Positions 1-64,000 of a DNA stretch of 64,000 nucleotides are shown here, in pieces. The DNA comes from Streptomyces bathyalis (GTDB lineage Bacteria > Actinomycetota > Actinomycetes > Streptomycetales > Streptomycetaceae). Both the position numbers and the translations under genes were made by a program. Each line of letters opens with the position of its first letter. The stretch's first letter is position 1. The notes under the pieces are model-generated. The model searched no databases. It was not told the DNA's origin and saw only the letters and a list, made by a program, of their open reading frames with translations. Location of the stretch: the NCBI RefSeq assembly GCF_015910445.1, contig NZ_CP048882.1, positions 2,480,001 through 2,544,000 of the forward strand. The letters run 5' to 3'.

Positions 1-478
1 GACGCCTCCTGCTAGACGTCTAGTACCTCCCAACCCACGTCATCGAACGGTGCACGTGCCCCCTCCGGTGCTGGACCGCCCACCCAGACGGGGCCGCGCT
101 GATCAGCGACCCTCAATCACCTCCCCGCCGGAGTACCACCCTGAGCCCCTGGGCAGCCACAGCACTTAGTAAAGCTTCCGCCTTGTCCGGACCATCGCCC
201 TCCAAGTCGAGGGCACCTGCAGCAAGGACGTGTCTGCAGCGACTCCGAGGAACCAACGCCTGCTCTGCCCATCCCTCAAGTCGAACACCCTGTCCAGACC
301 TGCGCTGCCCTACGTGACGAACCGACCGAGCAGCTCCTGGTACAGCCTTCAGGACTGCGTTGATGGTACCCATTTCGCGCCAACTACCAGAAGAATCCGG
401 AAAGTTCGCGATTCCACATGCATAGGCTCCGGTACGTTCGCGAAGCATTCATGTCGCAGGCTGACAGAGCGGGGGCTC
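1..478. other. Left-edge region of the accessory island without a convincing gene
   Basis: No open frame here has convincing Streptomyces-type codon structure or a recognisable domain. A perfect 12-bp palindrome (CTAGACGTCTAG) lies at positions 12-23. The stretch just before 479 has only a weak purine-rich block (GCGGGGGC) as a possible ribosome binding site for the EACC1-like gene. The promoter of that gene probably lies here, but I could not place it. Confidence 0.4.
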
Positions 479-916
479 ATGAACAACAACAGCGACGGCC
501 AAGGTCAACGGCAGCTGCTGATCTCTGTGCTCGACGATGATCCGTTGCGGGCACGCAGCGACGCCCGCGAACTGCTCGGCGAAATATCGGGTGCTGATCC
601 GACTGCCTCGCTGCGCTTGCCTTCAGCTGGCCCCTCCACGGACACCGATAAGGGTGGCGACGTTGTGGGCGCCATCGGTCTGGCCCTCAGTGCTGGCTCG
701 TTCGCGGTAGCTTGCGTTCAGACTTGGCTAGCCAAGGCGCCGCAGCGCACCATCATTGTGGCTCGGCCCGATGGCGCCACGATGCGGATCACAGGCCGCG
801 AGGCCCACGAGGATGAGGAGCGCGTCAAGCGGTTCCTGTCCGGCGGCTCGCTGCCGGCGAACGGGAGCGCGCCCGATACCGTCCCGGGGCGCGACGACCA
901 CCCCACGGCAGGCTGA
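479..916 (+). CDS. EACC1-like effector-associated protein (145 aa)
   Basis: The ATG at 479 gives 145 residues. An upstream extension of the same frame to 230 is rich in Cys, Arg and Ser and looks non-coding. The N-terminal half is variable, and the C-terminal half has the EACC1 pattern: a hydrophobic helix (VVGAIGLALSAGSFAVACVQ), then TWL, a strand (RTIIVARPDG) and a charged tail (REAHEDEERVKRFL). EACC1 stands for effector-associated constant component 1. Such proteins are encoded next to caspase-like or trypsin-like effectors in predicted actinobacterial conflict systems and are thought to couple sensing to effector activation. Only 6 nt separate its stop from the caspase-helicase start, so the two are surely one operon. 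The domain call rests on remembered family features, not on a search. Confidence 0.7.
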   Translation: MNNNSDGQGQRQLLISVLDDDPLRARSDARELLGEISGADPTASLRLPSAGPSTDTDKGGDVVGAIGLALSAGSFAVACVQTWLAKAPQRTIIVARPDGATMRITGREAHEDEERVKRFLSGGSLPANGSAPDTVPGRDDHPTAG

Positions 917-922
917 TCGAGG

Positions 923-3900
923 GTGCGCAACAACGACCGGTACGCCCTGTTGACCGGCGTCTCGACATACGACAGCGACGACTACCACGACCTTCCGGCC
1001 GTGCGTTCCGATCTGCACTACATGCAGGCCGTCCTGGAGAGCACGGAGATCGGCCAGTACAACGACTGCGATGTGGTCGCTGAGCCAACGCGTGCCGAAA
1101 TGCTGCATTCCATCGAGTCGTTCCTGGAGGAGCGGCAGCCAAGCGAGAGCGCGCTGCTGTACTTCAGCGGGCACGGTGAGTTCTGCGAAACGGACAACCA
1201 GCTTTACTTCCTCACCCGCGACAGCGACCCCGCTGACCTGGCTCGTACTGCGGTGTCGGCGGACTTCCTCGAACGTACGCTGCAGTCCTGCCGCGCCGCA
1301 TCCAAGATCGTGCTGCTCGACTGTTGCGCCAGCGGCTCGGTTGTCCAGGGCTGGCGCGCCAAGGGTGCAGGCAATGCGGAATCAGCTGAGGCGGAGCGCA
1401 GCACTCTACTCCGCCCCACTGGCGTCTACTTCATCACCGCTTCCGACGCACTCCAGACCGCCTCCGCTATGGCTCCGGAGGGATCGACGCTCGGCACCTC
1501 GCGGTTCACTGGCGAGATCGTCGAGGGGTTGCGGAATGGGCGGATCAAAGACAGTGGATGGATCTCGCCTGAGGACCTGTTTGAGTATTTGACGGCGCAG
1601 ATGGTGCGCAAGGGTGTGCCCAAGGAGCAGCGCCCCACAAAGTCCACCATCCGCGCCACTCACACATTGCACTTCGCCCGCTCGGTGGCCCATCCCGTCA
1701 GCCTTCCCGCCCTACCCGGTGGGCCAACAGCGCCTTCAGCTGCCCTGCTCAAGGCTCGCGAGCAGGTCGCGACTGACGCTGAGAACGCCCACGATTGGGA
1801 GCGGCTGCTTCGCTATTACGCCCAGTGCTTGAGCGCGCAGTCCGCGGCGAGCATGCTGCCCGACCGGCGGGCCGGGCGAAATTCACAGTATTTCCTCGTG
1901 GCGGAAGGATCCGAGGTCATTCAGTCGGGTCTGGGCTCTGAGCTGCCAGCTCCGGCGGGCCTGCCCGGTGCCCACATCTCGGGCAACGGCACGACGCAGC
2001 AAAGCTCAGAGTCCGCCGGCCGACACGAGTACTGGTACGGCTATCCGGCCGTCACCTTCCCTTCCCGTGGTGGCGGTGGTCAACGCACAGACGTAGGCAT
2101 CGCACCCTTGCTTGTTCAGCAGATGGAGTTGACTCCGGATGAGAACGGGCGCGCCGCACTCCGTCCGAGTGGGGTGCCTTCCCTTCACACCAAGGTGGTG
2201 ACCGAACTACTCTCTGAGGGCGAGGCTGCCCAGTTGCTAGCTCGGTGGCAGCCGACATGGCAGTACGGTAATGACGCGCAGATGCTCAAAGCCATACGAG
2301 AGCTGCTCACAGAACTCGGCTTGCCGGAGCTCGAACCTCTCGATACCACCGCGCTGCACGCGGATTCCGTGAACGAGGCGCTGCGCCAAGGAGCACACAA
2401 CACTGCGGTGATCCTGGCCCCCTCTGGCGTGGAGCGATTCGCCACTGACGGACTGGTAGAAAATCTGCTGGCCATCTCTACCCGCACTGGCGAGATCCCC
2501 GGCACAGCTCTGGATGCCCTCCTGGACAGCCCTGCGTCCGACTCTGCAACCGATCCGGTTCTCGTGGTCGCGGCCGGACCAGCCAACGAGAGCCAGGAGC
2601 AGGTGGTCACCTCAGCAATGACACACCCCCTGACCGTGGCCACCGGCCCGCCCGGTACAGGAAAGAGCGAGGTCGTCACTGCGGTGGTCGCCACGTGCGT
2701 GGCAGCCAACGAATCGGTTCTGGTGGCGTCTACCAACAACCAGGCTGTGGACGTCGTCGCACAGCGGTGTGACGACCTTGCTCCTGGTCTGCTGATGCGT
2801 ACTGGCAACGTGGATGCCTTGAGCAAGGAAGCGGAAAAGCTGGCGTGCCTGCTGTCGGACCCACCTCCCCAGCCCAACCGCAGCTCTGCCACGGTAGCGG
2901 GAGAACTCCGCAACCTCCGTGCTAGCACCACCCGACTGCGCGACCAGGCCGGCCGACAGGTCGATGGTGAGATGCAGTTGACCTGGGTGCTTGAGCAGCG
3001 TGCCGAGTGCGCCGAGAGGGTCGGCATTCCGCTATCGCTCCTGTCACAGATGTGGACGACGGACGCTCATCTGGCGCTCGCCCGCTGGGAGGCACGGGCC
3101 CGCAAGGCAGTGTCGGCGAAGGGCTGGTGGGGTCGCTGGCGCCGTAAGCGTGCAATGAAGGCGTTCGCCTCGGCTGTCACCCCAGAGACGGCGACACAGC
3201 TGCCAACCTGGGTCAGCGTACAGCCCGTCGTTCCCGAAACCCTCAGCAGCCTGGCGGACTTGGCGGATCTGGAGCGGCAAGTGCGTGTGCTCACACCCCC
3301 CCAGCTCGCCTACGACGAGCAGGCTGTACGTCAGGCTCGCGCAGACTGTCTCGCGACACGCGCCCAACTATCGGCGGAGTTGTGCGCGGCAGCGTCGGCG
3401 GAGACGTTGAGCCGCGGCCGATCGCTGCTGGACCAACGGCTTCAGACACTGCGGAAGCACTCGGGAACCCAGCGGAGCCAGATGAACCTGCTGCCCCACC
3501 TGAAAGGGTGGGCCATCACCACGCACGCAGTGCGTCAACTACGTCCGACCGCAGCACTCTTCGACCTGGTCGTCATCGACGAGGCAAGCCAGTGCTCGAT
3601 CGCTGCCGTGCTACCACTCCTGTTCCGCGCTCGGCGGGCATTGATCATCGGTGATCCGATGCAGCTGAGCCACATCCCCGGCATCTCACCTGAGCAAGAG
3701 CGCCAAGCGCGAGTTGGAGCCGGTCTGAGCGCGGCCTGGCTGGAAGACCAACGACTCGCCTACCACATCTACTCCTCTTACCATGCCGCCGCGCAGAACG
3801 GCGACTCAGCGTTACTCCTAGACGAGCACTACCGCTGCCATCCACAAATTGCCGACATCGTCAACGGCCACTGCTACTCCGGCGCGCTGGAGATCCTAAC

Positions 3901-4795
3901 CGATGTACGCCGACAGATACCCGCCGTCGACCTCACTAGCACCGGCACGGCAGCTCCCGTACTGGCATGGGCGAACGTTCCTTTCAGTGAATCGGCTCGC
4001 GGGCCCGGTGGAAAGTCATGGCACAACCCATCCGAAGCCACCGCCGTAGCCGAAGTCGTGAAGGAACTGCTGCATCGGCTTCCGGAGGACGCAACGGTAG
4101 GTGTAGTTACCCCCTTCCGCGCACAGAAAGATGCTCTGGAGCGCATGGTCGGCAGCGACCGGGTGCGCGTGGGCACTGTGCATGCCTTCCAGGGTGGCCA
4201 GCGCGATGTGATGGTTCTAAGCCCGGTAGCGACCACCAACACGCCCCCGCGGACCGCTCATTGGGTAGCAAGCCAGGTAAATCTCTGGAACGTCGCGATC
4301 ACCCGCGCCAAGTCCCAATTGATCACCGTGGGCGGCCACAGCTACTGGCAGAAGCGGACTGGCCTCCCCCATCTACTGTCATCACGCTCGATCCTTTGGG
4401 ACCGGGAAGGAATCGTCGGCGCATCCCCAACTCCCGCATTGAAGCCTGGTGCACAGCCGGATCCACGGCACAGAGATCTAGCGGACGCCGTCCAGCAGTT
4501 CCTCACCTCGCAAGGCGTAGTCGACGTGGAACGCGACGCCTTGGTCGGCGGGCAGCGGATCGACCTGCTTTTCTCTGCCCCGACGGGCAACACCGCTGTA
4601 GTGATCGACGCTGGAGCTCCGCCCGGCCGTGCTCCGGCACGGCACCTGCGCCTGATGCACGAGCGTGCCGACCTGCTGATCGGGCTGCCCTCTGGCGGTC
4701 TGGGCTCGAAGCTCGGCGGCGTGGAGCGAGTGATCCGCATCCCTGCCTGGCGCATTCTCGCGGGTCCTCACGTACTGGCACCACTGTTCGATTGA
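923..4795 (+). CDS. Caspase-like protease fused to a superfamily-1 helicase, with a degenerate nuclease-like tail
   Basis: A 1290-residue multidomain protein starting at GTG 923. Residues 1-250 are a caspase/metacaspase-like (C14) domain, with the catalytic His in YFSGHG (H84) and Cys in LLDCCASG (C134/C135, probably C135). Residues 260-540 match nothing I recognise. Residues 550-1150 are a superfamily-1 (Upf1/DNA2-type) helicase: Walker A GPPGTGKS (575-582), Walker B VVIDEASQ (883-890), GDPMQLSHI (910-918), EHYRCHP (968-974), TPFRAQ (1063-1068), TVHAFQGGQRD (1085-1095) and NVAITRAK (1123-1130), with a long coiled insert at 640-860. The tail (1190-1290) resembles the PD-(D/E)XK domain that often closes such helicases (RIDLLF, VVIDAG), but the expected E-x-D/K is absent. 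Codon 964 (3812-3814) is TTA, implying bldA-dependent translation. Probable role: nucleic-acid sensing by the helicase and proteolytic killing or signalling by the caspase. Confidence 0.85.
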   Translation: MRNNDRYALLTGVSTYDSDDYHDLPAVRSDLHYMQAVLESTEIGQYNDCDVVAEPTRAEMLHSIESFLEERQPSESALLYFSGHGEFCETDNQLYFLTRDSDPADLARTAVSADFLERTLQSCRAASKIVLLDCCASGSVVQGWRAKGAGNAESAEAERSTLLRPTGVYFITASDALQTASAMAPEGSTLGTSRFTGEIVEGLRNGRIKDSGWISPEDLFEYLTAQMVRKGVPKEQRPTKSTIRATHTLHFARSVAHPVSLPALPGGPTAPSAALLKAREQVATDAENAHDWERLLRYYAQCLSAQSAASMLPDRRAGRNSQYFLVAEGSEVIQSGLGSELPAPAGLPGAHISGNGTTQQSSESAGRHEYWYGYPAVTFPSRGGGGQRTDVGIAPLLVQQMELTPDENGRAALRPSGVPSLHTKVVTELLSEGEAAQLLARWQPTWQYGNDAQMLKAIRELLTELGLPELEPLDTTALHADSVNEALRQGAHNTAVILAPSGVERFATDGLVENLLAISTRTGEIPGTALDALLDSPASDSATDPVLVVAAGPANESQEQVVTSAMTHPLTVATGPPGTGKSEVVTAVVATCVAANESVLVASTNNQAVDVVAQRCDDLAPGLLMRTGNVDALSKEAEKLACLLSDPPPQPNRSSATVAGELRNLRASTTRLRDQAGRQVDGEMQLTWVLEQRAECAERVGIPLSLLSQMWTTDAHLALARWEARARKAVSAKGWWGRWRRKRAMKAFASAVTPETATQLPTWVSVQPVVPETLSSLADLADLERQVRVLTPPQLAYDEQAVRQARADCLATRAQLSAELCAAASAETLSRGRSLLDQRLQTLRKHSGTQRSQMNLLPHLKGWAITTHAVRQLRPTAALFDLVVIDEASQCSIAAVLPLLFRARRALIIGDPMQLSHIPGISPEQERQARVGAGLSAAWLEDQRLAYHIYSSYHAAAQNGDSALLLDEHYRCHPQIADIVNGHCYSGALEILTDVRRQIPAVDLTSTGTAAPVLAWANVPFSESARGPGGKSWHNPSEATAVAEVVKELLHRLPEDATVGVVTPFRAQKDALERMVGSDRVRVGTVHAFQGGQRDVMVLSPVATTNTPPRTAHWVASQVNLWNVAITRAKSQLITVGGHSYWQKRTGLPHLLSSRSILWDREGIVGASPTPALKPGAQPDPRHRDLADAVQQFLTSQGVVDVERDALVGGQRIDLLFSAPTGNTAVVIDAGAPPGRAPARHLRLMHERADLLIGLPSGGLGSKLGGVERVIRIPAWRILAGPHVLAPLFD

Positions 4796-4850
4796 GTGAC
4801 CGGCCAACCCGGCATTACTGACCGGACATCCGACCTGAGGAGGGGCAAGC

Positions 4851-6296
4851 GTGACAACCATTCCGAAGATCGAGGAAGTCCTGCAGAGGCTCAAGCAGAA
4901 CGTGTCCGTAGCAGTGCACTCAACACGAGGACTCGTTGGCAAGGTCGGAGAAGCTGCCGCCGACAAGGAGCGTGAGCGCCAGGAGACGTTCCAGAAGCGA
5001 CAGGAAGAGGGGAAGACAAAGCCAGGCGACACCTACGTACCACTGCGTCGCAAGCCGGGACTGCGCCCGCTCCCCAGCCAGGAACTCGGCCTGTCAGTGC
5101 AGCTGACGTTCTGGGACATACTCCACCGTCTCGGCCGTGGTCTCGCACTGTCTCAGCGCGGCGCATCACGCGGACTGGCAGAACACTGGGGCAGTCTCAA
5201 GTACTGCCAAGCGTTAAGCGCGACAACGGGAACCCGACTCGAACTGTCCGAGGAGGGAAAGCGCATTGCCATGTACTACAAGGCCCTGCAGTCGGAGGAG
5301 TTGGGTCATGCTTTTGCACTGGCCATCAGTGAGGCAATCCTCACCAGGCGCTATCCGAATCACAGCATCTCCATCGTCCGGGCCGACACCGCGCTACGCG
5401 CGGGCTGGACACTAACCGGCCGGGACAAGGAGAAAACACAAACCGTCGGCTACCAGTACCGTCCACAGTTCTTCGCCGAAGTTTGGAAGCCAGGCGAATC
5501 CTCCCGGGTCTTCCCGATCGCCTGCAAGGGCAACCACAGCGACCAGCAGAAGGCATGCGAGCAACTCGCGTCCGCAGCAGTCCACGTGGACGGGGTACAC
5601 ATCGGAGCCTGGAACCAGACGCCGGCCCTGCTGTTTAGTACAGAGATCTCCTTGAGCGACCCGCTTACCGTCCACGTTCTGCACGCTGACGGCCCCGGAG
5701 GTTGGCTGCACATCCCGGACTGCACACCCGCTGCCGACATCGGCCTGCCCGCCGGCAACAGGAACCCGGCCATCGGCATTCTCAAGCCGGCCGAGGGCAA
5801 GGAACCCGACACGGCCGAGCCCGGATGCCAAGTCAACCCCGACGACTACTCGTGGTTTCAGCGCATCCTGGCCCGGGTCGGAGCCGCCGGACTCACCGCC
5901 TTCGCCGGTGACGGCGAATCCACTGCCGCGCTTCTCACCAAACGCCAGGGCAGTGACTTCTTCCAAAGCTTCGCGCACGCCGCGTCCGGAAGCGTCCAAG
6001 ACGCGCATTACACCTTGCTAGGCGAGAAGTTTGAGGGCACGGATCACGTCTTCCGGCTAAACGGCGAACGAGTCCAGGCGTTCTCCGGTGTCGCGAAGGA
6101 CATACTCGACGCCGTCGTCACCAGGAAGGAGGAAGAGCGGTACGCCGACGTAGCCGCATACCGGCAACAGGTTCACGCGTGGAGAACTAAGTCGCACGGG
6201 ACATTCTGGGATCGCAAGTGGGACGGCGTGGTCTCGATCAGCCGAGACGGCACTGTGTTGGCCATGCGTCAGATCCCGCCGTTCCGGGACGAGTGA
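4851..6296 (+). CDS. Unrecognised island protein (481 aa)
   Basis: GTG 4851 is preceded by a good ribosome binding site (GGAGGGG, about 7 nt away). It follows the caspase-helicase stop by 55 nt on the same strand, so it is probably the third gene of the cassette. I do not recognise the family. The first 60 residues are charged and helical (KERERQETFQKRQEEGK). Residues 165-260 alternate strands and helices and include YRPQFFAEV (203-211) and FPIACKGNHSD (221-231). That layout recalls a PD-(D/E)XK nuclease core, but the expected acidic residues are Q206 and A224, so it would be inactive or a false resemblance. No signal peptide or membrane segment is seen. Codon 122 (5214-5216) is TTA, a second bldA-type codon in this cassette. 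Confidence 0.75.
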   Translation: MTTIPKIEEVLQRLKQNVSVAVHSTRGLVGKVGEAAADKERERQETFQKRQEEGKTKPGDTYVPLRRKPGLRPLPSQELGLSVQLTFWDILHRLGRGLALSQRGASRGLAEHWGSLKYCQALSATTGTRLELSEEGKRIAMYYKALQSEELGHAFALAISEAILTRRYPNHSISIVRADTALRAGWTLTGRDKEKTQTVGYQYRPQFFAEVWKPGESSRVFPIACKGNHSDQQKACEQLASAAVHVDGVHIGAWNQTPALLFSTEISLSDPLTVHVLHADGPGGWLHIPDCTPAADIGLPAGNRNPAIGILKPAEGKEPDTAEPGCQVNPDDYSWFQRILARVGAAGLTAFAGDGESTAALLTKRQGSDFFQSFAHAASGSVQDAHYTLLGEKFEGTDHVFRLNGERVQAFSGVAKDILDAVVTRKEEERYADVAAYRQQVHAWRTKSHGTFWDRKWDGVVSISRDGTVLAMRQIPPFRDE

Positions 6297-6418
6297 TCTG
6301 CAAGGGGCCTGTCACCGTAGACCAAGCTATGATTAGCAGGCGATGAACACCCCTAGTCTGCACGGTATTTGCCCGTACCGTTGTCGACATCGCAGGCCCT
6401 CATGACCCGTCCGCGGAC

Positions 6419-6679
6419 ATGCGTCGAAACGCGATCGAGACCGAGCTGAAACGGCTCAAGGAGAGCGCGAAGTACAGCGGGCAGATGCAGTTCGAGTTGA
6501 CCAAGCAGTGGCGCAGCGTCAATCTCTTGCTTGGCTTGCAGGCAACTGTGCTGGCCGCCATCTCTGGTGCCGCCGCACTCATCTCCTTCGACTATCTGGA
6601 CCTGCTGTTCGGTTCACCAGTTCCCCCGACGCTAACCCTTGAGAATTCTTGTTGGCTCGGGTCACCGGTGCCGAGATAA
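6419..6679 (+). pseudogene. Truncated SLATT-domain (2-TM effector) gene remnant
   Basis: The first 55 codons read like the start of a SLATT domain: a charged helix (IETELKRLKESAKYSGQMQF), a conserved Trp-containing turn (TKQWRSVNLLLGLQ) and the first membrane helix (ATVLAAISGAAALI). SLATT proteins are two-TM pore-forming effectors of conflict systems. After about residue 58 the homology stops and the frame runs through unrelated residues to a stop. The second membrane helix and cytoplasmic tail are not found in any frame before 6898. No clear ribosome binding site precedes the ATG. This is best read as a gene broken by whatever event made the island boundary. Confidence 0.6.
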
Positions 6680-6879
6680 CAATCCAAGCAGGGAGTACTC
6701 GGATGCAAACCACCGACATCCCCGCCTCCCGCTGGACAGAAGTCAGCACGGGACAGGAGAGCACAGGTGCCTACAGATGGCCATAACACGACCATCCAGA
6801 ACAGCGTCCAGCACCAAGCCCGCGAACACGGCCCGCCTCGGAAAGACGGACCCCTTTGACCGAAGCTTTGCAGCGATTC

Positions 6880-6898
6880 ATTTAGTTTAAACATTCAA

Positions 6899-6904
<6 letters not shown>
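6880..6904. repeat. AT-rich inverted repeat at the ychF stop codon; possible island att scar
   Basis: The arms ATTTAGTT (6880-6887) and AACTAAAT (6897-6904) are perfectly complementary and separated by 9 nt. The right arm covers the ychF stop codon (6899-6901). Such AT-rich DNA is unusual in this high-GC sequence and lies exactly where the accessory island meets core DNA. It could serve as a ychF terminator, as an integrase core site, or both. The 6680-6879 stretch between the SLATT remnant and this repeat holds no gene I can support. The other island end is outside the window, so the matching direct repeat cannot be checked. Confidence 0.5.
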
Positions 6905-7987
<1,083 letters not shown>

Positions 7988-8138
7988 GTGGCGACTTCCC
8001 GTAGCGAGATCTGAGGCGTGCAGAGCATTTGGAGCGCGCGGACCGAGTCCGGCCGGTCAACCAGTCTACGGGCTCGAACTGACGGCCAATGCGTGTCCGT
8101 CCCCGGTGAACAGCGGTGACGCGGCCTACGTTGGAGCC

Positions 8139-8939
8139 GTGGAACAGCAGCACAGCGCTCATACGGGTGGGAAAGACCCCGGTCAGGGGCCGGGGCGGGG
8201 TCAGGAACAGGAGCAGGGTCAGGAACAGGAGCAGTCGAAGGATCAGGGGCAAAGGCAGCGCCGCCCACGCGGTGCGAAACCGAGAGCCGCCGCGGCGGCC
8301 GCGGCGCAGGCTGCCGGTTCGTCCGCGCCGCCCCTCACTCCCGCGCATGCGCCCGCAGCCGTCCCGGACGCCGCCGCCCGTGAACCGCGCAGGCGGACAG
8401 GTCCGGGCGCCGTACGCCAGGAGGCGGCCGCGCTCTACCAGGCACAGCTGCGCTTCCCGCTCATCCCCGCACCGCTGACCGACGCGTTCTCCTGGATGCC
8501 GCGCGCCCGCCTGACCGCACTCGGGGACGGGCTCCTGGGCATCGTGCTGATGCTGCTGGCCGGAGCTGCCGACAGGTGGCTGCTGGGCAGCTCCCCCACC
8601 GTGTACGGGGGCGCCTTCCTCGTCGTCAGCCTGACCTGCGCGGTATGGGTACGCCCCACCGACCTCATCACCGCGCCCGTGGCGGTGCCGCTCGCCTTCA
8701 CCGCCGGCCTGTTCTTCGTCAGCGGCGGCACGGGCAGCCAGTCCCTCACGGAGCGCCTGACGAACCTCTTCCCGGCGCTGGCCGTCAACGCGGTCTGGCT
8801 CTACTCGGGCACGCTGCTCGCGGTGCTCGTCGTCACCATGCGGAAGATCGCGCTGATGGTCCAGAAGTCCCGCGTACGGGCCCTCATGGAGGCCGAGGAC
8901 GCCGAGGACGAGGCCGCAGCGGACGCCCGCGGCCTCTGA
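8139..8939 (+). CDS. DUF6542-type membrane protein (266 aa)
   Basis: I chose GTG 8139 because a -10-like TACGTT (8127-8132) lies 6 nt upstream with no Shine-Dalgarno, as in the leaderless genes nearby. The N-terminal 100 residues are low-complexity (GQEQEQ repeats, then Ala/Arg/Pro). The C-terminal part has about four membrane helices, including ALGDGLLGIVLMLLAGAA, YGGAFLVVSLTCAVWV and AVNAVWLYSGTLLAVLVVTM, followed by a charged acidic tail. The layout matches the small actinobacterial DUF6542 family, which usually sits beside ychF/ispH/xseA. Molecular function is unknown. Confidence 0.85.
   Translation: MEQQHSAHTGGKDPGQGPGRGQEQEQGQEQEQSKDQGQRQRRPRGAKPRAAAAAAAQAAGSSAPPLTPAHAPAAVPDAAAREPRRRTGPGAVRQEAAALYQAQLRFPLIPAPLTDAFSWMPRARLTALGDGLLGIVLMLLAGAADRWLLGSSPTVYGGAFLVVSLTCAVWVRPTDLITAPVAVPLAFTAGLFFVSGGTGSQSLTERLTNLFPALAVNAVWLYSGTLLAVLVVTMRKIALMVQKSRVRALMEAEDAEDEAAADARGL
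8199..8234 (+). repeat. 18-bp tandem repeat, two copies, coding
   Basis: GGTCAGGAACAGGAGCAG occurs twice in tandem (8199-8216, 8217-8234) and encodes GQEQEQ twice in the low-complexity N-terminus of the DUF6542 protein. The unit keeps the reading frame, so copy-number change would only alter linker length. Confidence 0.9.
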
Positions 8940-9015
8940 CGCGGCCCGGCACGATCACCGCACGGCGGCGGTCGGCCCCCGGCTCGCCGCCCCGCCCTCG
9001 AGGCGGCCGGCCGGG

Positions 9016-10047
9016 TCAGCCCGTCTTGCGGGCGGCCTCCGCACGCAGATCGCGGCGCAGCTCCTTCGGCAGGGAGAACTGCATGCGCTCCTCGACCGGC
9101 TGGACGATCTCCACGTCCTCCCAGCCGCGCTCCGCGAGCCACTCCAGCACGCCGTCGACCAGCACGTCCGGAACGGACGCTCCGGAGGACAGGCCGATGG
9201 TCGTCACGCCCTCCAGCCATGCCTCGTCGATCTCCTCGGCACCGTCGACCAGCCGGCCGTCCTTCGCGCCGTGCGCGATGGCGGTCTCCACCAGACGCAC
9301 CGAGTTGGAGGAGTTCTTGGAGCCGACGACGAGGACGAAGTCGGAGTCCTGCGCGACCTGCTTGATGGCCGTCTGGCGGTTCTGCGTCGCGTAGCAGATG
9401 TCGTCGCTGGGCGGGGAGAGCAGGTTCGGGTAGCGGCCCTTGAGGGCGTCGACCGTCTCCATCGTCTCGTCGACGGAGAGCGTGGTCTGCGAGAGCCACA
9501 CGACCTTCTCCGGGTCGCGCACCTCGACGTTCTCCACGTCTTCCGGTCCGTCGACCAGCGTCACGTGGTCGGGTGCCTCGCCGCTCGTGCCGATGACCTC
9601 CTCGTGGCCCTCGTGCCCGATGAGGAGGATGTCGTAGTCCTCCTTGGCGTAGCGCACGGCCTCCTTGTGCACCTTCGTCACGAGGGGGCACGTGGCGTCG
9701 ATCGTCGCCAGCTTGCCGCGCTCGGCCTCCTCGTGGACCACGGGGGCCACGCCGTGCGCGGAGAAGATGACGATCTCGCCCTCGGGGACCTCGGCGGTCT
9801 CCTCGACGAAGATCGCGCCCTTCTTCTCCAGCGTTTTCACCACGTACTTGTTGTGCACGATCTCGTGACGTACGTAGACGGGGGCGCCGTACTGCTCCAG
9901 GGCCTGCTCGACCGCGATGACCGCGCGGTCCACGCCGGCGCAGTAGCCGCGGGGGGCGGCGAGCAGCACGCGGCGGCGGTCGCCGGATCCGGAGTCGGAG
10001 GTCTCGGAGGCGTCGGCAGCGGACGGCCGGGAGGGCGTTGCAGACAT
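9016..10047 (-). CDS. ispH: 4-hydroxy-3-methylbut-2-enyl diphosphate reductase
   Basis: IspH catalyses the last step of the MEP isoprenoid pathway, making IPP and DMAPP with a [4Fe-4S] cluster. The 343-residue product has the three cluster cysteines in [21 protein letters not shown] and [11 protein letters not shown], plus the conserved [11 protein letters not shown] segment. ATG 10047 is chosen because TACGAT (10054-10059) lies exactly 6 nt upstream, indicating a leaderless transcript. A much longer upstream reading overlaps xseA and is not real. The first 30 residues are a poorly conserved Ser/Asp-rich extension. The gene is divergent from xseA. Confidence 0.97.
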
Positions 10048-10152
10048 GCGTCCATCGTAAGGGCGTTGCGGGCGGGCACCGCGTGAAGGGCGTGGCGGGG
10101 CGGGCGTTCCTGGCCGGGCGGCCGCGTCGGTGGTGGCCGTTAGGGTCCTCCC
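10048..10152. promoter_or_regulatory. Divergent ispH/xseA promoter region, both transcripts probably leaderless
   Basis: Two -10-like hexamers face outward: TACGAT on the minus strand (10054-10059), 6 nt before the ispH ATG, and TAGGGT on the plus strand (10141-10146), 6 nt before the xseA ATG. Neither start has a Shine-Dalgarno sequence. This spacing is the usual arrangement for leaderless mRNAs in actinobacteria. Clear -35 boxes were not found. Confidence 0.6.
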
Positions 10153-11367
10153 ATGGCTCTCATCACCTCCCCCGAGGCGCCGGTTCCGGTCGGTGAGATC
10201 TCCCGGCTCATCGGCGGCTGGATCGACCGGCTCGGCGCGGTGTGGGTCGAGGGGCAGATCATCCAGCTCTCGCCCAGGCCCGGCGCGGGCGTGGCGTTCC
10301 TCACCCTGCGGGACCCTTCGCGTGACGTCTCCATCAGCGTCACCTGTTTCCGCGATGTCTTCGACCGGGTGAAGGACGTCGTCTCCGAGGGCGCGAGGGT
10401 CGTCGTCCATGCCAAGCCGGTCTGGTACGGGCGGGCGGGCACTCTGTCGCTGAGGGCCTCCGAGATCCGTCCGGTGGGGATCGGCGAGCTGCTGGCACGC
10501 CTGGAGCAGCTGAAGAAGTCCCTGGCCGCAGAAGGGCTGTTCGCGGCCGAGCGGAAACAGGCGTTGCCGTTCCTGCCGCAGCGGGTGGGCCTCGTCACCG
10601 GCCGGGCCTCCGACGCCGAGCGGGACGTGCTGCACACGGCGCGGGAGCGGTGGCCGGCCGTCCGCTTCGAGGTGCGCAACACCGCGGTCCAGGGCGTGCG
10701 GGCCGTGCCGCAGCTGATCGAGGCCGTGCGGGAACTGGACGCGCTCCCCGGCGTCGACGTGATCATCGTGACCCGCGGCGGCGGCAGCATGGAGGACCTG
10801 CTGCCCTTCTCCGACGAGCAGCTGGTGCGCACGGTCGCCGCATGCACCACGCCCGTGGTCTCGGCCATCGGGCACGAGGCGGACGCCCCGCTGCTCGACC
10901 TCGTCGCCGATCTGCGCTCCCGCACCCCGACGCACGCGGCGAAGGACGTCGTCCCCGATGTGGGCGAGGAGCACGAGCGCGTACGGGAGTTGAGGGCCAG
11001 GGCGTACCGGGTCATCAACGCCTTCCTGGACCGGGAGGGCAGGGGGCTCTCCGACGTCATGAGCCGCCCCGCGATGGCTGATCCGTACGCGATGGTCGAC
11101 GAGCGCGCCGAGGAGGTCGGCTTCATGCTGGCCCGCGCCAGGCGCACGCTGGGGCACCGCCTGGAGCGGGCGGAGGACGAGCTCGCGCACACGCGCGCAC
11201 GTGTCGTCGCGCTCTCCCCGGCGGCGACGCTTCAGCGGGGCTACGCGGTGCTCCAACGCGAGGACGGCAGCGTGGTCAGGGCCCCCGGGCAGACCTCGGA
11301 GGGGGAGAAACTGCGGGCCCGGGTCGCGGAAGGTGAGTTCGGCGTCACTGTCGGACCGGACGCATAG
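10153..11367 (+). CDS. xseA: Exodeoxyribonuclease VII large subunit
   Basis: A 404-residue protein with the family layout. The N-terminal OB fold ([27 protein letters not shown]) binds single-stranded DNA. The catalytic domain follows ([38 protein letters not shown] and [20 protein letters not shown]), and a helical C-terminal domain contacts the small subunit. ExoVII degrades single-stranded DNA from both ends. The xseB start lies 11 nt after the stop, so the two subunits are made from one region. The stop codon TAG is also the first part of a TAGGGT hexamer 7 nt before the xseB ATG. Confidence 0.97.
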
Positions 11368-11377
11368 GGTTGGCCGT

Positions 11378-11716
11378 ATGACCTCGGACACTGGGACGGA
11401 ATCGGGCGTGGAGACGGACAAGGAGCAGGTGCGTTCCGCGCTCAGCTATGAGCAGGCCCGGGGCGAACTGGTGCGGGTCGTCCAGCAGTTGGAAGCAGGC
11501 GGCGCGACGCTTGAGGAGTCGCTGGCGCTGTGGGAGCGCGGCGAGGAGCTGGCCCGCATCTGCCGCGAATGGCTTGAGGGCGCCCGGGCCCGTCTGGACG
11601 CGGTGCTCGAGGCGGAGGCCGAGGCGGGCGAGGACGCGGATCCGGATGCCGGGGCGGACGGCCCGCTCGACGCGGACGGCGACGAGGAGGAGGACGTAGC
11701 CGGAGACGGCCGCTGA
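11378..11716 (+). CDS. xseB: Exodeoxyribonuclease VII small subunit
   Basis: The 112-residue product contains the XseB helical core [36 protein letters not shown] and [12 protein letters not shown]. An acidic C-terminal tail (about 35 residues, mostly Glu, Asp, Ala and Gly) extends beyond the usual 70-80 residue family length and is common in actinobacteria. The ATG at 11378 has TAGGGT 7 nt upstream and no Shine-Dalgarno, so it may also be made from its own leaderless transcript. Confidence 0.95.
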
Positions 11717-11879
11717 GCAGGGCGGGGAAGCCGTTGGCGGCGCGGCGGAAGATCGAGCGCCGCCTGATTGTTCGGTGAAGGAAGCGGAGGTCCGTCCATG
11801 GCGGGCCCTCGCTGTGACGTCCTCTCGAATTCCTTCGAGTCCCCTCGAACAACAGCAAGCAAAGGCAAGGCATCCCCAA

Positions 11880-12473
11880 ATGACTCTCGCCCTCGAGCCG
11901 AGCGCCCAGGATCTCCTCTTCCTCGATGCGCACACCGCGCACACCTTCTCCGACGAGCCGGTGAGCGAGGAGCAGATCCGAGCGGTCTACGAGCTGGTGA
12001 AGTACGCACCCACGGCGTTCAACCAGTGCCCGCTCCGGATCACCCTGGTCCGCTCCCCCGAAGCCCGCAGCCGCCTGGTGAAGCACATGTCGGAGGGCAA
12101 CAGGCCCAAGACGTCAACGGCTCCGCTCACCGCCGTGCTCTCCGTCGACCTCGAATTCCACGAGCGGCTGCCCGAACTCCTGCCGCACGCCCCCACGCTG
12201 AAGGACACCTTCTTCGCGGAGGCGGACAAGCGCGAGGCCGCCGGAACGTTCAACGCGACGCTCCAGGCGGGCTACTTCATCCTCGGCGTGCGCGCCGCGG
12301 GGCTGGCCGCGGGCCCGATGAGCGGCTTCGACCGGCACGGCGTCGACAAGGAGTTCTTCGGTGACGGCAAGCAGAAGTCGCTGCTGGTGATCAACATCGG
12401 CCGGCCGGGCGAGGAGGCGTACAAGCCGCGCCTGCCGCGTCTCCCCTACGACGACGCCGTCACCACGGTCTGA
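11880..12473 (+). CDS. Nitroreductase-family protein, malonic semialdehyde reductase type (RutE-like)
   Basis: A 197-residue flavin reductase. FMN-binding and dimerisation features are HTAHTFSDEPVSEEQIRAVY, KYAPTAFNQCPLRI, ATLQAGYFILGVRAAGLAAGP and SLLVINIGRPGEEAYKPRLPR. This subgroup (RutE/YdfG-like) reduces 3-oxopropanoate-type aldehydes in pyrimidine breakdown, but no rut genes are nearby, so the substrate is uncertain. ATG 11880 starts the homology. The longer in-frame upstream reading is probably untranslated. Confidence 0.88.
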   Translation: MTLALEPSAQDLLFLDAHTAHTFSDEPVSEEQIRAVYELVKYAPTAFNQCPLRITLVRSPEARSRLVKHMSEGNRPKTSTAPLTAVLSVDLEFHERLPELLPHAPTLKDTFFAEADKREAAGTFNATLQAGYFILGVRAAGLAAGPMSGFDRHGVDKEFFGDGKQKSLLVINIGRPGEEAYKPRLPRLPYDDAVTTV

Positions 12474-12545
12474 CGGATCCGGCGCCGCGGGGAACGGGAC
12501 GCCGGAGGCGGTCCGACCACCCGGCGGGCGGCGCGGCGGGGGCTG

Positions 12546-13220
12546 TCAGCCCTTGGCTGCGCCGCCGGCCTCGCCCGCGCTGAGCGCCGCTGCCATCTTC
12601 TGAAGCTGCGCGAAGGAGGCGGTCCCGGTGACTACGGTGGTGTACGGACGGCCCTTGCCGGCCTTCTCACCGCCGGCCTCGGCGTCGCCTCCGCCCTTGC
12701 CCGGCTTGGAGTCGTCGCCGGAGCCGCTGGAGCCGCCGTCCGCGGACACCCGCACGAGCGCGTCGTACTTCGCGCCCTCGTAGCGGATCCACTCCTCGCC
12801 GCGCACCCGCACCGTCTTCGCCGTCTTCCGCGCGCGGTGCGTGACGTCCTCTATGTACTTCGACGGACGCTTCTCGTCGCTCTGCTCGACAGCGGCGTAC
12901 TGGGTGTCGGGCGTCATGAAGCCCAGATGCCAGGCACGGCCATCGGGGCCGTCCGCCTCGTACCGCACCGATGTGGCGCGCCACTTCTCCGGGAGCCCCT
13001 CGGGCGCCAGCACGGGGTAGGGAGCGGCCCGGCGTGCGGAATCCAGCTCGACCTTGTAGTCGACGGGCTTGACCGGGTCCAGGCTCTCGTCGTGCGGGAC
13101 GAAGAGGTAGATGAAGAAGGCCGCGAGCAGGACCACGCCCAGTGAGGGCACCATTCCCCGCACCGTCCGGTTCCTCTGCCGCCGCTCCGGCTGCTCTGCT
13201 TGTGCTGCCACGCCCCCCAT
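12546..13220 (-). CDS. DUF4245-type membrane-anchored protein
   Basis: A 224-residue protein with a basic N-terminus, one membrane helix (GVVLLAAFFIYLFVP) and an extracytoplasmic domain typical of DUF4245 (KVELDSARRAAPYPVLAPEG, WRATSVRYEA, YEGAKYDALVRV). A Ser/Gly/Lys-rich linker (SSGSGDDSKPGKGGGDAEAG) splits the domain before the last segment YTTVVTGTASFAQLQKMA. DUF4245 genes usually sit next to glpX in Streptomyces, as here (divergent). Function is unknown. A GTG at 13283 is an alternative start. Confidence 0.85.
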   Translation of the reverse strand: MGGVAAQAEQPERRQRNRTVRGMVPSLGVVLLAAFFIYLFVPHDESLDPVKPVDYKVELDSARRAAPYPVLAPEGLPEKWRATSVRYEADGPDGRAWHLGFMTPDTQYAAVEQSDEKRPSKYIEDVTHRARKTAKTVRVRGEEWIRYEGAKYDALVRVSADGGSSGSGDDSKPGKGGGDAEAGGEKAGKGRPYTTVVTGTASFAQLQKMAAALSAGEAGGAAKG

Positions 13221-13394
13221 CGTCGCCCATGCCGGAAACAGCACGGCCCGCGGGTCCCCGACCTGGTACGCGGCGCCCCGCACCGTCCGCTCATCCGTGG
13301 GGCCCTCTGCTCACTCTGACGGATGCTGGGTACCCTCGAAGCACCCTCAGTAGCCCGGCCGAGTCGTCCCAGCCGAGCAGAAAGGTGTGCCCCG

Positions 13395-14429
13395 ATGACC
13401 GATCATCAGCACCTCCCCTCCCCGCTCGACGTCAGCCCCGAGGCCCCGGACCGCAACCTGGCCCTCGAACTCGTACGGGTCACCGAGGCCGGTGCCATGG
13501 CCACCGGCCGCTGGGTGGGCCGCGGCGACAAGAACGGCGCGGACGGGGCGGCCGTGAAGGCGATGCGCCACCTCGTATCGACGGTCTCGATGAACGGGGT
13601 CGTCGTCATCGGCGAGGGCGAGAAGGACGAGGCGCCGATGCTCTACAACGGGGAGCGGGTCGGTGACGGCACGGGCGCGGAATGTGACGTCGCCGTGGAC
13701 CCCGTCGACGGCACCACTCTCACCGCCAAGGGCATGTCCAACGCGGTGTCGGTACTGGCGGTGGCCGAACGGGGCACGATGTTCGACCCGAGCGCCGTGT
13801 TCTACATGGACAAGCTGGTGACCGGCCCGGACGCGGCGGAGTTCGTGGACATCACGGCACCTCCCGCCGTCAACGTCCGCCGCGTCGCCAAGGCGAAGGG
13901 CTGCACCCCGGACGACGTCACGGTGGTCGTCCTCGACCGCCCCCGGCACGAGGGCATGGTCAAGGAACTGCGGGAGGCGGGAGCCCGCATCAGGTTCATC
14001 ACGGACGGCGACGTCGCCGGCGCGATCATGGCTGTGCGCGAGGGAACCGGCGTCGACCTGCTGCTGGGCGTCGGCGGCACGCCGGAGGGCATCATCGCCG
14101 CCTGCGCGATCAAGTGCCTGGGCGGAACCATCCAGGGCATGCTGTGGCCCAAGGATGACGAGGAGAAGAAGCGCGCCCTCGACGCGGGGCACGACCTCGG
14201 CCGCGTACTGCACACCGAGGACCTCGTCAGCGGGGAGAACGTCTTCTTCGTCGCCACCGGCATCACCGACGGCGAGCTGCTGCGGGGCGTGCACTACAGG
14301 GGCGAGCGTGCGTTCACGGAGTCACTGGTGATGCGCTCGAAGTCCGGCACGATCCGGATGATCGACTCGACGCACAAGCTCTCCAAGCTGCGGGCGTACA
14401 GCGCCGTCGACTTCGACCGCGCGCGCTAG
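13395..14429 (+). CDS. glpX: Class II fructose-1,6-bisphosphatase
   Basis: GlpX converts fructose 1,6-bisphosphate to fructose 6-phosphate in gluconeogenesis. The 344-residue product has the metal and substrate motifs [28 protein letters not shown] and [10 protein letters not shown] typical of class II enzymes. The ATG at 13395 has an AAAGGTG ribosome binding site. In actinobacteria this is normally the only FBPase. It is transcribed divergently from the DUF4245 gene and convergently with a GNAT gene. Confidence 0.97.
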
Positions 14430-14504
14430 CAACACCGGGGCCGGTCCCGCCGCCCCGGGGTCACAGTCCCTGGGCGGGGCCGTCACCACTCGCGGGCCGG
14501 GGCG

Positions 14505-14954
14505 TCAGAGCTGCCGCTCGAAGCAGCGGGAGGCCGCGACCCCGGCGTACGCGCCGAAGTTGGGGATCCGCACATATCCGGAGCGCGTGTAGAAGCGGAC
14601 GGCGTCGGGCTGGCGGTCCCCGGTCTCCAGCCGGAGGCTGCTCCAGCCCCGCGCACGGGCGATGTCCTCCAGCTCCGCGAGGAGCCGCGACGCGCACTCC
14701 GATCCCCGCCAGGGCGGCGTCACATACATCCGCTTGATCTCGCCGGCGCCGTCTCCGAGGTCGCGGAGCCCGCCGCAACCCACGGCGGTTCCGCCGTGCT
14801 CGTACGCCACGACGAACACCACGACGTCCGCTTCGGAGGGAGCGACACCGGGCTCGCTGTCCGGAGTGCCGTATCTCTCGGCGATCTCGACCCGCTGCCT
14901 GGCGCGCAGGGCGACGGCATCCTCGTCCGCCCAGGCGACCTGCTCGATCCTCAT
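14505..14954 (-). CDS. GNAT-family N-acetyltransferase
   Basis: A 149-residue single-domain acetyltransferase. Motif A, which binds acetyl-CoA, is seen in EIKRMYVTPPWRGSECASRL; the usual R/Q-x-x-G-x-G/A has become RGSECA. Motif B follows in LRLETGDRQPDAVRFYTRSG and YVRIPNFGAY. This arrangement is common in small actinobacterial GNATs of unknown substrate. ATG 14954 begins the homology; the reading that continues upstream overlaps non-coding sequence. It is convergent with glpX. Confidence 0.88.
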   Translation of the reverse strand: MRIEQVAWADEDAVALRARQRVEIAERYGTPDSEPGVAPSEADVVVFVVAYEHGGTAVGCGGLRDLGDGAGEIKRMYVTPPWRGSECASRLLAELEDIARARGWSSLRLETGDRQPDAVRFYTRSGYVRIPNFGAYAGVAASRCFERQL

Positions 14955-15164
14955 GCGGCGGGATTGTGCCGGGAGTCTGTTTCCGCTGCGTGAACCGGGC
15001 GTCCCGTGGCGTGGCCGGACCTCGGGGACGGGACCCCACTGGGAAGGGGCGCGCTTCCGGCCCCCGGACCGGACACGGCCACGGGACGTCCTGAACATGG
15101 GACCTGTGCGAGTGGGCCGAGGCGGCCGGTGCGGTGGTTCACCGGGCGCGGGCCTCGGCATCGC

Positions 15165-15536
15165 TCAGGCGATGCGGGAGACCTGCCCTGCCTCGCCGGC
15201 CGCGGCCGCCGCCTCACGCCTGCGGCGCCTGGCCAGAACGACCCTTCGTTCGGCGGCGGTCAGCCCTCCCCACACGCCGTACGGCTCGGGGAGGACCAGG
15301 GCGTGCTCACGGCATTCGATCATCACGGGGCAGCGGGCGCAGACCCGCTTCGCGGCTTGCTCGCGCGAGAGCCTCGCCGCCGTGGGCTCCTTCGACGGAG
15401 CAAAGAAGAGTCCCGCCTCGTCCCGGCGGCAGACCGCCTCCGAGTGCCAGGGGCCCTCCTCGTCCTCGCGCGCGGACGGTCGCTGCGCGGGAACCGAGGC
15501 GGCTGCCTGAAGGGACTGATGCGGCGGTTGCAGCAC
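15165..15536 (-). CDS. WhiB-family iron-sulfur transcription regulator, probably WblI-type
   Basis: The 123-residue product has the four cluster cysteines C36, C66, C69 and C75 (AVCRRDEAGLFF, VCARCPVMIEC), the GVWGG turn (87-91) and the basic DNA-contact tail RRVVLARRRRRE. I chose GTG 15536 because AGGAG lies 6 nt upstream. WhiB-like proteins bind [4Fe-4S] and act with sigma factor HrdB as redox- or NO-sensitive regulators. The place between glpX and the fumarase genes fits S. coelicolor wblI from memory, but the subtype is an inference. Upstream 15537-15753 is non-coding and must hold its promoter. Confidence 0.93.
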   Translation of the reverse strand: MLQPPHQSLQAAASVPAQRPSAREDEEGPWHSEAVCRRDEAGLFFAPSKEPTAARLSREQAAKRVCARCPVMIECREHALVLPEPYGVWGGLTAAERRVVLARRRRREAAAAAGEAGQVSRIA

Positions 15537-15753
15537 GGTGTACTCCTGAAGGGGACGACGGGGGGCACCTTCACCCGACTTGCTGCGCACGGCAGTTCGC
15601 GCTGCCGCCGTACGTGAAACGATGCCCGAGCTCTACCCGCTGTGTGCACCGGTATGCATACCGTAGGAATGCGGCGCATTCTCTGTGCCCGATCTCCACG
15701 GGTCTCCGCCGAGGCGCCTTCCCGCCCCAGGGCTCCGTAACCCGCGCGGGTGC

Positions 15754-16446
15754 TCAGAGCTCCTTGCGCATCCGGTCACGGAGATCGCGGATCCGCTTCC
15801 CCCGCTTCGGCTTCGCCTCGACGCCGCCGAAGACCGCGGCCCCCTCCACCAGCACGACCGGAGCGTTCGGATCGCCGGACTCGGCGGTGTGGATGTCGAA
15901 GCCGCCGAAGATCCCGGCGCCCTTCTGCCGGAGCGTGACGTTCTCCGGCACGCGGATCTCGATCCCGCCGAAGATCGCCGTCGCGTTGATCTGCAGATGC
16001 TGCTGCTCGAAGACGGCGTCGGTCAGATCGATCTCGATACCGCCGAAGCACGCGAACGCGTTGATCTTCGCGGGGACCCGGAACCGCCCCTTCCTGGTGG
16101 AACCGCTGAAGATGGCGACCAGGTTGTCCTTGGCGCCGGTCCCGCCCACGGGCGCCTCCGCGCGGTACTCCGCGGACGCGGGTGCGGCCTGCTCCGTGGA
16201 GCGGCCGGCGGGCAGATCCCGTACGACGGGCTCGAGTTCGCCGAGCGTCTTGGCCCTGTAGACGGCGTCGATGCGCTCCGAGTGCTCCTCCGCGTCGAGG
16301 CGGCCCTCCGCCAACGCCTCGCGGAGGATGTCGGCGACGCGGTCACGGTCGGCGTCGGAGGCCCGCACGGAAACACCGGCCGCCTCGGCGTCCTTGACCG
16401 CGGGCCTGGTCTCCGGGCGGTGCTTTTCAAGCGGAGAATCAGTCAC
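15754..16446 (-). CDS. DUF1707 / LiaF-like C-terminal domain protein
   Basis: A 230-residue soluble protein. Residues 25-80 are a DUF1707 (SHOCT-like) domain: VRASDADRDRVADILREALA, GRLDAEEHSERIDAVYRAKT. The C-terminal half (about 110-225) is the LiaF/YvqF-type beta repeat (NLVAIFSGSTRKG, NAFACFGGIEIDL, NATAIFGGIEIRV, AAVFGGVEAKP) seen in proteins of cell-envelope stress responses. The GTG at 16446 has TAGGCT 6 nt upstream and no Shine-Dalgarno, so its mRNA is probably leaderless. There is no membrane segment. The role in envelope-stress sensing is inferred from the family. Confidence 0.88.
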   Translation of the reverse strand: MTDSPLEKHRPETRPAVKDAEAAGVSVRASDADRDRVADILREALAEGRLDAEEHSERIDAVYRAKTLGELEPVVRDLPAGRSTEQAAPASAEYRAEAPVGGTGAKDNLVAIFSGSTRKGRFRVPAKINAFACFGGIEIDLTDAVFEQQHLQINATAIFGGIEIRVPENVTLRQKGAGIFGGFDIHTAESGDPNAPVVLVEGAAVFGGVEAKPKRGKRIRDLRDRMRKEL

Positions 16447-16452
16447 ATCAGC

Positions 16453-16478
16453 AGCCTACCCAAACGCGATAGATCGCG
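16453..16478 (-). promoter_or_regulatory. Promoter with an overlapping inverted repeat upstream of the DUF1707 gene
   Basis: On the minus strand the -10-like TAGGCT (16453-16458) is immediately preceded by the palindrome CGCGAT-ct-ATCGCG (16465-16478). It occupies the space between -10 and -35, where a repressor dimer would block RNA polymerase. The regulator is unknown. Confidence 0.5.
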
Positions 16479-16676
16479 ACTAGACCGGCGGACACATCAA
16501 TGCACTCCGTCCACCGCCCGGAAGCACTGAGGCCGACCTCACCCGCACGGCCGCGTCCCGGCGCTCTACGCTGATGGACGCGCTCTCCTCCTGTCCTCTC
16601 CCGGCGCTCCCGCCGGGGATCCGGGAGGTGCCCCAGCCGAGAGCCGTACGCGCCGTACGAGAGGAAGACCCCAACG

Positions 16677-18374
16677 ATGGCCGCCAGCCCGTCCCGACCG
16701 GACTTCACGTACACCGACCTGCTCCCGCTGGGCGAGGACACGACTCCGTACCGCCTCGTGACCGCGGAGGGAGTGCGGACCTTCGAAGCCGACGGGCGCA
16801 CTTTCCTGCAGGTCGAGCCCGAAGCGCTCGGCAAGCTGGCCGCCGAGGCGATGCACGACATCTCGCACTACCTGCGACCCGGGCACCTCGCACAGCTGCG
16901 CCGCATCCTGGACGACCCGGAGGCGAGCGCCAACGACCGCTTCGTCGCACTCGATCTGCTGAAGAACGCGAACATCGCCGCCGCGGGCGTGCTGCCCATG
17001 TGCCAGGACACCGGCACGGCGATCGTGATGGGCAAGCGCGGCCAGCAGGTGCTGACCGGCGGCGGCGACGAGGAGGCCCTCTCGCGCGGCATCTACGACG
17101 CCTACACGAAGCTCAATCTGCGCTACTCGCAGATGGCGCCGCTGAACATGTGGGACGAGAAGAACACCGGCACGAACCTGCCCGCGCAGATCGAGCTGTA
17201 CGCGACGGACGGCGACGCCTACAAGTTCCTCTTCATGGCGAAGGGCGGCGGCAGCGCCAACAAGTCCTTCCTCTTCCAGGAGACGAAGGCCGTCCTCAAC
17301 GAGGCGAGCATGATGAAGTTCCTGGAGGAGAAGATCCGTTCGCTGGGCACGGCGGCCTGTCCGCCGTACCACCTGGCGATCGTCGTGGGCGGCACGAGCG
17401 CCGAGTACGCGCTGAAGACCGCGAAGTACGCCTCCGCGCACTACCTGGACGAGCTGCCCGCCGAGGGGTCGGCCGCCGGGCACGGCTTCCGCGACAAGGA
17501 GCTGGAGCAGCAGGTCTTCGAACTGACGCAGCAGATCGGCATCGGCGCGCAGTTCGGCGGCAAGTACTTCTGCCACGACGTCCGCGTGGTGCGGCTTCCC
17601 CGGCACGGTGCGTCCTGCCCCGTCGCCATCGCGGTCTCCTGCTCCGCGGACCGGCAGGCCAAGGCGAAGATCACGGCCGAGGGCGTATTCCTGGAGCAGC
17701 TCGAGACCGACCCGGCGCGCTTCCTCCCGGAGACGACGGACGAGCAGCTGACCGAGGGTGCGGGCGCGGCGAATGACGACGCCGTACGGATCGACCTCGG
17801 CCGCCCCATGCCCGAGATCCTCGCCGAGCTGTCCCGGCACCCCGTCAAGACGCGGCTGTCGCTGACCGGCACGCTCGTCGTCGCCCGCGACATCGCGCAC
17901 GCGAAGATCAAGGAACGGCTCGACGCGGGCGAGGAGATGCCGCAGTACCTCAAGGACCACCCCGTCTACTACGCGGGCCCGGCCAAGACCCCCGAGGGCT
18001 ATCCCTCCGGTTCCTTCGGGCCGACGACGGCGGGCCGCATGGACGCCTACGTCGCGCAGTTCCAGGCCGCGGGCGGCTCGAAGGTCATGCTCGCCAAGGG
18101 CAACCGCAGCCCGCAGGTCACGGCGGCGTGCGCCGAGCACGGCGGCTTCTACCTGGGCTCCATCGGCGGCCCGGCCGCGCGGCTCGCTCAGGACTGCATC
18201 AAGAAGGTCGAGGTCCTGGAGTACGAGGAGCTGGGCATGGAGGCGGTCTGGCGCATCGAGGTGGAGGACTTCCCGGCGTTCATCGTCGTGGACGACAAGG
18301 GCAACGACTTCTTCACCGACCCGGGCCCGTCGCAGCCGTTCGTGACCTCGATCCCGGTGCGCGCGGGCTCGTAA
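16677..18374 (+). CDS. Class I fumarate hydratase (iron-sulfur, oxygen-sensitive type)
   Basis: A 565-residue fumarase of the FumA/FumB type: an N-terminal Fe-S domain ([19 protein letters not shown]) and a C-terminal beta-type domain ([30 protein letters not shown]). Cluster cysteines include C in MCQDTG and those in AACPPYH and ASCPVA. It interconverts fumarate and malate in the TCA cycle. The start ATG has GAGGAAG upstream. The next gene but one feature is a class II fumarase, so the organism carries oxygen-labile and oxygen-stable isozymes side by side. Confidence 0.96.
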
Positions 18375-18548
18375 CGGGTACGGCCCCTTCGACGGACGAA
18401 GTCCGGCGCCGCCGGCCGCAGCTCGCTCGGGAGGCCCCGGGGCCGCACCGTCGGAACGCGTAACTGTGCACCGCGTCGCTGGGTACCCGGCAGGGCCGGG
18501 AATGTCCTCACGCGGCGGGGACGCTGTGCCGTACGGAGGTGCACACGA

Positions 18549-19943
18549 ATGAGCGACAGGCAGGAGTACCGGACCGAGCGCGACTCGATGGGCGAGGTCC
18601 GGGTGCCCGCGGACGCCAAGTGGCGGGCCCAGACGCAGCGCGCGGTGTGGAACTTCCCCATCAGCGGGCAGCGTCTGGAGCGCGCCCACATCGAGGCACT
18701 CGCACGCATCAAGGCGGCCGCCGCCCGGGTCAACGGCGAGCTCGGCGTGCTGGAGCCCGAGTTGGCGGACGCGGTGCGTGCGGCGGCCGAAGAGGTGATC
18801 GACGGGCGCTGGGACGAGGAGTTCCCCGTCGACGTCTTCCAGACCGGCTCCGGCACCTCCTCCAACATGAACATGAACGAGGTCCTGGCGACGCTCGCCT
18901 CGGAACGGCTCGGAGCGCCCGTACACCCCAACGACCATGTCAACGCCAGCCAGTCCTCGAACGACGTCTTCCCGTCCTCCATCCACATCGCCGCCACCGC
19001 CGCCGTCCTGCGGGACCTGATCCCCGCCCTGGAGGTGCTGGAGGCGTCGCTGACGGGCAAGGCCGAGGAGTTCGCGGCCGTCGTCAAGTCGGGCCGCACC
19101 CATCTGATGGACGCGACTCCCGTCACGCTGGGGCAGGAGTTCGCCGGCTACGCGGCCCAGATCCGCCACGGCATCGAGCGGCTGCACGCCTCCCTTCCGC
19201 GGCTCGCCGAACTCCCCCTGGGCGGCACGGCGGTGGGCACCGGCATCAACACCCCGCCCGGCTTCGCCGCCGCCGTCGTCGAACGGATCGCCGCGGACGG
19301 CGGATTGCCGGTGACCGAGGCCCGCGACCACTTCGAGGCACAGGGCGCCAGGGACGCGCTCGTGGAGACGTCGGGGCAGCTGCGCACGATCGGCGTGAGC
19401 CTCACCAAGATCTGCAACGATCTGCGCTGGATGGCCTCCGGCCCCCGCACCGGCCTCGCCGAGATCGCGCTCCCCGACCTGCAGCCCGGCTCCTCGATCA
19501 TGCCGGGAAAGGTGAATCCGGTGATCCCCGAGGCCGTGCTCATGGTCGCGGCGCAGGTGACGGGGAACGACGCGACGATCGCGGCGGCCGGGGCGTCCGG
19601 CAACTTCGAGCTGAACGTCATGCTGCCGGTGATGGCGAAGAACCTGCTGGAGTCGGTGCGGCTGCTCTCCAACGTCTCCCGGCTCCTCGCCGAGCGCACC
19701 GTGGACGGCATCACGGCCGATGTGGAGCGGGCACGCGAGTACGCGGAGTCCTCGCCGTCCGTGGTCACCCCGCTCAACAGGCACATCGGGTACGAGAACG
19801 CCGCGGCTGTGGCCAAGAAGGCGCTCGCGGAGCGCAAGACCATCCGGCAGGCGGTCCTGGAAGCGGGGCATGTGGAGCGGGGCGATCTGACCCTCGAAGA
19901 GCTGGACGAGGCTCTCGACGTCCTCCGCATGACCCGTCCCTGA
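18549..19943 (+). CDS. fumC: Class II fumarate hydratase
   Basis: A 464-residue aspartase/fumarase-superfamily enzyme. It has the signature [15 protein letters not shown] in the flexible catalytic loop, plus [31 protein letters not shown] and [17 protein letters not shown]. It needs no metal cluster and is oxygen-stable. GGAGGTGCACACGA precedes the ATG at 18549. It lies 174 nt after the class I enzyme on the same strand. Confidence 0.97.
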
Positions 19944-20041
19944 GGGGTGCTCAGGATGCACGGTATGACGGGCCGCAGGGCCGTGGCGCATTCGGGCCTC
20001 GGCTCACGGCGGCGGGTGCCCCTCCAACCTAGGATCTGCGC

Positions 20042-20971
20042 ATGACAGCGGAGACGGCGGGAGCACCCGGAGCGGCAGGAAGAGCGGGAACGGCCGGCAC
20101 GCAGGCGGCGCACGGGACGGGAGTCGCCGGCGCCGACGGTGACGGCGAGCGCGAGCGCGAGCGGCAGGACGACGGGTACTGGGCGCCCGGCACCCGCATC
20201 CTGTGGCGCTACCGCGCCAACGGCACCGGGCATCCGCACATCTGCCGTCCCGTCACCGTCGTCCGCGACACCCCCGATCTGCTCGCCGCGTGGGTGGCGC
20301 CGGGCACCGTCTGCGTCAAGCCGGAGATGGCGGACGGAACTCCCGTGCACCACGAGCCGCTGGACACCCGCTACACCAGGCCGCGCAGGACGGTGCTCTC
20401 GCGCTGGTTCGGTACGGGGGTGCTGAAGCTGGCCCGTCCGGACGAGCCCTGGTCCGTGTGGCTGTTCTGGGAGCGGGACTGGCAGTTCAAGAACTGGTAC
20501 GTGAACCTCGAGGAGCCCCACCGCCGCTGGCCGGGCGGCATCGACTCCGAGGACCACTTCCTGGACATCGCCGTCTACCCCGACCGCGGCTGGGAGTGGC
20601 GGGATGAGGACGAGTTCGCGGCGGCCCGGCGCGCGGGCCTCGTCGACGACGGCCTCGCCGAGCGGGTACGTGCCGCCGGGAGCGCGGTGGTGGAGCAGAT
20701 CGAGTCGTGGGCGTCGCCCTTCAGCGACGGCTGGGAGAACTGGCGTCCGGACCCGCGCTGGCCGGTGCCGCTGCTCCCGCGGGACTGGGACGGCCGTCCA
20801 CCGCCGGCGGGGCCGGAACCCGCCGGGTCCGGAGCGAACGGCACCGGGACGAACGGTGGGACGAACGGCACCGGGGTCAACGGGACCGGAACGAACGGCA
20901 CCGGGACCGTCGGAGCCGGGGCGGACACGACCGCTCCGGGGCTCCGGCGGAACGGGCACCGGCACCCGTGA
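20042..20971 (+). CDS. DUF402-domain protein with Gly/Asn/Thr-rich tail
   Basis: A 309-residue protein. The central DUF402 domain (about 40-240) has the conserved acidic and aromatic residues GTRILWRYRANG, WSVWLFWERDWQFKNWYVNL and DSEDHFLDIAVYPDRGWEWR. DUF402 includes nucleotide phosphatases such as S. aureus Ntdp and FomD of fosfomycin biosynthesis, so a phosphatase or nucleotidyl-related hydrolase activity is possible. The last 60 residues are a repetitive NGTGTNG-like tail encoded by imperfect repeats at about 20838-20920. TAGGAT (20030-20035) ends 6 nt before the ATG, so the mRNA is probably leaderless. Confidence 0.85.
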   Translation: MTAETAGAPGAAGRAGTAGTQAAHGTGVAGADGDGERERERQDDGYWAPGTRILWRYRANGTGHPHICRPVTVVRDTPDLLAAWVAPGTVCVKPEMADGTPVHHEPLDTRYTRPRRTVLSRWFGTGVLKLARPDEPWSVWLFWERDWQFKNWYVNLEEPHRRWPGGIDSEDHFLDIAVYPDRGWEWRDEDEFAAARRAGLVDDGLAERVRAAGSAVVEQIESWASPFSDGWENWRPDPRWPVPLLPRDWDGRPPPAGPEPAGSGANGTGTNGGTNGTGVNGTGTNGTGTVGAGADTTAPGLRRNGHRHP

Positions 20972-21290
20972 ACCGGCCCCGTCCCCGTACGGGCGGCGTC
21001 CGGAATCCGGTGCACACCCCGCCTCGTGGTTCCGACAGCCGGACTCCCCGGCCCTCACGGGTGGCGATCGGACCCCGAGAGGCCCCCGGCGGGCCCCGCA
21101 GTGGACGGCTTGTTCCGTACTTGCACGGATGTGCCGGATCTATCGGGCGACACGCACCCGCTTCGACCTCCCTTTCCCCCTTGCTGCGCCCCCATACTGC
21201 AAACGTAGGATCAACCTCCGTAGGCGCACTGCTGCAGCAACTCCCCTCCCCCCTCGGGGATTTGGCGCGTGGCCTGAGAGGAGATCGAGC
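20972..21290. other. Intergenic region upstream of the methyltransferase gene
   Basis: This 319-nt stretch has no supported gene. It most likely contains the promoter of the methyltransferase/phosphatase pair; a -10-like TAGGAT occurs near 21208-21213 but no convincing -35 was found. GAGAGGAGATCGAGC immediately before GTG 21291 supplies a good ribosome binding site. Confidence 0.4.
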
Positions 21291-22034
21291 GTGAGCAGCA
21301 CGGACGACAACGACGGGGATGCCCCCTGGCCGAACGATGAGGGGGAACGACGTCCCCCGAAGTCGAAAGCGCGCGCCTACAAGGACTTCGACTGGAACAC
21401 GATGGACCGGCTGGGGCAGGCCGCCGCTTTCGACTCGATCGGTGATCGCTACGACGAGGCCTTTCCTCACAAGGAGGGGCAGATCGCAGCGGGAGCGTGG
21501 CTCGCCGAGCAACTGCCCGCCGGCTCCCGCGTGCTGGACCTGGGCTGCGGCACCGGGCTTCCGACCGCGCGCCAGCTCGTCGAGGCCGGCCACCAGGTCA
21601 CGGGCATCGACCTCTCCCCCGGCATGGTGAAGCTCGCTCAGGGGAACGTGCCTGACGGCGATTTCCGCCGCATGGACATCTACGAGGTGGAGAGGTACGA
21701 CGACCTCGGGCCCTTCGACGGTGTCGCCGCTTTCTTCTCGCTCCTGATGCTGCCTCGGGCCGAAATTCCCTACGCGCTGCGCATGCTGCACCAGCAACTG
21801 CGGGAAGGCGCACCGATGGCCATGTCGATGGTGGAAGCGGATGTCGATGACTTCTCATTGCCGTTCCTGGGCAACACGATCCGGGTATCCGGCTATCTGC
21901 GGGACGAATTGCGCCAGGTCGTGCGCGAGGCGGGTTTCGAGATCGCCGGGGAGGACGCCTATGCCTACGCTCCGGCCAGCACGGATGTGCCGCCCGAGAT
22001 CCAGATCTTCCTGCAGTGCCGACGGCGGCCGTAG
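21291..22034 (+). CDS. Class I SAM-dependent methyltransferase
   Basis: A 247-residue Rossmann-fold methyltransferase. Motif I is RVLDLGCGTGLPTARQLVE, the acidic residue binding SAM ribose is in VTGIDLSPGM, and a post-I aspartate sits in FRRMDIYEVE. Further downstream, FDGVAAFFSLLMLPRAEIP matches motif II-III of Methyltransf_11/25. GTG 21291 follows a strong GGAG site. The substrate is unknown. It lies just upstream of a SpoIIE/HATPase phosphatase, as in other Streptomyces, so the two may be co-transcribed. Confidence 0.93.
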   Translation: MSSTDDNDGDAPWPNDEGERRPPKSKARAYKDFDWNTMDRLGQAAAFDSIGDRYDEAFPHKEGQIAAGAWLAEQLPAGSRVLDLGCGTGLPTARQLVEAGHQVTGIDLSPGMVKLAQGNVPDGDFRRMDIYEVERYDDLGPFDGVAAFFSLLMLPRAEIPYALRMLHQQLREGAPMAMSMVEADVDDFSLPFLGNTIRVSGYLRDELRQVVREAGFEIAGEDAYAYAPASTDVPPEIQIFLQCRRRP

Positions 22035-22084
22035 GGGGCGGAGGCAGTGAGCGCTGCGCGCGTGAGACGCGCGGCCCCGGATGG

Positions 22085-24508
22085 ATGGAAACCGAACGCG
22101 TGACGGAGCACCAAGAGCCTGCGACCGGCACAGCAGTGCCGCCGCTCCCGCCCGTGGGAACCCCCACGACGGGAGAGGCTTCGCCTGCGCCCCCTGACAT
22201 GCGGCCCGGGGCCACCCCGGGCACCGGTGCGCCGTCCGGGATACCCGCCCGCGCCGGTGGCGCGGGCATCGCGACCAGCCGTATGCCCGGGGTCCGGGCC
22301 GGTGGGCACGACCCGCGTGAGGGATCCGCGGGCGCCGCCGGCACGGCGGATCCGTCAGGTGTGTCACATCGCTCTCGCGGCGGCGCGCCACCTGGGGCAA
22401 GCTCCGGGGGTGAGGAAGTGGAGCAGGTGCGCCCAGGTTCGCGTCCGAGGCCCGGCGCGGGGCACACGTCACAGCAGGAAACCGCCGAAGCCTCACGGGG
22501 CTCCGGCGGGAGGGGCGGCACAAGCCGAGCCGTCCCCGAACCGTCCAACGGCGGGCCGGGATCCGCGTCCAAGCGGTCCTCCCGGGGCCCGTCCCAGCCC
22601 CCTACCGCGGAGAGCGGTGCCGTGTCTCATCCGACCACCGGCGACATGACCGCCGCCGAAGTACCGCCGGCCGCCCCGAAGGCCGCTGCTTCCGACACCA
22701 CCGCCCAGGACGTGACCGCGGGGAACGGCGACGCCGCCGAGCGGGAGCGCCGGGGAGGCGACCGGCTGCGCTTCGTCGGCGCCGCGACCCGACGCATCGC
22801 ACGCGGCATGGACCTGGACGAGACCGTGCTCGGGCTGTGCCGGGCGAGCGTGCCCGCGTACTCCGACGCGATCCTCGTCTACCTTCGCGATCCGCTGCCC
22901 GTCGGCGACGAGCGCCCCACGGGCCCGGTGGTGCTGCGGCTGCGGCGCAGCGACCGCATCCCCGACGATCCGCACGCGATGGTGGCCGCCGCGTCGGCGG
23001 CCGAGGGCAGGAGCCAGCCGGACGGCGAGGCCGCCACCGGTGCCGGTACCGCCGTGGGACCCTCGCCCTCCGCCGTCGCGGACGGGACGGCGGGCGCGGC
23101 CGAATACGTCGAGGTGCTCGCCGGCGGTCCGCTGGCAGAGGTGCTGCGGGGAGTGCGTCCCGTCTTCGCGGACGCGCCCGCCGCCCGCGACGCGCTTCCC
23201 GAACTGCTCGGCTCCGGGCCGGATGTGCCCTCGGGCCAGCGCGCCATCCTCGCGCCCCTGCGAGGACGGCGAAGAGTCATCGGTGCCGCCGTCTTCATGC
23301 GCGGCCCGGAGCGTGCCCCGTTCGAGCCCGACGATCTGCTGATCGCGGCGCAGCTCGCCACGCACACCGCTCTGGGCGTGGACAAGGCGGTGCTCTACGG
23401 GCGTGAGGCGTACATCGCCGACGAGCTGCAGCGCACGATGCTTCCCGACGAGCTGCCGCAGCCGACGGGGTGCCACCTCGCGAGCCGGTATCTCCCGGCG
23501 GCCGAGACGGCGCGCGTCGGCGGCGACTGGTACGACGCGATCCCGCTGCCGGGCAGCAGGGTCGCCCTCGTCGTCGGCGACGTGATGGGCCACTCCATGA
23601 CGTCCGCGGCGATCATGGGTCAGCTCCGTACGACCGCTCAGACGCTCGCGGGTCTCGACCTGCCGCCGCAGGAGGTGCTGCACCACCTCGACGAGCAGGC
23701 CCAGCGCCTGGGCAGCGACCGCATGGCCACATGCCTGTACGCGGTCTACGACCCCGTCGCGCACCGGATCATCATCGCCAACGCGGGTCATCCGCCACCC
23801 GTGCTCCTGCACCGCGACGGCCGTGCGGAGGTGCTGCGTATACCAGCGGGCGCCCCGATCGGCGTGGGCGGTGTCGACTTCGAGGCGGTGGAGCTGGACG
23901 CCCCTGCGGGCGCGACGCTGCTGCTCTACACCGACGGGCTGGTCGAGTCGCGCCAGCGTGACGTGTGGACGGGCATCGAGCACCTGCGGGAGAAGCTGAC
24001 GGCGACGGCCCGGCTGACGCGTCCGGACGCCTCGGCCCCGCTGGAGCCGCTGTGCGACGAGGTGCTGGACATCCTCGGCCCGGGCGACCGGGACGACGAC
24101 ATCGCCCTGCTCGCCGCCCGGTTCGACGGCATCGCGCCCAGCGATGTCGCGTACTGGTTCCTCGACCCGCGTGCGCAGACGGCGGGTCAGGCACGCAGGC
24201 TGGCGCGGCGGGCACTGGCGCGCTGGGGCCTGGAGGATCTGTCCGACGCGGTCGAGCTGCTGGTGAGCGAGGTCGTCACCAACGCCGTGCGGTACGCCGA
24301 ACGCCCCATCACGCTACGGCTGTTGCGCACGGACACGCTCCGCTGCGAGGTCGGCGACGACGTGCCGCAGCTGCCGCGGCTCAGGCAGGCGCGGGCGACG
24401 GACGAGGGCGGCCGCGGCCTGTATCTCGTGAACCGGCTCGCGCGGCGATGGGGCGCGACCCGGCTGTCGACGGGCAAGGTCGTCTGGTTCGAACTGCCTG
24501 TCTCCTGA
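22085..24508 (+). CDS. SpoIIE-type PP2C phosphatase with C-terminal HATPase (anti-sigma-like) domain
   Basis: About 807 residues. The first 230 are Gly/Pro/Ser-rich and disordered. Residues about 240-450 look like a GAF-type sensor. The SpoIIE phosphatase core follows (ARVGGDWYDAIPLPG, LVVGDVMGHSMTSAAIMGQL, ANAGHPPPVLLH, LLYTDGLVESR and GPGDRDDDIALLAAR), with metal-binding Asp residues present. The end is an RsbW-like HATPase (LVSEVVTNAVRYA, DEGGRGLYLVNRLARRWG). Such proteins control anti-sigma/anti-anti-sigma partner switches. The start is uncertain: ATG 22085 and GTG 22100 both lack a clear ribosome binding site, and ATG 22016 overlaps the methyltransferase. Confidence 0.9.
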   Translation: METERVTEHQEPATGTAVPPLPPVGTPTTGEASPAPPDMRPGATPGTGAPSGIPARAGGAGIATSRMPGVRAGGHDPREGSAGAAGTADPSGVSHRSRGGAPPGASSGGEEVEQVRPGSRPRPGAGHTSQQETAEASRGSGGRGGTSRAVPEPSNGGPGSASKRSSRGPSQPPTAESGAVSHPTTGDMTAAEVPPAAPKAAASDTTAQDVTAGNGDAAERERRGGDRLRFVGAATRRIARGMDLDETVLGLCRASVPAYSDAILVYLRDPLPVGDERPTGPVVLRLRRSDRIPDDPHAMVAAASAAEGRSQPDGEAATGAGTAVGPSPSAVADGTAGAAEYVEVLAGGPLAEVLRGVRPVFADAPAARDALPELLGSGPDVPSGQRAILAPLRGRRRVIGAAVFMRGPERAPFEPDDLLIAAQLATHTALGVDKAVLYGREAYIADELQRTMLPDELPQPTGCHLASRYLPAAETARVGGDWYDAIPLPGSRVALVVGDVMGHSMTSAAIMGQLRTTAQTLAGLDLPPQEVLHHLDEQAQRLGSDRMATCLYAVYDPVAHRIIIANAGHPPPVLLHRDGRAEVLRIPAGAPIGVGGVDFEAVELDAPAGATLLLYTDGLVESRQRDVWTGIEHLREKLTATARLTRPDASAPLEPLCDEVLDILGPGDRDDDIALLAARFDGIAPSDVAYWFLDPRAQTAGQARRLARRALARWGLEDLSDAVELLVSEVVTNAVRYAERPITLRLLRTDTLRCEVGDDVPQLPRLRQARATDEGGRGLYLVNRLARRWGATRLSTGKVVWFELPVS

Positions 24509-24540
24509 GGGCAGTTCGGGGACCGGTGCAGTGAACTGTT

Positions 24541-24582
24541 CCGGCGCCGCGGGTACTCCGCAGATGCGGACCGCGGCGCCGG
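24541..24582. terminator. Hairpin between convergent genes
   Basis: CCGGCGCCGCGG (24541-24552) pairs perfectly with CCGCGGCGCCGG (24571-24582) across an 18-nt loop. It lies between the phosphatase stop and the convergent response-regulator stop and can act for both strands. There is no U-tract, as is usual for Streptomyces. Confidence 0.7.
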
Positions 24583-24651
24583 CTGCGCGTTCGGGCCGTC
24601 CGTCCCGCTCCTTCAACCGCGGGGCGGGGGCGGCCGCTTCACTCCGCCGAG

Positions 24652-25344
24652 TCACTCCCCCTGGTCGCCGCTCGCGTCGTTCGCGAGGAGTGCGATCTGC
24701 ACCCGGTTGTTCAGCGACAGCTTGGTCAGGATGCGGGAGACGTGCGTCTTGACCGTGGGCACGCTCATGTAGAGCTCCCCCGCGATCTCGGCGTTGGACC
24801 TGCCCCGGCCGACGGCGACCGCGACCTCGCGCTCCCGCTCGCCCAGCGCCGCCAGCTGTTCGCGTGCCCGTATCGCCCGCGCGTCCCGGTCCGTGGCGCC
24901 ACCCGAGACCCGGGCGATGAGCTGACGTGTCACCTCCGGCGAGAGCACGGGCTCCCCCGCCGTCACCCTCCGCACCGCCTGGACGATCTCCTCCGGCGCG
25001 GTGTCCTTCAGCACGAAGCCCGCCGCACCCGCGCGCAGGGCCCGCAGTACGTGTGCGTCCGTGTTGAAGGTCGTCAACGCGATGACCTCCGGGGCGTCTT
25101 CGCGCCGCCGCAGCGCCTCCGTGGCCTCGAGCCCGTCGACCACCGGCATGCGGATGTCCATCAGCACGACGTGCGGCGCGTGGGCGTCGACCAGTTGCTG
25201 CACCTCGCTGCCGTCGGCCGCCTCCGCGACGACCTCGATGTCGGGTGCGCCGCCGAACATCAGCCGCAGCCCGGACCGTACGAGCGGGTCGTCGTCGACG
25301 ACGAGTACGCGGATGGCGGAGGGTGCGTTCACCGGGGCGTTCAC
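24652..25344 (-). CDS. NarL/LuxR-family response regulator
   Basis: A 230-residue regulator. The receiver domain has VLVVDDDPLVRSGL (acidic pocket), phosphoacceptor Asp in VVLMDIRMPVVDGLEA, T in IALTTFN and K in AGFVLKDTAPEE. The LuxR-type helix-turn-helix is at the end (LGEREREVAVAVGRGRSNAE, PTVKTHVSRILTKL). The GTG at 25344 has AGAGG upstream. A second GTG at 25332 is possible because the first codons repeat. It follows its histidine kinase by 14 nt, so the pair forms one operon. Confidence 0.95.
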   Translation of the reverse strand: MNAPVNAPSAIRVLVVDDDPLVRSGLRLMFGGAPDIEVVAEAADGSEVQQLVDAHAPHVVLMDIRMPVVDGLEATEALRRREDAPEVIALTTFNTDAHVLRALRAGAAGFVLKDTAPEEIVQAVRRVTAGEPVLSPEVTRQLIARVSGGATDRDARAIRAREQLAALGEREREVAVAVGRGRSNAEIAGELYMSVPTVKTHVSRILTKLSLNNRVQIALLANDASGDQGE

Positions 25345-25358
25345 CAAGTGCCTCTGAA

Positions 25359-26672
25359 TCAGGTCGGTTCGGAGCCGGGGGCCGGCATGAGGGCCTCCAG
25401 CGGGCCGCGTCGTGCGCCCCACGGTATCCAGGCCCGCAGCTCGAACTCACCGCCGGACAGGGCGTGTTCGAGCTGCCCGCCCGTGATCCGTGTCCGCTCC
25501 GCGAGGCCGACGAGGCCCTGCCCCGCGCCGGGAACGTCCGTCACCGGCCGGGCGGGCCGCACGTCGCCGTGAGCGAACTCCCGTTCGGCGTCGTCCGGTT
25601 CGGCCTCGACCGGTTGGGCCTCGACCGGGTTGCGCAGCCGCACGGTCAGCCCCTCTCCCGGACCGCCGGTCACCGTCACGGTCACCGGTGAACCCGGCGC
25701 GTGCTTACGGGCGTTCGTCAGCCCTTCCTGCACGATGCGGTACGCCGTGCGGCCCACCGCGGCCGGTGCGACGGCGGCGCCGTCGCCGCGCTCGCCGTCC
25801 GGTCGCTCACCGCCTCCGCGCTCGCCGCCCCGTCGCTCACCGCCGCCGCGACCGCCGTCCTCCACCGCGACGTCCATGTCCAGTCGCACGTGCATGCCCG
25901 CCTCGCGGGACTCCTCCACGAGCGGGACCAGGTCGGTGAGCACGGGCTGCGGACGGGACTCCTGCCCCGTGGAGGCACGCAGCACACCGATGATCTCCCG
26001 GAGGTCCTCCAGCGCCTCGTGGGCGGTGTCCCTGATCACCCCGGCGGCCCGGCGGGTCTCCTCCGCGGACGCCCCCGGATTGAAGGCGAGAGCGCCCGCG
26101 TGAACGCTCAGCAGCGACAGCCGGTGCGCGAGTACGTCGTGCATCTCCCGTGCGATGTCTTCCCTCGCCTGGCGCCGCGCCTCCGTACGCGCGCGGTCGG
26201 CCCGCTCGCGCAGCGACTCCACCAGCTGCCGCCGCGACCGTACGAACAGACCCCAGCCGACGGTCCCGGCCATCAGCACGAAGTAGGTGATCGCGGAGCC
26301 GGTCGCCGGATCGTCCAGATCGGGTCCCCCGGCGAGGAAGGCCGGCACGGGGACGAAGCACAGCGCCGCGGTCCACGCCGTCGTGCGGAGCGGCCGCCGG
26401 GCGGCGACGGTGAAGACGGCGACGATCGCCGGCCCGGTGATGAAGTGCGAGAACATGCCGGTCACGAGCAGCACGACGGCGAGCTGGACCGGCCACCGGC
26501 GCCGGAGGAAGAGCGCCGCGCACGCCAGGGCGCCGGCGGTCTGGTCCGCGAGGAGCAGCGCCGGCGAGAGGCGCTCGCCGAGCAGGACCGTCTCGGCGCT
26601 CAGAACGGCGAAGCAGGCCGCGAAGAGGAAGAGGCTGAGGTCGGCGATCCAGTCGCCCGCGGTACGGCGCAC
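25359..26672 (-). CDS. NarL-type sensor histidine kinase (HisKA_3)
   Basis: About 437 residues from GTG 26672; an ATG at 26789 is the alternative start. Five or so membrane helices occupy the first 170 residues (DLSLFLFAACFAVLSAE, LAVVLLVTGMFSHFITG, YFVLMAGTVGWGLFV). The phosphoacceptor His is in REMHDVLAHRLSLLSVHAGA, and the ATPase domain has RIVQEGLTNARKHAPGS and GQGLVGLAERTRITGG. A Gly/Glu/Arg repeat insert (GGERRGGERGGGERPDGER) interrupts the region before the N box. It probably phosphorylates the regulator encoded just downstream. The signal is unknown. Confidence 0.92.
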   Translation of the reverse strand: MRRTAGDWIADLSLFLFAACFAVLSAETVLLGERLSPALLLADQTAGALACAALFLRRRWPVQLAVVLLVTGMFSHFITGPAIVAVFTVAARRPLRTTAWTAALCFVPVPAFLAGGPDLDDPATGSAITYFVLMAGTVGWGLFVRSRRQLVESLRERADRARTEARRQAREDIAREMHDVLAHRLSLLSVHAGALAFNPGASAEETRRAAGVIRDTAHEALEDLREIIGVLRASTGQESRPQPVLTDLVPLVEESREAGMHVRLDMDVAVEDGGRGGGERRGGERGGGERPDGERGDGAAVAPAAVGRTAYRIVQEGLTNARKHAPGSPVTVTVTGGPGEGLTVRLRNPVEAQPVEAEPDDAEREFAHGDVRPARPVTDVPGAGQGLVGLAERTRITGGQLEHALSGGEFELRAWIPWGARRGPLEALMPAPGSEPT

Positions 26673-26832
26673 ATCCGGAATGTAGCGCCGGGCGGGCGGG
26701 CCCGGCAGACGGCGGAGGCGGCCGGAGACTTTCGGACGACAGGAGCGGGCGAAGGCGCGACTTCCGGCGGACGCGCGGGGCGGCGGCACCGTCCACGCTC
26801 GCCGGACCTGGGCGCGGCGAACCGCTGACGCG

Positions 26833-27375
26833 TCAGTCCTCCTGGGACCCGAACCGCGCCTCGGCCTCCAGCGTCGTGCCGACGGCCTGCAGGACGGCCG
26901 CGATCCTGAACGCCTCCTGGACGGTCTCGCGGTCCACGCCCGCCCTCCGCAGCGCCTGTTCGTGGGAGTCGAGGCACTGCCCGCACGCGTTCAGCGCGGA
27001 GACCGCGAGCGACCACAGCTCGAAGTCCGTCCTCTCCACGCCCGGGTCACCCAGGACGTTCATCCGCAGACCGGCTCGCAGCGTGCCGTACTCCGGGTCG
27101 GAGAGCAGATGCCGGGAGCGGTGGAAGACGTTGCTCATCACCATGACCGCGGCGGCCGACTTGGCAGCCTCGTACGCCCCGGGGCTCAGCTTCTCCCTGG
27201 CCTCCGGCTCCAGGGCACGGAGCACGATGCCGGATCGGGAAGCGATCGCGCACGCCAGCGCGGTGCCCCACAGCTGCTGCTGCGTCAGCGGCGAACTGTC
27301 CATGACGGAGCCGAGGTTGCGTGCGAGGTCCTTGGCGTAGCCGGGGAGCGCCGACCGCAGATCGTCGAGGGCCAT
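26833..27375 (-). CDS. ahpD: Alkyl hydroperoxide reductase AhpD
   Basis: A 180-residue AhpD/CMD-fold protein. The redox pair and proton relay are in [14 protein letters not shown] (C131, C134, H138), and the catalytic Glu region [21 protein letters not shown] is conserved. AhpD reduces AhpC through a lipoamide cycle and has weak peroxidase activity itself. ATG 27375 matches the family start (MALDDL). A GTG at 27387 overlapping the ahpC stop is an alternative. Its normal partner ahpC, directly upstream, is reduced to a stub, so AhpD may lack its usual electron acceptor. Confidence 0.95.
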
Positions 27376-27383
27376 GGCTTCGC

Positions 27384-27491
27384 TCACGCCCCTGCCGTCA
27401 GCTCGGCGCGGTCGGGGGTCTCCTCGCCCTGCGTCCGGTTGCTGAGCCGCGCCGGATCGAACCCGGGGAACCCGTCACCTACGGTGAGCAA
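27384..27491 (-). pseudogene. ahpC: ahpC remnant with a large internal deletion
   Basis: The frame begins at TTG 27491 after a good site (AAGGAG, 6 nt away) and reads [16 protein letters not shown], which is the AhpC N-terminus (usually LTVGDKFPEFDLTA). It then jumps directly to [19 protein letters not shown], which matches the extreme AhpC C-terminus following the CPC motif. About 150 central codons, including the peroxidatic Cys (FVCPTE) and the resolving Cys, are missing. The junction keeps the frame, leaving a 35-codon peptide. ahpD begins just downstream. No oxyR is found where it is normally divergent. Confidence 0.85.
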
Positions 27492-27723
27492 CGTGCACTC
27501 CTTACGCGAGAAATGCCCAACTCGGTGATCGCACATCGGGCGTTGACCAGCACTCAGAGTCCCACATGACTCAGTGATCACAACAGTCGCGGGTCCCGCC
27601 GCTCCGAAGGCCCGCCATCCTCCGGGGACGGCAGGCCACGCTCGCGGGACGAGGCCGGGGCGCCTACGCCGGGCCGGGCGCCGGATCCGATGAATTTCCG
27701 GCCGCGGGGGAGTCAGCCCGTTC

Positions 27724-28593
27724 ATGAATGCACACATACTCGAGACCCCCGAGGTCGACCTCGCCTACGACGTCCACGGTCCGCTGCCGGCCGCCGGCGG
27801 ACACCCCCCTCTGGTCATGATCGGTCAGCCGATGGAGGCCGCCGGCTTCAGCACCCTGGCGTCGCACTTCCCCGACCGCACCGTGGTCACCTACGACCCG
27901 CGCGGCCTGGGCAGAAGCACCCGCAAGGACGGCCGGACCGACCACGTGCCCACGACGCAGGCCGCCGACGTGCACGCCGTCATCGAAGCGCTCGGCGCCG
28001 GGCCCGTGGAGATGTTCGCGAGCAGCGGCGGTGCGGTGACCGCGCTCGCCCTCGTGGCGGACCGTCCCGGCGACGTGACCACGCTCGTGGCGCACGAGCC
28101 GCCCCTCATCCCCGTGCTTCCCGACGCGAAGGCCGCCGAGCGCGCACGCGCCGGATTCCGCGACGCCTACGAGAACAAGGGCCGGGGCGCCGGCATGGCC
28201 GCCTTCATCGCGATGACGTCGTGGCCGGGCGAGTTCACCGACGACTACTTCGCCCGCCCCGCCCCGGATCCCGCCGACTTCGGGATGCCCGCGGAGGACG
28301 ACGGCTCCCGCGACGACCCGCTGCTCTCCGACCGGGCCTGGGCGGTGAGCAGTTACCGTCCCGACCTCGACGCGCTCGCCGCGGCACCGACGAGGATCGT
28401 GATCGCGGTCGGCGAGGAGACCGGGGACACCTTCACCGGACGCACCTCCGTGGCCATGGCGCAGCTGCTCGGAACGCAGGCGACGGTGTTCCCCAGCCAC
28501 CACGGCGGCTTCCTCGGCGGCGAGTTCGGCTACGCCGGCCAGCCCGAGGCCTTCGCACGCAGACTGCGTGAGGTCCTCGACGACGCCGGCTGA
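27724..28593 (+). CDS. Alpha/beta-hydrolase
   Basis: A 289-residue alpha/beta-hydrolase. The oxyanion region is VMIGQPMEAAGFSTLA, the strand-loop is VTYDPRGLGRSTRKDG, the nucleophile elbow is FASSGGAVTALAL (consensus G-x-S-x-G altered to S-S-S-G-G), the acid is in VIAVGEETGDTF (weak) and the catalytic His is in PSHHGGFLGGEFG. The family includes esterases, haloperoxidases and epoxide hydrolases; no substrate can be assigned. ATG 27724 follows GGGGGAG. Confidence 0.9.
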   Translation: MNAHILETPEVDLAYDVHGPLPAAGGHPPLVMIGQPMEAAGFSTLASHFPDRTVVTYDPRGLGRSTRKDGRTDHVPTTQAADVHAVIEALGAGPVEMFASSGGAVTALALVADRPGDVTTLVAHEPPLIPVLPDAKAAERARAGFRDAYENKGRGAGMAAFIAMTSWPGEFTDDYFARPAPDPADFGMPAEDDGSRDDPLLSDRAWAVSSYRPDLDALAAAPTRIVIAVGEETGDTFTGRTSVAMAQLLGTQATVFPSHHGGFLGGEFGYAGQPEAFARRLREVLDDAG

Positions 28594-28598
28594 CGGCC

Positions 28599-28624
28599 GG
28601 ACGCGGGCCGGCCGGCACGCGTCC
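28599..28624 (+). terminator. Short hairpin after the alpha/beta-hydrolase gene
   Basis: GGACGCG (28599-28605) and CGCGTCC (28618-28624) pair around a GC-rich 12-nt loop, 6 nt after the stop codon. It is a plausible terminator without a U-tract. Confidence 0.45.
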
Positions 28625-28881
28625 GAAGAGACCCGGCCCCGGGAGCCGGCTGAATCCCCCTCCCCCGTGAGCGAGTTCCAGCTCCCGCCTCCGGGTCGGC
28701 CATGGGCGGACGAACCCTGACGAGGTGTCCCTTCCCCGCCGTCCTCGTGCCAGAAAGCACCCCGGAAGTCAAACCGGGGACTCTCACGGTGGCCATGAGG
28801 GCACACTCTGTGATTGTCTTCACGGCATCGGGCGCGCGTTCCGGCCACCCGGTTACTCCTGTGCACAGAGGTGGGGCAACT

Positions 28882-29160
28882 GTGAACTGTGCAGAGCACG
28901 TTGAGGACGATGTCGATCGCATGCGCCAGCACGTTGCGTGCCAAGAGATGATCTGCCGGGCTCAGGGCACCTTGATGGCGGCACACAACTGCTCGGCACA
29001 GGTGGCCGCGGGCATCCTGACCGGCGTCGCGAGGAGCTCCGGCACCGAACTGCATACAGTGGCCGGAACTGTTGTGACGGTGGCCGAGCAGCATTCCCAG
29101 TCCCCGCCCGAAGCCATACGGGCCGCGATCACCTGTGCGCTGCGCAACGTCCTTTCGTAG
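28882..29160 (+). CDS. Small ANTAR-domain protein
   Basis: A 92-residue product from GTG 28882, which has a purine-rich GAGGTGGGG upstream. ATG 28795 and GTG 28861 are alternative starts. It resembles a minimal ANTAR domain: CRAQGTLMAAHNCSAQVAAG and LTGVARSSGTELHTVAGTVV match the consensus A-x-G-x-L-M then a second helix pair. ANTAR domains bind tandem hairpins in nascent RNA to prevent termination. There is no sensor domain, so another protein may control it. It is convergent with the SpoIIE phosphatase gene. Confidence 0.7.
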   Translation: MNCAEHVEDDVDRMRQHVACQEMICRAQGTLMAAHNCSAQVAAGILTGVARSSGTELHTVAGTVVTVAEQHSQSPPEAIRAAITCALRNVLS

Positions 29161-29211
29161 CGGCCCCGGCAGACCCGGGGGCAGGACGGGCGGGCAGGCG
29201 AGAGCTACGGG

Positions 29212-30492
29212 TCAGACGTCGCGTCCCGACCATGCGGGCCTGGACCACTCCAGGCACAGCACCGTGGCGTCGTCCCTCGGGTCGTGGTCGGTGCGCTCCA
29301 GCACGGATTGCGTGAAGGCACGGACGGCCTCCCGGGGGTGCATCGACCCTGTCTCTTCGATGAGCTCCGTCAAGGTGGCGTGCTCGCCCTCCGGCTCCAG
29401 CATGCCGTCCGTGATGAGTACCAGCCGGTCGCCGGGAAGCAGATCGACGCTCTGGACCCGGTAGGAGGCCTCCGGGGAGATGCCGAAGGGGAGGTCGACG
29501 AGCAGCGTCAGCTCCTCGGCCCGGCCGTCGCGCAGCAGCAGTGGCCACACGTGCCCGGCGTTGATGACGGCGGTCCGGCCGGTGTCGAAGTCCACCGAAA
29601 GCAGTTGTCCGGTGACCATGGCCGGTGCGCCGTGCTCGGCGAGCGCGCGTTTGACCTGCGCCGACTCGTCCATCACGACCCGGTGCTCCTGCACCGCGTG
29701 CTCGACGACCGCCGCGTTGGCGGCCTCCGCCTGGTCGACGAGACCGAGACCTGCGCGACGGGCGTTGCGGATGGCCGCCACGACCACCGACGCGAGCTGT
29801 GCGGCGCGCACGTCATGCCCCATGGCGTCGGTGAGCGAGAGGAAGAGGCCGGTGCGGTTGAGCGTGTAGTCGAAGGTGTCACCGCCGACGTGGGCCGCGG
29901 GCTCCAGCGACCCCGCGACGATGAAGGGTCCCGCGTCGCAGGTGAAGGAGTCGGGCAGCAGGCGGTGCTGGATCTCCGATGCCAGGGAGAGCCGCGTCGT
30001 GCGCCGGCCCCACTCGAAGAGGTCGGTGAAACGCCTGTTGACGATCACGACGTAGGCGAGGGCGTGCGCGGCCTCTCCGAGGAGCTCCAGCGTCCGGTGG
30101 CCGGGAGGGGCGGGCAGAGTCATCTCGAGCAGGCCGATCGAGTCGCCCCTGTCGCTCACCGGCACGACGACCTTCGTGCGGCCTGCCTTCCCCTCCGCGC
30201 CCTCCCCGGGCTCCTCCGGGCTCCCGACCCAGGGCTGCTGAGAGACGATCGCCCTCCCGTAGACGGTGCCCTCCAGGAGCAGCTTCTCCGGGGGACCCGT
30301 GACGCCTTCCTCCGGGGCTCCGGTCAGCCGGACCACCGCGTTCCCTCCGAAGTCGGTGATCAGGAAGGCCACGTCCACCGCGGAGAACTGTTCCTTGAGA
30401 ATGCGCGCGAGTACGGCCACGGACCTCACCGGCGGCGCCACCTGCACGGACTCCAGCAGGTCGCTCAGCCAGTCGGGGTTGTCAGCCACCAT
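29212..30492 (-). CDS. SpoIIE-type PP2C phosphatase with GAF-like N-terminus
   Basis: 426 residues from ATG 30492; the extra codons to 30558 are not supported. Residues about 30-190 look like a GAF-type sensor. The phosphatase domain has RLSLASEIQHRLLPDSFTCD, HVGGDTFDYTLN, LTDAMGHDVRAAQLASVVV, INAGHVWPLLLRDG, LVLITDGMLEPEGE and HDPRDDATVLCLEW. No HATPase follows, in contrast to the phosphatase at 22-24 kb. Probably dephosphorylates an anti-sigma-factor antagonist. Its sequence ends only 52 nt from the ANTAR gene end (convergent). Confidence 0.9.
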   Translation of the reverse strand: MVADNPDWLSDLLESVQVAPPVRSVAVLARILKEQFSAVDVAFLITDFGGNAVVRLTGAPEEGVTGPPEKLLLEGTVYGRAIVSQQPWVGSPEEPGEGAEGKAGRTKVVVPVSDRGDSIGLLEMTLPAPPGHRTLELLGEAAHALAYVVIVNRRFTDLFEWGRRTTRLSLASEIQHRLLPDSFTCDAGPFIVAGSLEPAAHVGGDTFDYTLNRTGLFLSLTDAMGHDVRAAQLASVVVAAIRNARRAGLGLVDQAEAANAAVVEHAVQEHRVVMDESAQVKRALAEHGAPAMVTGQLLSVDFDTGRTAVINAGHVWPLLLRDGRAEELTLLVDLPFGISPEASYRVQSVDLLPGDRLVLITDGMLEPEGEHATLTELIEETGSMHPREAVRAFTQSVLERTDHDPRDDATVLCLEWSRPAWSGRDV

Positions 30493-30662
30493 TCCGCGCC
30501 TTCCCCTCGGCCTGGTGCCCGCCGGGACGGCACCTCCGCTCCGGAGACAGGCAGACACCGCTTCTCACCTGAAGTATCGGCGGGGCCGCTGCGGGGCTGC
30601 GAGGCCTGCTGCGCTGTTCGGGGTGTGCCGGGCCCCGTGCGGGGGCCGCAGGGTGGCGCGGT

Positions 30663-30974
30663 TCACTCCTCGCGCGGCGGGCGGCCCCGGCGCGGATGGG
30701 GCCGGGCGTTGCGGGGCAGACGGCGCGCCTCGGAGAGCGCCTTGCGCAGCAGATAGTCGATCTGGGCGTTGGTGGAGCGCAACTCGTCGGCGGCCCAGCG
30801 CGTGATCGCCTCGTACATGGCCGGGTCGAGCCTCAACAGCACCTGTTTGCGCTGCCGTTGGACCCTGCTGGATCTCTCGCGCGGGGCGTCCGCGGGGCCG
30901 CCGTCCGTGCCGTCCGGGGACGGCACGGACTCCGCGGTCTCCGCGGACCCGTCGCGTTCAGGGGGGTCGGTCAC
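30663..30974 (-). CDS. Small putative DNA-binding protein (ribbon-helix-helix-like) paired with the SPFH gene
   Basis: 103 residues starting at a GTG that overlaps the SPFH stop by GTGA, so the two genes are translationally coupled. After a Pro/Ser/Asp-rich start it has RKQVLLRLDPAMYEAITRWA and ELRSTNAQIDYLLRKALSEA, a strand-helix-helix pattern like Arc/CopG ribbon-helix-helix regulators, then a basic tail (RRLPRNARPHPRRGRPPR). In Streptomyces such a protein commonly accompanies this SPFH gene. It might bind the palindrome upstream of the operon; that is an inference. Confidence 0.75.
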   Translation of the reverse strand: MTDPPERDGSAETAESVPSPDGTDGGPADAPRERSSRVQRQRKQVLLRLDPAMYEAITRWAADELRSTNAQIDYLLRKALSEARRLPRNARPHPRRGRPPREE

Positions 30975-31948
30975 TGGTAGAGGGTCCCCGTGTTCAGCAC
31001 CGGCTGCGGCGAGCGGTCGCCGCAGAGCACGACGAGCAGATTGCTGACCATCGAGGCCCTGCGCTCCTCGTCGAGCTCGACGAAGTCCTGTGCCGCGATA
31101 CGCGTGATGGCGTCCTCGACCATGCCGCACGCGCCCTCGACGATCGTCTTGCGTGCCGCGACCACCGCGCCGGCCTGCTGCCGCTGGAGCATGGCCGAGG
31201 CGATCTCCGGCGCGTAGGCGAGGTGCGTGAAGCGGGACTCGACGATCCTCACCCCTGCCGCCTCCACCCGCACGGTCAGTTCCGCGGCGAGCTTCTCCGT
31301 GATCTCTTCGGCGTTGCCGCGCAGGGAGAGGCCGTCCTCTTCGTGCGCGTCGTAGGGGTACTCGATGGCGATGTGACGCACGGCGGCCTCGGTCTGGGTG
31401 GCGACGAACTCGACGAAGTCGTCCACCGCGAAGGTCGCCTGAGCGGTGTCCTTGACCTGCCACACCACGACCGCCGCGAGCTCGATCGGGTTGCCGTAGG
31501 CGTCGTTGACCTTGAGGACTGCGGTCTCGTGGTTCCGCACACGCGTGGAGACCTTGCTGCGGCTGGTGAGCGGGTTGACCCAGCGCAGGCCGTCGGTGCG
31601 GATCGTGCCGGTGTAGCGCCCGAAGAGCTGGACGACGCGGGCCTCGCCGGGCGCGACCATGTTCAGGCCGCACATGGCGAACACCGAGCCGATGAGCACC
31701 AGTACGCCGACGACGATCAGCGTCGCGCCCGGGCCGACGGAGCCGCCCGACGCGAGGCCGCCGCCGAGGACTATGCCTCCGACGCCCAGGAGGAAGCCGA
31801 TCAGGCCGAGGAGGAGGGCGAGGCCGCCGGGGATGCTGTGCGCGGTGACCTCGCGGACCTCGGGGTCGGGCATCTCGGGGACGTCCTGTGGTTCGAGTTC
31901 CGCGTCGGGTGTCTTCGGTGAGTTATGTGCCGGGTCCTGCGCTGACAT
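30971..31948 (-). CDS. SPFH/band-7 domain membrane protein
   Basis: A 325-residue stomatin/prohibitin-like protein: an N-terminal acidic tail, two membrane helices ([20 protein letters not shown] and [19 protein letters not shown]), then the band-7 domain ([33 protein letters not shown]) and a helical region ([40 protein letters not shown]). SPFH proteins form large membrane rings linked to microdomains and stress. The downstream overlapping gene encodes its small partner. A perfect palindrome lies 61 nt before the start. Confidence 0.92.
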
Positions 31949-32008
31949 AGGGGTTCCCCCGTATCCGTTCGGCCGAGCGGCGGCAGGGTGCCGCCCTCGC
32001 TGTCTAGC

Positions 32009-32024
32009 AAAGTGATATCACTTT
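32009..32024 (-). promoter_or_regulatory. 16-bp perfect palindrome upstream of the SPFH operon
   Basis: AAAGTGATATCACTTT is a perfect dyad, AT-rich against the background, 61-76 nt before the SPFH ATG. It is a strong operator candidate, possibly for the ribbon-helix-helix-like partner (autoregulation) or a GntR/other dimeric repressor. Confidence 0.6.
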
Positions 32025-32035
32025 AGCGCGAAAAC

Positions 32036-32072
32036 ACGGTCCCGGCCAGCATGGGGGCCTGGCCGGAACCGT
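32036..32072 (-). terminator. Rho-independent-like terminator of the ABC operon
   Basis: The arms at 32036-32049 and 32059-32072 form a 14-bp stem with one mismatch and a 9-nt loop. Read on the minus strand the hairpin is followed by GTGTTTTCG, a short T run. It lies 60 nt after the permease stop. Confidence 0.75.
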
Positions 32073-32132
32073 GCGCCGGGGGTGCGGCGGAGTACGGCGG
32101 CCCCCGGGTGGCCCCGGAGACCGCCCGGCGGA

Positions 32133-34595
32133 TCACTCCGTGCGCAGCCCGTCCGGCCGCATCATGCGCCACAGGAACGGCAGGCTGATCAGCGTCACGA
32201 GCGCAATCACCCCCGCACCGGCGGCGGCGGACGGCAGGAAGACGAGCCAGTCCGGCTTCGCGTCGCCGACCATCCGCAACAGCACCCATCCCAGGCCGAG
32301 TCCGAAGACCACCGCCATCCCGATGCCGAGCACCACCGTCAGCGTCGTCTGCCACAACACCGAGGCGCCCAGCGTGGAGCGCCTGGTGCCGAAGGCGACG
32401 AGGACCGACAACTGCCGCTTGCGCTCCCTCAGTTGCTCCAGCATCGAAACGACCATGCTGGCGGCGATCAGCAGCAGCACCGCCATCGACGCAGCCAGTA
32501 CCGCGTTCTTGAGGGCCCGGACTTCCCCGACCGTGTCCTGATCGGCGTTCTCCCAGAGGGTGTAGGACGGGTCGGTGTGGAAGACGGTCGTCCGGAGCGC
32601 CTCCAGGGCCTCGGTGCTGCGTTCCATGAGCACGCCGCCCTGGTACGAGGGGGTGTCCAGCCGCTTCTCGGAGAGCACCGAGGGCGTGACCACCAGGCCG
32701 TCCACAGCTCCGCCGTTCGGCAGCTCGATCCCCTGGACCGTACGGGCCGAACGGGGCACCTTCCAGGCGTACCTGCTCTTGCCGCCGTCGCCCGGAGCCT
32801 TGTCGAGCTTCAGGGGTGTACCGCGCTTCAGCGGAGGCGGCGCGCCTCCCCGCTCCTTGATGAGGCTCTTCGGGGGGCGGACGAGGAAGGAGTCACCGTC
32901 GCGGCACTCGCCGATGCGGGCCACCGCACGGAGCGTCTCACAGCTGCCGACGGTGATGCCGACGCCGTCCTCGACCCCCTTGGCCTCGACCCACGACTGC
33001 AGATAGCCGTGTGCCTTCTCCACGCCCGGGGTGCGCCTCATCCGGTCGGTGAGTTCCCTGGTGTCTGCGGGGGTGGTGTGCGGCCCGTAGATGTCCACGT
33101 AGCTCTTGCCCCGGCTCGCCGCGCTGTCGCTCGTCTGCGAGCTCTCGACGACGGAGAAGAGCAACTGGAGGGCGATCGCCCCCGCCACGGCGACGGTGAT
33201 CCCGCTGACCGCGCGGGTTGCGTTGCCGCTGCTGAGCTGGAGCCTGCGGGTGGCGAGCTGCCAGGAGACCGGTCCGCCGCGGAGCCGGCCCACGATGCGC
33301 TCCACCAGCCACGGCAGCAGCAGGACGATGCCGCTGAGCAGCAGCACCACACCAGAGCTGATCCGGAACTCGTCGACCGAACCGCCGCCGCCGTCCAGCG
33401 ATCCGGCGAGAGGAAGCAGCAGCGCCGCGCCGCCCACCGGGGGCAGCAGGCGCCACCACAGACGCCGCTTGCGCTGCTCGCTCTTGCGCACCAGGCCCAG
33501 CGGTTCGATGGCGACGCCGCGCAGCGCGAAGATGGTGACGGCCACGGCCGTCACGGGCACCCCGGCCACGATCAGCAGCCCGAGCCACAGGCCCGGAGTG
33601 ACGTCCTCCGGGAAGACGCTGATCCGGAACGCCTCGACGTTGCCGATGAACGCCCGCCCCAGCAGGAAGAACCAGCCGCCGAGCACCAGCCCCATCAGTG
33701 CCCCCACCAGCGTCTCGCCCGCCGCCATCCGGCGGGCGCTCGCGATGTCGGCTCCGACGAGCCGCAGCGCGGCGAGTCTGGTATCGCGCTGCTCGCCGCC
33801 GAAGCGTACGGCGGTGGCGATGAAGATGGCGACCGGCATCACCAGCACCGCGCACGCCACGACGACGAGCAGCACCAGCACGGGGTCCATCGGCTCTTCG
33901 TCCTGCGGGCTGCCGAACTTGTTGACCCGTTGGGCCCCTTCGGACACCGACAGGTCGTCCACGCCCTTGTAGAAGGCGAGTTCGTACGGGCCGAGCAGGC
34001 CCTCGTCGCCGATGGTGCCGACGACCTTCGCGTCGAGCCGCTTCCGCAGGTGCTCGCCCTCCGGGGATTCGAGCACTCTCTTCAACGCCGGCGAGACGGC
34101 CATCTCACCGGGTGCCGGTATGTGGTCCAGCCCGGGGGGAGTGGCCGGACTGGACCCCTCGGCCTGCAGCAACCGCCCGTACAACTCGTTGCCGTTCCAG
34201 CGGTTGTTGGCGTCCTTGCCGAGGACCGAGTACGGGCCGCGCTCTGCGCTCTCGCTGCTCTCGTTGAACGCGCCCGAACGCGCCTCGCTGCGGGTGTCGT
34301 TGCCGCGGACGATCTCCGGCACCGCCGCCGCGAGCAGCAGCACGGCGACACCGAGCGCGACGCCCACCGCGGTCAGCAGGGTACGGAGCCACCCCTGCCG
34401 GCCGCCGCTCGTCGCGAAGCGCGCGCCCAGAGCCAGATCGCGAGCCCATTCACGGGGACCGGCGGCACCGCTGCCACGCCCTGGCGCAGCGGTGCCGGTT
34501 CCTCCTGTCCGGGCCGGTCCGGCTGGTCCCGCCGGTCCGGCCTCCCCGGAATGCTCGTCCGCGCGCTGCTCCTCCCTCGTGCCCGCCGCGCTCAC
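32133..34595 (-). CDS. FtsX-like ABC transporter permease
   Basis: An 820-residue permease with duplicated FtsX-type domains. N-terminal cytosolic Pro/Gly-rich segment, a first helix (LLTAVGVALGVAVLLLAAAV), a large extracytoplasmic loop (about 80-230), helices such as LVLLVVVACAVLVMPVAIFI, and a second extracytoplasmic domain (about 490-680). It ends in three helices (AVLAASMAVLLLIAASMVVS, LWQTTLTVVLGIGMAVVFGL, AGAGVIALVTLISLPFLW). The start GTG overlaps the ATPase stop as GTGA. With the ATPase and PadR it forms an exporter, probably for a peptide or toxic compound; MacB-like function is inferred. Confidence 0.92.
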   Translation of the reverse strand: MSAAGTREEQRADEHSGEAGPAGPAGPARTGGTGTAAPGRGSGAAGPREWARDLALGARFATSGGRQGWLRTLLTAVGVALGVAVLLLAAAVPEIVRGNDTRSEARSGAFNESSESAERGPYSVLGKDANNRWNGNELYGRLLQAEGSSPATPPGLDHIPAPGEMAVSPALKRVLESPEGEHLRKRLDAKVVGTIGDEGLLGPYELAFYKGVDDLSVSEGAQRVNKFGSPQDEEPMDPVLVLLVVVACAVLVMPVAIFIATAVRFGGEQRDTRLAALRLVGADIASARRMAAGETLVGALMGLVLGGWFFLLGRAFIGNVEAFRISVFPEDVTPGLWLGLLIVAGVPVTAVAVTIFALRGVAIEPLGLVRKSEQRKRRLWWRLLPPVGGAALLLPLAGSLDGGGGSVDEFRISSGVVLLLSGIVLLLPWLVERIVGRLRGGPVSWQLATRRLQLSSGNATRAVSGITVAVAGAIALQLLFSVVESSQTSDSAASRGKSYVDIYGPHTTPADTRELTDRMRRTPGVEKAHGYLQSWVEAKGVEDGVGITVGSCETLRAVARIGECRDGDSFLVRPPKSLIKERGGAPPPLKRGTPLKLDKAPGDGGKSRYAWKVPRSARTVQGIELPNGGAVDGLVVTPSVLSEKRLDTPSYQGGVLMERSTEALEALRTTVFHTDPSYTLWENADQDTVGEVRALKNAVLAASMAVLLLIAASMVVSMLEQLRERKRQLSVLVAFGTRRSTLGASVLWQTTLTVVLGIGMAVVFGLGLGWVLLRMVGDAKPDWLVFLPSAAAGAGVIALVTLISLPFLWRMMRPDGLRTE

Positions 34596-35359
34596 AGGGC
34601 GCCCGCCATGCTCCGGGCGCGGCCGTCCCGTACGACGACCTCGCGGTCCGAGTAGGCGGCGACCCGCGATTCGTGCGTGACGAGCACGACCGCCGCCTTG
34701 GTCTCACGGGCGGCCTCGGTCAGCAGCTCCATCACGCGCTCGCCGTTGAGCGAGTCGAGCGCGCCCGTCGGCTCGTCCGCGAAGAGCACGCGCGGGCCCG
34801 ACGCGAGCGCACGCGCGACGGCGACCCGCTGACCCTGGCCTCCGGAGACCTCGCCGGGCCGCTTGCGCCGTACGTCCTCGACCTCCAGACGCTCCAGCCA
34901 CGCCGCGGCACGCGACTCTGCCTCCTTGCGGCCGAAGCCCGCGAGACGCAGCGGCAGCGAAGCGTTCTCCAGGCACGTCAACTCGGGCACCAGCTGCCCG
35001 AATTGGAAGACGAAGCCGAAGTCGGAGCGGCGCAGGGCGCTGCGCTTCGCGTCGTTCATCGCGGTCAGCTCCTGCCCGCGGTACGTCACCGTGCCGGCGT
35101 CCGCCTGGACGATGCCGGCGAGGCAGTGCAGCAGCGTCGACTTGCCGGACCCCGAGGGGCCCATGACGGCCACGATCTCACCGGAGCGGATCGAGAAGTC
35201 GGCGCCGTCGAGGGCGGCGGTCGAGCCGTAGGTCTTGTGCAGCCCGCTCGCGGCGAGCAGGAACTCCGAAGCGGTGGACGCGTCCTGGGCCCCGGCCGTC
35301 GCCGTGGACGTCGCGGTCCGCCCGTGTCCCGCCGACGCAGTCGATGTGGTTGACGTCAT
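34592..35359 (-). CDS. ABC transporter ATP-binding protein
   Basis: 255 residues: Walker A VMGPSGSGKSTLL, Q-loop VFQFGQLVPELT, signature EVSGGQGQRVAVARAL, Walker B RVLFADEPTGALDS and H-loop VLVTHESRVA. The first 30 residues are Thr/Ser/Ala-rich. It belongs to the LolD/MacB-type ATPases that work with FtsX-like permeases. ATG 35359 overlaps the PadR stop as ATGA, and its stop overlaps the permease start, so the three genes are tightly coupled. Confidence 0.95.
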   Translation of the reverse strand: MTSTTSTASAGHGRTATSTATAGAQDASTASEFLLAASGLHKTYGSTAALDGADFSIRSGEIVAVMGPSGSGKSTLLHCLAGIVQADAGTVTYRGQELTAMNDAKRSALRRSDFGFVFQFGQLVPELTCLENASLPLRLAGFGRKEAESRAAAWLERLEVEDVRRKRPGEVSGGQGQRVAVARALASGPRVLFADEPTGALDSLNGERVMELLTEAARETKAAVVLVTHESRVAAYSDREVVVRDGRARSMAGAL

Positions 35360-35883
35360 TGCCGTACCTCCGTGGCCAGCTTGTCGAGCCTCGCGGCCGT
35401 CAGCTCCAGCCACCGCAAGTCGGCTTCGAGGTGGAAGAGCGCGTGGTCGCAGATGAGTTGGTCCGCCAGATCCCCACCCTGTTTGCGCTTGGTGAGCTCG
35501 CGCATCAGGCGCAGATGCTCCGCCCGCTGGGTGTCCAGCTGCTCGCCGGCGTCCCGCCCGGTGAGAAGGGCGAGCACGACCTTCGTGTAGAGGGTGCTCT
35601 GCAAGTACGGCTCCGGCTTCTCGGGGCGCGAGAGCCATTCGGCGACGTCGGTGATGCCCGCGTCGGTGATGGCGTACCGCTTCCGTTCGGGCCCGCCGCC
35701 CGGCTCGATCCCGTCGACCTCGACGAGGCCGTTCTTCAGCAGGCGCGACATCGTCGAGTAGACCTGCCCGTAGTGCAGTGGGCGGTCGTGCCCGAAGCGT
35801 TCGTCGAAGGCCCGCTTGAGGTCGTAGCCGTGGCGGGGACCGGACTCCTCCAGGAGGCCTAGCAGCGTGTGGCTGATGGACAT
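35356..35883 (-). CDS. PadR-family transcriptional regulator
   Basis: A 175-residue regulator: N-terminal winged helix (LLGLLEESGPRHGYDLKRAF, VYSTMSRLLKNGLVEVDGIE, RKRYAITDAGITDVAEWLS) and a C-terminal helical dimerisation domain of the PadR-s1/Vir type. It is the first gene of the exporter operon. PadR proteins repress their own operons and release DNA on ligand binding. The palindromic repeats just upstream fit its operator. Confidence 0.93.
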   Translation of the reverse strand: MSISHTLLGLLEESGPRHGYDLKRAFDERFGHDRPLHYGQVYSTMSRLLKNGLVEVDGIEPGGGPERKRYAITDAGITDVAEWLSRPEKPEPYLQSTLYTKVVLALLTGRDAGEQLDTQRAEHLRLMRELTKRKQGGDLADQLICDHALFHLEADLRWLELTAARLDKLATEVRQ

Positions 35884-35891
35884 GGCGGGGA

Positions 35892-35923
35892 CTATACATC
35901 AGGGGTATACATCCCGTGTATAG
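35892..35923 (-). promoter_or_regulatory. Imperfect palindrome with TATAC/GTATA half-sites upstream of padR
   Basis: The 32-bp stretch begins with CTATACA (35892-35898) and ends with TGTATAG (35917-35923), with a third TATACAT in the middle (35906-35912). The half-sites are complementary and lie 9-40 nt before the padR ATG, overlapping where the promoter must be. TATAC-type half-sites are typical of PadR operators (remembered). The AT-rich core may also serve as the -10. Confidence 0.6.
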
Positions 35924-36064
35924 ATTCCGGGAACAGAGCCCTGACCTGCGAATGGTCCCTCAGACCGGGGCCCTTGCCGCCGAGTTGGTCCGCCGCGCCC
36001 GGGTTCCCCGGCGGAGCCGGCGGAGCACGCCGGTCCTCCGCCGGAGGCCGGCCGGACCGCCGGA

Positions 36065-36506
36065 TCAGCGCCCGTCGACGCTCGCGGAGATGCGGTCGCC
36101 GAGGTCCTTGTCGACGTTCCGCCCAGTACTGGAGCGCGCGTTCCAGCACCGGCCTGCTGACGTCGTCGAGCAGATACCCGGAGACGTTGTCCACCAGCCG
36201 GTCACGGGCCGCGCCGTCCAGGACGTGCCGGACCTGTGTGCCCCCTGACCCCAGTCGTCGTCACGGCTGGAAGAGGTCCGCCTCGGTGAACTGGCTGACG
36301 TCGTTCGTGACTTCGAAGGCCCCGCAGGCTCCGGCACCCTTGGCGTGAACCACACGTTCGGGAACCCGTTCCCGGTTGAACTGGGCCATCTTCTCGATCA
36401 CGTAGTGGTCCTGGAGCAGGGTCCGGCCGTCCCGGCCCACGGTGAGCGAGTGCTCGTCGCTCTCGACCGGGATGCCGGCGTTGTTGGTGGTCGTGCGGTC
36501 CGACAT
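36065..36506 (-). pseudogene. Monofunctional catalase remnant with internal deletion and frameshifts
   Basis: ATG 36506 follows a strong GGAGG. The first 81 codons read as a clade-3-type catalase N-terminus (TTNNAGIPVESDEHSLTVG, HYVIEKMAQFNRERVPERVV, HAKGAGACGAFEVTND) and stop after EADLFQP. About 1 kb encoding the haem pocket is missing. The sequence resumes with the C-terminus: a DDWGQ segment, then RLVDNVSGYLLDDVSRPVLE in the original frame, then NVDKDLGDRISASVDGR in another. One base is lost near 36240 and one gained near 36117. No enzyme can be made; only an 81-residue peptide. Confidence 0.88.
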
Positions 36507-36658
36507 GGAGTTTCCTCCCGTGAACGGGTTCGGTGCCCAGGCCCCGCCCGCACGGCCTCGTCCACCGCGGCCGAGCGACTTGGACCAGGTCCAACCCTGT
36601 GCCCCGTCAAAGGAATGGCAGTCACTCGGCACGCTCGCGCAGTAGGTCCGATTGCCGA

Positions 36659-37000
36659 CTACTGACCGCTCACGGAACCCCCGGGCCCCGGGGCCCGGTT
36701 GCGCCCCTTCAGCGCATCGACGAAGGACGACCAGGCACCGGGCCCGAAGACCAGCGCGGGCCCGCGCGGGCGCTTGCTGTCCCGGACGGGAACGACGCCG
36801 ACGCAGCCGCCCCGGGTGCCGTGAGCGACCTCGACGCAGTTGCCGCCCTCCGCGTTGCTGTGGCTGGAGGTCTGCCAGCCCGCGCCTCCGGCGCCGCCAG
36901 GCGCGAGCGCGGAAGGGCGTTCCGTGGCTCGCGGGGCCGTGTGTGCGGCCGCGTGCGCGGCCCCGCGTGCGGCGAGTCGTGCGGTGGCACGTGCGGTCAT
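36659..37000 (-). CDS. DUF397-domain protein
   Basis: 113 residues: an Ala/Arg/His-rich N-terminus and a C-terminal DUF397 domain (WQTSSHSNAEGGNCVEVAHG, GVVPVRDSKRPRGPALVFGP, WSSFVDALK). DUF397 proteins are numerous in Streptomyces and nearly always follow an Scr1-type helix-turn-helix gene, as here (ATGA overlap). They are thought to be toxin-like or regulatory partners of the HTH protein. Activity is unproven. Confidence 0.92.
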   Translation of the reverse strand: MTARATARLAARGAAHAAAHTAPRATERPSALAPGGAGGAGWQTSSHSNAEGGNCVEVAHGTRGGCVGVVPVRDSKRPRGPALVFGPGAWSSFVDALKGRNRAPGPGGSVSGQ

Positions 37001-37869
37001 GATGCGTCTCCTTCCGTTCCGAAGGCTCCGTCCGCTCGACCCGATCCCTCCGTTCCGTCCATCAGCCGCCGGATGAAGGCCGCGGAGCGGTCCGGCGGAA
37101 GCGCCGAGTCGCGCAGCACGTCGCAGGAGAGGCGGAGCCTGTCCACGTCCTCGCAGCCCTCGACCAGCTCCCCCGACCAGGCACCCTCGGTGTAGGCCAC
37201 GGTCGAGCCGTCCGGCATCCACAGCACCGTCAGCGAACTGCCGAGCAGATGCTGCAGACCGGACGCGAACGGCAGCACCTGCAACGTGACCACGGGCAGG
37301 CGCGAGATCTCGAGCAGTCGCTCCAGCTGCCTCCTCCAGGCGGCCGGATCCCTCAACTGCCGCCGCAGCACGGCCTCGTCCAGTACCACCACGAAGCGCG
37401 GCGCACCGTCGCCGACGAGCAGGCCCTGACGGCCGACCCGGGCGGCGGCCTGCTCCTCCAGCTCCTCCTCGTTGCCGAGCCGCGCCGTACGGAGCTGCTC
37501 GCGCGCGTACTCCTCGGTCTGGAACAGCCCGGGCACCGTGGCCGCCGCGTACTCGTGGCGCACGGTGGCCCGTCGCTCCAGCTCCATGAAGCGCCTGAAC
37601 CGGTCGCGGAAGACCGCGTCCCGGGCCAGCTCCCACAGCTCGCCCAGGTGCCCGCCGGAGCCGTAGACCTCGTCAAGGGCCGCGAACACCACGGACGTGC
37701 CGAGCAGTTCGCCTCGCTCCAGCTGACGCAGATATGCGGTTCCGTACGCCGTGGCGGCCGCCAGCTCCCCGAGCGACCTTCCCGAGCGCTGCCTCAGGCG
37801 TGCCGCCTCCGCCGCCAGTACGAGCCGGGCCGACGGCCTGCCCCCCTGACCGGACCTGCGTGCGGGCAT
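36997..37869 (-). CDS. Scr1-type helix-turn-helix regulator (DUF5753)
   Basis: 290 residues. Residues 15-75 form an XRE-type HTH (LVLAAEAARLRQRSGRSLGE, LRQLERGELLGTSVVFAALD). The remainder is DUF5753: WELARDAVFRDRFRRFMELE, TVPGLFQTEEYAREQLRTAR, VGRQGLLVGDGAPRFVVVLD and FIRRLMDG. GGGGGAG lies upstream of ATG 37869. It overlaps the DUF397 gene by ATGA. Such pairs behave like regulatory toxin-antitoxin-type modules in actinobacteria. Confidence 0.92.
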   Translation of the reverse strand: MPARRSGQGGRPSARLVLAAEAARLRQRSGRSLGELAAATAYGTAYLRQLERGELLGTSVVFAALDEVYGSGGHLGELWELARDAVFRDRFRRFMELERRATVRHEYAAATVPGLFQTEEYAREQLRTARLGNEEELEEQAAARVGRQGLLVGDGAPRFVVVLDEAVLRRQLRDPAAWRRQLERLLEISRLPVVTLQVLPFASGLQHLLGSSLTVLWMPDGSTVAYTEGAWSGELVEGCEDVDRLRLSCDVLRDSALPPDRSAAFIRRLMDGTEGSGRADGAFGTEGDAS

Positions 37870-38036
37870 TGGCGACTCCCCCTGATCCGCTGCGTGACGT
37901 GCTTCCACTTCAGCCCTATCGGGCGGGCCTGCGTGCGAACAACCCGTTTTCGGGACGGATATGCGCTCAACCCGCTCGCCTCTCACTGCGTCAGCCGTAA
38001 CGGTGACCAAGTTCCGGTATGGGGTGGGGGCGGACA

Positions 38037-40124
38037 ATGGCGTACAGGACGGAGGAGAGACCTCGTCCCGACCGGGCGGGCGCGGTCACGGTCGCCGACA
38101 CGGGGACGGGAACAGACACGGACGACTCCCCGGGCCAGGGCACGGACGAGGGCACGGAGGCGGGCCCGGGCAGTGGCACGAGCACCGCGCAGGCGACCGG
38201 CACCGCCCCGATCGCACGGCCCGGTCCCGGCGTCGGCGGGAAGCCGCAGCCGGCGCATCCGCCCGGCCCCGGGCACCCGGAAGCCCACCCGGAGCCGGCC
38301 CCGGAACACCGCCCGCAGGGCGAGCCGCAACCCACGGGCCCCCCGCCCCGCCTCGGCCGGGGGCTGGGCCCCGTCGCCTCCCGGCTTGTTGCCGTGGCCC
38401 GTCGCCCGTACTGGCAGCGCCCCGACCCGGCCTGGCTCGTACGACGCTGGCCGGACCTTTGCGGTACGTGCCTCGCCACCGTCTTCTTCTGGCTCTCCCT
38501 GACGCCGTCCCTGGTGCCGCGCCCCTGGCTGCTTCAGGGCGTCATCGGCGGCATCACCGCCGCGATCGGCTATGCGATCGGCGCCCTGCTCGGCCGGCTC
38601 GTACGCCTCGCCCTTCTGCCGGCCTGCCGACGGCGCCTCCCCCGGCTCGTGAGCGAGCGCGCCCGGGCCCGCGCCTGGCAGGCGTACTACGTGGCCGCTC
38701 TCGGACTCACCGTCCTCGCCCTGTCCGAAAGCGCCCGCATGCAGCGGGAGTTGAGGGCTCTGCAGGATCTCCCCGAGACGCTGACGTGGCACTCCATGAT
38801 GATCACCCTGATGGCGCTGACCCTCTGCGGTCTGCTGCTGTTCCTGGCCCGCGCCGTACGGCTGGGCACCCGCACGCTGATACGGGGCCTGTGCCGCTTC
38901 GTGCCGCGTCCGGTCGCCGTCGTCGCCGGACTGCTGATCAGCGCGACGGCGGTGGTCGTGGGCACGCGGGACGTGGTCTTCGACCGCGGGGTCGTCGACG
39001 TGGTGGCTCAGGTGGCGGAGAGCACGGACCGCGGCACCAAGGACGGCGTCGTCCAGTCGGGCTCCCGCTTCGTCTCGGGAAGCCCTCACTCCCTGGTCAC
39101 CTGGCGTGAACTGGGTTATCAGGGCCGCAACTTCACCGGCTCCACGCCCACCGCCCGCCGGATCAGCCAGGTCACGCACCGCACGGCCAAGGAGCCGGTG
39201 CGGGTGTACGTGGGCAGACGCGCGTTCGAGGGCGGGGGCGCGAACGAGGCCGAAGCCTACGAGGCCGGCGCCGAGTTGGCCGTGGCGGAACTGGAGCGCA
39301 CGGGCGGGTTCGACCGCGAGGTGCTGGCGATCGCGGGCACGACCGGCATGGGCTGGGTCAACTCGACGGACGCCGAGCCGCTGGAGTACCTGCACGGCGG
39401 CGACACGGCCATCGTCGCGATGCAGTACTCGTTCCTGCCCAGTTGGCTCTCCTTCGTCGTCGACAAGGAACAGGCCGGGCGGGCCAACCGGGCGCTGGTG
39501 AAGGCCGTTCGGGAGCGCTGGCTGGAGGAGCCGGTGAACGGCCGTCCCCGGCTGCTCGTCTTCGGCGAGAGCCTCGGCGCGTACGGGATAGAGGCGGCCT
39601 TCGACGGCCCGGGCGATCTGCTCTCGAAGGTGGACGGCGCCTTCCTGGCCGGCACGCCCGGCTACTCACCGATCCGCAGGGAGATCACCGCTCACCGCGA
39701 CGCCGGCAGCCCGGTGTGGCGCCCGCAGTACGAGCGCGGCAGGCACTTCCGCTTCGCGCAGTGGCCGGCGAAGGACCTGGCCCGCCCCCGAGGGCCGTGG
39801 CAAGAACCGCGGGTGGTCCATCTCCAGAACGCCTCAGACCCGATCGCGTGGTGGTCGTGGAGCCTGGCGATAGAGCGGCCGCGTTGGCTGCGTGAACCGC
39901 TCGGGCCGGACATCACGGAGGAGGTCGGCTGGTTCCCCTTCGTCACCTTCTGGCAGACGACGGTGGACCTCGCCGTCTCCTACGACGTCGACGCCCCGCA
40001 CGGACACCGCTACGGGACCGGCTCGGTCGAGGCATGGACCGCGGTCGCACCGCCCGACGGCTGGAGCGCAGCGGACCACCACCGCCTCAAGCGGTACATG
40101 GAGCGGCGGAAAGCGCCCTACTGA
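38037..40124 (+). CDS. Alpha/beta-hydrolase family membrane protein (DUF2319-type)
   Basis: 695 residues: a Gly/Pro/Thr-rich start (about 1-120), a membrane domain with four or so helices (LCGTCLATVFFWLSLTPSLV, GVIGGITAAIGYAIGALLG, MITLMALTLCGLLLFLARAV), and a catalytic alpha/beta-hydrolase domain with nucleophile elbow VFGESLGAYGIEAAF and His in APHGHRYGTGSVEAW. This matches the PF10081/PF15420 architecture of actinobacterial membrane esterases of unknown substrate. ATG 38037 is used; an upstream ATG at 38019 is in frame. Confidence 0.88.
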   Translation: MAYRTEERPRPDRAGAVTVADTGTGTDTDDSPGQGTDEGTEAGPGSGTSTAQATGTAPIARPGPGVGGKPQPAHPPGPGHPEAHPEPAPEHRPQGEPQPTGPPPRLGRGLGPVASRLVAVARRPYWQRPDPAWLVRRWPDLCGTCLATVFFWLSLTPSLVPRPWLLQGVIGGITAAIGYAIGALLGRLVRLALLPACRRRLPRLVSERARARAWQAYYVAALGLTVLALSESARMQRELRALQDLPETLTWHSMMITLMALTLCGLLLFLARAVRLGTRTLIRGLCRFVPRPVAVVAGLLISATAVVVGTRDVVFDRGVVDVVAQVAESTDRGTKDGVVQSGSRFVSGSPHSLVTWRELGYQGRNFTGSTPTARRISQVTHRTAKEPVRVYVGRRAFEGGGANEAEAYEAGAELAVAELERTGGFDREVLAIAGTTGMGWVNSTDAEPLEYLHGGDTAIVAMQYSFLPSWLSFVVDKEQAGRANRALVKAVRERWLEEPVNGRPRLLVFGESLGAYGIEAAFDGPGDLLSKVDGAFLAGTPGYSPIRREITAHRDAGSPVWRPQYERGRHFRFAQWPAKDLARPRGPWQEPRVVHLQNASDPIAWWSWSLAIERPRWLREPLGPDITEEVGWFPFVTFWQTTVDLAVSYDVDAPHGHRYGTGSVEAWTAVAPPDGWSAADHHRLKRYMERRKAPY

Positions 40125-40278
40125 CCCGGCCCGACGCCCAAGGGACCGCCGAGCCCGGCCCGTTCCGGACACAGCACCCGGCACGAACCCGAGCTGCCGT
40201 CCGGACGAGGGCACTTCAGCCGGCCACGCCGGGGCCCGCACCGCTACCGCACGGCAGGGCCAGGGGCGGGCCCGCGCG

Positions 40279-41784
40279 CTACTTCCGCGGGCCGTCGGGC
40301 CCCTTCGGCTCACCCGTGCCAGGACCGTCCTCCGGAGGCGGCGGCCCGTCCGCGGACTCCGTCGGGGGCGCGCCCGGCTCCGTCGAGACACCCGTGCCAC
40401 GGCCCGTCCTGCCCCCATGGCCCTTGCCGGGCTTGCCCGTTCCGGCGCCGGCGGCTGCGGCGTCGCCAGGTCCGGCACCGCCCGCGATGGCCGGTCCCGC
40501 CGGAAGCGGTACGCCCATGGCCTGCCCCTCGGAGTACGCCCGCAGATAGCTCGTCACCGTGTTGAGCACCGCGACGAGAGGCACCGCGACGACCGCTCCG
40601 GGAATCCCCGCGATGAGGCTGCCGCCGGTGACCGCCAGCACCACGGCCAGCGGATGCACCCGCACCAGCCGGCCCAGGATGAACGGCTGGAGGATGTGGC
40701 TCTCGATCTGCTGCACGAGAAGCACCACACCGAGTACGAGCAGCCCCGTCAAAGGCCCGTTGGTGACGAGCGCGACGAGCACGGCCAGCGCGCCGGAGAC
40801 GACGGCACCGACGATCGGCACGAACGCGAAGATGAAGATGAGGACGGCGAGCGGCACCGCCAGCGGCACCTCGAGGATGTAGATGCCGACGCCGATGAAG
40901 ATCGCGTCGATCATGGCGACTATCACGGTCCCCCGTACGTACCCGGTCAGCGTGACCCACGCCCTCGGTCCGGCGCCCGCGACGCCCTCGCGTGCACCGC
41001 GCGGCACCAGCTTGAGGAACCAGTCCCAGATGCGGGGCCCGTCGTAGAGCAGGAAGAGGGTGATGAACATCGTCAGCACCGCACCGGAGAGGAACTCCAG
41101 CAGGACGGTGACGCCTTCGAGCCCGGCGGAGGTGACCTCCTGGCTGTTGTCACCCAGCCACTGGCTGAGGTTCTTGGCGACATCGTTGACCTGGTTCTCC
41201 GACACGTGGAAGGGGCCCTGGATCGCCCAGCGCTTCCCCTCCTCGATGGCGTCCTGCACCCGCTCGGTGAGGGTCGGCAGGTTCTCCGTCACCTGCCAGA
41301 CCACGAACCAGCCGACCAGGCCCATCACGACGAAGCCGGTGATGAAGGTGATGGCGGTGGCGAATCCGCGTGCGACGCGGTGACGCTTGAGCCGGGCGAC
41401 CGTCGGCTGCAGCAGCGCGGTCACGAGCAGCCCTGCGGAGAACGAGAGCACGAGCAAGCTGATCGAGCTGATGACCTGTATCAGCACCCACACGACACCC
41501 GCGAGGATCAGCAGCCGCCACCCTGCCTCGGCCGCGACCCGCACCCCCCAGGGCACCGCCGCGGCCGGCGCGGGCCTGCCGCCCCCGGTGCCCGTCGGGC
41601 GTTCGGCGGGTGTGGCGGGCGGTCCGGCGGGCGCTGAAGCAGAGGGAGCGTCCGGCTGCGAACCCGACCCGCCCCCGGGCCTGGTGATCGCCTGCTCCTT
41701 CGCCAGCTGCTCCTCGCGCCGTTTCGCGACGCGTGCCGCCATGCGCGCCACGCTGTCCCGGAGCCTGTCCACCCTGCTCGTCAT
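40279..41784 (-). CDS. AI-2E family transporter (putative permease)
   Basis: 501 residues with eight predicted helices of the AI-2E/PerM family (GWRLLILAGVVWVLIQVISS, FATAITFITGFVVMGLVGWF, GAVLTMFITLFLLYDGPRIW, VLIFIFAFVPIVGAVVSGAL, PLAVVLAVTGGSLIAGIPG). N- and C-terminal ends are long, Pro/Gly-rich and cytosolic. Members include Na+/H+ antiporter-like exporters and the AI-2 exporter; substrate here unknown. ATG 41784 starts a conserved helix. Confidence 0.92.
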   Translation of the reverse strand: MTSRVDRLRDSVARMAARVAKRREEQLAKEQAITRPGGGSGSQPDAPSASAPAGPPATPAERPTGTGGGRPAPAAAVPWGVRVAAEAGWRLLILAGVVWVLIQVISSISLLVLSFSAGLLVTALLQPTVARLKRHRVARGFATAITFITGFVVMGLVGWFVVWQVTENLPTLTERVQDAIEEGKRWAIQGPFHVSENQVNDVAKNLSQWLGDNSQEVTSAGLEGVTVLLEFLSGAVLTMFITLFLLYDGPRIWDWFLKLVPRGAREGVAGAGPRAWVTLTGYVRGTVIVAMIDAIFIGVGIYILEVPLAVPLAVLIFIFAFVPIVGAVVSGALAVLVALVTNGPLTGLLVLGVVLLVQQIESHILQPFILGRLVRVHPLAVVLAVTGGSLIAGIPGAVVAVPLVAVLNTVTSYLRAYSEGQAMGVPLPAGPAIAGGAGPGDAAAAGAGTGKPGKGHGGRTGRGTGVSTEPGAPPTESADGPPPPEDGPGTGEPKGPDGPRK

Positions 41785-41899
41785 CCAGCTTCCTCCGCCC
41801 CCGGGCACATGACCCGCTGCCGTTGAGTGACGACGTTACCGGCGTAAAGGTTGCTTCCGGGACGGGGGCACGATGATGTTCACGACCCGGTCACGGCAA

Positions 41900-41939
41900 A
41901 CGCTCACCCCCGGCCCTGGCTCGGAACGGGGGTGAGCGT
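41900..41939 (-). terminator. Perfect 13-bp hairpin after the transglycosylase gene
   Basis: ACGCTCACCCCCG (41900-41912) pairs perfectly with CGGGGGTGAGCGT (41927-41939) around a 14-nt loop, 52 nt after the stop at 41992. Read leftward it is followed by TTGCCGTG. It separates this gene from the AI-2E gene. Confidence 0.8.
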
Positions 41940-41991
41940 CGAAGCTTGTGAAGTTGTACGGCTCAGGGCCGGGCCGCAACGGCCGCCCTGG

Positions 41992-42669
41992 TCAGTACCA
42001 GTTGTTGGCCTGCCAGAAGTCCCAGGCACCGCAAGCGCTGCCGTACCGGTCGTTCATGTAGTTCAGGCCCCACTTGATCTGGGTGGCGGGGTTGGTCCGC
42101 CAGTCGGCCCCGGCGGAAGCCATCTTGGAACCCGGGAGCGCCTGCACGAGCCCGTAGGCACCCGAACTGGCGTTGCTCGCCCGGTAGTTCCAGCCCGACT
42201 CGCGCTCCACGATCTCCGAGAAGCACTGGAAGTTGGACCCGCCGACGATCTTCTGGGCCATCGACTTGACTTCGGCAACCGTGTACGAGGACTGCGCGGG
42301 GAAGTCGCCTGCGTCCGCGCGAGCGGCGGAACGGCTCGCTTCGGCGGCCTCGCGCTCCTTGGCCGCCTTCTCCTCGGCCGCCTTCTTGGCCGCGGCCTTC
42401 TCGGCTGCCTTCTTGCGCGCTTCTTCCGCTGCGGCCTTCTTCGCCTCGGCGTGGGCGGTGTCCGCCTGCTGCGTCAGGGAAGCGGTCTGTACCCGGGCCT
42501 GCTGACCCGCCGGTATGTCTTCGAGGAGCGTCGAGTCAGCAGCGGTGGCCTCGACATCGTTCGTCGTCTGACCCTGCTGACTTCCGGAGGCCACACCGAC
42601 GACAGCGCCGACGGTGGTGACCGCGGTGGCGGACGCCACTGCGAATCCCCGGACGGAGATCCGAGTCAC
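41992..42669 (-). CDS. Secreted transglycosylase SLT-domain protein
   Basis: 225 residues. A Sec-type signal peptide (VRGFAVASATAVTTVGAVVG) is followed by an Ala/Lys/Glu coiled-coil linker (AEAKKAAAEEARKKAAEKAA) and a C-terminal lytic-transglycosylase-like domain: FSEIVERESGWNYRASN with catalytic Glu, SSGAYGLVQALPGSKMASAG and KWGLNYMNDRYGSACGAWDF. It probably cleaves peptidoglycan in growth or spore germination. GTG 42669 is preferred because AAGGA lies 6 nt upstream; an ATG at 42684 is in frame. Its leader has unusual potential secondary structure. Confidence 0.92.
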   Translation of the reverse strand: MTRISVRGFAVASATAVTTVGAVVGVASGSQQGQTTNDVEATAADSTLLEDIPAGQQARVQTASLTQQADTAHAEAKKAAAEEARKKAAEKAAAKKAAEEKAAKEREAAEASRSAARADAGDFPAQSSYTVAEVKSMAQKIVGGSNFQCFSEIVERESGWNYRASNASSGAYGLVQALPGSKMASAGADWRTNPATQIKWGLNYMNDRYGSACGAWDFWQANNWY

Positions 42670-42687
42670 ACGGTTTCCTTCCAACGT

Positions 42688-42910
42688 GCCCGCTCGATGA
42701 CCGCGCGGGCGCCGATCGTGCCCCTGGCGCTGACCTCCTGGAACTCGTCACCGGAGATACGGGCCCGTAGGACCCTCCTTGGGCTGGGAGGGCCGCGTGG
42801 TTCTTCGGGCGGCATACGGCGTGACTGCTTTTCAGTTCTGTATTGCTCTGTGGTGCAGCACCATTGCTGGTACCGGTGTGCCGTATGCGGGGCCTGACAG
42901 GAACCACACC
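42688..42910 (-). ncRNA. Candidate structured 5' leader (riboswitch-like) of the transglycosylase gene
   Basis: Read on the minus strand, several complementary segments nest. GTGGTTC (42901-42907) pairs with GAACCAC (42797-42803), enclosing GCATACGGC (42880-42888) with GCCGTATGC (42812-42820), enclosing TGGTGC-a-GCACCA (42851-42863). GGTGTG (42905-42910) can instead pair with CACACC (42875-42880), which excludes the outer stem. Downstream follow a CCCTCC/GGAGGG hairpin (42770-42794), the palindrome TACGGGCCCGTA (42758-42769) and GCCCGC/GCGGGC (42688-42710) near the start codon. The central part is less GC-rich than its neighbours. I could not match the c-di-AMP (ydaO) consensus. Region 42911-43087 shows nothing else. 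Confidence 0.5.
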
Positions 42911-43087
42911 CTGCCGGAAGCGAGTGGGCTGAGGCAATTCTGTGTTGAGTGGGATAGGTCACACCTGGTTTGGCTGTCACATTGCCCGGAAACACGCGCG
43001 CGCGGCGGTTCCAGGGTCTAAAGTGCCGCGGCCCAACGGTCCCCCGAACGAGGGAACGAGGGCGGAAAAGCCGTTGAACAGCGTTGA

Positions 43088-43115
43088 CGCCGGCCGCCCT
43101 TGAGGACGGCCGGCG
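43088..43115 (-). terminator. Hairpin after phoH
   Basis: CGCCGGCCG (43088-43096) pairs perfectly with CGGCCGGCG (43107-43115) around a 10-nt loop, 31 nt after the phoH stop. No T run follows. Confidence 0.7.
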
Positions 43116-43145
43116 CCTGACACCCGGCAAACGGGATGACTCCCC

Positions 43146-44465
43146 TCAGATGTGTGTCTCTTCGAGCATCTCCGTCACAAGCGCCGCGATCGGCGACCTT
43201 TCGGACCTGCTGAGCGTGATGTGCGAGAAGAGGGGGTGCCCCTTCAACTTCTCCACCACGGCGACGACTCCGTCGTACCTTCCCACGCGCAGATTGTCCC
43301 GCTGTGCCACGTCATGGGTGAGAACGACCCGTGATCCGGCGCCGATCCGGGAGAGAACCGTCAGCAGCACGTTCCGCTCCAGCGACTGCGCCTCGTCGAC
43401 GATCACGAACGCGTCGTGCAGCGACCGGCCGCGGATGTGCGTGAGCGGCAGCACCTCGAGCATGCCCCGCTCGACGACCTCCTCGATCACCTCGCGGCTC
43501 GTGACCGCGGAGAGCGTGTCGAAGACGGCCTGCGCCCACGGGTTCATCTTCTCGGCCTCGGTGCCCGGCAGATAGCCGAGATCCTGGCCGCCGACCGCGT
43601 ACAGCGGACGGAAGACCATCACCTTCCGGTGCTGACGGCGCTCCAGCACCGCCTCCAGCCCGGCGCAGAGCGCGAGCGCACTCTTGCCCGTACCGGCTCG
43701 GCCTCCCATGGAGATGATGCCCACCTCGGGGTCCAGCAGCATGTCCAGAGCGATGCGCTGCTCGGCGCTGCGGCCCTTGATTCCGAACGCCTCGCGGTCG
43801 CCCCGTACGAGCTTGATACGGCCCTGCGGCGTGACCCGCCCCAGCGCCTTCCCCTTCTCCGAGTGGAGCACCAGGCCCGTGTGGACGGGGAGTTCGGCGG
43901 CCTCCGCCACGAACACGCTCTCGGCGGCGAAGAGTTCGTCGATCTCCTCCCCCGGCAGTGTCAGCTCGGACATGCCGGTCCAGCCGGACTCGGTGATGGC
44001 GAGCTCCGCGCGGTACTCCTCCGCGTGAAGCCCGACGGACGACGCCTTGATGCGCAGCGGCAGATCCTTGGAGACGACAGTGACGTCGAACCCCTCTGCC
44101 TGGAGGTTCCTCGCCACGGCGAGGATCCGCGAGTCGTTGTCCTCCAGCCGGAAGCCGGCGGGGAGGACACCCGGGTCCGAATGGTTCAGCTCGACGCGGA
44201 GCGAACCGCCCACGTCGCCGATCGGAAGGGGGGCGTCCAGGCGGCCGTACTTGACGCGGTATTCATCCAGCCTCCTCAGCGCCTGCCGGGCGAAATAGCC
44301 CAGTTCCGGGTGATGCCGCTTTGCCTCCAACTCGGTCACGACGACGACGGGCAGCACGACTTCGTGCTCCTCGAATCGGTCCATCGCCATCGGGTCTGCG
44401 AGCAGCACGCTGGTGTCGATGACATACGTGCGCCGGTCGGCTTCGTTGCGCTTTTTGCTTGTCAC
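43146..44465 (-). CDS. PIN-domain/PhoH-type ATPase
   Basis: 439 residues. The N-terminal PIN nuclease domain (1-150) has [12 protein letters not shown] (D17), VVTELEAKR and [14 protein letters not shown]. The C-terminal PhoH ATPase has Walker [17 protein letters not shown] (254-), [36 protein letters not shown] and [21 protein letters not shown]-PhoH (PhoH2-type) proteins are RNA helicase/ribonucleases. GTG 44465 is used; the preceding codon is also GTG. Confidence 0.94.
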
Positions 44466-44837
44466 CACGGGTGGACGAACCCCCTCGGAAGAGGTCGGGG
44501 TGCGACGGCGTCGCAAGGGAAGAGACCGGTCCGGACCCGCGCGGAGCGGGCCGTGCACCGGCCCTCCGCGACATCCCAGTCGCCGCAGAACTCCTGCGGC
44601 GGTCCGTGGTCTGCAATCGGGCCTCCCGGCGGCCGGAGCCTGTGGAGGGCACCAGCCATGAGGGGATATTCCCCCGGGTGAGCGCAAGCATGCAATGGCA
44701 TATGCGGAGCGCCCCGCCAGGGTGACCTCGACAACCCCTGCCGGGGACCTGGCCCTGCTCACGGGCCGGAACGCGCTCCAGTGCCGGGAGACGGGCCTCT
44801 CCGGGGCCTGGCGCACCGATGCTCGGAGGGGCTCGGG
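44466..44837. other. Intergenic region between phoH and the prenyltransferase gene
   Basis: This 372-nt stretch contains no supported gene. It must hold the phoH promoter and leader. Two small hairpins are visible: CGCCGCAG-aactc-CTGCGGCG (44581-44601) and GGGGA-tat-TCCCC (44662-44674). Either may lie in the phoH 5' UTR; no function is assigned. Confidence 0.4.
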
Positions 44838-45638
44838 TCAGTTCCCGTAGCGCCGGTGGCGTGCCGCGTAATCACGCAGGGCACGCAGGAAATCGACCTT
44901 GCGGAAGGCCGGCCAGAAAACCTCGCAGAAGTAGTACTCCGAGTGGGCGCTCTGCCAGAGCATGAAGCCCGACAGCCGCTGCTCGCCGCTGGTGCGGATG
45001 ACCAGGTCCGGATCGGGCTGGCCACGGGTGTAGAGGTGCTCGGAGATGTCCTCGACAGTCAGGGTCTCCGCCAGCTCGTCCAGCCTCGTACCGCCCGCGG
45101 CACGGTCGGCGAGCAGCGAGCGGACGGCGTCGGTGATCTCCTGTCGGCCGCCGTAGCCGACGGCCACGTTGACCAGCACCCCGTCGATGTCGCCGGCCTT
45201 CTCCTCGGCCTTCTTCAGTACCTGCTGCGTACGGTCCGGCAGGAGATCCAGCTGGCCGACGTGGTGGACGCGCCAGCGGCCGTCGGCGGCCAGGTCCCGC
45301 ACGGTGTCCTCGATGATGCCGAGCAGCGGCAGGAGCTCGTTCTCCGCGCGGTTGAGGTTGTCCGTGGAGAGCAGCCACAGCGTGACGACCTTGACGTCCG
45401 TCTCCTCGCACCAGCCGAGCAGCTCGCGGATCTTCTCCGCGCCCGCCTGATGGCCCTGCTCCGTCGTGCCGCCCGAGGCCCGCGCCCAGCGCCGGTTGCC
45501 GTCCAGGATCACACCGATGTGCTTGGGCACCTGGTCGGTGTCGAGGCGGTACTCCACCCGGCGGGCATAGAGCCTGTACGCCAGGTCGCGAAGCTTCTTG
45601 TAAATGGTCGGCCCCTCCTTCGGCGAGTCCGGGACCAT
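44838..45638 (-). CDS. Isoprenyl (cis-prenyl) transferase, UppS type
   Basis: 266 residues from ATG 45638. Catalytic and substrate-binding residues are KHIGVILDGNRRWARA, TTEQGHQAGAEKI, LWLLSTDNLNRAENEL, NVAVGYGGRQEITDAV, DLVIRTSGEQRLSGFMLWQS and YFCEVFWPAFRKVDFLRAL. It makes cis-polyprenyl diphosphates for cell-wall carriers. Family members normally begin near (M)xLRDLxYxLYARR; the matching codon here is ATT at 45605, preceded by an excellent AAGGAGG 8 nt upstream. The true start is therefore uncertain. Confidence 0.94.
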   Translation of the reverse strand: MVPDSPKEGPTIYKKLRDLAYRLYARRVEYRLDTDQVPKHIGVILDGNRRWARASGGTTEQGHQAGAEKIRELLGWCEETDVKVVTLWLLSTDNLNRAENELLPLLGIIEDTVRDLAADGRWRVHHVGQLDLLPDRTQQVLKKAEEKAGDIDGVLVNVAVGYGGRQEITDAVRSLLADRAAGGTRLDELAETLTVEDISEHLYTRGQPDPDLVIRTSGEQRLSGFMLWQSAHSEYYFCEVFWPAFRKVDFLRALRDYAARHRRYGN

Positions 45639-45707
45639 TGAACCTTACTGCGGGTGAAGCCCCTGGATGAAGCCGGGCCGCTTCGGCCCTGCTGATAGGA
45701 AGGGCCC

Positions 45708-46760
45708 ATGACGGACGACTCCCCCCTGCACCCGCACCGCGCCGACGACGCCCGCTACGACTCCATGGAATACCGGCGCACCGGCCGCTCCGGACTGAAA
45801 CTCCCGGCGATCTCGCTGGGCCTGTGGCACAACTTCGGCGACGACCGCGCGCTGGAGACGCAGCGCGCGATCCTCCGCCGTGCCTTCGACCTCGGCGTGA
45901 CCCACTTCGACCTCGCCAACAACTACGGCCCGCCGCCCGGCTCCGCCGAGCTGAACTTCGGCAAGCTGATGGACCAGGACTTCAGGCCGTACCGGGACGA
46001 ACTCGTCATATCGACCAAGGCGGGCTACCCGATGCACCCCGGCCCCTACGGAGACTGGGGCTCCCGCAAGTACCTGCTCTCCTCGCTGGACGCCTCGCTG
46101 CGGCGCATGGGCCTCGACTACGTCGACATCTTCTACTCCCACCGCTTCGACCCCGAGACGCCGCTCGAGGAGACGATGGGGGCGCTCGCCACCGCCGTGC
46201 GGCAGGGGAAGGCCCTGTACGCCGGGATCTCCTCCTACAACTCGCAGCGCACACGCGAAGCCGCCGCGCTGCTGCGAGAGATGGGCGTTCGCCCGCTGAT
46301 CCACCAGCCCTCGTACTCAATGCTGAACCGGTGGACGGAGGAGGACGGCCTGCTCGGCATCCTGGAGTCGCAGGGAATGGGCTGCATCTCCTTCGCGCCG
46401 CTCGCGCAGGGCCTGCTCACCGACAAGTACCTCCAGGGCGTGCCTGAGGGCTCACGCGCCTCGAAGGGCACCTCCCTGGACCCGGGCCTGCTGACCGAGG
46501 ACGTGGTGCGGCGGCTGCGCGGACTGAACGACATCGCCGGGCGGCGCGGCCAGTCGCTCGCGCAGCTGGCGCTGCGGTGGGTGCTGCGCGACCCGCGCAT
46601 GACGTCCGCCCTCATCGGCGCGAGCAGCGTGCGGCAGCTGGAGGCGAACGTGGCGGCGCTCGAGGGGCCGGAACTCACGGACGAGGAACTGCGGGAGATC
46701 GACTCGTACGCGGTCTCCGAGCCGGGCACCAACATCTGGGCCCGGAGCAGCGAGAGCTGA
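45708..46760 (+). CDS. Aldo-keto reductase (glyceraldehyde-3-phosphate reductase type)
   Basis: 350 residues, AKR14-like (YghZ/Mgr). The catalytic tetrad is visible: FDLANNYGPPPGSAE (Asp, Tyr), VISTKAGYPM (Lys) and FYSHRFDPETP (His). The NADPH-binding end is SALIGASSVRQLEANV. It reduces aldehydes such as methylglyoxal or L-glyceraldehyde 3-phosphate. ATG 45708 follows AGGAAGGGCCC. A perfect hairpin follows the stop. Confidence 0.95.
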   Translation: MTDDSPLHPHRADDARYDSMEYRRTGRSGLKLPAISLGLWHNFGDDRALETQRAILRRAFDLGVTHFDLANNYGPPPGSAELNFGKLMDQDFRPYRDELVISTKAGYPMHPGPYGDWGSRKYLLSSLDASLRRMGLDYVDIFYSHRFDPETPLEETMGALATAVRQGKALYAGISSYNSQRTREAAALLREMGVRPLIHQPSYSMLNRWTEEDGLLGILESQGMGCISFAPLAQGLLTDKYLQGVPEGSRASKGTSLDPGLLTEDVVRRLRGLNDIAGRRGQSLAQLALRWVLRDPRMTSALIGASSVRQLEANVAALEGPELTDEELREIDSYAVSEPGTNIWARSSES

Positions 46761-46822
46761 CGGCGGGTCCGTCGCCCGGTGACCGGCCGGGCGGCTGGAC
46801 GCACCGGCCCGGAACGCAAAAG

Positions 46823-46857
46823 CGGGCCGGTCCGTGGGGGGGATACGGACCGGCCCG
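46823..46857 (+). terminator. Perfect 13-bp hairpin after the aldo-keto reductase gene
   Basis: CGGGCCGGTCCGT (46823-46835) pairs perfectly with ACGGACCGGCCCG (46845-46857) across a G-rich 9-nt loop, 62 nt after the stop codon. Confidence 0.8.
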
Positions 46858-47324
46858 AGGGGGGGTTCCCACCCTAGCCGCTGCGGCCGGTCAGTCCGGG
46901 GACCAACTGACTTGCCGGACGTGTCGATCCGGGCCGTGACGGCCGGGCGCGCACGGCCCGCCGGGGTTCCGCACGGGCGAGGGCGGGCCGCGTGCAGTAC
47001 CCCCAAGAGCGACCTCCGCGACGAGCGCCGGCTTGACGCCGGGGAACGGAAGAGCGGGGACCGGCCACCCTGTCCGGCTTCGTACGCCGGACGTCCTGTA
47101 ATGAGGTGTGCCTCACTGTGCGGGCCGGCGCTCGAGGGCCCCGGCGTCTGCGCGGGACCTCCGTGCTCCATGATCACCGCGCTGAAGGCGCCGGTCAGGG
47201 CTGTTACGGGGCAGTCGTCGCGCCTCGCCCCATGAGGGGTTTACATGAGCTGAGTTGGCGTCACGTGACCTAAATCGCCCACTATTTGGCCGACGTTGTC
47301 AGTGGGAGCCCCTAGTCTTGACCC
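46858..47324. other. Intergenic region, no gene seen
   Basis: In this 467-nt stretch no frame shows coding character. A short dyad TGAGG-tgtg-CCTCA lies near 47101-47114. The right end carries the promoter of the small gene at 47325: TAGTCT ends 8 nt before its ATG. Confidence 0.4.
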
Positions 47325-47501
47325 ATGTCCACTTCCCAGCCACCAGCATCCGACGGTCAGACCATCGCCGAAGCCAACGAGGCGATCCGGCAGTATGTCT
47401 CCGGCCGTACGATCTGGTCGCAGGCGGACCTCGCGGAGCTGGACCGCCTGCGTACGGACTGGAAGCACGCCGTTCAGGCGGCGGTCACGCGAGCGGCCTG
47501 A
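47325..47501 (+). CDS. Small conserved-looking protein (58 aa)
   Basis: The 58-residue product contains TIAEANEAIRQYVSGRTIWS and LAELDRLRTDWKHAVQAAVT: a helical, charged, soluble protein with no domain I can name. Coding character is clear (G/C third positions throughout). No Shine-Dalgarno precedes the ATG; TAGTCT at 47312-47317 lies 7 nt upstream, so translation is probably leaderless. It is convergent with the OmpA-domain gene. Confidence 0.75.
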   Translation: MSTSQPPASDGQTIAEANEAIRQYVSGRTIWSQADLAELDRLRTDWKHAVQAAVTRAA

Positions 47502-47555
47502 GCCCCCGCGTCCCGACCGCCCGGCGCCCCGTCGGCGACTCCCCCGCCCCGGCCG

Positions 47556-48320
47556 TCAGCCCTGGCGGGGGAAGGACACCTCGACACGGCGGTTCTTCTT
47601 CCGGCCTTCCTCGCTGCTGTTGTCCGCGATGGGGTAATCCTCGCTGTAGCCACGCACGTTGAAGGTGATCGTGGAGTTCAACTCCTCGGCCAGCGCCTTC
47701 TGTACGGCGTTGGCCCGCTTCTTCGAGAGCGCCTTCCCGTGCTCGTAGGAGCCGAGGTCGTCCGTGAAGCCGAAGACGTTGATCTCGTTCGCCTGCTGCG
47801 AGTCGATCTCGTCGGCGATCTCCTGGATGCGCGACTGGGCGCTGCTGTCGAGCTTCGAGCTGTCCTTCGGGAAGAGGACCTCCGCCTGGAGCGTGAACTT
47901 CGTCTTCCCCGTGCTGTCCTCGCGGCGCTCCTCGCCGCTCAGGTCCTCGGTGACGAACTTGATGTCGAGCACCCTCGACGGCGCGAGCTTCGCCCCGTCG
48001 GCGAGCTTGAGCCCGGCGGCCTGCGGGTCGACCTTCACCGGCGGCTTGGAGTCCCCGATGTTGTCCGGCGGCTCGCTGTAGTCGGGTGCCGGCGCGCCGC
48101 CCTCGCCGGGGAGGGAGGGGGCGGTGGTCGGGATGGTCGTGGGATCGTCCGCTCCGGGCAGGGACGTCGGGCCGCTGGGGACCTTGACCGTGGGCTTGGG
48201 TGTGGGGTCGTCGGCCCGGGCACCGCTCGCGCAGAACGTCGTCAGCAGCACGGCCGAAGCGGATGTACACAGGACGGTGCGCAGCACGTGCGCGGCGGGG
48301 AGCCTCATCGCGTCACTCAC
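47556..48320 (-). CDS. Secreted OmpA-domain protein linked to the Tad locus
   Basis: 254 residues from GTG 48320, with an alternative ATG at 48308. A signal peptide ends near SGARA; a Pro/Thr-rich linker follows (PTPKPTVKVPSGPTSLPG). The C-terminal OmpA-like peptidoglycan-binding domain is complete (AEVLFPKDSSKLDSSAQSRI, NVFGFTDDLGSYEHGKALSK, RANAVQKAL, NNRRVEV-like KKNRRVEVSF). It may anchor the pilus machinery to peptidoglycan. The start overlaps the lipoprotein gene by 8 nt. Confidence 0.9.
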   Translation of the reverse strand: MSDAMRLPAAHVLRTVLCTSASAVLLTTFCASGARADDPTPKPTVKVPSGPTSLPGADDPTTIPTTAPSLPGEGGAPAPDYSEPPDNIGDSKPPVKVDPQAAGLKLADGAKLAPSRVLDIKFVTEDLSGEERREDSTGKTKFTLQAEVLFPKDSSKLDSSAQSRIQEIADEIDSQQANEINVFGFTDDLGSYEHGKALSKKRANAVQKALAEELNSTITFNVRGYSEDYPIADNSSEEGRKKNRRVEVSFPRQG

Positions 48321-48903
48321 CTGACAGCTTCACGCTCGCACTGGGCATGTCCGCGACCTGGAAGTCGACCGAGGCCGTCGACGCGGGCGGCGCGGGGAAC
48401 TGGGCGTACCACTCGGACGTCTCGCCCTGATCCAGACCGCCCGTGAACCTGGTGCACAGGCAGTGCCCGTTGGTGTCGCGGAGGATGAAGTAGCGCTTCT
48501 TGCCCTTCTTGTCGACCATTGTCGCCCCGGCCATGGAGAGCCCGTTGTTCTTGAGTTCGGACTCCTCGCTGGCCCATCCCGGCAGTACCACGACCGAGGG
48601 ACCTTCGTTCTTCAACGTCCCCTTGAACGTGGTGAATCCGGAGTCGTCACGCTGTGCCGAGTTGATGGTCAGGACGAAGTTTCCGCCCTTGCCGCCCTTC
48701 ACCTGGGCGAGCACTTCGTTCGACTCCTCCGAGCCGCCCGCGCCGCCCTTGCCGTCCTCCTGGGAGGCGCCGTCCGGCTTCTTCCCCTCGTCCCCGCCGT
48801 CGTCACCACTGCTGCTGCAGCCTGCCACTGCGAGCACCAGGCCGGCGGTGGCCGCGACGGCGGTCCCCCGTCCGCGGGCTCTCAAGGCGCGCCGAATGGT
48901 CAT
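48313..48903 (-). CDS. Putative lipoprotein in the Tad locus
   Basis: 196 residues. The N-terminus is a lipoprotein signal (basic MTIRRALRARGRG, hydrophobic stretch, lipobox LAVAGC). A Gly/Ser/Asp/Lys linker precedes a beta-rich domain (GNFVLTINSAQRDDSGFTTF, GPSVVVLPGWASEESELKN, KRYFILRDTNGHCLCTRFT). Family unknown. It overlaps the OmpA-domain gene downstream and follows a TadG-like gene. Confidence 0.85.
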   Translation of the reverse strand: MTIRRALRARGRGTAVAATAGLVLAVAGCSSSGDDGGDEGKKPDGASQEDGKGGAGGSEESNEVLAQVKGGKGGNFVLTINSAQRDDSGFTTFKGTLKNEGPSVVVLPGWASEESELKNNGLSMAGATMVDKKGKKRYFILRDTNGHCLCTRFTGGLDQGETSEWYAQFPAPPASTASVDFQVADMPSASVKLSGE

Positions 48904-48935
48904 GGATAGCTCGTCCCCTGTTCGTCGTCCGCGAG

Positions 48936-49526
48936 TCAATCGACCAGAACCACCGAGAAGAGATCCGACGGTTCGAGCTTGAGGTCGAGGTCCTCGGGGT
49001 CGATGGTCAAGTCCTTGCCGTCACACTCGATTTCGATGAGCTTGCCCTCGTCCACGAGCTGGCACCGGGGCTTGATGACGGCGGTGGCACTGGCCTCGGC
49101 CTTCTTGTTGTCGGCGCCGGGGACGATCGTGTCGCCCGTGTCGAAACGGGTGCGGACCTTCACCGTGTACCCGTTGTGCCCGTCCTTGTTGACCCCGTCG
49201 CAGCTGAGGACGTCCGAGCGGTTGCGGTCGGCGAAGTGGTCGGCCTCGCCGCAGCCGTCACCGAACAGCGAGCCGAGGCCGTCGAGGATGTCCTCGATGG
49301 ACTTGCCCTCGAGAATGGCGTCGAGGAAGTCCTCGAAGAGCTCGTCCCGGTCGTCCTGCGCCGCGGCCAGCGCCGCGGCGTCCGCGGCCGACTGCCCGCC
49401 GTTGCGTACGGTTCCCGCCTGGGCCACAGCGAAGAAGGCGAAGGCCAGGAAGAGCAAGCCTGTGATCACGGCGCCGTAGAGGATCACCGTGGCGCCCTCG
49501 TCCCGGGCCGCGAAGCGTCTGCTCAG
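48936..49526 (-). CDS. TadE/TadG-like pilus assembly protein
   Basis: About 196 residues. An N-terminal DEGATVILYGAVITGLLFLA membrane helix begins with the typical Tad minor-pilin pattern, followed by a Putative Flp pilus-assembly helix (AQAGTVRNGGQSAADAAALA) and an acidic extracytoplasmic part. No ATG/GTG/TTG fits the frame near the start of homology. The best candidate is CTG 49526, which overlaps the pilin stop as CTGA, analogous to ATGA/GTGA coupling. Confidence 0.8.
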   Translation of the reverse strand: MSRRFAARDEGATVILYGAVITGLLFLAFAFFAVAQAGTVRNGGQSAADAAALAAAQDDRDELFEDFLDAILEGKSIEDILDGLGSLFGDGCGEADHFADRNRSDVLSCDGVNKDGHNGYTVKVRTRFDTGDTIVPGADNKKAEASATAVIKPRCQLVDEGKLIEIECDGKDLTIDPEDLDLKLEPSDLFSVVLVD

Positions 49527-49726
49527 TCGCCCAGGATTTGGTTGACGGCCTTCGCGATCCCGCCCGAGATCGCGTCGTCGAGCCCGAGGCCCCGGATCGC
49601 CAGGATGATTCCGGCGACGATGATCACGACGCCCGCGTATTCGATCGCTCCGGCGCCGCGATCCGACCAGCGCCCGTGCAGTCTGTCCACGACGCGGTGG
49701 CGCCAGCGGTGCATGGCCTTCGACAT
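49523..49726 (-). CDS. Flp-like pilin (67 aa)
   Basis: 67 residues from ATG 49726, with AAGGAG 6 nt upstream. A basic head (MSKAMHRWRHRVVDRL) is followed by the Flp motif DRGAGAIEYAGVVIIVAGII with the prepilin-type Glu and Tyr after the G/A cleavage position. This is probably the major pilin of the locus. It is 295 nt downstream of tadC; that gap has no gene and likely carries a separate pilin promoter. Confidence 0.88.
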   Translation of the reverse strand: MSKAMHRWRHRVVDRLHGRWSDRGAGAIEYAGVVIIVAGIILAIRGLGLDDAISGGIAKAVNQILGD

Positions 49727-50021
49727 CACGATCTCCTTCGATGATGGCCGGGTCGGGACGCGACGGCACGCCCCCGGCCTGTCTGCTGTAGTTCTGCACG
49801 GTCCTGACACTTGTGAAACGGGCTGCCGCGGCGCGGCCGCGGGACAGAGTGGTGACGAGCCGACGACCAGTCATTCCGGCTTCTCCTCCGCTGCGTCGCC
49901 CACCGTTGTTGTCCGGATGCAGACTGTGCCACATCGGCCGCCTCCGACGAAGGGGTCGGAAGAACGCCTGTGGAGTTTGGCGGAATCGCTTGTGGGGCCT
50001 GGCCGTTGGGCTGTCATCACG

Positions 50022-50921
50022 TCACCCGTTCAGTACGGAACCGAAGTCGGTGTCCGAGCCGAGAAGGAAGGTGGCCACGATCAGCAGCAACGTCCCCGGC
50101 AACAGGAAGGCGATGGTCGTCATCGTCGCCTTCGGCACCGTCTTGGCGGCCTGCCGGCGGGCGTTCTGCGCGTCGGTACGGCGCATGTCCGTCGCGATCT
50201 GGATGAGCGTGTCCGCGATGGGCGCGCCGAGTTCCTCGCCCTGCTGCAGGGCGGTGACGAACTGGTCTACCTGCTCGCTGTCGTTGCGCTTGCGCAGCTC
50301 GTCGAAGGCCGCGCGGCGGCTGACGCCCAGGTCCATCTGCCTCAGCGTGATGCGCAGTTCGTCGGCCCACGGGCCCTCGTAGTGCTCGGCCACGCGTTCC
50401 AGCGCCTGACGGAAGCTCAGGCCCGCGGAGACGACGACGGCGAGCACGTCGAGGAAGTCGGGAAGGGTTCGTTCGATGACGTGCCTGCGGTCGCGGACGG
50501 CCTGCCGGATCCCGAGCTCCGCGGCAGTGAAGCCGAAGGCAAGCACGATGAACGCGAACAGCCAGCTGTCGGCGACCAGTCCGACGATCGCCATGACGAC
50601 GCCGAAGACCCCGTACGCGGCGCGGCGCGCGGCGTACCGGTGGATGGTCAGGCCGCCCGGGTTGCCGGCGCGGTCGATCTTGCGGCGCTTGGCGTTGACG
50701 CGCTCCTCGCCCATCAGACGCAGCACGAGCGGCGCGAGGGGCATGCCGAGACGGTCGACTGCGGCCTCCCGGGCCGTCGTTCGCGTCGCACCGACCTCCA
50801 GGGCGACGGCGAGGTCGCTCGGAAGCTCGATCTGGGCGCGGTACATGCGGATGCCCGCGATGGCCCCGTACACGGCGACACCGGCGACACCGGCGAGGAG
50901 GAAGGGCAGAACGGCGCTCAT
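50022..50921 (-). CDS. Type II/IV secretion F-family protein, TadC-like
   Basis: 299 residues with a GspF/TadC domain. Helices: VLPFLLAGVAGVAVYGAIAG, YGVFGVVMAIVGLVADSWLF and MTTIAFLLPGTLLLIVATFL; cytosolic core RTLPDFLDVLAVVVSAGLSF, RQALERVAEHYEGPWADELR. It forms the inner-membrane platform with TadB for pilus extension. It starts 10 nt after tadB ends. Confidence 0.93.
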   Translation of the reverse strand: MSAVLPFLLAGVAGVAVYGAIAGIRMYRAQIELPSDLAVALEVGATRTTAREAAVDRLGMPLAPLVLRLMGEERVNAKRRKIDRAGNPGGLTIHRYAARRAAYGVFGVVMAIVGLVADSWLFAFIVLAFGFTAAELGIRQAVRDRRHVIERTLPDFLDVLAVVVSAGLSFRQALERVAEHYEGPWADELRITLRQMDLGVSRRAAFDELRKRNDSEQVDQFVTALQQGEELGAPIADTLIQIATDMRRTDAQNARRQAAKTVPKATMTTIAFLLPGTLLLIVATFLLGSDTDFGSVLNG

Positions 50922-50931
50922 GGTCTCCTCC

Positions 50932-51876
50932 TCAGATCTCGATCTTGCCGAGGCGGCGGATGACGAAGAAGCCCGTGGCGAAGAGGCCGACGGCGCCGAT
51001 GATCGCGAGCTGACCGACCGCGGACCCCGTCACGCGGGCCAGGGCGCCCGGCATCATCGAGTTCATCATCAGCATCGCGCCGAGGCCCAGCACGGGCACC
51101 GTGAAGGCGGTGGCGTTCACTTCGGCGAGCATGGTGCGCACCTCGCGTCGGGTCTCCTTGCGCTCCTCGAGGGTGTCGGTGAGGTTGCGCAGCGACGCCA
51201 CGAGGGTGCCGCCCGCGCGGTTCGCGAGGACCAACGTCGTGACGAGGACGACGAGTTCACGCGACGGCAGACGTTCGGCTAGCTCGTTCAGCGCGTCCTC
51301 GACGGATCGGCCGAGGGCCAGCTGGTTGTTGACGAGCTTGAGTTCCTCTCCCGCCGGGGCCTCCAGCTCGTCCGCCGCCATTCCGAGCGCGGTACGCAGT
51401 GCGAGGCCCGCCGAGGTGGCGTTGGCGAGGATGCGGGACAGCTCCGGCAGCTGGCTGATGAACTGCTCCGTGCGGCGCTGCCGTTGGTGGCTGAGGAAGG
51501 CGCTGGCGGCCAGCACTCCCAGCACCGCGGCGATCGGCCCGAAGAACGGCGCGAGCACGGAGGCGGCGACCAGCCACAGGCCCGCGACGACGACGGCAAC
51601 GTAGACGGTGAACTCGCCCGCCGTGATGTCGAGTCCGGTCGCGGCCAGTCCGCTCTGCACGCGGTGTCCCAGCCGGGTGCCGCGCAGCTGCTTGTCCACG
51701 CCGGTGAAGACACGGCGCCGGCCGGACGGCAGTTCGCGGCCCGCCGCTTCCTCGGCGAGGCGCTCGAGGAGTTCCTTGTTCTGTGCGCGTCCCGACGCGA
51801 ACGCCATGACCGCGGCGACGGCGAGCGCGCCGGCCAGCAGGAAGGCGCCGAGCGCGAGTTGTGCGGTGGTGTCCAT
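50932..51876 (-). CDS. Type II/IV secretion F-family protein, TadB-like
   Basis: 314 residues. Helices include LALGAFLLAGALAVAAVMAF, YVAVVVAGLWLVAASVLAPF and a C-terminal pair; core motif ISQLPELSRILANATSAGLA and LRTALGMAADELEAPAGEEL. TadB partners TadC in the Tad platform. The gene lies 123 nt after tadA. Confidence 0.93.
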   Translation of the reverse strand: MDTTAQLALGAFLLAGALAVAAVMAFASGRAQNKELLERLAEEAAGRELPSGRRRVFTGVDKQLRGTRLGHRVQSGLAATGLDITAGEFTVYVAVVVAGLWLVAASVLAPFFGPIAAVLGVLAASAFLSHQRQRRTEQFISQLPELSRILANATSAGLALRTALGMAADELEAPAGEELKLVNNQLALGRSVEDALNELAERLPSRELVVLVTTLVLANRAGGTLVASLRNLTDTLEERKETRREVRTMLAEVNATAFTVPVLGLGAMLMMNSMMPGALARVTGSAVGQLAIIGAVGLFATGFFVIRRLGKIEI

Positions 51877-51918
51877 GACGTGGTCCTGGGTCCTGTGGTC
51901 CGTCCTGGGTGCGGTGGT

Positions 51919-51949
51919 GGTGCTGAGTTCGGTGCTGAGTTCGGTGCTG
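51919..51949. repeat. 12-bp tandem repeat between tadA and tadB
   Basis: GGTGCTGAGTTC is repeated twice (51919-51930, 51931-51942) and a partial third copy (GGTGCTG) follows. It lies in the 123-nt tadA-tadB spacer just upstream of tadB. Confidence 0.85.
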
Positions 51950-51999
51950 CGTGGGGTGTTCCGTCTCTCAGTGGGGCCTCGGAGCCGCCCGGGGGCGCT

Positions 52000-53352
52000 C
52001 TACTCCGCCTCCCTCGTGCTCAGTTGGCCTTCTTCGTTCGCGACCCCGAAGAGGGGCGGTACGGTCTCGCTCACCATGTGGAGCCGGTCCGCGGCGCGCC
52101 GCGGCACGGGCAGATGCGCGAAGCTCCCGTGCACCTTGCCGTCCGGGCCCATGGGCTCGGCGTCGAAGCGGGAGACGGAGGCGATGCGGAAGACCTCGCG
52201 GCCGTGCGAGGCGAGAAGAACGACCTCCGTGACCTTCCGCGTGCCGTCGGGGAAGCGGGCGAGCTGGATGATCACGTCCACGGCGGAATTGATCTGGTCC
52301 TGGAGCGCCGCGAAGGGGATCTCGACCTCCGACATGGAGGCGAGGGTCTGCAGTCGCATCAGCGCATCCTCGGCGCTGTTGGCGTGCACCGTGGCCAGCG
52401 AGCCGTCGTGACCGGTGGACATGGCCTGGAGCATGTCGAGCGTCTCGCCGCCGCGCACCTCACCGACGATGATCCGGTCGGGCCGCATGCGCAGCGAGTT
52501 CCGTACGAGGTCGCGGACGGTGATCTGGCCCCGGCCCTCGACGTTGGGCGGCCTGGTCTCCAGCCGGATGATGTGCCGCTGCTGGAGCTGGAGTTCGGCC
52601 GCGTCCTCGACGGTGATGATGCGCTCGTGGTCGGGGATGAGCCCGGAGAGCGCGTTGAGCAGGGTCGTCTTCCCGCTGCCCGTGCCTCCCGAGACGATCA
52701 CGTTGAAGCGGGCGCGGATGAAGCCCGACAGCAGCGCGACGATGTGCTCGTCGAGCGTGCCCATCGCGATCAGTTCGTGCAGCGCGTAGGCGCGGGGGAA
52801 GCGCCGGATCGTGAGTGTCGGGCCGGTGAGCGAGAGCGGCGGCACGATGACGTTGACGCGCTCGCCGGACGGCAGGCGGGCGTCGACCATCGGATTCGAC
52901 TCGTCCACACGCCTGTTGACGGTGGAGACGATGCGCTCGATGGTCTGCATCAGCTGCTCTTCGGAGGCGAACCGGACCGGCACCTGCTCGACGTGGCCCG
53001 ACCGCTCGACGAAGACCTGATCCGGTCCGTTGACCATGATCTCCGTGATGGAGGCGTCCTCCAGCAGCGGCTCGAGGACGCCGAGCCCGAGAGCCTCGTC
53101 CACGACGCGCCGGATCAGCAACTCCCGGTCGACCGTGGACAGTACGGGCCCCTCACGGCTGATGAGGTGCCCCAGCACGCGCTCCAGGCGGGCCCTGCGC
53201 TCCGACGAGGGAAGGGCGGACATCTCCGCGAGGTCTATCTCTTCGAGGAGCTTCGTGCGGTAGGCGGACACGAGGTGGGCGGTGCCGCCGTCGGCTGCCG
53301 CCCCGGTACGTGTCCGGGACTCAGGGGTGGTCATACGGGCCCGCAGACTCAA
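52000..53352 (-). CDS. Pilus assembly ATPase, TadA/CpaF family
   Basis: 450 residues. Walker A SGGTGSGKTTLLNAL (221-), Asp box TVEDAAELQLQ, Walker B-like RPDRIIVGEVRGGETLDM and the His box STGHDGSLATVHANSAEDA. It powers pilus assembly. TTG 53352 is preferred because AGGAGG lies 6 nt upstream; an ATG at 53334 is in frame. It lies in the Tad operon between the TadE and TadB genes. Confidence 0.95.
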   Translation of the reverse strand: MSLRARMTTPESRTRTGAAADGGTAHLVSAYRTKLLEEIDLAEMSALPSSERRARLERVLGHLISREGPVLSTVDRELLIRRVVDEALGLGVLEPLLEDASITEIMVNGPDQVFVERSGHVEQVPVRFASEEQLMQTIERIVSTVNRRVDESNPMVDARLPSGERVNVIVPPLSLTGPTLTIRRFPRAYALHELIAMGTLDEHIVALLSGFIRARFNVIVSGGTGSGKTTLLNALSGLIPDHERIITVEDAAELQLQQRHIIRLETRPPNVEGRGQITVRDLVRNSLRMRPDRIIVGEVRGGETLDMLQAMSTGHDGSLATVHANSAEDALMRLQTLASMSEVEIPFAALQDQINSAVDVIIQLARFPDGTRKVTEVVLLASHGREVFRIASVSRFDAEPMGPDGKVHGSFAHLPVPRRAADRLHMVSETVPPLFGVANEEGQLSTREAE

Positions 53353-53383
53353 CTCCGGCCTCCTCTCTGTGCGTTCGCGGTGA

Positions 53384-53833
53384 TCAGTCGCGCGGCATGG
53401 TCGCGGATCGGGTCGCGTCGCCGAAGTCGTCGACGCCGGGGACGACGGACGGAATGGTGACGGTGATGGTCACCCGCACCTCGTCCTCTCCCCCTCCGAG
53501 GTCGAAATTGGCGCGGGACGCCGTCCAGTCGGACATGGCCGCCTTGCCGGTCGCCTCATAGTCCTCGGCCAGGTCCTCCTGGCTCGCGATACGTGCGGCG
53601 GCGCGGGCGCCCGTACCGGCCTGCTGGACGGTGTAACCCGCGACGCCGAGCTGGATCGCGGCCATGGCCACGAGCAGGAGCAGCGGCATCATGCCCGCCA
53701 GTTCCAGGCTGGACGCGCCACGCTCACGCTCCGCGCGCCCCGCGCCGGCCCGGGAACGTGCCCCCAGGGCTCGCGCCACCTGCGTAAGTGCCCGGCCCGG
53801 CAGTGCACTTCGGGCCGTCCGCGTCCGTCTCAT
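53384..53833 (-). CDS. TadE-like minor pilin
   Basis: 149 residues: basic head (RTRTARSALPGRALTQVARA), then the TadE helix ERGASSLELAGMMPLLLLVA with Glu in the prepilin-like position, and an extracytoplasmic part (TGARAAARIASQEDLAEDY). ATG 53833 is 8 nt after the TadZ-TadE stop. The reading further upstream is out of character. Confidence 0.9.
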   Translation of the reverse strand: MRRTRTARSALPGRALTQVARALGARSRAGAGRAERERGASSLELAGMMPLLLLVAMAAIQLGVAGYTVQQAGTGARAAARIASQEDLAEDYEATGKAAMSDWTASRANFDLGGGEDEVRVTITVTIPSVVPGVDDFGDATRSATMPRD

Positions 53834-53840
53834 GCCGCTC

Positions 53841-55910
53841 TCACTTCCCCTCCTCAGCAGCGCCGGCCGTGCCGGTGATGCTGAAGGGGAGCTTTCCCGC
53901 ACCGGGGAAGAGGACAGGTGCCGACAGGTCGACGTCCGCCTTCCACAGATGGCCGTCGAGGGTGCAGCTGACCGTCGACTTCTCCCGCCACTCGGCCGGC
54001 AGGTGCTTCGTCGCCGCGGACTCGCAGGCGCCCTCCGGGTCACCGTTCAGCGCGGCCGCCGTCGCGGCGCGTGCCGCCTCGTCGGCGGCGTTTCCGGCGA
54101 GCGAGAACGTGTAGCCGACGAGGACGCACTGCCACAGGATCGCCAGGACCGCGAGCACGACGGGCGCCATGCCCGCGAACTCCACCGTGACGGCGCCCTT
54201 GTCGCCCCACACGCTCGCCTCGCCCTCGTCGTCGAGGTCGTCGACCTGCTGACGTGCGTGCCGGCCTCCCGATACGTGCCCGATGTCGGGGCCCACCGGA
54301 CCCACGCGGGTGCGGGTGTGGAAGGGCGCCGCGCTGTTGGGCTCGTGCGGCCTGCGGTGGTCGCGGTATTCGTTGCCCACGGCCGCCGCCGGTGCCTCCC
54401 CGGGTATGCCGTGCTCGCCGCCCGAAGCGCCGGGGGGCAGGGCCTGCCGGCTGCCCCCGGGGGTGCTCCCCTGCCGGGCCTGGGGGGTGCGTGGCGGAGG
54501 AAACTGGCCGGGCGGTGCCGTCTGGGGCCGCTGGGCTCCGCGGCCGGCCTGACCCGACGGGCGTTCCGCACCCTGGCTGCCCTGCACAGCCTGGACCTGG
54601 GAACTCCCCGATCCGCCCGCAGGCAGGGCGCGACCGTCGGACTCCGTGCCGCTCTCGGACAGCGCCTGCTTGGACTGTCCGCCCTGGCCCTTCGACGCCT
54701 TGAGGCTGTGCTTGCCGCCGCTGCTGCTCGAGACCTCCGCCGCGGTGACGAGGCCCAGTTCGGCCGCGAAGGACCACAGCGCCTGCTTGACCGAGCTCTT
54801 GACGTCGAGATCCTGGATGCGTCCGGCGTCGACGGCGGCGTGAAGTTCCTTGTAGCCGGCGGGAATCGTCGTCCCGGCAACGGACGTGCCAACGATGCGG
54901 GCGATGAGCCCCGGGTGGATCTCCGTGTAGCGCGAGGTCCGGTTGACGAGGGTGACGGTCTCCTCGGCCTTGCGGATCTGCAGCCGGTCCCACATCCGGA
55001 CCATGCGCTTGGCCGCCCGCACGGAGATCACGTCCGGTGTCGTCAGCAGCACCGCGCTGTCGGAGGTCTCGATCGCGGCGGCGTTGGCCGCGTTGAGCTG
55101 GGTGCCGCAGTCGATCACGACGATGTCGTAGCGCGCCTTGAGCGCGGAGATGATCTGGCGGGCCGCGCGGTCGTCGACCTCCTCGCCCCGTTCACCCTCG
55201 CCGGGGGCGAGCAGCAGCCCGAGCCCCGACTCGTGCGCGAACAGGGCGTCCTGGAGCACGCGGTTGGAGATGTCGGAGATGCCCGCGAGGTCGGCCGCCG
55301 AGCGGCGGAACTGCACGTCCAGGAACGAGGAGACGTCGCCGGACTGCAGATCCATGTCCACCAGGGCCGTGCCGCGTCCCGACGCCTGTGCCGCGAGCGC
55401 CAGCTGGACCGCCGTGAGGGTCGTGCCCACGCCGCCCTTGGCGCCCGTCACGGCGACGACGGTGCCGCCGGGGCCGACCGTCTCCTCGGGCAGGGTGCCC
55501 AGATGCTTCCGTACGCCCACCGCCCAGGAGGCGGCGGCGCCGACCCGCGCGGCCAGGTCGTCGTAGCTGAGGGGCAGCCCGAGAACGCCGCGGGCTCCGG
55601 CGTCCATCGCCGCCGAGTAGAGCGGCTGGCTGGTGTCGCGGGTGATGAGGATGACGCCGACGGCCGGGAAGCGGAGCGCGATCTCACGGATCAGCTCCAA
55701 CGCGGGCATCGGGCGGATGAGTTCGTGTACGAGCACGACCTCCGGCAGGTCCGCCACGGTCCCCTCGGCCAACCGCGCGAGGGAATCGAGCAGTTGGGTG
55801 GAGTCGGTGGCGGCCGGCACCGGCTCGCTGTCCGGGAGCTGGCTGAGCAGGCCGAGGACCGACCGGGCCGCTTCCTGGTCGCTGACGGCTGGCTGAATGC
55901 GGGTGACCAT
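53841..55910 (-). CDS. Fused TadZ/CpaE ATPase and TadE-like domain (689 aa)
   Basis: Residues 1-130 look like a receiver-like domain (VVLVHELIRPMPALELIREI). Residues 145-400 form a MinD/CpaE-type ATPase with deviant Walker A TGAKGGVGTTLT (155-), VDMDLQSGDVSS and YDIVVIDCGTQLN. A 140-residue Gly/Ser/Gln/Pro linker follows. Residues 569-689 are a complete TadE-like unit (DKGAVTVEFAGMAPVVLAVL, one helix and an extracytoplasmic tail). TadZ directs pilus position and TadE is a minor pilin, and these are usually separate proteins. No stop, start or ribosome binding site separates them. Confidence 0.9.
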   Translation of the reverse strand: MVTRIQPAVSDQEAARSVLGLLSQLPDSEPVPAATDSTQLLDSLARLAEGTVADLPEVVLVHELIRPMPALELIREIALRFPAVGVILITRDTSQPLYSAAMDAGARGVLGLPLSYDDLAARVGAAASWAVGVRKHLGTLPEETVGPGGTVVAVTGAKGGVGTTLTAVQLALAAQASGRGTALVDMDLQSGDVSSFLDVQFRRSAADLAGISDISNRVLQDALFAHESGLGLLLAPGEGERGEEVDDRAARQIISALKARYDIVVIDCGTQLNAANAAAIETSDSAVLLTTPDVISVRAAKRMVRMWDRLQIRKAEETVTLVNRTSRYTEIHPGLIARIVGTSVAGTTIPAGYKELHAAVDAGRIQDLDVKSSVKQALWSFAAELGLVTAAEVSSSSGGKHSLKASKGQGGQSKQALSESGTESDGRALPAGGSGSSQVQAVQGSQGAERPSGQAGRGAQRPQTAPPGQFPPPRTPQARQGSTPGGSRQALPPGASGGEHGIPGEAPAAAVGNEYRDHRRPHEPNSAAPFHTRTRVGPVGPDIGHVSGGRHARQQVDDLDDEGEASVWGDKGAVTVEFAGMAPVVLAVLAILWQCVLVGYTFSLAGNAADEAARAATAAALNGDPEGACESAATKHLPAEWREKSTVSCTLDGHLWKADVDLSAPVLFPGAGKLPFSITGTAGAAEEGK

Positions 55911-55925
55911 CGGCTGATTCCTGCC

Positions 55926-56657
55926 TCACTTGTCCCCGGTGAGCGTGTACGTCTTCTCGCTCTCGGGGATGTCGTTGCCGTCGCCCGGCGCCACCAGGGC
56001 GAGCCGGACGTGCTCCGCGAAGGACTCCGCGTAGGCGACGCGCTGAGCGTCGGCCGTGGAGAGGGCGAAGGTGATGGGGACGCCGTCCCGTTCGCTCAGC
56101 CGGGAGCTGTCCTCGTCGCCGGAGTTCTCCTTGAACGGGGTCAGCTTCCCGACGTCGATGACCCTCGCGTCACTGACGATGACCTTCGACTGGTTCGCCG
56201 ACTGGCCCTTGCCGCCCGTCTGCTGCTCACCCTCGAAGGTGGCGAAGATATTGACCCGGCTACCCGAGTTGATCTTGCCGGCGACGCCGGTCTCGGCGTC
56301 GATCATGATGGCGATCTCCTGCTGGCCCGGCTTGAGTTCGGGCCGCTCGTCGATCATGTCCGCCTGAAGCAGCGACCCCTTGCGCAGCTTGTTGGTGGCG
56401 ACCTTGCCGCGCACCTCGTCGAGGTCGGTGACAGCGGTCTCCGGAAGCCAGCGCTTCGGTACGGACACCTTCTTGAACTGCCCCTCGTCCAGGGACCTGT
56501 ACGGCGGCACGTCGGCCTTGAGCTCGTACGCCGTCGTCTCGGGACCGACCTTCGACTCCACGTCGCGTATGAGTGTCAGCACGCCCCCGAACGCCGCGAG
56601 GGCACACAGGACGGAGACGACCAGCAGGATGACGCCACGGCGCTGGCGTGAATTCAT
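55926..56657 (-). CDS. Flp pilus assembly protein CpaB/RcpC
   Basis: 243 residues. Membrane anchor VILLVVSVLCALAAFGGVL, SAF domain (VPPYRSLDEGQFKKVSVPKR, VRGKVATNKLRKGSLLQADM) and the RcpC/CpaB unit (IMIDAETGVAGKINSGSRVN, ITFALSTADAQRVAYAESFA). In Gram-negatives it links secretin to the platform; here it sits in a monoderm Tad locus. ATG 56657 is 3 nt after the stop of the upstream gene, so the two are coupled. Confidence 0.93.
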   Translation of the reverse strand: MNSRQRRGVILLVVSVLCALAAFGGVLTLIRDVESKVGPETTAYELKADVPPYRSLDEGQFKKVSVPKRWLPETAVTDLDEVRGKVATNKLRKGSLLQADMIDERPELKPGQQEIAIMIDAETGVAGKINSGSRVNIFATFEGEQQTGGKGQSANQSKVIVSDARVIDVGKLTPFKENSGDEDSSRLSERDGVPITFALSTADAQRVAYAESFAEHVRLALVAPGDGNDIPESEKTYTLTGDK

Positions 56658-56660
56658 GGA

Positions 56661-57752
56661 CTACAGACCTCGGGGATCGGCGACAACGGCGTGACTGGAT
56701 TGCGAGTCGGAGCGTGCGGCGGCGGCCGCGTGCCTCTGCTTGAGGAAGGCGCCGAGGCCGGCGCCCCTTCGGGAGTTGTCCGTACGGTCTCCTTCGTCCT
56801 CTCCGGTGACGGAGGAGGAACCGCCGGAAGCGGAAGCGGTACGGGAGGAGAGCGCGGAACCGGAGCGCTTGCGGGCGGGCGCCGGGCGCACCGCCGCCGC
56901 CCTCCGTGAGCCGGTTCCGTAGGGGGCGGGCGCGGCGCAGAACGCGCAGCGGTCACCGATGAGTTCGAGGCCGCACCAGTGGCACTCGTCCCGCCGCACC
57001 GAGGAGACCAGCCGGTAGAGCACCGAGACGTCCGGGATCGCGGCGGCGAACTCCACGAGCTTGGCGGTCCCCCACCAGCGGGACGCTTCTGCCGGCAGAT
57101 ACGCCTCCTGCACGCTGCCGACGCGCCACTGCGGCGCCAGGGAGCGGGTGACCCAGTCGGAGTTGAGCTGACCGTTGGCATAGGTGAGGTGCGTCGGGAA
57201 CTGGGGCCCCGTGAGCGCAGCCCTGACGACGCCGCGGGCGCCGCTGTCCGTGCGCACCAGCTGCGGCGTGGGCGTGGCCAGCACCGCGAACTGGGCCTTG
57301 GGATTCCAGGACCTCGCGGCCGTCGTGTACGAGAGCGGCAGATGATCGAGCTTCGCGACGGAACTCAGCAGTGCACCCGCGTAGATGTAGTGCGAGAGGA
57401 GCCGTACAGCGGCGCCCAGCACTCCGGGGCTGAACTCGCACAGCGAGAGCTGCCTCAACTGCCGGACGAGGACCGCGGTGCCCAGCGGTGGCAGTGGCGT
57501 CGGCATCAGCGCGATGCGGTCGCTCTCCAGGACCGAGCGGATGGCGTGGAGCCTGTGCAGGAAGGGCTTGGGCAGCGTCGTGGGATGGACGACGATCAGA
57601 TGGCCGTTCTGATCGATCAGCCGCTGCGTCTGTGCGAGCGCCACGTCGAACGGCTGCTCGTCCGGCGCCTGGTACACATGCGCCCGCGGCGTGTGCCGGT
57701 CCGGCGGGGGCAGCATGTGGCCGTGGCTGGTGACTGCTATTGCAGTGGTCAT
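56661..57752 (-). CDS. Conserved Tad-locus protein with zinc ribbon (unknown function)
   Basis: 363 residues; family not recognised beyond its locus. The first 270 residues form a soluble alpha/beta domain (VTSHGHMLPPPDRHTPRAHV, LVRQLRQLSLCEFSPGVLGA). Residues about 270-295 have two Cys pairs (CHWCGLELIGDRCAFCAAP), a zinc-ribbon pattern. A basic Ser/Arg-rich tail ends in KQRHAAAAARSDSQSSHAVV. It is the first gene of the Tad operon. The 218-nt upstream spacer (57753-57970) must contain the Tad promoter. The ribbon may bind RNA, DNA or protein. Confidence 0.82.
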   Translation of the reverse strand: MTTAIAVTSHGHMLPPPDRHTPRAHVYQAPDEQPFDVALAQTQRLIDQNGHLIVVHPTTLPKPFLHRLHAIRSVLESDRIALMPTPLPPLGTAVLVRQLRQLSLCEFSPGVLGAAVRLLSHYIYAGALLSSVAKLDHLPLSYTTAARSWNPKAQFAVLATPTPQLVRTDSGARGVVRAALTGPQFPTHLTYANGQLNSDWVTRSLAPQWRVGSVQEAYLPAEASRWWGTAKLVEFAAAIPDVSVLYRLVSSVRRDECHWCGLELIGDRCAFCAAPAPYGTGSRRAAAVRPAPARKRSGSALSSRTASASGGSSSVTGEDEGDRTDNSRRGAGLGAFLKQRHAAAAARSDSQSSHAVVADPRGL

Positions 57753-57970
57753 CCCCGCCCCCGAGCTCCAAGTCGGACCGGTCCGGTCCGAGTACCCGAT
57801 CGTCAATGTTGATCTGACGACACCACACCTTACGGGCGGGAGCCCTGCCTCGGAACAGCTTCGGCCCGCCCGCTCTACTGCCTTACCCCGCGCCCTCCGT
57901 AGGTCAATCGGCTCGCGGGCCGGCACTCGTCCCCGACTGCCGGGATTCGTGCCGTTTCGTCGGCGACTGT

Positions 57971-59353
57971 TTACCAGGGAATCTCCCTCACCTGCTGCAC
58001 GCACAGCACGATGAAAAGCATTCCCGATACGAAAAGCATCACGTTGCTGACAATTCCGTTGCGCCATTCCCGCGGGGTCCGGCCCGAATTGAGCAGCCAG
58101 AGGAGCGTCAGCGCGAGGAACGGCATGAAGAACGCACCGAGCACGCCGTAGATCACCACGAGCAGGAAGGGCTGCTCCAGCCAGAGCAGGGTCATGGGCG
58201 GGAAGGTCAGCCACAGCAGATACGCGCGGAAGGGCAGCGACCGCTCACGCTGACCGCGGGCCACGGCCTGCACCCCGGCCTTGCCGCCTTCACCCTCGCC
58301 GCCGGCGTTCGCGCCGTCCGCGTCGTTCGCGCTACGGGCGGCGCGCATCCGCTCCACGAAGTCGGCGAACATCAGGCTCACGCCCTGCCACACGCCGATC
58401 AGCGACGTGAAGGACGTGGCGAAGAAGCCGATGAGGAAGAGCGTGGAGGTGAACGCGCCGAAGCGGTCCTCGAGCACCTTGTCGAGGTCGGCCAGGCCCT
58501 TGTCACCCTCGGCGATCGCGATGCTCGTGGAGTGCAGCAACTCGGCGCCGACGATCAGCATCGCGACGACGAAGATGCCGGTCGTGACGTAGGCGACGCG
58601 GTTGTCGAGCCGCATCATCTTCATCCAGCCGCTGTCGGTCCAGCCCTTGGCGTTCACCCAGTACCCGTACGCGGCCATGGTGATGGTGCCGCCGACCCCG
58701 CCGACCAGGCCGAGGGTGTAGAAGACCGAACCGTCCGGCAGGACTGGGACCAGCCCGGCGAAGCTGGCGCCGATGTCGGGCGACACGAGTATCGCGACGT
58801 AGACGACGACCACGAACATGACGCCGACCAGGAACGTCATGACCTTCTCGAAGACCGCGTAGCGGTTGAACCAGACGAACACCAGGCCCACGAGGCCGGT
58901 GATGATCGCCCAGCCCTTGAGGTCGAGCACGCCGGGGAAGAGCGCGTCCAGGGGAAGCCCGGAGGAGGACATGGCCGTTCCGCCGTAGACGAAGCCCCAG
59001 ATGACGACGTACACGGCGAAGTAGACCGTGGTCCAGGAGCCGAGCGAGCGCCAGCCGTCGAAGATGGTGCGGCCGGTGGCCAGATGCCAGCGGCCGGTCG
59101 CCTCGGCGAGCGCGATCTTGACGATGCAGCCGATGACCGCGGCCCACATGAGCGTGTAGCCGTACTTGCTTCCCGCGATCAGGGTGGCGACCAGGTCACC
59201 GGCGCCGACTCCCGTCGCGGCGACCACGAAGCCGGGGCCGATCAACTTCCAGCTGGCTTTGCGTACTTGGGGCCGGGAGCCGCCCTTGCCCTCGCCGGAC
59301 GAGTCCGGGGTGGAGGCCGCAGCCCCGCTCTTCTCGCTGTCCTCGGTTGCCAT
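57971..59353 (-). CDS. Nramp-family-like transporter lacking canonical metal ligands
   Basis: 460 residues with about 11 helices. The Nramp fold is evident (WKLIGPGFVVAATGVGAGD, AAGSKYGYTLMW-like IAGSKYGYTLMW, GGVGGTITMAAYGYWVNAKG). The helix-1 DPGN is replaced by GAGD (50-53 region), and the helix-6 MPH by MAA. These residues bind divalent metals in true Nramps, so the substrate is probably not Mn or Fe. A cytosolic Gly/Ala insert lies between helices near 370. The chitinase gene is divergent. Confidence 0.9.
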   Translation of the reverse strand: MATEDSEKSGAAASTPDSSGEGKGGSRPQVRKASWKLIGPGFVVAATGVGAGDLVATLIAGSKYGYTLMWAAVIGCIVKIALAEATGRWHLATGRTIFDGWRSLGSWTTVYFAVYVVIWGFVYGGTAMSSSGLPLDALFPGVLDLKGWAIITGLVGLVFVWFNRYAVFEKVMTFLVGVMFVVVVYVAILVSPDIGASFAGLVPVLPDGSVFYTLGLVGGVGGTITMAAYGYWVNAKGWTDSGWMKMMRLDNRVAYVTTGIFVVAMLIVGAELLHSTSIAIAEGDKGLADLDKVLEDRFGAFTSTLFLIGFFATSFTSLIGVWQGVSLMFADFVERMRAARSANDADGANAGGEGEGGKAGVQAVARGQRERSLPFRAYLLWLTFPPMTLLWLEQPFLLVVIYGVLGAFFMPFLALTLLWLLNSGRTPREWRNGIVSNVMLFVSGMLFIVLCVQQVREIPW

Positions 59354-59470
59354 CGCCGACCGCCTTCGCACTCGTCCCCTGGAAGTGCCCTGCCTGTGAA
59401 GAGGCCTTGTCCGGCGCATCCAATCCCCCGAGGGCGATCAATACAAGAGCTCGGACGGCTGCCGGAAGTC

Positions 59471-59499
59471 TTGACAAGGCAATTGGTCTGGACCATCTT
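59471..59499 (+). promoter_or_regulatory. Chitinase promoter with DasR-type operator
   Basis: A -35-like TTGACA (59471-59476) is followed by ATTGGTCTGGACCATC (59482-59497), a near match to the DasR responsive element ACTGGTCTAGACCACT (remembered). The -10 must overlap its right half (CATCTT, 59494-59499). DasR would repress transcription until glucosamine phosphates accumulate. Confidence 0.8.
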
Positions 59500-59572
59500 G
59501 TCTGCGAAGCGCAGGGCCCGCGCACCACGCTCGACACCTTTCCTCCCATCTCCCCCCACCCCGGAGGCAGTT

Positions 59573-60631
59573 GTGGCACGCGCAAGATTCCTGTCCCACT
59601 GGTATGCACGCCCCCGCGTCCTCGCCGCCGTCACAGCGGCGGCGCTGACCCTCGGCGGACTGCTCACAGCCGGCGCCGCCAGCGCGGGCGCGGTCGCGTC
59701 CGACGGAAAGGCCCCGTCCGCCGGAAAGGCCCCCGCCGTCGGCGCATCCGCCGTACCCGCGCACGCCGTGACGGGCTACTGGCAGAACTTCGACAACGGC
59801 GCGACGACCCAGAAGCTCTCCGACCTGCCGGACGACTACGACATCATCGCCGTGGCCTTCGCCGACGCCACGGGCACGCCGGGCCAGGTCGACTTCAAGC
59901 TCGACCCGGCGACGGGCTACGGCTCGGAGGACGACTTCAAGGCGGACATCAAGGCCAAGCACGACGCGGGCAAGTCGGTCATCGTCTCGGTGGGCGGCGA
60001 GAAGGGCGCCGTCAGCGTCGCCGACGAGGCCTCGGCCGGCGCCTTCGCCGACAGCATCGTCTCCCTCATGGACGAGTACGGCTTCGACGGGGTCGACATC
60101 GACCTGGAGAACGGTCTCAACTCGACCTACATGACCAAGGCGCTGGACGCCATCCACAGCAAGAAGAGCGACGTCGTGGTGACGATGGCCCCGCAGACCA
60201 TCGACATGCAGTCCACCTCGACCGAGTACTTCAAGACCGCGCTGAACATCAAGGACTATCTGACGGTCGTCAACATGCAGTACTACAACAGCGGTTCGAT
60301 GAACGGCTGTGACGGCAAGACCTACGCGCAGGGCGGCGTCGACTTCCTGACGGCCCTCGCCTGCATCCAGCTGGAGGGCGGCCTCGACCCCTCACAGGTG
60401 GGGATCGGCACGCCGGCCTCCTCCAGCGCGGCGGGCTCGGGATTCGTCGACCCGAAGGTCGTCACGGACGCCCTGGACTGCCTCGCCGAGGGCACCAACT
60501 GCGGAAGCTTCAAGCCGGAGAAGAAGTACCCCGGTATCCGCGGCGCGATGACCTGGTCGACCAACTGGGACGCGGCGAACGGCAACAAGTGGTCCGGCAC
60601 GGTCGGCCCGCACGTGCACGGACTGCCGTAG
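59573..60631 (+). CDS. Secreted GH18 chitinase
   Basis: 352 residues from GTG 59573, with GGAGG 5 nt upstream. Signal peptide VLAAVTAAALTLGGLLTAGA; cleavage near AGA-VAS. The GH18 barrel has SVGGEKG, the catalytic DxxDxDxE as FDGVDIDLEN (E179), MAPQTID and VVNMQYYNSGSMNGC. There is no carbohydrate-binding or FnIII module. It hydrolyses chitin to oligomers. A DasR-type operator overlaps the promoter. A perfect hairpin follows. Confidence 0.95.
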   Translation: MARARFLSHWYARPRVLAAVTAAALTLGGLLTAGAASAGAVASDGKAPSAGKAPAVGASAVPAHAVTGYWQNFDNGATTQKLSDLPDDYDIIAVAFADATGTPGQVDFKLDPATGYGSEDDFKADIKAKHDAGKSVIVSVGGEKGAVSVADEASAGAFADSIVSLMDEYGFDGVDIDLENGLNSTYMTKALDAIHSKKSDVVVTMAPQTIDMQSTSTEYFKTALNIKDYLTVVNMQYYNSGSMNGCDGKTYAQGGVDFLTALACIQLEGGLDPSQVGIGTPASSSAAGSGFVDPKVVTDALDCLAEGTNCGSFKPEKKYPGIRGAMTWSTNWDAANGNKWSGTVGPHVHGLP

Positions 60632-60710
60632 GTCCGAGCCCCTGGCCGCTCCCTCCGCGGGTGCGGCCCGCCGGCTGCTGCGGGGTGTCCCCCACCTCCC
60701 CGTACGCACG

Positions 60711-60743
60711 CGACGCCCCCGGACAGCTTGTCCGGGGGCGTCG
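60711..60743. terminator. Perfect 15-bp hairpin between chitinase and protease genes
   Basis: CGACGCCCCCGGACA (60711-60725) pairs perfectly with TGTCCGGGGGCGTCG (60729-60743) around a 3-nt loop. It lies between convergent genes and can serve both. Confidence 0.85.
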
Positions 60744-60850
60744 TCCGTCCTCGGCCGTGTGCGGAGGTCACCGCCGGGCCGGCGCCATGGTGCCGCCGCA
60801 CCACGCCGCCGGCCGGCAGCCGCCGGGCTCCGACACTGGCGGCCCGACGC

Positions 60851-61750
60851 TTACGGCTTCGGCAGCTTGCAGTCCGGCAGGCTCAGGTCGACCTTGTTCC
60901 CCGCCGCGACGCAGCTGGTGAGGGTGTGGGTCTGCTGCCCGTAGGCGATGCCCTCGTGAACGGTGACCTTGCCGTCCTTGTCCACCTCGCACGGGTTGTT
61001 GAGGGTGCACTCCTCGCCGTCCTCGTTACGGGTGTTGTTGATCCCGACGATCTTCCCGGTCGAGTCGTCGATCACCGGAGAACCCGAGGTGCCGCCCTTG
61101 GTCTCGCACTCCTTCGTGTACCGGATCGAGTCCTTCATCGTCCAGCCGTCCTCGCGCAGTTCGGGCACGAAGGCGTCGATGGAGCAGCTGTAGGTCTCCT
61201 TCCAGTACCCGGAGACGACGGTCATGGCGGTGCCCTCCTTGGGGTGCTCCGCCTGGACCTCGAGCGGGTCGAGACCCGTGTCCTTCTTGATCTCCTCGTA
61301 CGTGGCGTCGAGTTCGTAGAGCGTGACGTCCGTGTCCGTCATCGTCCCGTAGGCGATCTTCGTGGACGTCAGCGAGCCGGCGTCATCGCCCTTGGCGTCG
61401 AGCAGCGTGAAGTTGCGCTTCACGTCCTCATCGACGATGACCTGGCCCGGCTCCGGCATGCCCGCCTCACGGCAGTGCCCGTTGGTGAGCACGAGCCCCG
61501 GGTCCGACGCCTTCGACTCGGGCATCTTCACCAGCGAGCCGGAGCAGTTGCTCAGCGCGACGGTGCCGGCGAAGTCCGGTGCGGCCTTGGCCTTCCTGGC
61601 GTCGGCGGCCCTCGTGTCCTTCGCCTCCTTGGCGGCCTCGGCCTTGGGGGCGTCGGCGGCGGAGGCGGTCGAAGGGACGACGGCGATCCCGGTGACCGCG
61701 GCGGCTCCGAAGAATGCCGTGGCCAGGATGCCGACGAGAGGTCTCTTCAT
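60851..61750 (-). CDS. Secreted trypsin-like (S1) serine protease
   Basis: 299 residues. Signal peptide VGILATAFFGAAAVTGIAVV; an Ala/Lys/Glu propeptide (KAEAAKEAKDTRAADARK). The triad is visible: LVLTNGHCREAG (H92), TMTDTDVTLYEL (D141) and KGGTSGSPVIDD (S222). Six Cys suggest three disulfides. AAGGAGAGG precedes ATG 61750. A cleavage specificity cannot be predicted. Confidence 0.92.
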   Translation of the reverse strand: MKRPLVGILATAFFGAAAVTGIAVVPSTASAADAPKAEAAKEAKDTRAADARKAKAAPDFAGTVALSNCSGSLVKMPESKASDPGLVLTNGHCREAGMPEPGQVIVDEDVKRNFTLLDAKGDDAGSLTSTKIAYGTMTDTDVTLYELDATYEEIKKDTGLDPLEVQAEHPKEGTAMTVVSGYWKETYSCSIDAFVPELREDGWTMKDSIRYTKECETKGGTSGSPVIDDSTGKIVGINNTRNEDGEECTLNNPCEVDKDGKVTVHEGIAYGQQTHTLTSCVAAGNKVDLSLPDCKLPKP

Positions 61751-61771
61751 GTGGGGGTTCCTCTCCTTGAT

Positions 61772-61795
61772 CGAATCAAATGTGAAGGTGATTCG
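61772..61795 (-). repeat. Inverted repeat upstream of the protease gene
   Basis: CGAATCA (61772-61778) and TGATTCG (61789-61795) are complementary across 10 nt, 22-45 nt before the ATG. It may be an operator or 5' UTR hairpin. Confidence 0.5.
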
Positions 61796-61850
61796 TCGGG
61801 GGTGACGCCGTGCATTCTTGGCGCAGGAGAGGCAGCCCCACAAGACCCCA

Positions 61851-61896
61851 ACGGCGCCCCCAGAAACGGAGGGTGATGTTCCGCACGGGGCGCCGT
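61851..61896 (-). terminator. Hairpin after the GntP gene
   Basis: ACGGCGCCCC (61851-61860) pairs perfectly with GGGGCGCCGT (61887-61896) across a 26-nt loop, 15 nt after the GntP stop. Read leftward it is followed by TGGGGTCTTG. Confidence 0.65.
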
Positions 61897-61910
61897 CGAT
61901 CAGGCCCGCC

Positions 61911-63377
61911 CTAGACGAACGGACTGATCACCGCCGCAACGGCGAAGCCCGCCACCGACAGGACGGACTCCAGCACCGTCCACGACTTCAGCGTGTCCCG
62001 CTCCGAGATGCCGAAGTACTTGGAGACGATCCAGAATCCGCCGTCGTTGACGTGCGAGGCGAAGATGGAACCCGCCGAGATCGCCATGATGACGAGGGCG
62101 ATGTGCGGCTGCGAGTAGTCACCGGACGACAGCAGCGGCGCCACGATGCCCGCGGTGGTGACGATCGCTACCGTCGCCGATCCCTGCGCGACCCGGAGCA
62201 CCAGGGAGAGCAGGTAGGAGAGCACGATGACGGGAAGTCCCGCGTCGCCGAAGGTGTCCGCCAGCGCCTGGGCGACGCCGCTTCCGTCCAGGACCGCGCC
62301 GAAGACGCCGCCCGCACCCACGACGAGCAGGATGTTGCCGATCGGCTTCAGCGAGGCCGTCGAGACGGTCTCCAGCGACTGCCGCGACCAGCCGCGCTTC
62401 AGTCCCAGCAGCCAGTACGCCAGCAGCAGCGCGATCGTCAGCGCGACGAAGGGGTGTCCGAAGAACTCGATGACGGAGCGGAGCGTCGACGGGTCGAGCG
62501 CGATGGACGAGAACGTCGCCAGCAGGATGAGGATGAGAGGCGTGCCGATGATGCCGAGCACCACGCCGAGCGAGACGGGCTTCTCCGTGGAGACGCCTGC
62601 CGCCTTCTGCTCGGCGGCGACCGCCGCCTTGGCCTCCTCGGCCGCCTCGACCATGTCGTGCGGCACCTCCACGAAGAGGCGGTTGCCGATCCACGCGGAG
62701 TACGCCCAGGCCGCGATCACGGCCGGGATGCCGGTGATGATGCCCATCAGGATGATCCAGCCGAGGTCGACCTTCAGCAGTCCCGCGGCCGCCACCGGGC
62801 CGGGGTGGGGCGGCAGGAACGCGTGCGTCATCGACAGGCCCGCGAGCAGCGGCATCGCGTAAAGGATGATCGATTTTCCGGAGCGCTTGGCGGCGGCGTA
62901 GACGATCGGCGCGAGGACGAAGATGCCGACGTCGAAGAAGACCGGAATGCCGAAGATGAGGCCGGTCAGCCCCATGGCCAGCGGTGCGCGCTTCTCCCCG
63001 AAGAGGGCCAGCAGACGGCTGGAGAGCGCCTCGGCGCCACCGCTGACCTCGAGTATCGCGCCCAGCATCGTGCCGAGCCCGATGATGATGGCGACGTGGC
63101 CGAGGATGCCGCCCATCCCGTCCTCGATGAGGGAGACGGCCTCGGACTTCTGCACGGTGCCGAAGAGTTCGGTGACCGAGAGACCGGCGGCCAGGCCGAC
63201 GGCTATGGAGACGCCCAGGAGCGCCACGAAGGGCTGCAACCGGACTTTGATGATCAGGAACAGCAGCAGCACGATGCCCAGGGCGGCGACGATCAGCAGA
63301 CCTGGGGTGCCGCCTATGAGCGCGAGAAGGCCGCCTGTGTGTGGTGGCGCCTTCTCGGGCGCGGATGCGAGCAGCAT
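61911..63377 (-). CDS. GntP-family gluconate:H+ symporter
   Basis: 488 residues with 12 or so helices typical of GntP (LLIVAALGIVLLLFLIIKVR, HVAIIIGLGTMLGAILEVSG, THAFLPPHPGPVAAAGLL, GGVFGAVLDGSGVAQALADT, VAIVTTAGIVAPLLSS). It probably takes up gluconate or a related sugar acid. A GAGG sequence precedes ATG 63377. It follows the RidA gene by 138 nt on the same strand and probably belongs to one sugar-acid operon. Confidence 0.95.
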   Translation of the reverse strand: MLLASAPEKAPPHTGGLLALIGGTPGLLIVAALGIVLLLFLIIKVRLQPFVALLGVSIAVGLAAGLSVTELFGTVQKSEAVSLIEDGMGGILGHVAIIIGLGTMLGAILEVSGGAEALSSRLLALFGEKRAPLAMGLTGLIFGIPVFFDVGIFVLAPIVYAAAKRSGKSIILYAMPLLAGLSMTHAFLPPHPGPVAAAGLLKVDLGWIILMGIITGIPAVIAAWAYSAWIGNRLFVEVPHDMVEAAEEAKAAVAAEQKAAGVSTEKPVSLGVVLGIIGTPLILILLATFSSIALDPSTLRSVIEFFGHPFVALTIALLLAYWLLGLKRGWSRQSLETVSTASLKPIGNILLVVGAGGVFGAVLDGSGVAQALADTFGDAGLPVIVLSYLLSLVLRVAQGSATVAIVTTAGIVAPLLSSGDYSQPHIALVIMAISAGSIFASHVNDGGFWIVSKYFGISERDTLKSWTVLESVLSVAGFAVAAVISPFV

Positions 63378-63515
63378 GGGTGGACCTCGGATTTTCTGTG
63401 TCAACAGCCGTGACTCTTCGCAGGGATGGGGACAAGCGGGGGGTGGTGATGTGCGGGATCCGGCGTCCGGTTCGTACCGGCGACCTGGAGCCGTCCGGGC
63501 GGGGCCCGGTCCGTC

Positions 63516-63929
63516 TCAGCCGAGAACGGCCAGCGCGTCGATCTCGACGAGCAGCCCGGCAGGCAGGCCGACGTAGACGGTCGTGCGGGCCGCCGGGGCC
63601 TCGGTGAGGTCGGCGAAGTACTCGTTGTAGATCTCGTTGAGCTCCGCGAAGTGCGACGTGTCGGTGAGGTAGACGCGGATCATCACCACGTCCTCCCAAC
63701 TCGCCCCGCCCTCCTGCAGGATGGCCTCGACGTTGGCGAGGGTGCGCAGCGTCTGCTCACGCAGCCCCGGGCCCACCGGTACGGGCGCCTGGCCGGGTAC
63801 GGCGGGCGCGAAGCCCACCTGGCCGGCGACCTGGAGGATGTTGCCCTTGCGCACGCCGTGCGAGAACTTCGCGGGCGGCGCGGTGTGGGTGGAGGGTGTG
63901 AGGGCCGTCTTGGCCGGCTTCTCGCTCAT
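63516..63929 (-). CDS. RidA-family enamine/imine deaminase
   Basis: 137 residues of the RidA/YjgF/UK114 family: VRKGNILQVAGQVGFAPAVP, NVEAILQEGGASWEDVVMIR, RTTVYVGLPAGLLVEIDALA. The catalytic Arg is in APAARTTVYVG and Glu in VEIDA. RidA destroys reactive enamines. ATG 63929 overlaps the stop of the upstream gene (ATGA). Placement before a gluconate permease suggests a catabolic operon. Confidence 0.95.
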   Translation of the reverse strand: MSEKPAKTALTPSTHTAPPAKFSHGVRKGNILQVAGQVGFAPAVPGQAPVPVGPGLREQTLRTLANVEAILQEGGASWEDVVMIRVYLTDTSHFAELNEIYNEYFADLTEAPAARTTVYVGLPAGLLVEIDALAVLG

Positions 63930-64000
63930 TGCTGCCGTTCCTTGTCTGGGGTCTTTCCGGAGTACTCGTCGCTGATGGCGTCGGCCGTGCGCCGCACCAG
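63926..64000 (-). CDS. Partial gene at the window edge, C-terminal 24 residues
   Basis: Reading leftward from 64000 a frame gives LVRRTADAISDEYSGKTPDK then ERQQ and a stop that overlaps the RidA start as ATGA. This is clearly the end of a coupled upstream gene. The fragment is too short to identify; an IclR- or sugar-acid-enzyme gene would fit the context, but that is a guess. Confidence 0.6.
   Translation of the reverse strand: MVRRTADAISDEYSGKTPDKERQQ

Follow-up and report, generated by a model that had tools for sequence, protein, structure and literature searches.

Streptomyces must time the cutting of their cell wall during growth and germination, and the RNA control described for their wall-cleaving enzymes, in the accessible part of PMC10117811, is that exerted by c-di-AMP through ydaO leaders. 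A second, unrelated leader RNA would mean that another signal feeds into wall hydrolysis. Among candidates of other kinds, PMC11109978 counts four riboswitch candidates in S. avermitilis and describes the dauA and pntA motifs as including Shine–Dalgarno nucleotides, as far as its main text goes. Here, we analysed a stretch of 64,000 nucleotides from Streptomyces bathyalis (contig NZ_CP048882.1, positions 2,480,001 to 2,544,000; hereafter the window), whose host genome comprises one contig of 7.38 Mb. A sequence-only reading had proposed a switch-like leader upstream of a cell-wall transglycosylase gene in this stretch. We find that this leader is a structured RNA, conserved across its family and outside the catalogued RNA families, that probably controls when the SLT-domain transglycosylase (SLT) is made; searches for a ligand and reporter assays could be directed at it straight away.

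Materials and methods

The SLT-start motif served as the anchor for extracting leaders, and 152 of 163 loci had it; the 11 loci without this anchor were L067, L071, L079-L085, L142 and L143. A total of 148 distinct leaders were thinned to 135 at <96% identity and to 54 at <90%. Alignment A2 held 50 of these 54 (without L039, L073, L077 and L121). Twenty fetched relatives brought the 54 to 74, with L228, L232, L234 and L245 omitted as near or exact copies; L232 re-entered in a later 100-locus set. All 74 and all 100 model-fitted loci match, but these loci had been chosen as carriers of the element.

Compensatory evolution was counted on 167 distinct leaders (of 174 rows), with a tree and parsimony, as independent two-sided changes that keep pairing (co-changes). 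The 167-leader alignments were fitted to models containing PII, PIII, PV, PVI, P7 and P1b, from which PI and PIV were absent, and the tree was built from the same columns, two points that call for care in reading the counts; the 5′ D2 end of L244 is misaligned there, and the rows of genus g119 are shifted by one at PI. Genus labels such as g119 and g122 are the tool's own numbering. Relatives were sought with two covariance models, R1 of the 5′ domain (42901-42793) and R2 of the 3′ domain (42768-42666). Genus g122 escaped a regex screen and was picked up, with weak matches, by the covariance search.

Results

On the minus strand, the leader separates a PIN-PhoH gene, whose frame ends at 43146, from the SLT gene, and forms a conserved structured stretch of ~230 nt upstream of the GTG start codon (Table 1); the list of open reading frames starts the SLT frame at an earlier TTG. 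A TTGC.. / CAnnnT-type pair of putative promoter boxes, 17–19 nt apart, stands before it in 147 of 148 leaders, with a spacer of 18 nt in 140, and from the −10 box at 42913-42908 transcription is predicted to start near 42901. A pattern scan of 42600-43200 for sigma-70 promoters and terminators found nothing; the −10 box of S. lividans is reported as TAnnnT in the accessible text of PMC8079986. In the eight commonest forms of the upstream palindrome, which make up 135 of 148 leaders and set a lower bound, TGTGA always begins 26 nt 5′ of the −35 box. A BldM site was rejected, as the palindrome differs from the BldM Group I consensus TCACcCgnncGgGTGA given in the consulted part of PMC4125116, and a SigE promoter was likewise set aside, with GGAAT and SLT both absent from the text of PMC6767563. 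Further upstream, a covarying 12-bp hairpin that probably terminates the PhoH transcript is present in most of the 135 leaders (43006-43048 on the minus strand, a position that holds in relatives; 109 double-change cells) and is poorly kept in the window's own sequence.

Table 1 Features of the SLT leader and its surroundings, in window positions
Feature	Position	Strand	Remark
Imperfect palindrome GTGTGACCTATCCCAC (commonest form GTGTGAGCTTTCACAC)	42949..42964	minus	conserved; possible operator or activator site
Putative −35 box TTGCCT	42932..42937	minus	consensus only
Putative −10 box CAGGGT	42908..42913	minus	9 nt before GTCAGG in 143/148 leaders
Predicted transcription start	42899..42902	minus	from −10 position
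PI 5′ strand GCCCC	42889..42893	minus	long-range closing helix; RNAalifold, 54 leaders
PI 3′ strand GGGGC	42720..42724	minus	partner of 42889..42893
PII 5′ strand GCATACGGC	42880..42888	minus	9-bp core stem
PII 3′ strand GCCGTATGC	42812..42820	minus	partner of 42880..42888
PIII hairpin in PII loop	42856..42875	minus	covarying pairs 42873-42869/42862-42858
AACTGAA (AACTnnA-like) in PII loop	42831..42837	minus	invariant or nearly so in A1, A2
PIV 5′ strand GCCCG	42806..42810	minus	long-range helix
PIV 3′ strand CGGGC	42763..42767	minus	four pairs also from RNAalifold
Variable hairpin GCGGCCCT...AAGGAGGG	42773..42796	minus	enclosed by PIV; no U-tract after it
PA 5′ strand CACGCGG	42793..42799	minus	alternative partner of start-codon region
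PA 3′ strand CCGTGTG	42667..42673	minus	contains GTG start codon 42669-42667
PV 5′ strand ATCTCC	42753..42758	minus	covarying helix
PV loop GTGACG (most: GTGACC)	42746..42751	minus	can pair with PVI loop
PV 3′ strand GGAGGT	42733..42738	minus	partner of 42753..42758
PVI 5′ strand GCCCGC	42705..42710	minus	hairpin
PVI loop GGTCAT (most: GGTCAC)	42697..42702	minus	can pair with PV loop
PVI 3′ strand GCGGGC	42688..42693	minus	partner of 42705..42710
Putative Shine–Dalgarno sequence of SLT gene (AAGGA)	42676..42680	minus	GGAAGGA invariant in A1, A3
SLT-domain transglycosylase gene	41992..42669	minus	PF01464, Pfam E 3.7e-07; start GTG 42669-42667

The arms on which the sequence-only reading had built its switch are all present on the minus strand: GTGGTTC 42907-42901 with GAACCAC 42803-42797 (7 bp), the 9-bp stem of 42888-42880 with 42820-42812, an inner hairpin at 42875-42856 within that stem, and GGTGTG 42910-42905 with CACACC 42880-42875. 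The segment around them (42796-42912, 117 nt) folds at −45.1 kcal/mol (z −3.43), better than 200 of 200 dinucleotide shuffles; over its full 266 nt the leader stands out only slightly (z −1.84) and is equalled by 5 of 200 shuffles. Inverted repeats fold similarly on both strands, and with the opposite strand of the 117-nt segment scoring nearly as well (z −3.15), folding alone cannot fix the strand, whereas evolution does. Covariance in homologous leaders divided the nested arms. The 9-bp stem is 99.6% paired in the 54 diverse leaders, with two-sided changes in four of its nine pairs, and stands. The 7-bp outer stem is not conserved, as it is 55.3% paired in the same leaders, a value reached by 205 of 500 shuffles; its 5′ arm falls at the conserved promoter, no further 3′ than the predicted start of transcription, and with that start near 42901 would be almost wholly untranscribed. 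Nor is the GGTGTG/CACACC alternative conserved (59.2% paired; 51 of 500 shuffles reach this), and controls slid by +2 and −2 give 56.0% and 65.6%, the latter higher than the pairing itself. The proposed switch, in which this alternative excludes the outer stem, is thus contradicted by homologous leaders that keep neither pairing; a different pair of competing folds, a conserved core against helix PA, was found.

The firmest evidence for an RNA lies in three helices. Co-change events numbered 17 in PII, 21 in PIII and 13 in PV, far outside the range of the controls: across 13935 five-pair helices the highest count was 6, and among those 17 helices that were at least 95% canonical it was 3. PII was 99.7% canonical over 1502 cells, with its co-changes spread over six pairs, three breaks, and 22 different combinations of its arms among the leaders. 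PIII was 95.8% canonical over 760 cells with 33 breaks in the model-fitted alignment, compared with 85.9% on the MAFFT alignment, and is shortened in L151, L161 and L171, while PV was 99.1% canonical over 1001 cells, with changes in five pairs and eight breaks. On plain MAFFT alignments, pairing was 99.3-99.6% in PII, 85.7-85.9% in PIII, 98.4% in PV and 98.1% in PVI, and RNAalifold, run unguided on the 54-leader alignment, returned PI, PII, PIV (four pairs), PV and PVI together with a further helix, Q. Across PII, PIII, PIV, PV, PVI and the loop–loop contact, G-U outnumbers A-C by 218 to 35, a tolerance of wobble that marks the sense (minus-strand) RNA as the one that folds. On these comparative grounds, it is established that numerous compensatory changes have maintained PII, PIII and PV in the minus-strand RNA, and the existence of a conserved RNA fold comes close to being so.

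The remaining helices are supported less strongly. Judged by this measure alone, co-change counts for PVI (three) and PIV (two) fall within the control range, that for the loop–loop contact was one, and P7, PA, PI and P1b had none. PVI was 98.6% canonical over 999 cells, its co-changes lying in two pairs, with 40 one-sided changes that kept pairing and ten breaks. PIV was 98.8% canonical over 829 cells, with nine one-sided changes kept and six breaks, and occurs in compensated variants (ACCCG/CGGGT in two rows, ACCCG/GGGGT in four and GCTCG/CGAGC in two); by eye, L244 has GCCGG/CCGGC, and L247 and L251 show no evident counterpart. The variable hairpin within the arms of PIV is absent from L073; across 135 leaders it shows 31 double-change cells, at 42790-42787/42779-42776. 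With a shift of one allowed, 156 of 167 rows can form all five PI pairs and the other 11 can form four; PI was 98.2% canonical over 835 cells without co-change, the g119 rows being shifted by one there. Its variants are ACCCC/GGGGU in three g119 loci and GCCCC/GGGGC in most, with ACCUCC/GGAGGU (L247, L251) and ACCCUC/GGGGGU (L252) seen by eye in g122. Both PI and the loop–loop contact are mostly invariant; the six pairs of the latter were 96.9% canonical over 1001 cells with 21 breaks (96.0% in a separate count), and all six are possible in 153 of 167 rows. By eye, neither the GUGACC nor the GGUCAC motif sits in its loop in L247, L251 and L252. Seven rows of alignment A3 (L037, L074, L075, L121, L153, L160 and L167) carry an insert between GUGACC and the PV 3′ strand that by eye is often hairpin-like.

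In the architecture that emerges, PI would close a loop holding PII (with PIII and an AACU-type loop), PIV (around the variable hairpin) and PV, and PVI would follow 3′ of this PI-closed loop, ending a few bases before AAGGA. The alignments favour PVI and the long-range helices PI and PIV as real, and as parts, with PII and PV, of a single nested multi-branch core that stops just short of the Shine–Dalgarno sequence, although less strongly than they do PII, PIII and PV. Two other helices were not adopted: P7 (CAGCG 42732-42728 / CGTTG 42686-42682) was 95.5% canonical but had 22 breaks and no co-change, and P1b, a nearly invariant extension inside the outer stem, is incompatible with PIV, whose variation is compensated. 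Helix Q would pair the 5′ end of the RNA, YCUGUCAG (42901-42894), with the Shine–Dalgarno stretch CUGGAAGG (42684-42677) on the minus strand. Both of its sides are conserved, the energy of its 8-nt duplex does not set it clearly apart from shuffles (0.16 of which are as low as the mean), there is no clean covariation, and we offer this pairing as an idea only.

Of 295 Streptomyces genomes, 291 have a DNA match to the 266-nt leader. R1 matches 121 genomes of this genus, with no miss in the genus among the rows listed; none of the 15 listed genomes from other families of the order matches, and 57 further non-matching genomes are unlisted. In a class-wide draw of 296 genomes, R1 matched 30, of which 28 belong to the same genus and two are weak (E near 0.01). 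R2 matches 244 of 249 genomes of the family, in 16 of 17 genera. All four loci of g122, the genus that the R2 screen missed, have weak matches to R1 (E 0.0008-0.035) and R2 (E 4.6e-5-0.04) before an SLT gene, and in G764, the fifth R2 miss, neither SLT locus matches R1 or R2 at E up to 1. Each of the 20 family loci that were read, from 18 genomes, precedes an SLT homologue, second copies included. Two genomes from another genus of the family, G716 and G740, each have two copies of leader and SLT gene (L238-L241), with the fold conserved in both. The window genome is single-copy, with one significant match each for R1 and R2 (next best E 0.16 and 0.58) and no match to either at E up to 1 at its other SLT-like loci (L002-L004). 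An exact 14-mer occurs in at least 120 stretches of viral contigs, but a 14-mer is too short for this to be meaningful. Because the leader accompanies one gene type only, gene context gives no clue to a ligand.

Rfam 15 had no family at gathering anywhere in the window. Below gathering (E up to 5), 42300-43400 gave only mir-8303 (E 2.2) and CC2171 (E 2.6), both at chance level and neither a riboswitch, and at E up to 0.5 the 12 homologous loci gave a single match, at E 0.17, which in L226 does not fall within the element, and none to RF00379. The search thus assigned the leader to no catalogued riboswitch, RF00379 included. This negative is informative, as the same RF00379 model finds three ydaO riboswitches elsewhere in the same genome (L177-L179), the first of them before an M23 peptidase gene. 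Our literature search, in which supplements and most subscription papers were out of scope, found no description of the SLT leader; it is not among the candidates described in the main text of PMC11109978, where 24 of 33 weak ones appear only in the supplement, so a prior listing is possible.

Discussion

The leader combines a compensatory structure with a constant position 5′ of the same gene. We regard its structure and distribution as solid, and its standing as a new cis-regulatory RNA outside Rfam 15 as supported. Of the two identities that the sequence-only reading had put forward, a new class of regulatory RNA is borne out by compensatory evolution, conservation across the family, constant placement before the SLT start and the absence of an Rfam match at gathering. 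On balance, we lean towards a cis-acting structured 5′ leader, conserved in the Streptomycetaceae, that controls the initiation of SLT translation.

How it might do so is suggested by PA. The minimum free energy (MFE) fold of the window leader (−97.8) pairs CACGCGG with CCGUGUG and buries the start codon with a probability of about 0.9. PA crosses PIV, and a simple nested structure has room for just one of the two. The window core lies above the MFE by 2.1 kcal/mol (42901-42655), or by 5.7 on a slightly shorter stretch, with any loop–loop or ligand energy excluded, and in unconstrained folding of the window leader PI, PIV and PV form at 5-7% and PVI at 16-17%. Core and PA folds often lie close in energy: over 54 leaders the energy of the core minus that of PA had a median of 0.9 kcal/mol (range −17.3 to +11.8), the core being lower in 22, a comparison that carries no control of GC-rich near-MFE folds. 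A transcript starting near 42901 may, in Streptomyces, adopt either a core fold or a competing PA helix that pairs the GTG start codon; formation of the core, assisted by a ligand, a protein or an ion, would make the start codon accessible, and loss of the core would let PA close it. PA was 93.2% paired in 54 leaders with covariation not beyond that of shuffles, and 89.4% canonical in 167 leaders; six or seven of its seven pairs are possible in 132 of 167 rows, yet in only 5 of 23 rows from other genera. With no covariation or co-change, 55 breaks, this scarcity in other genera and its loss from L073, PA is at most a lineage-level platform, and for the same reasons the core as the open state and PA as its partner are a weak proposal.

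What the core responds to may be considered separately. It is possible, if doubtful, that the leader represents an undescribed riboswitch class, in which a multi-branch aptamer with a possible loop–loop contact senses a wall-related or signalling molecule and gates the start codon of the transglycosylase; if true, this would be a second form of RNA-based control of cell-wall hydrolysis besides c-di-AMP and ydaO. A leader bound by a protein or RNase, with the fold as a binding or processing site that sets mRNA stability or translation without a small-molecule ligand, is a rather improbable alternative: the single-gene context and family-restricted range fit a dedicated protein site as well as they fit a riboswitch, and the conserved loop letters AACU and CAGGGGC could be protein contacts. 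Simple autoregulation seems unlikely, however, because the SLT transglycosylase is a wall enzyme, and a multi-branch core with a possible loop–loop contact looks aptamer-like.

Transcription attenuation is unlikely. The hairpin at 42796-42773, or PVI, would then act as a terminator under the control of the upstream fold, like the ydaO leader of rpfA, which acts through premature termination according to the available text of PMC10117811. That inter-domain hairpin does show covariation, but it has no U-tract and is missing in L073, 42600-43200 contains no terminator-like site, and PVI stops a few bases short of the Shine–Dalgarno-like sequence. Very improbable is a DNA element or a small upstream coding frame rather than an RNA: promoter and palindrome are rigidly conserved, and a frame ending at a TGA that overlaps the start codon stays open for at least 49 codons in 97 of 148 leaders, but several helices show compensatory changes with wobble on the sense strand, no upstream frame is kept since the distance from GTCAGG to the start varies modulo 3 (53, 52 and 43 of 148), and long open frames would be expected at such GC content. 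The divergent ydaO-type element, the other identity suggested at the outset, can be dismissed as far as family membership goes, for although Streptomyces wall hydrolase genes do carry ydaO leaders (PMC10117811 and PMC8079986, in the parts available), RF00379 has no match at gathering (38 bits) in the window nor, with E allowed up to 5, in 42300-43400, and scores 74.6, 57.9 and 51.8 bits at its three sites elsewhere in the genome.

A cis-acting leader controlling SLT translation, as preferred here, invites comparison with several described systems. Like the ydaO/yuaA RNAs (RF00379) of Streptomyces hydrolase genes such as rpfA, it is a structured leader before the gene of a wall-cleaving enzyme; unlike them, it has no covariance-model match and no terminator is seen. 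The yjbJ motif of Streptococcus, as presented in the main text of PMC11109978, is similarly a candidate leader, standing before a gene said there to encode a lytic transglycosylase, but consists of two hairpins, the second terminator-like, and belongs to another phylum. With Streptomyces-metH (RF03063) and Streptomyces-metK (RF03076), curated families of Streptomyces cis-regulatory RNAs in the accessible part of PMC8079986, the SLT leader shares its kind, although the window contains no match at gathering to either of them. The dauA, livJ, pntA and asfR motifs, which the main text of PMC11109978 presents as structured RNA candidates centred, as this one is, on Streptomyces, differ from the SLT leader in adjoining other genes.
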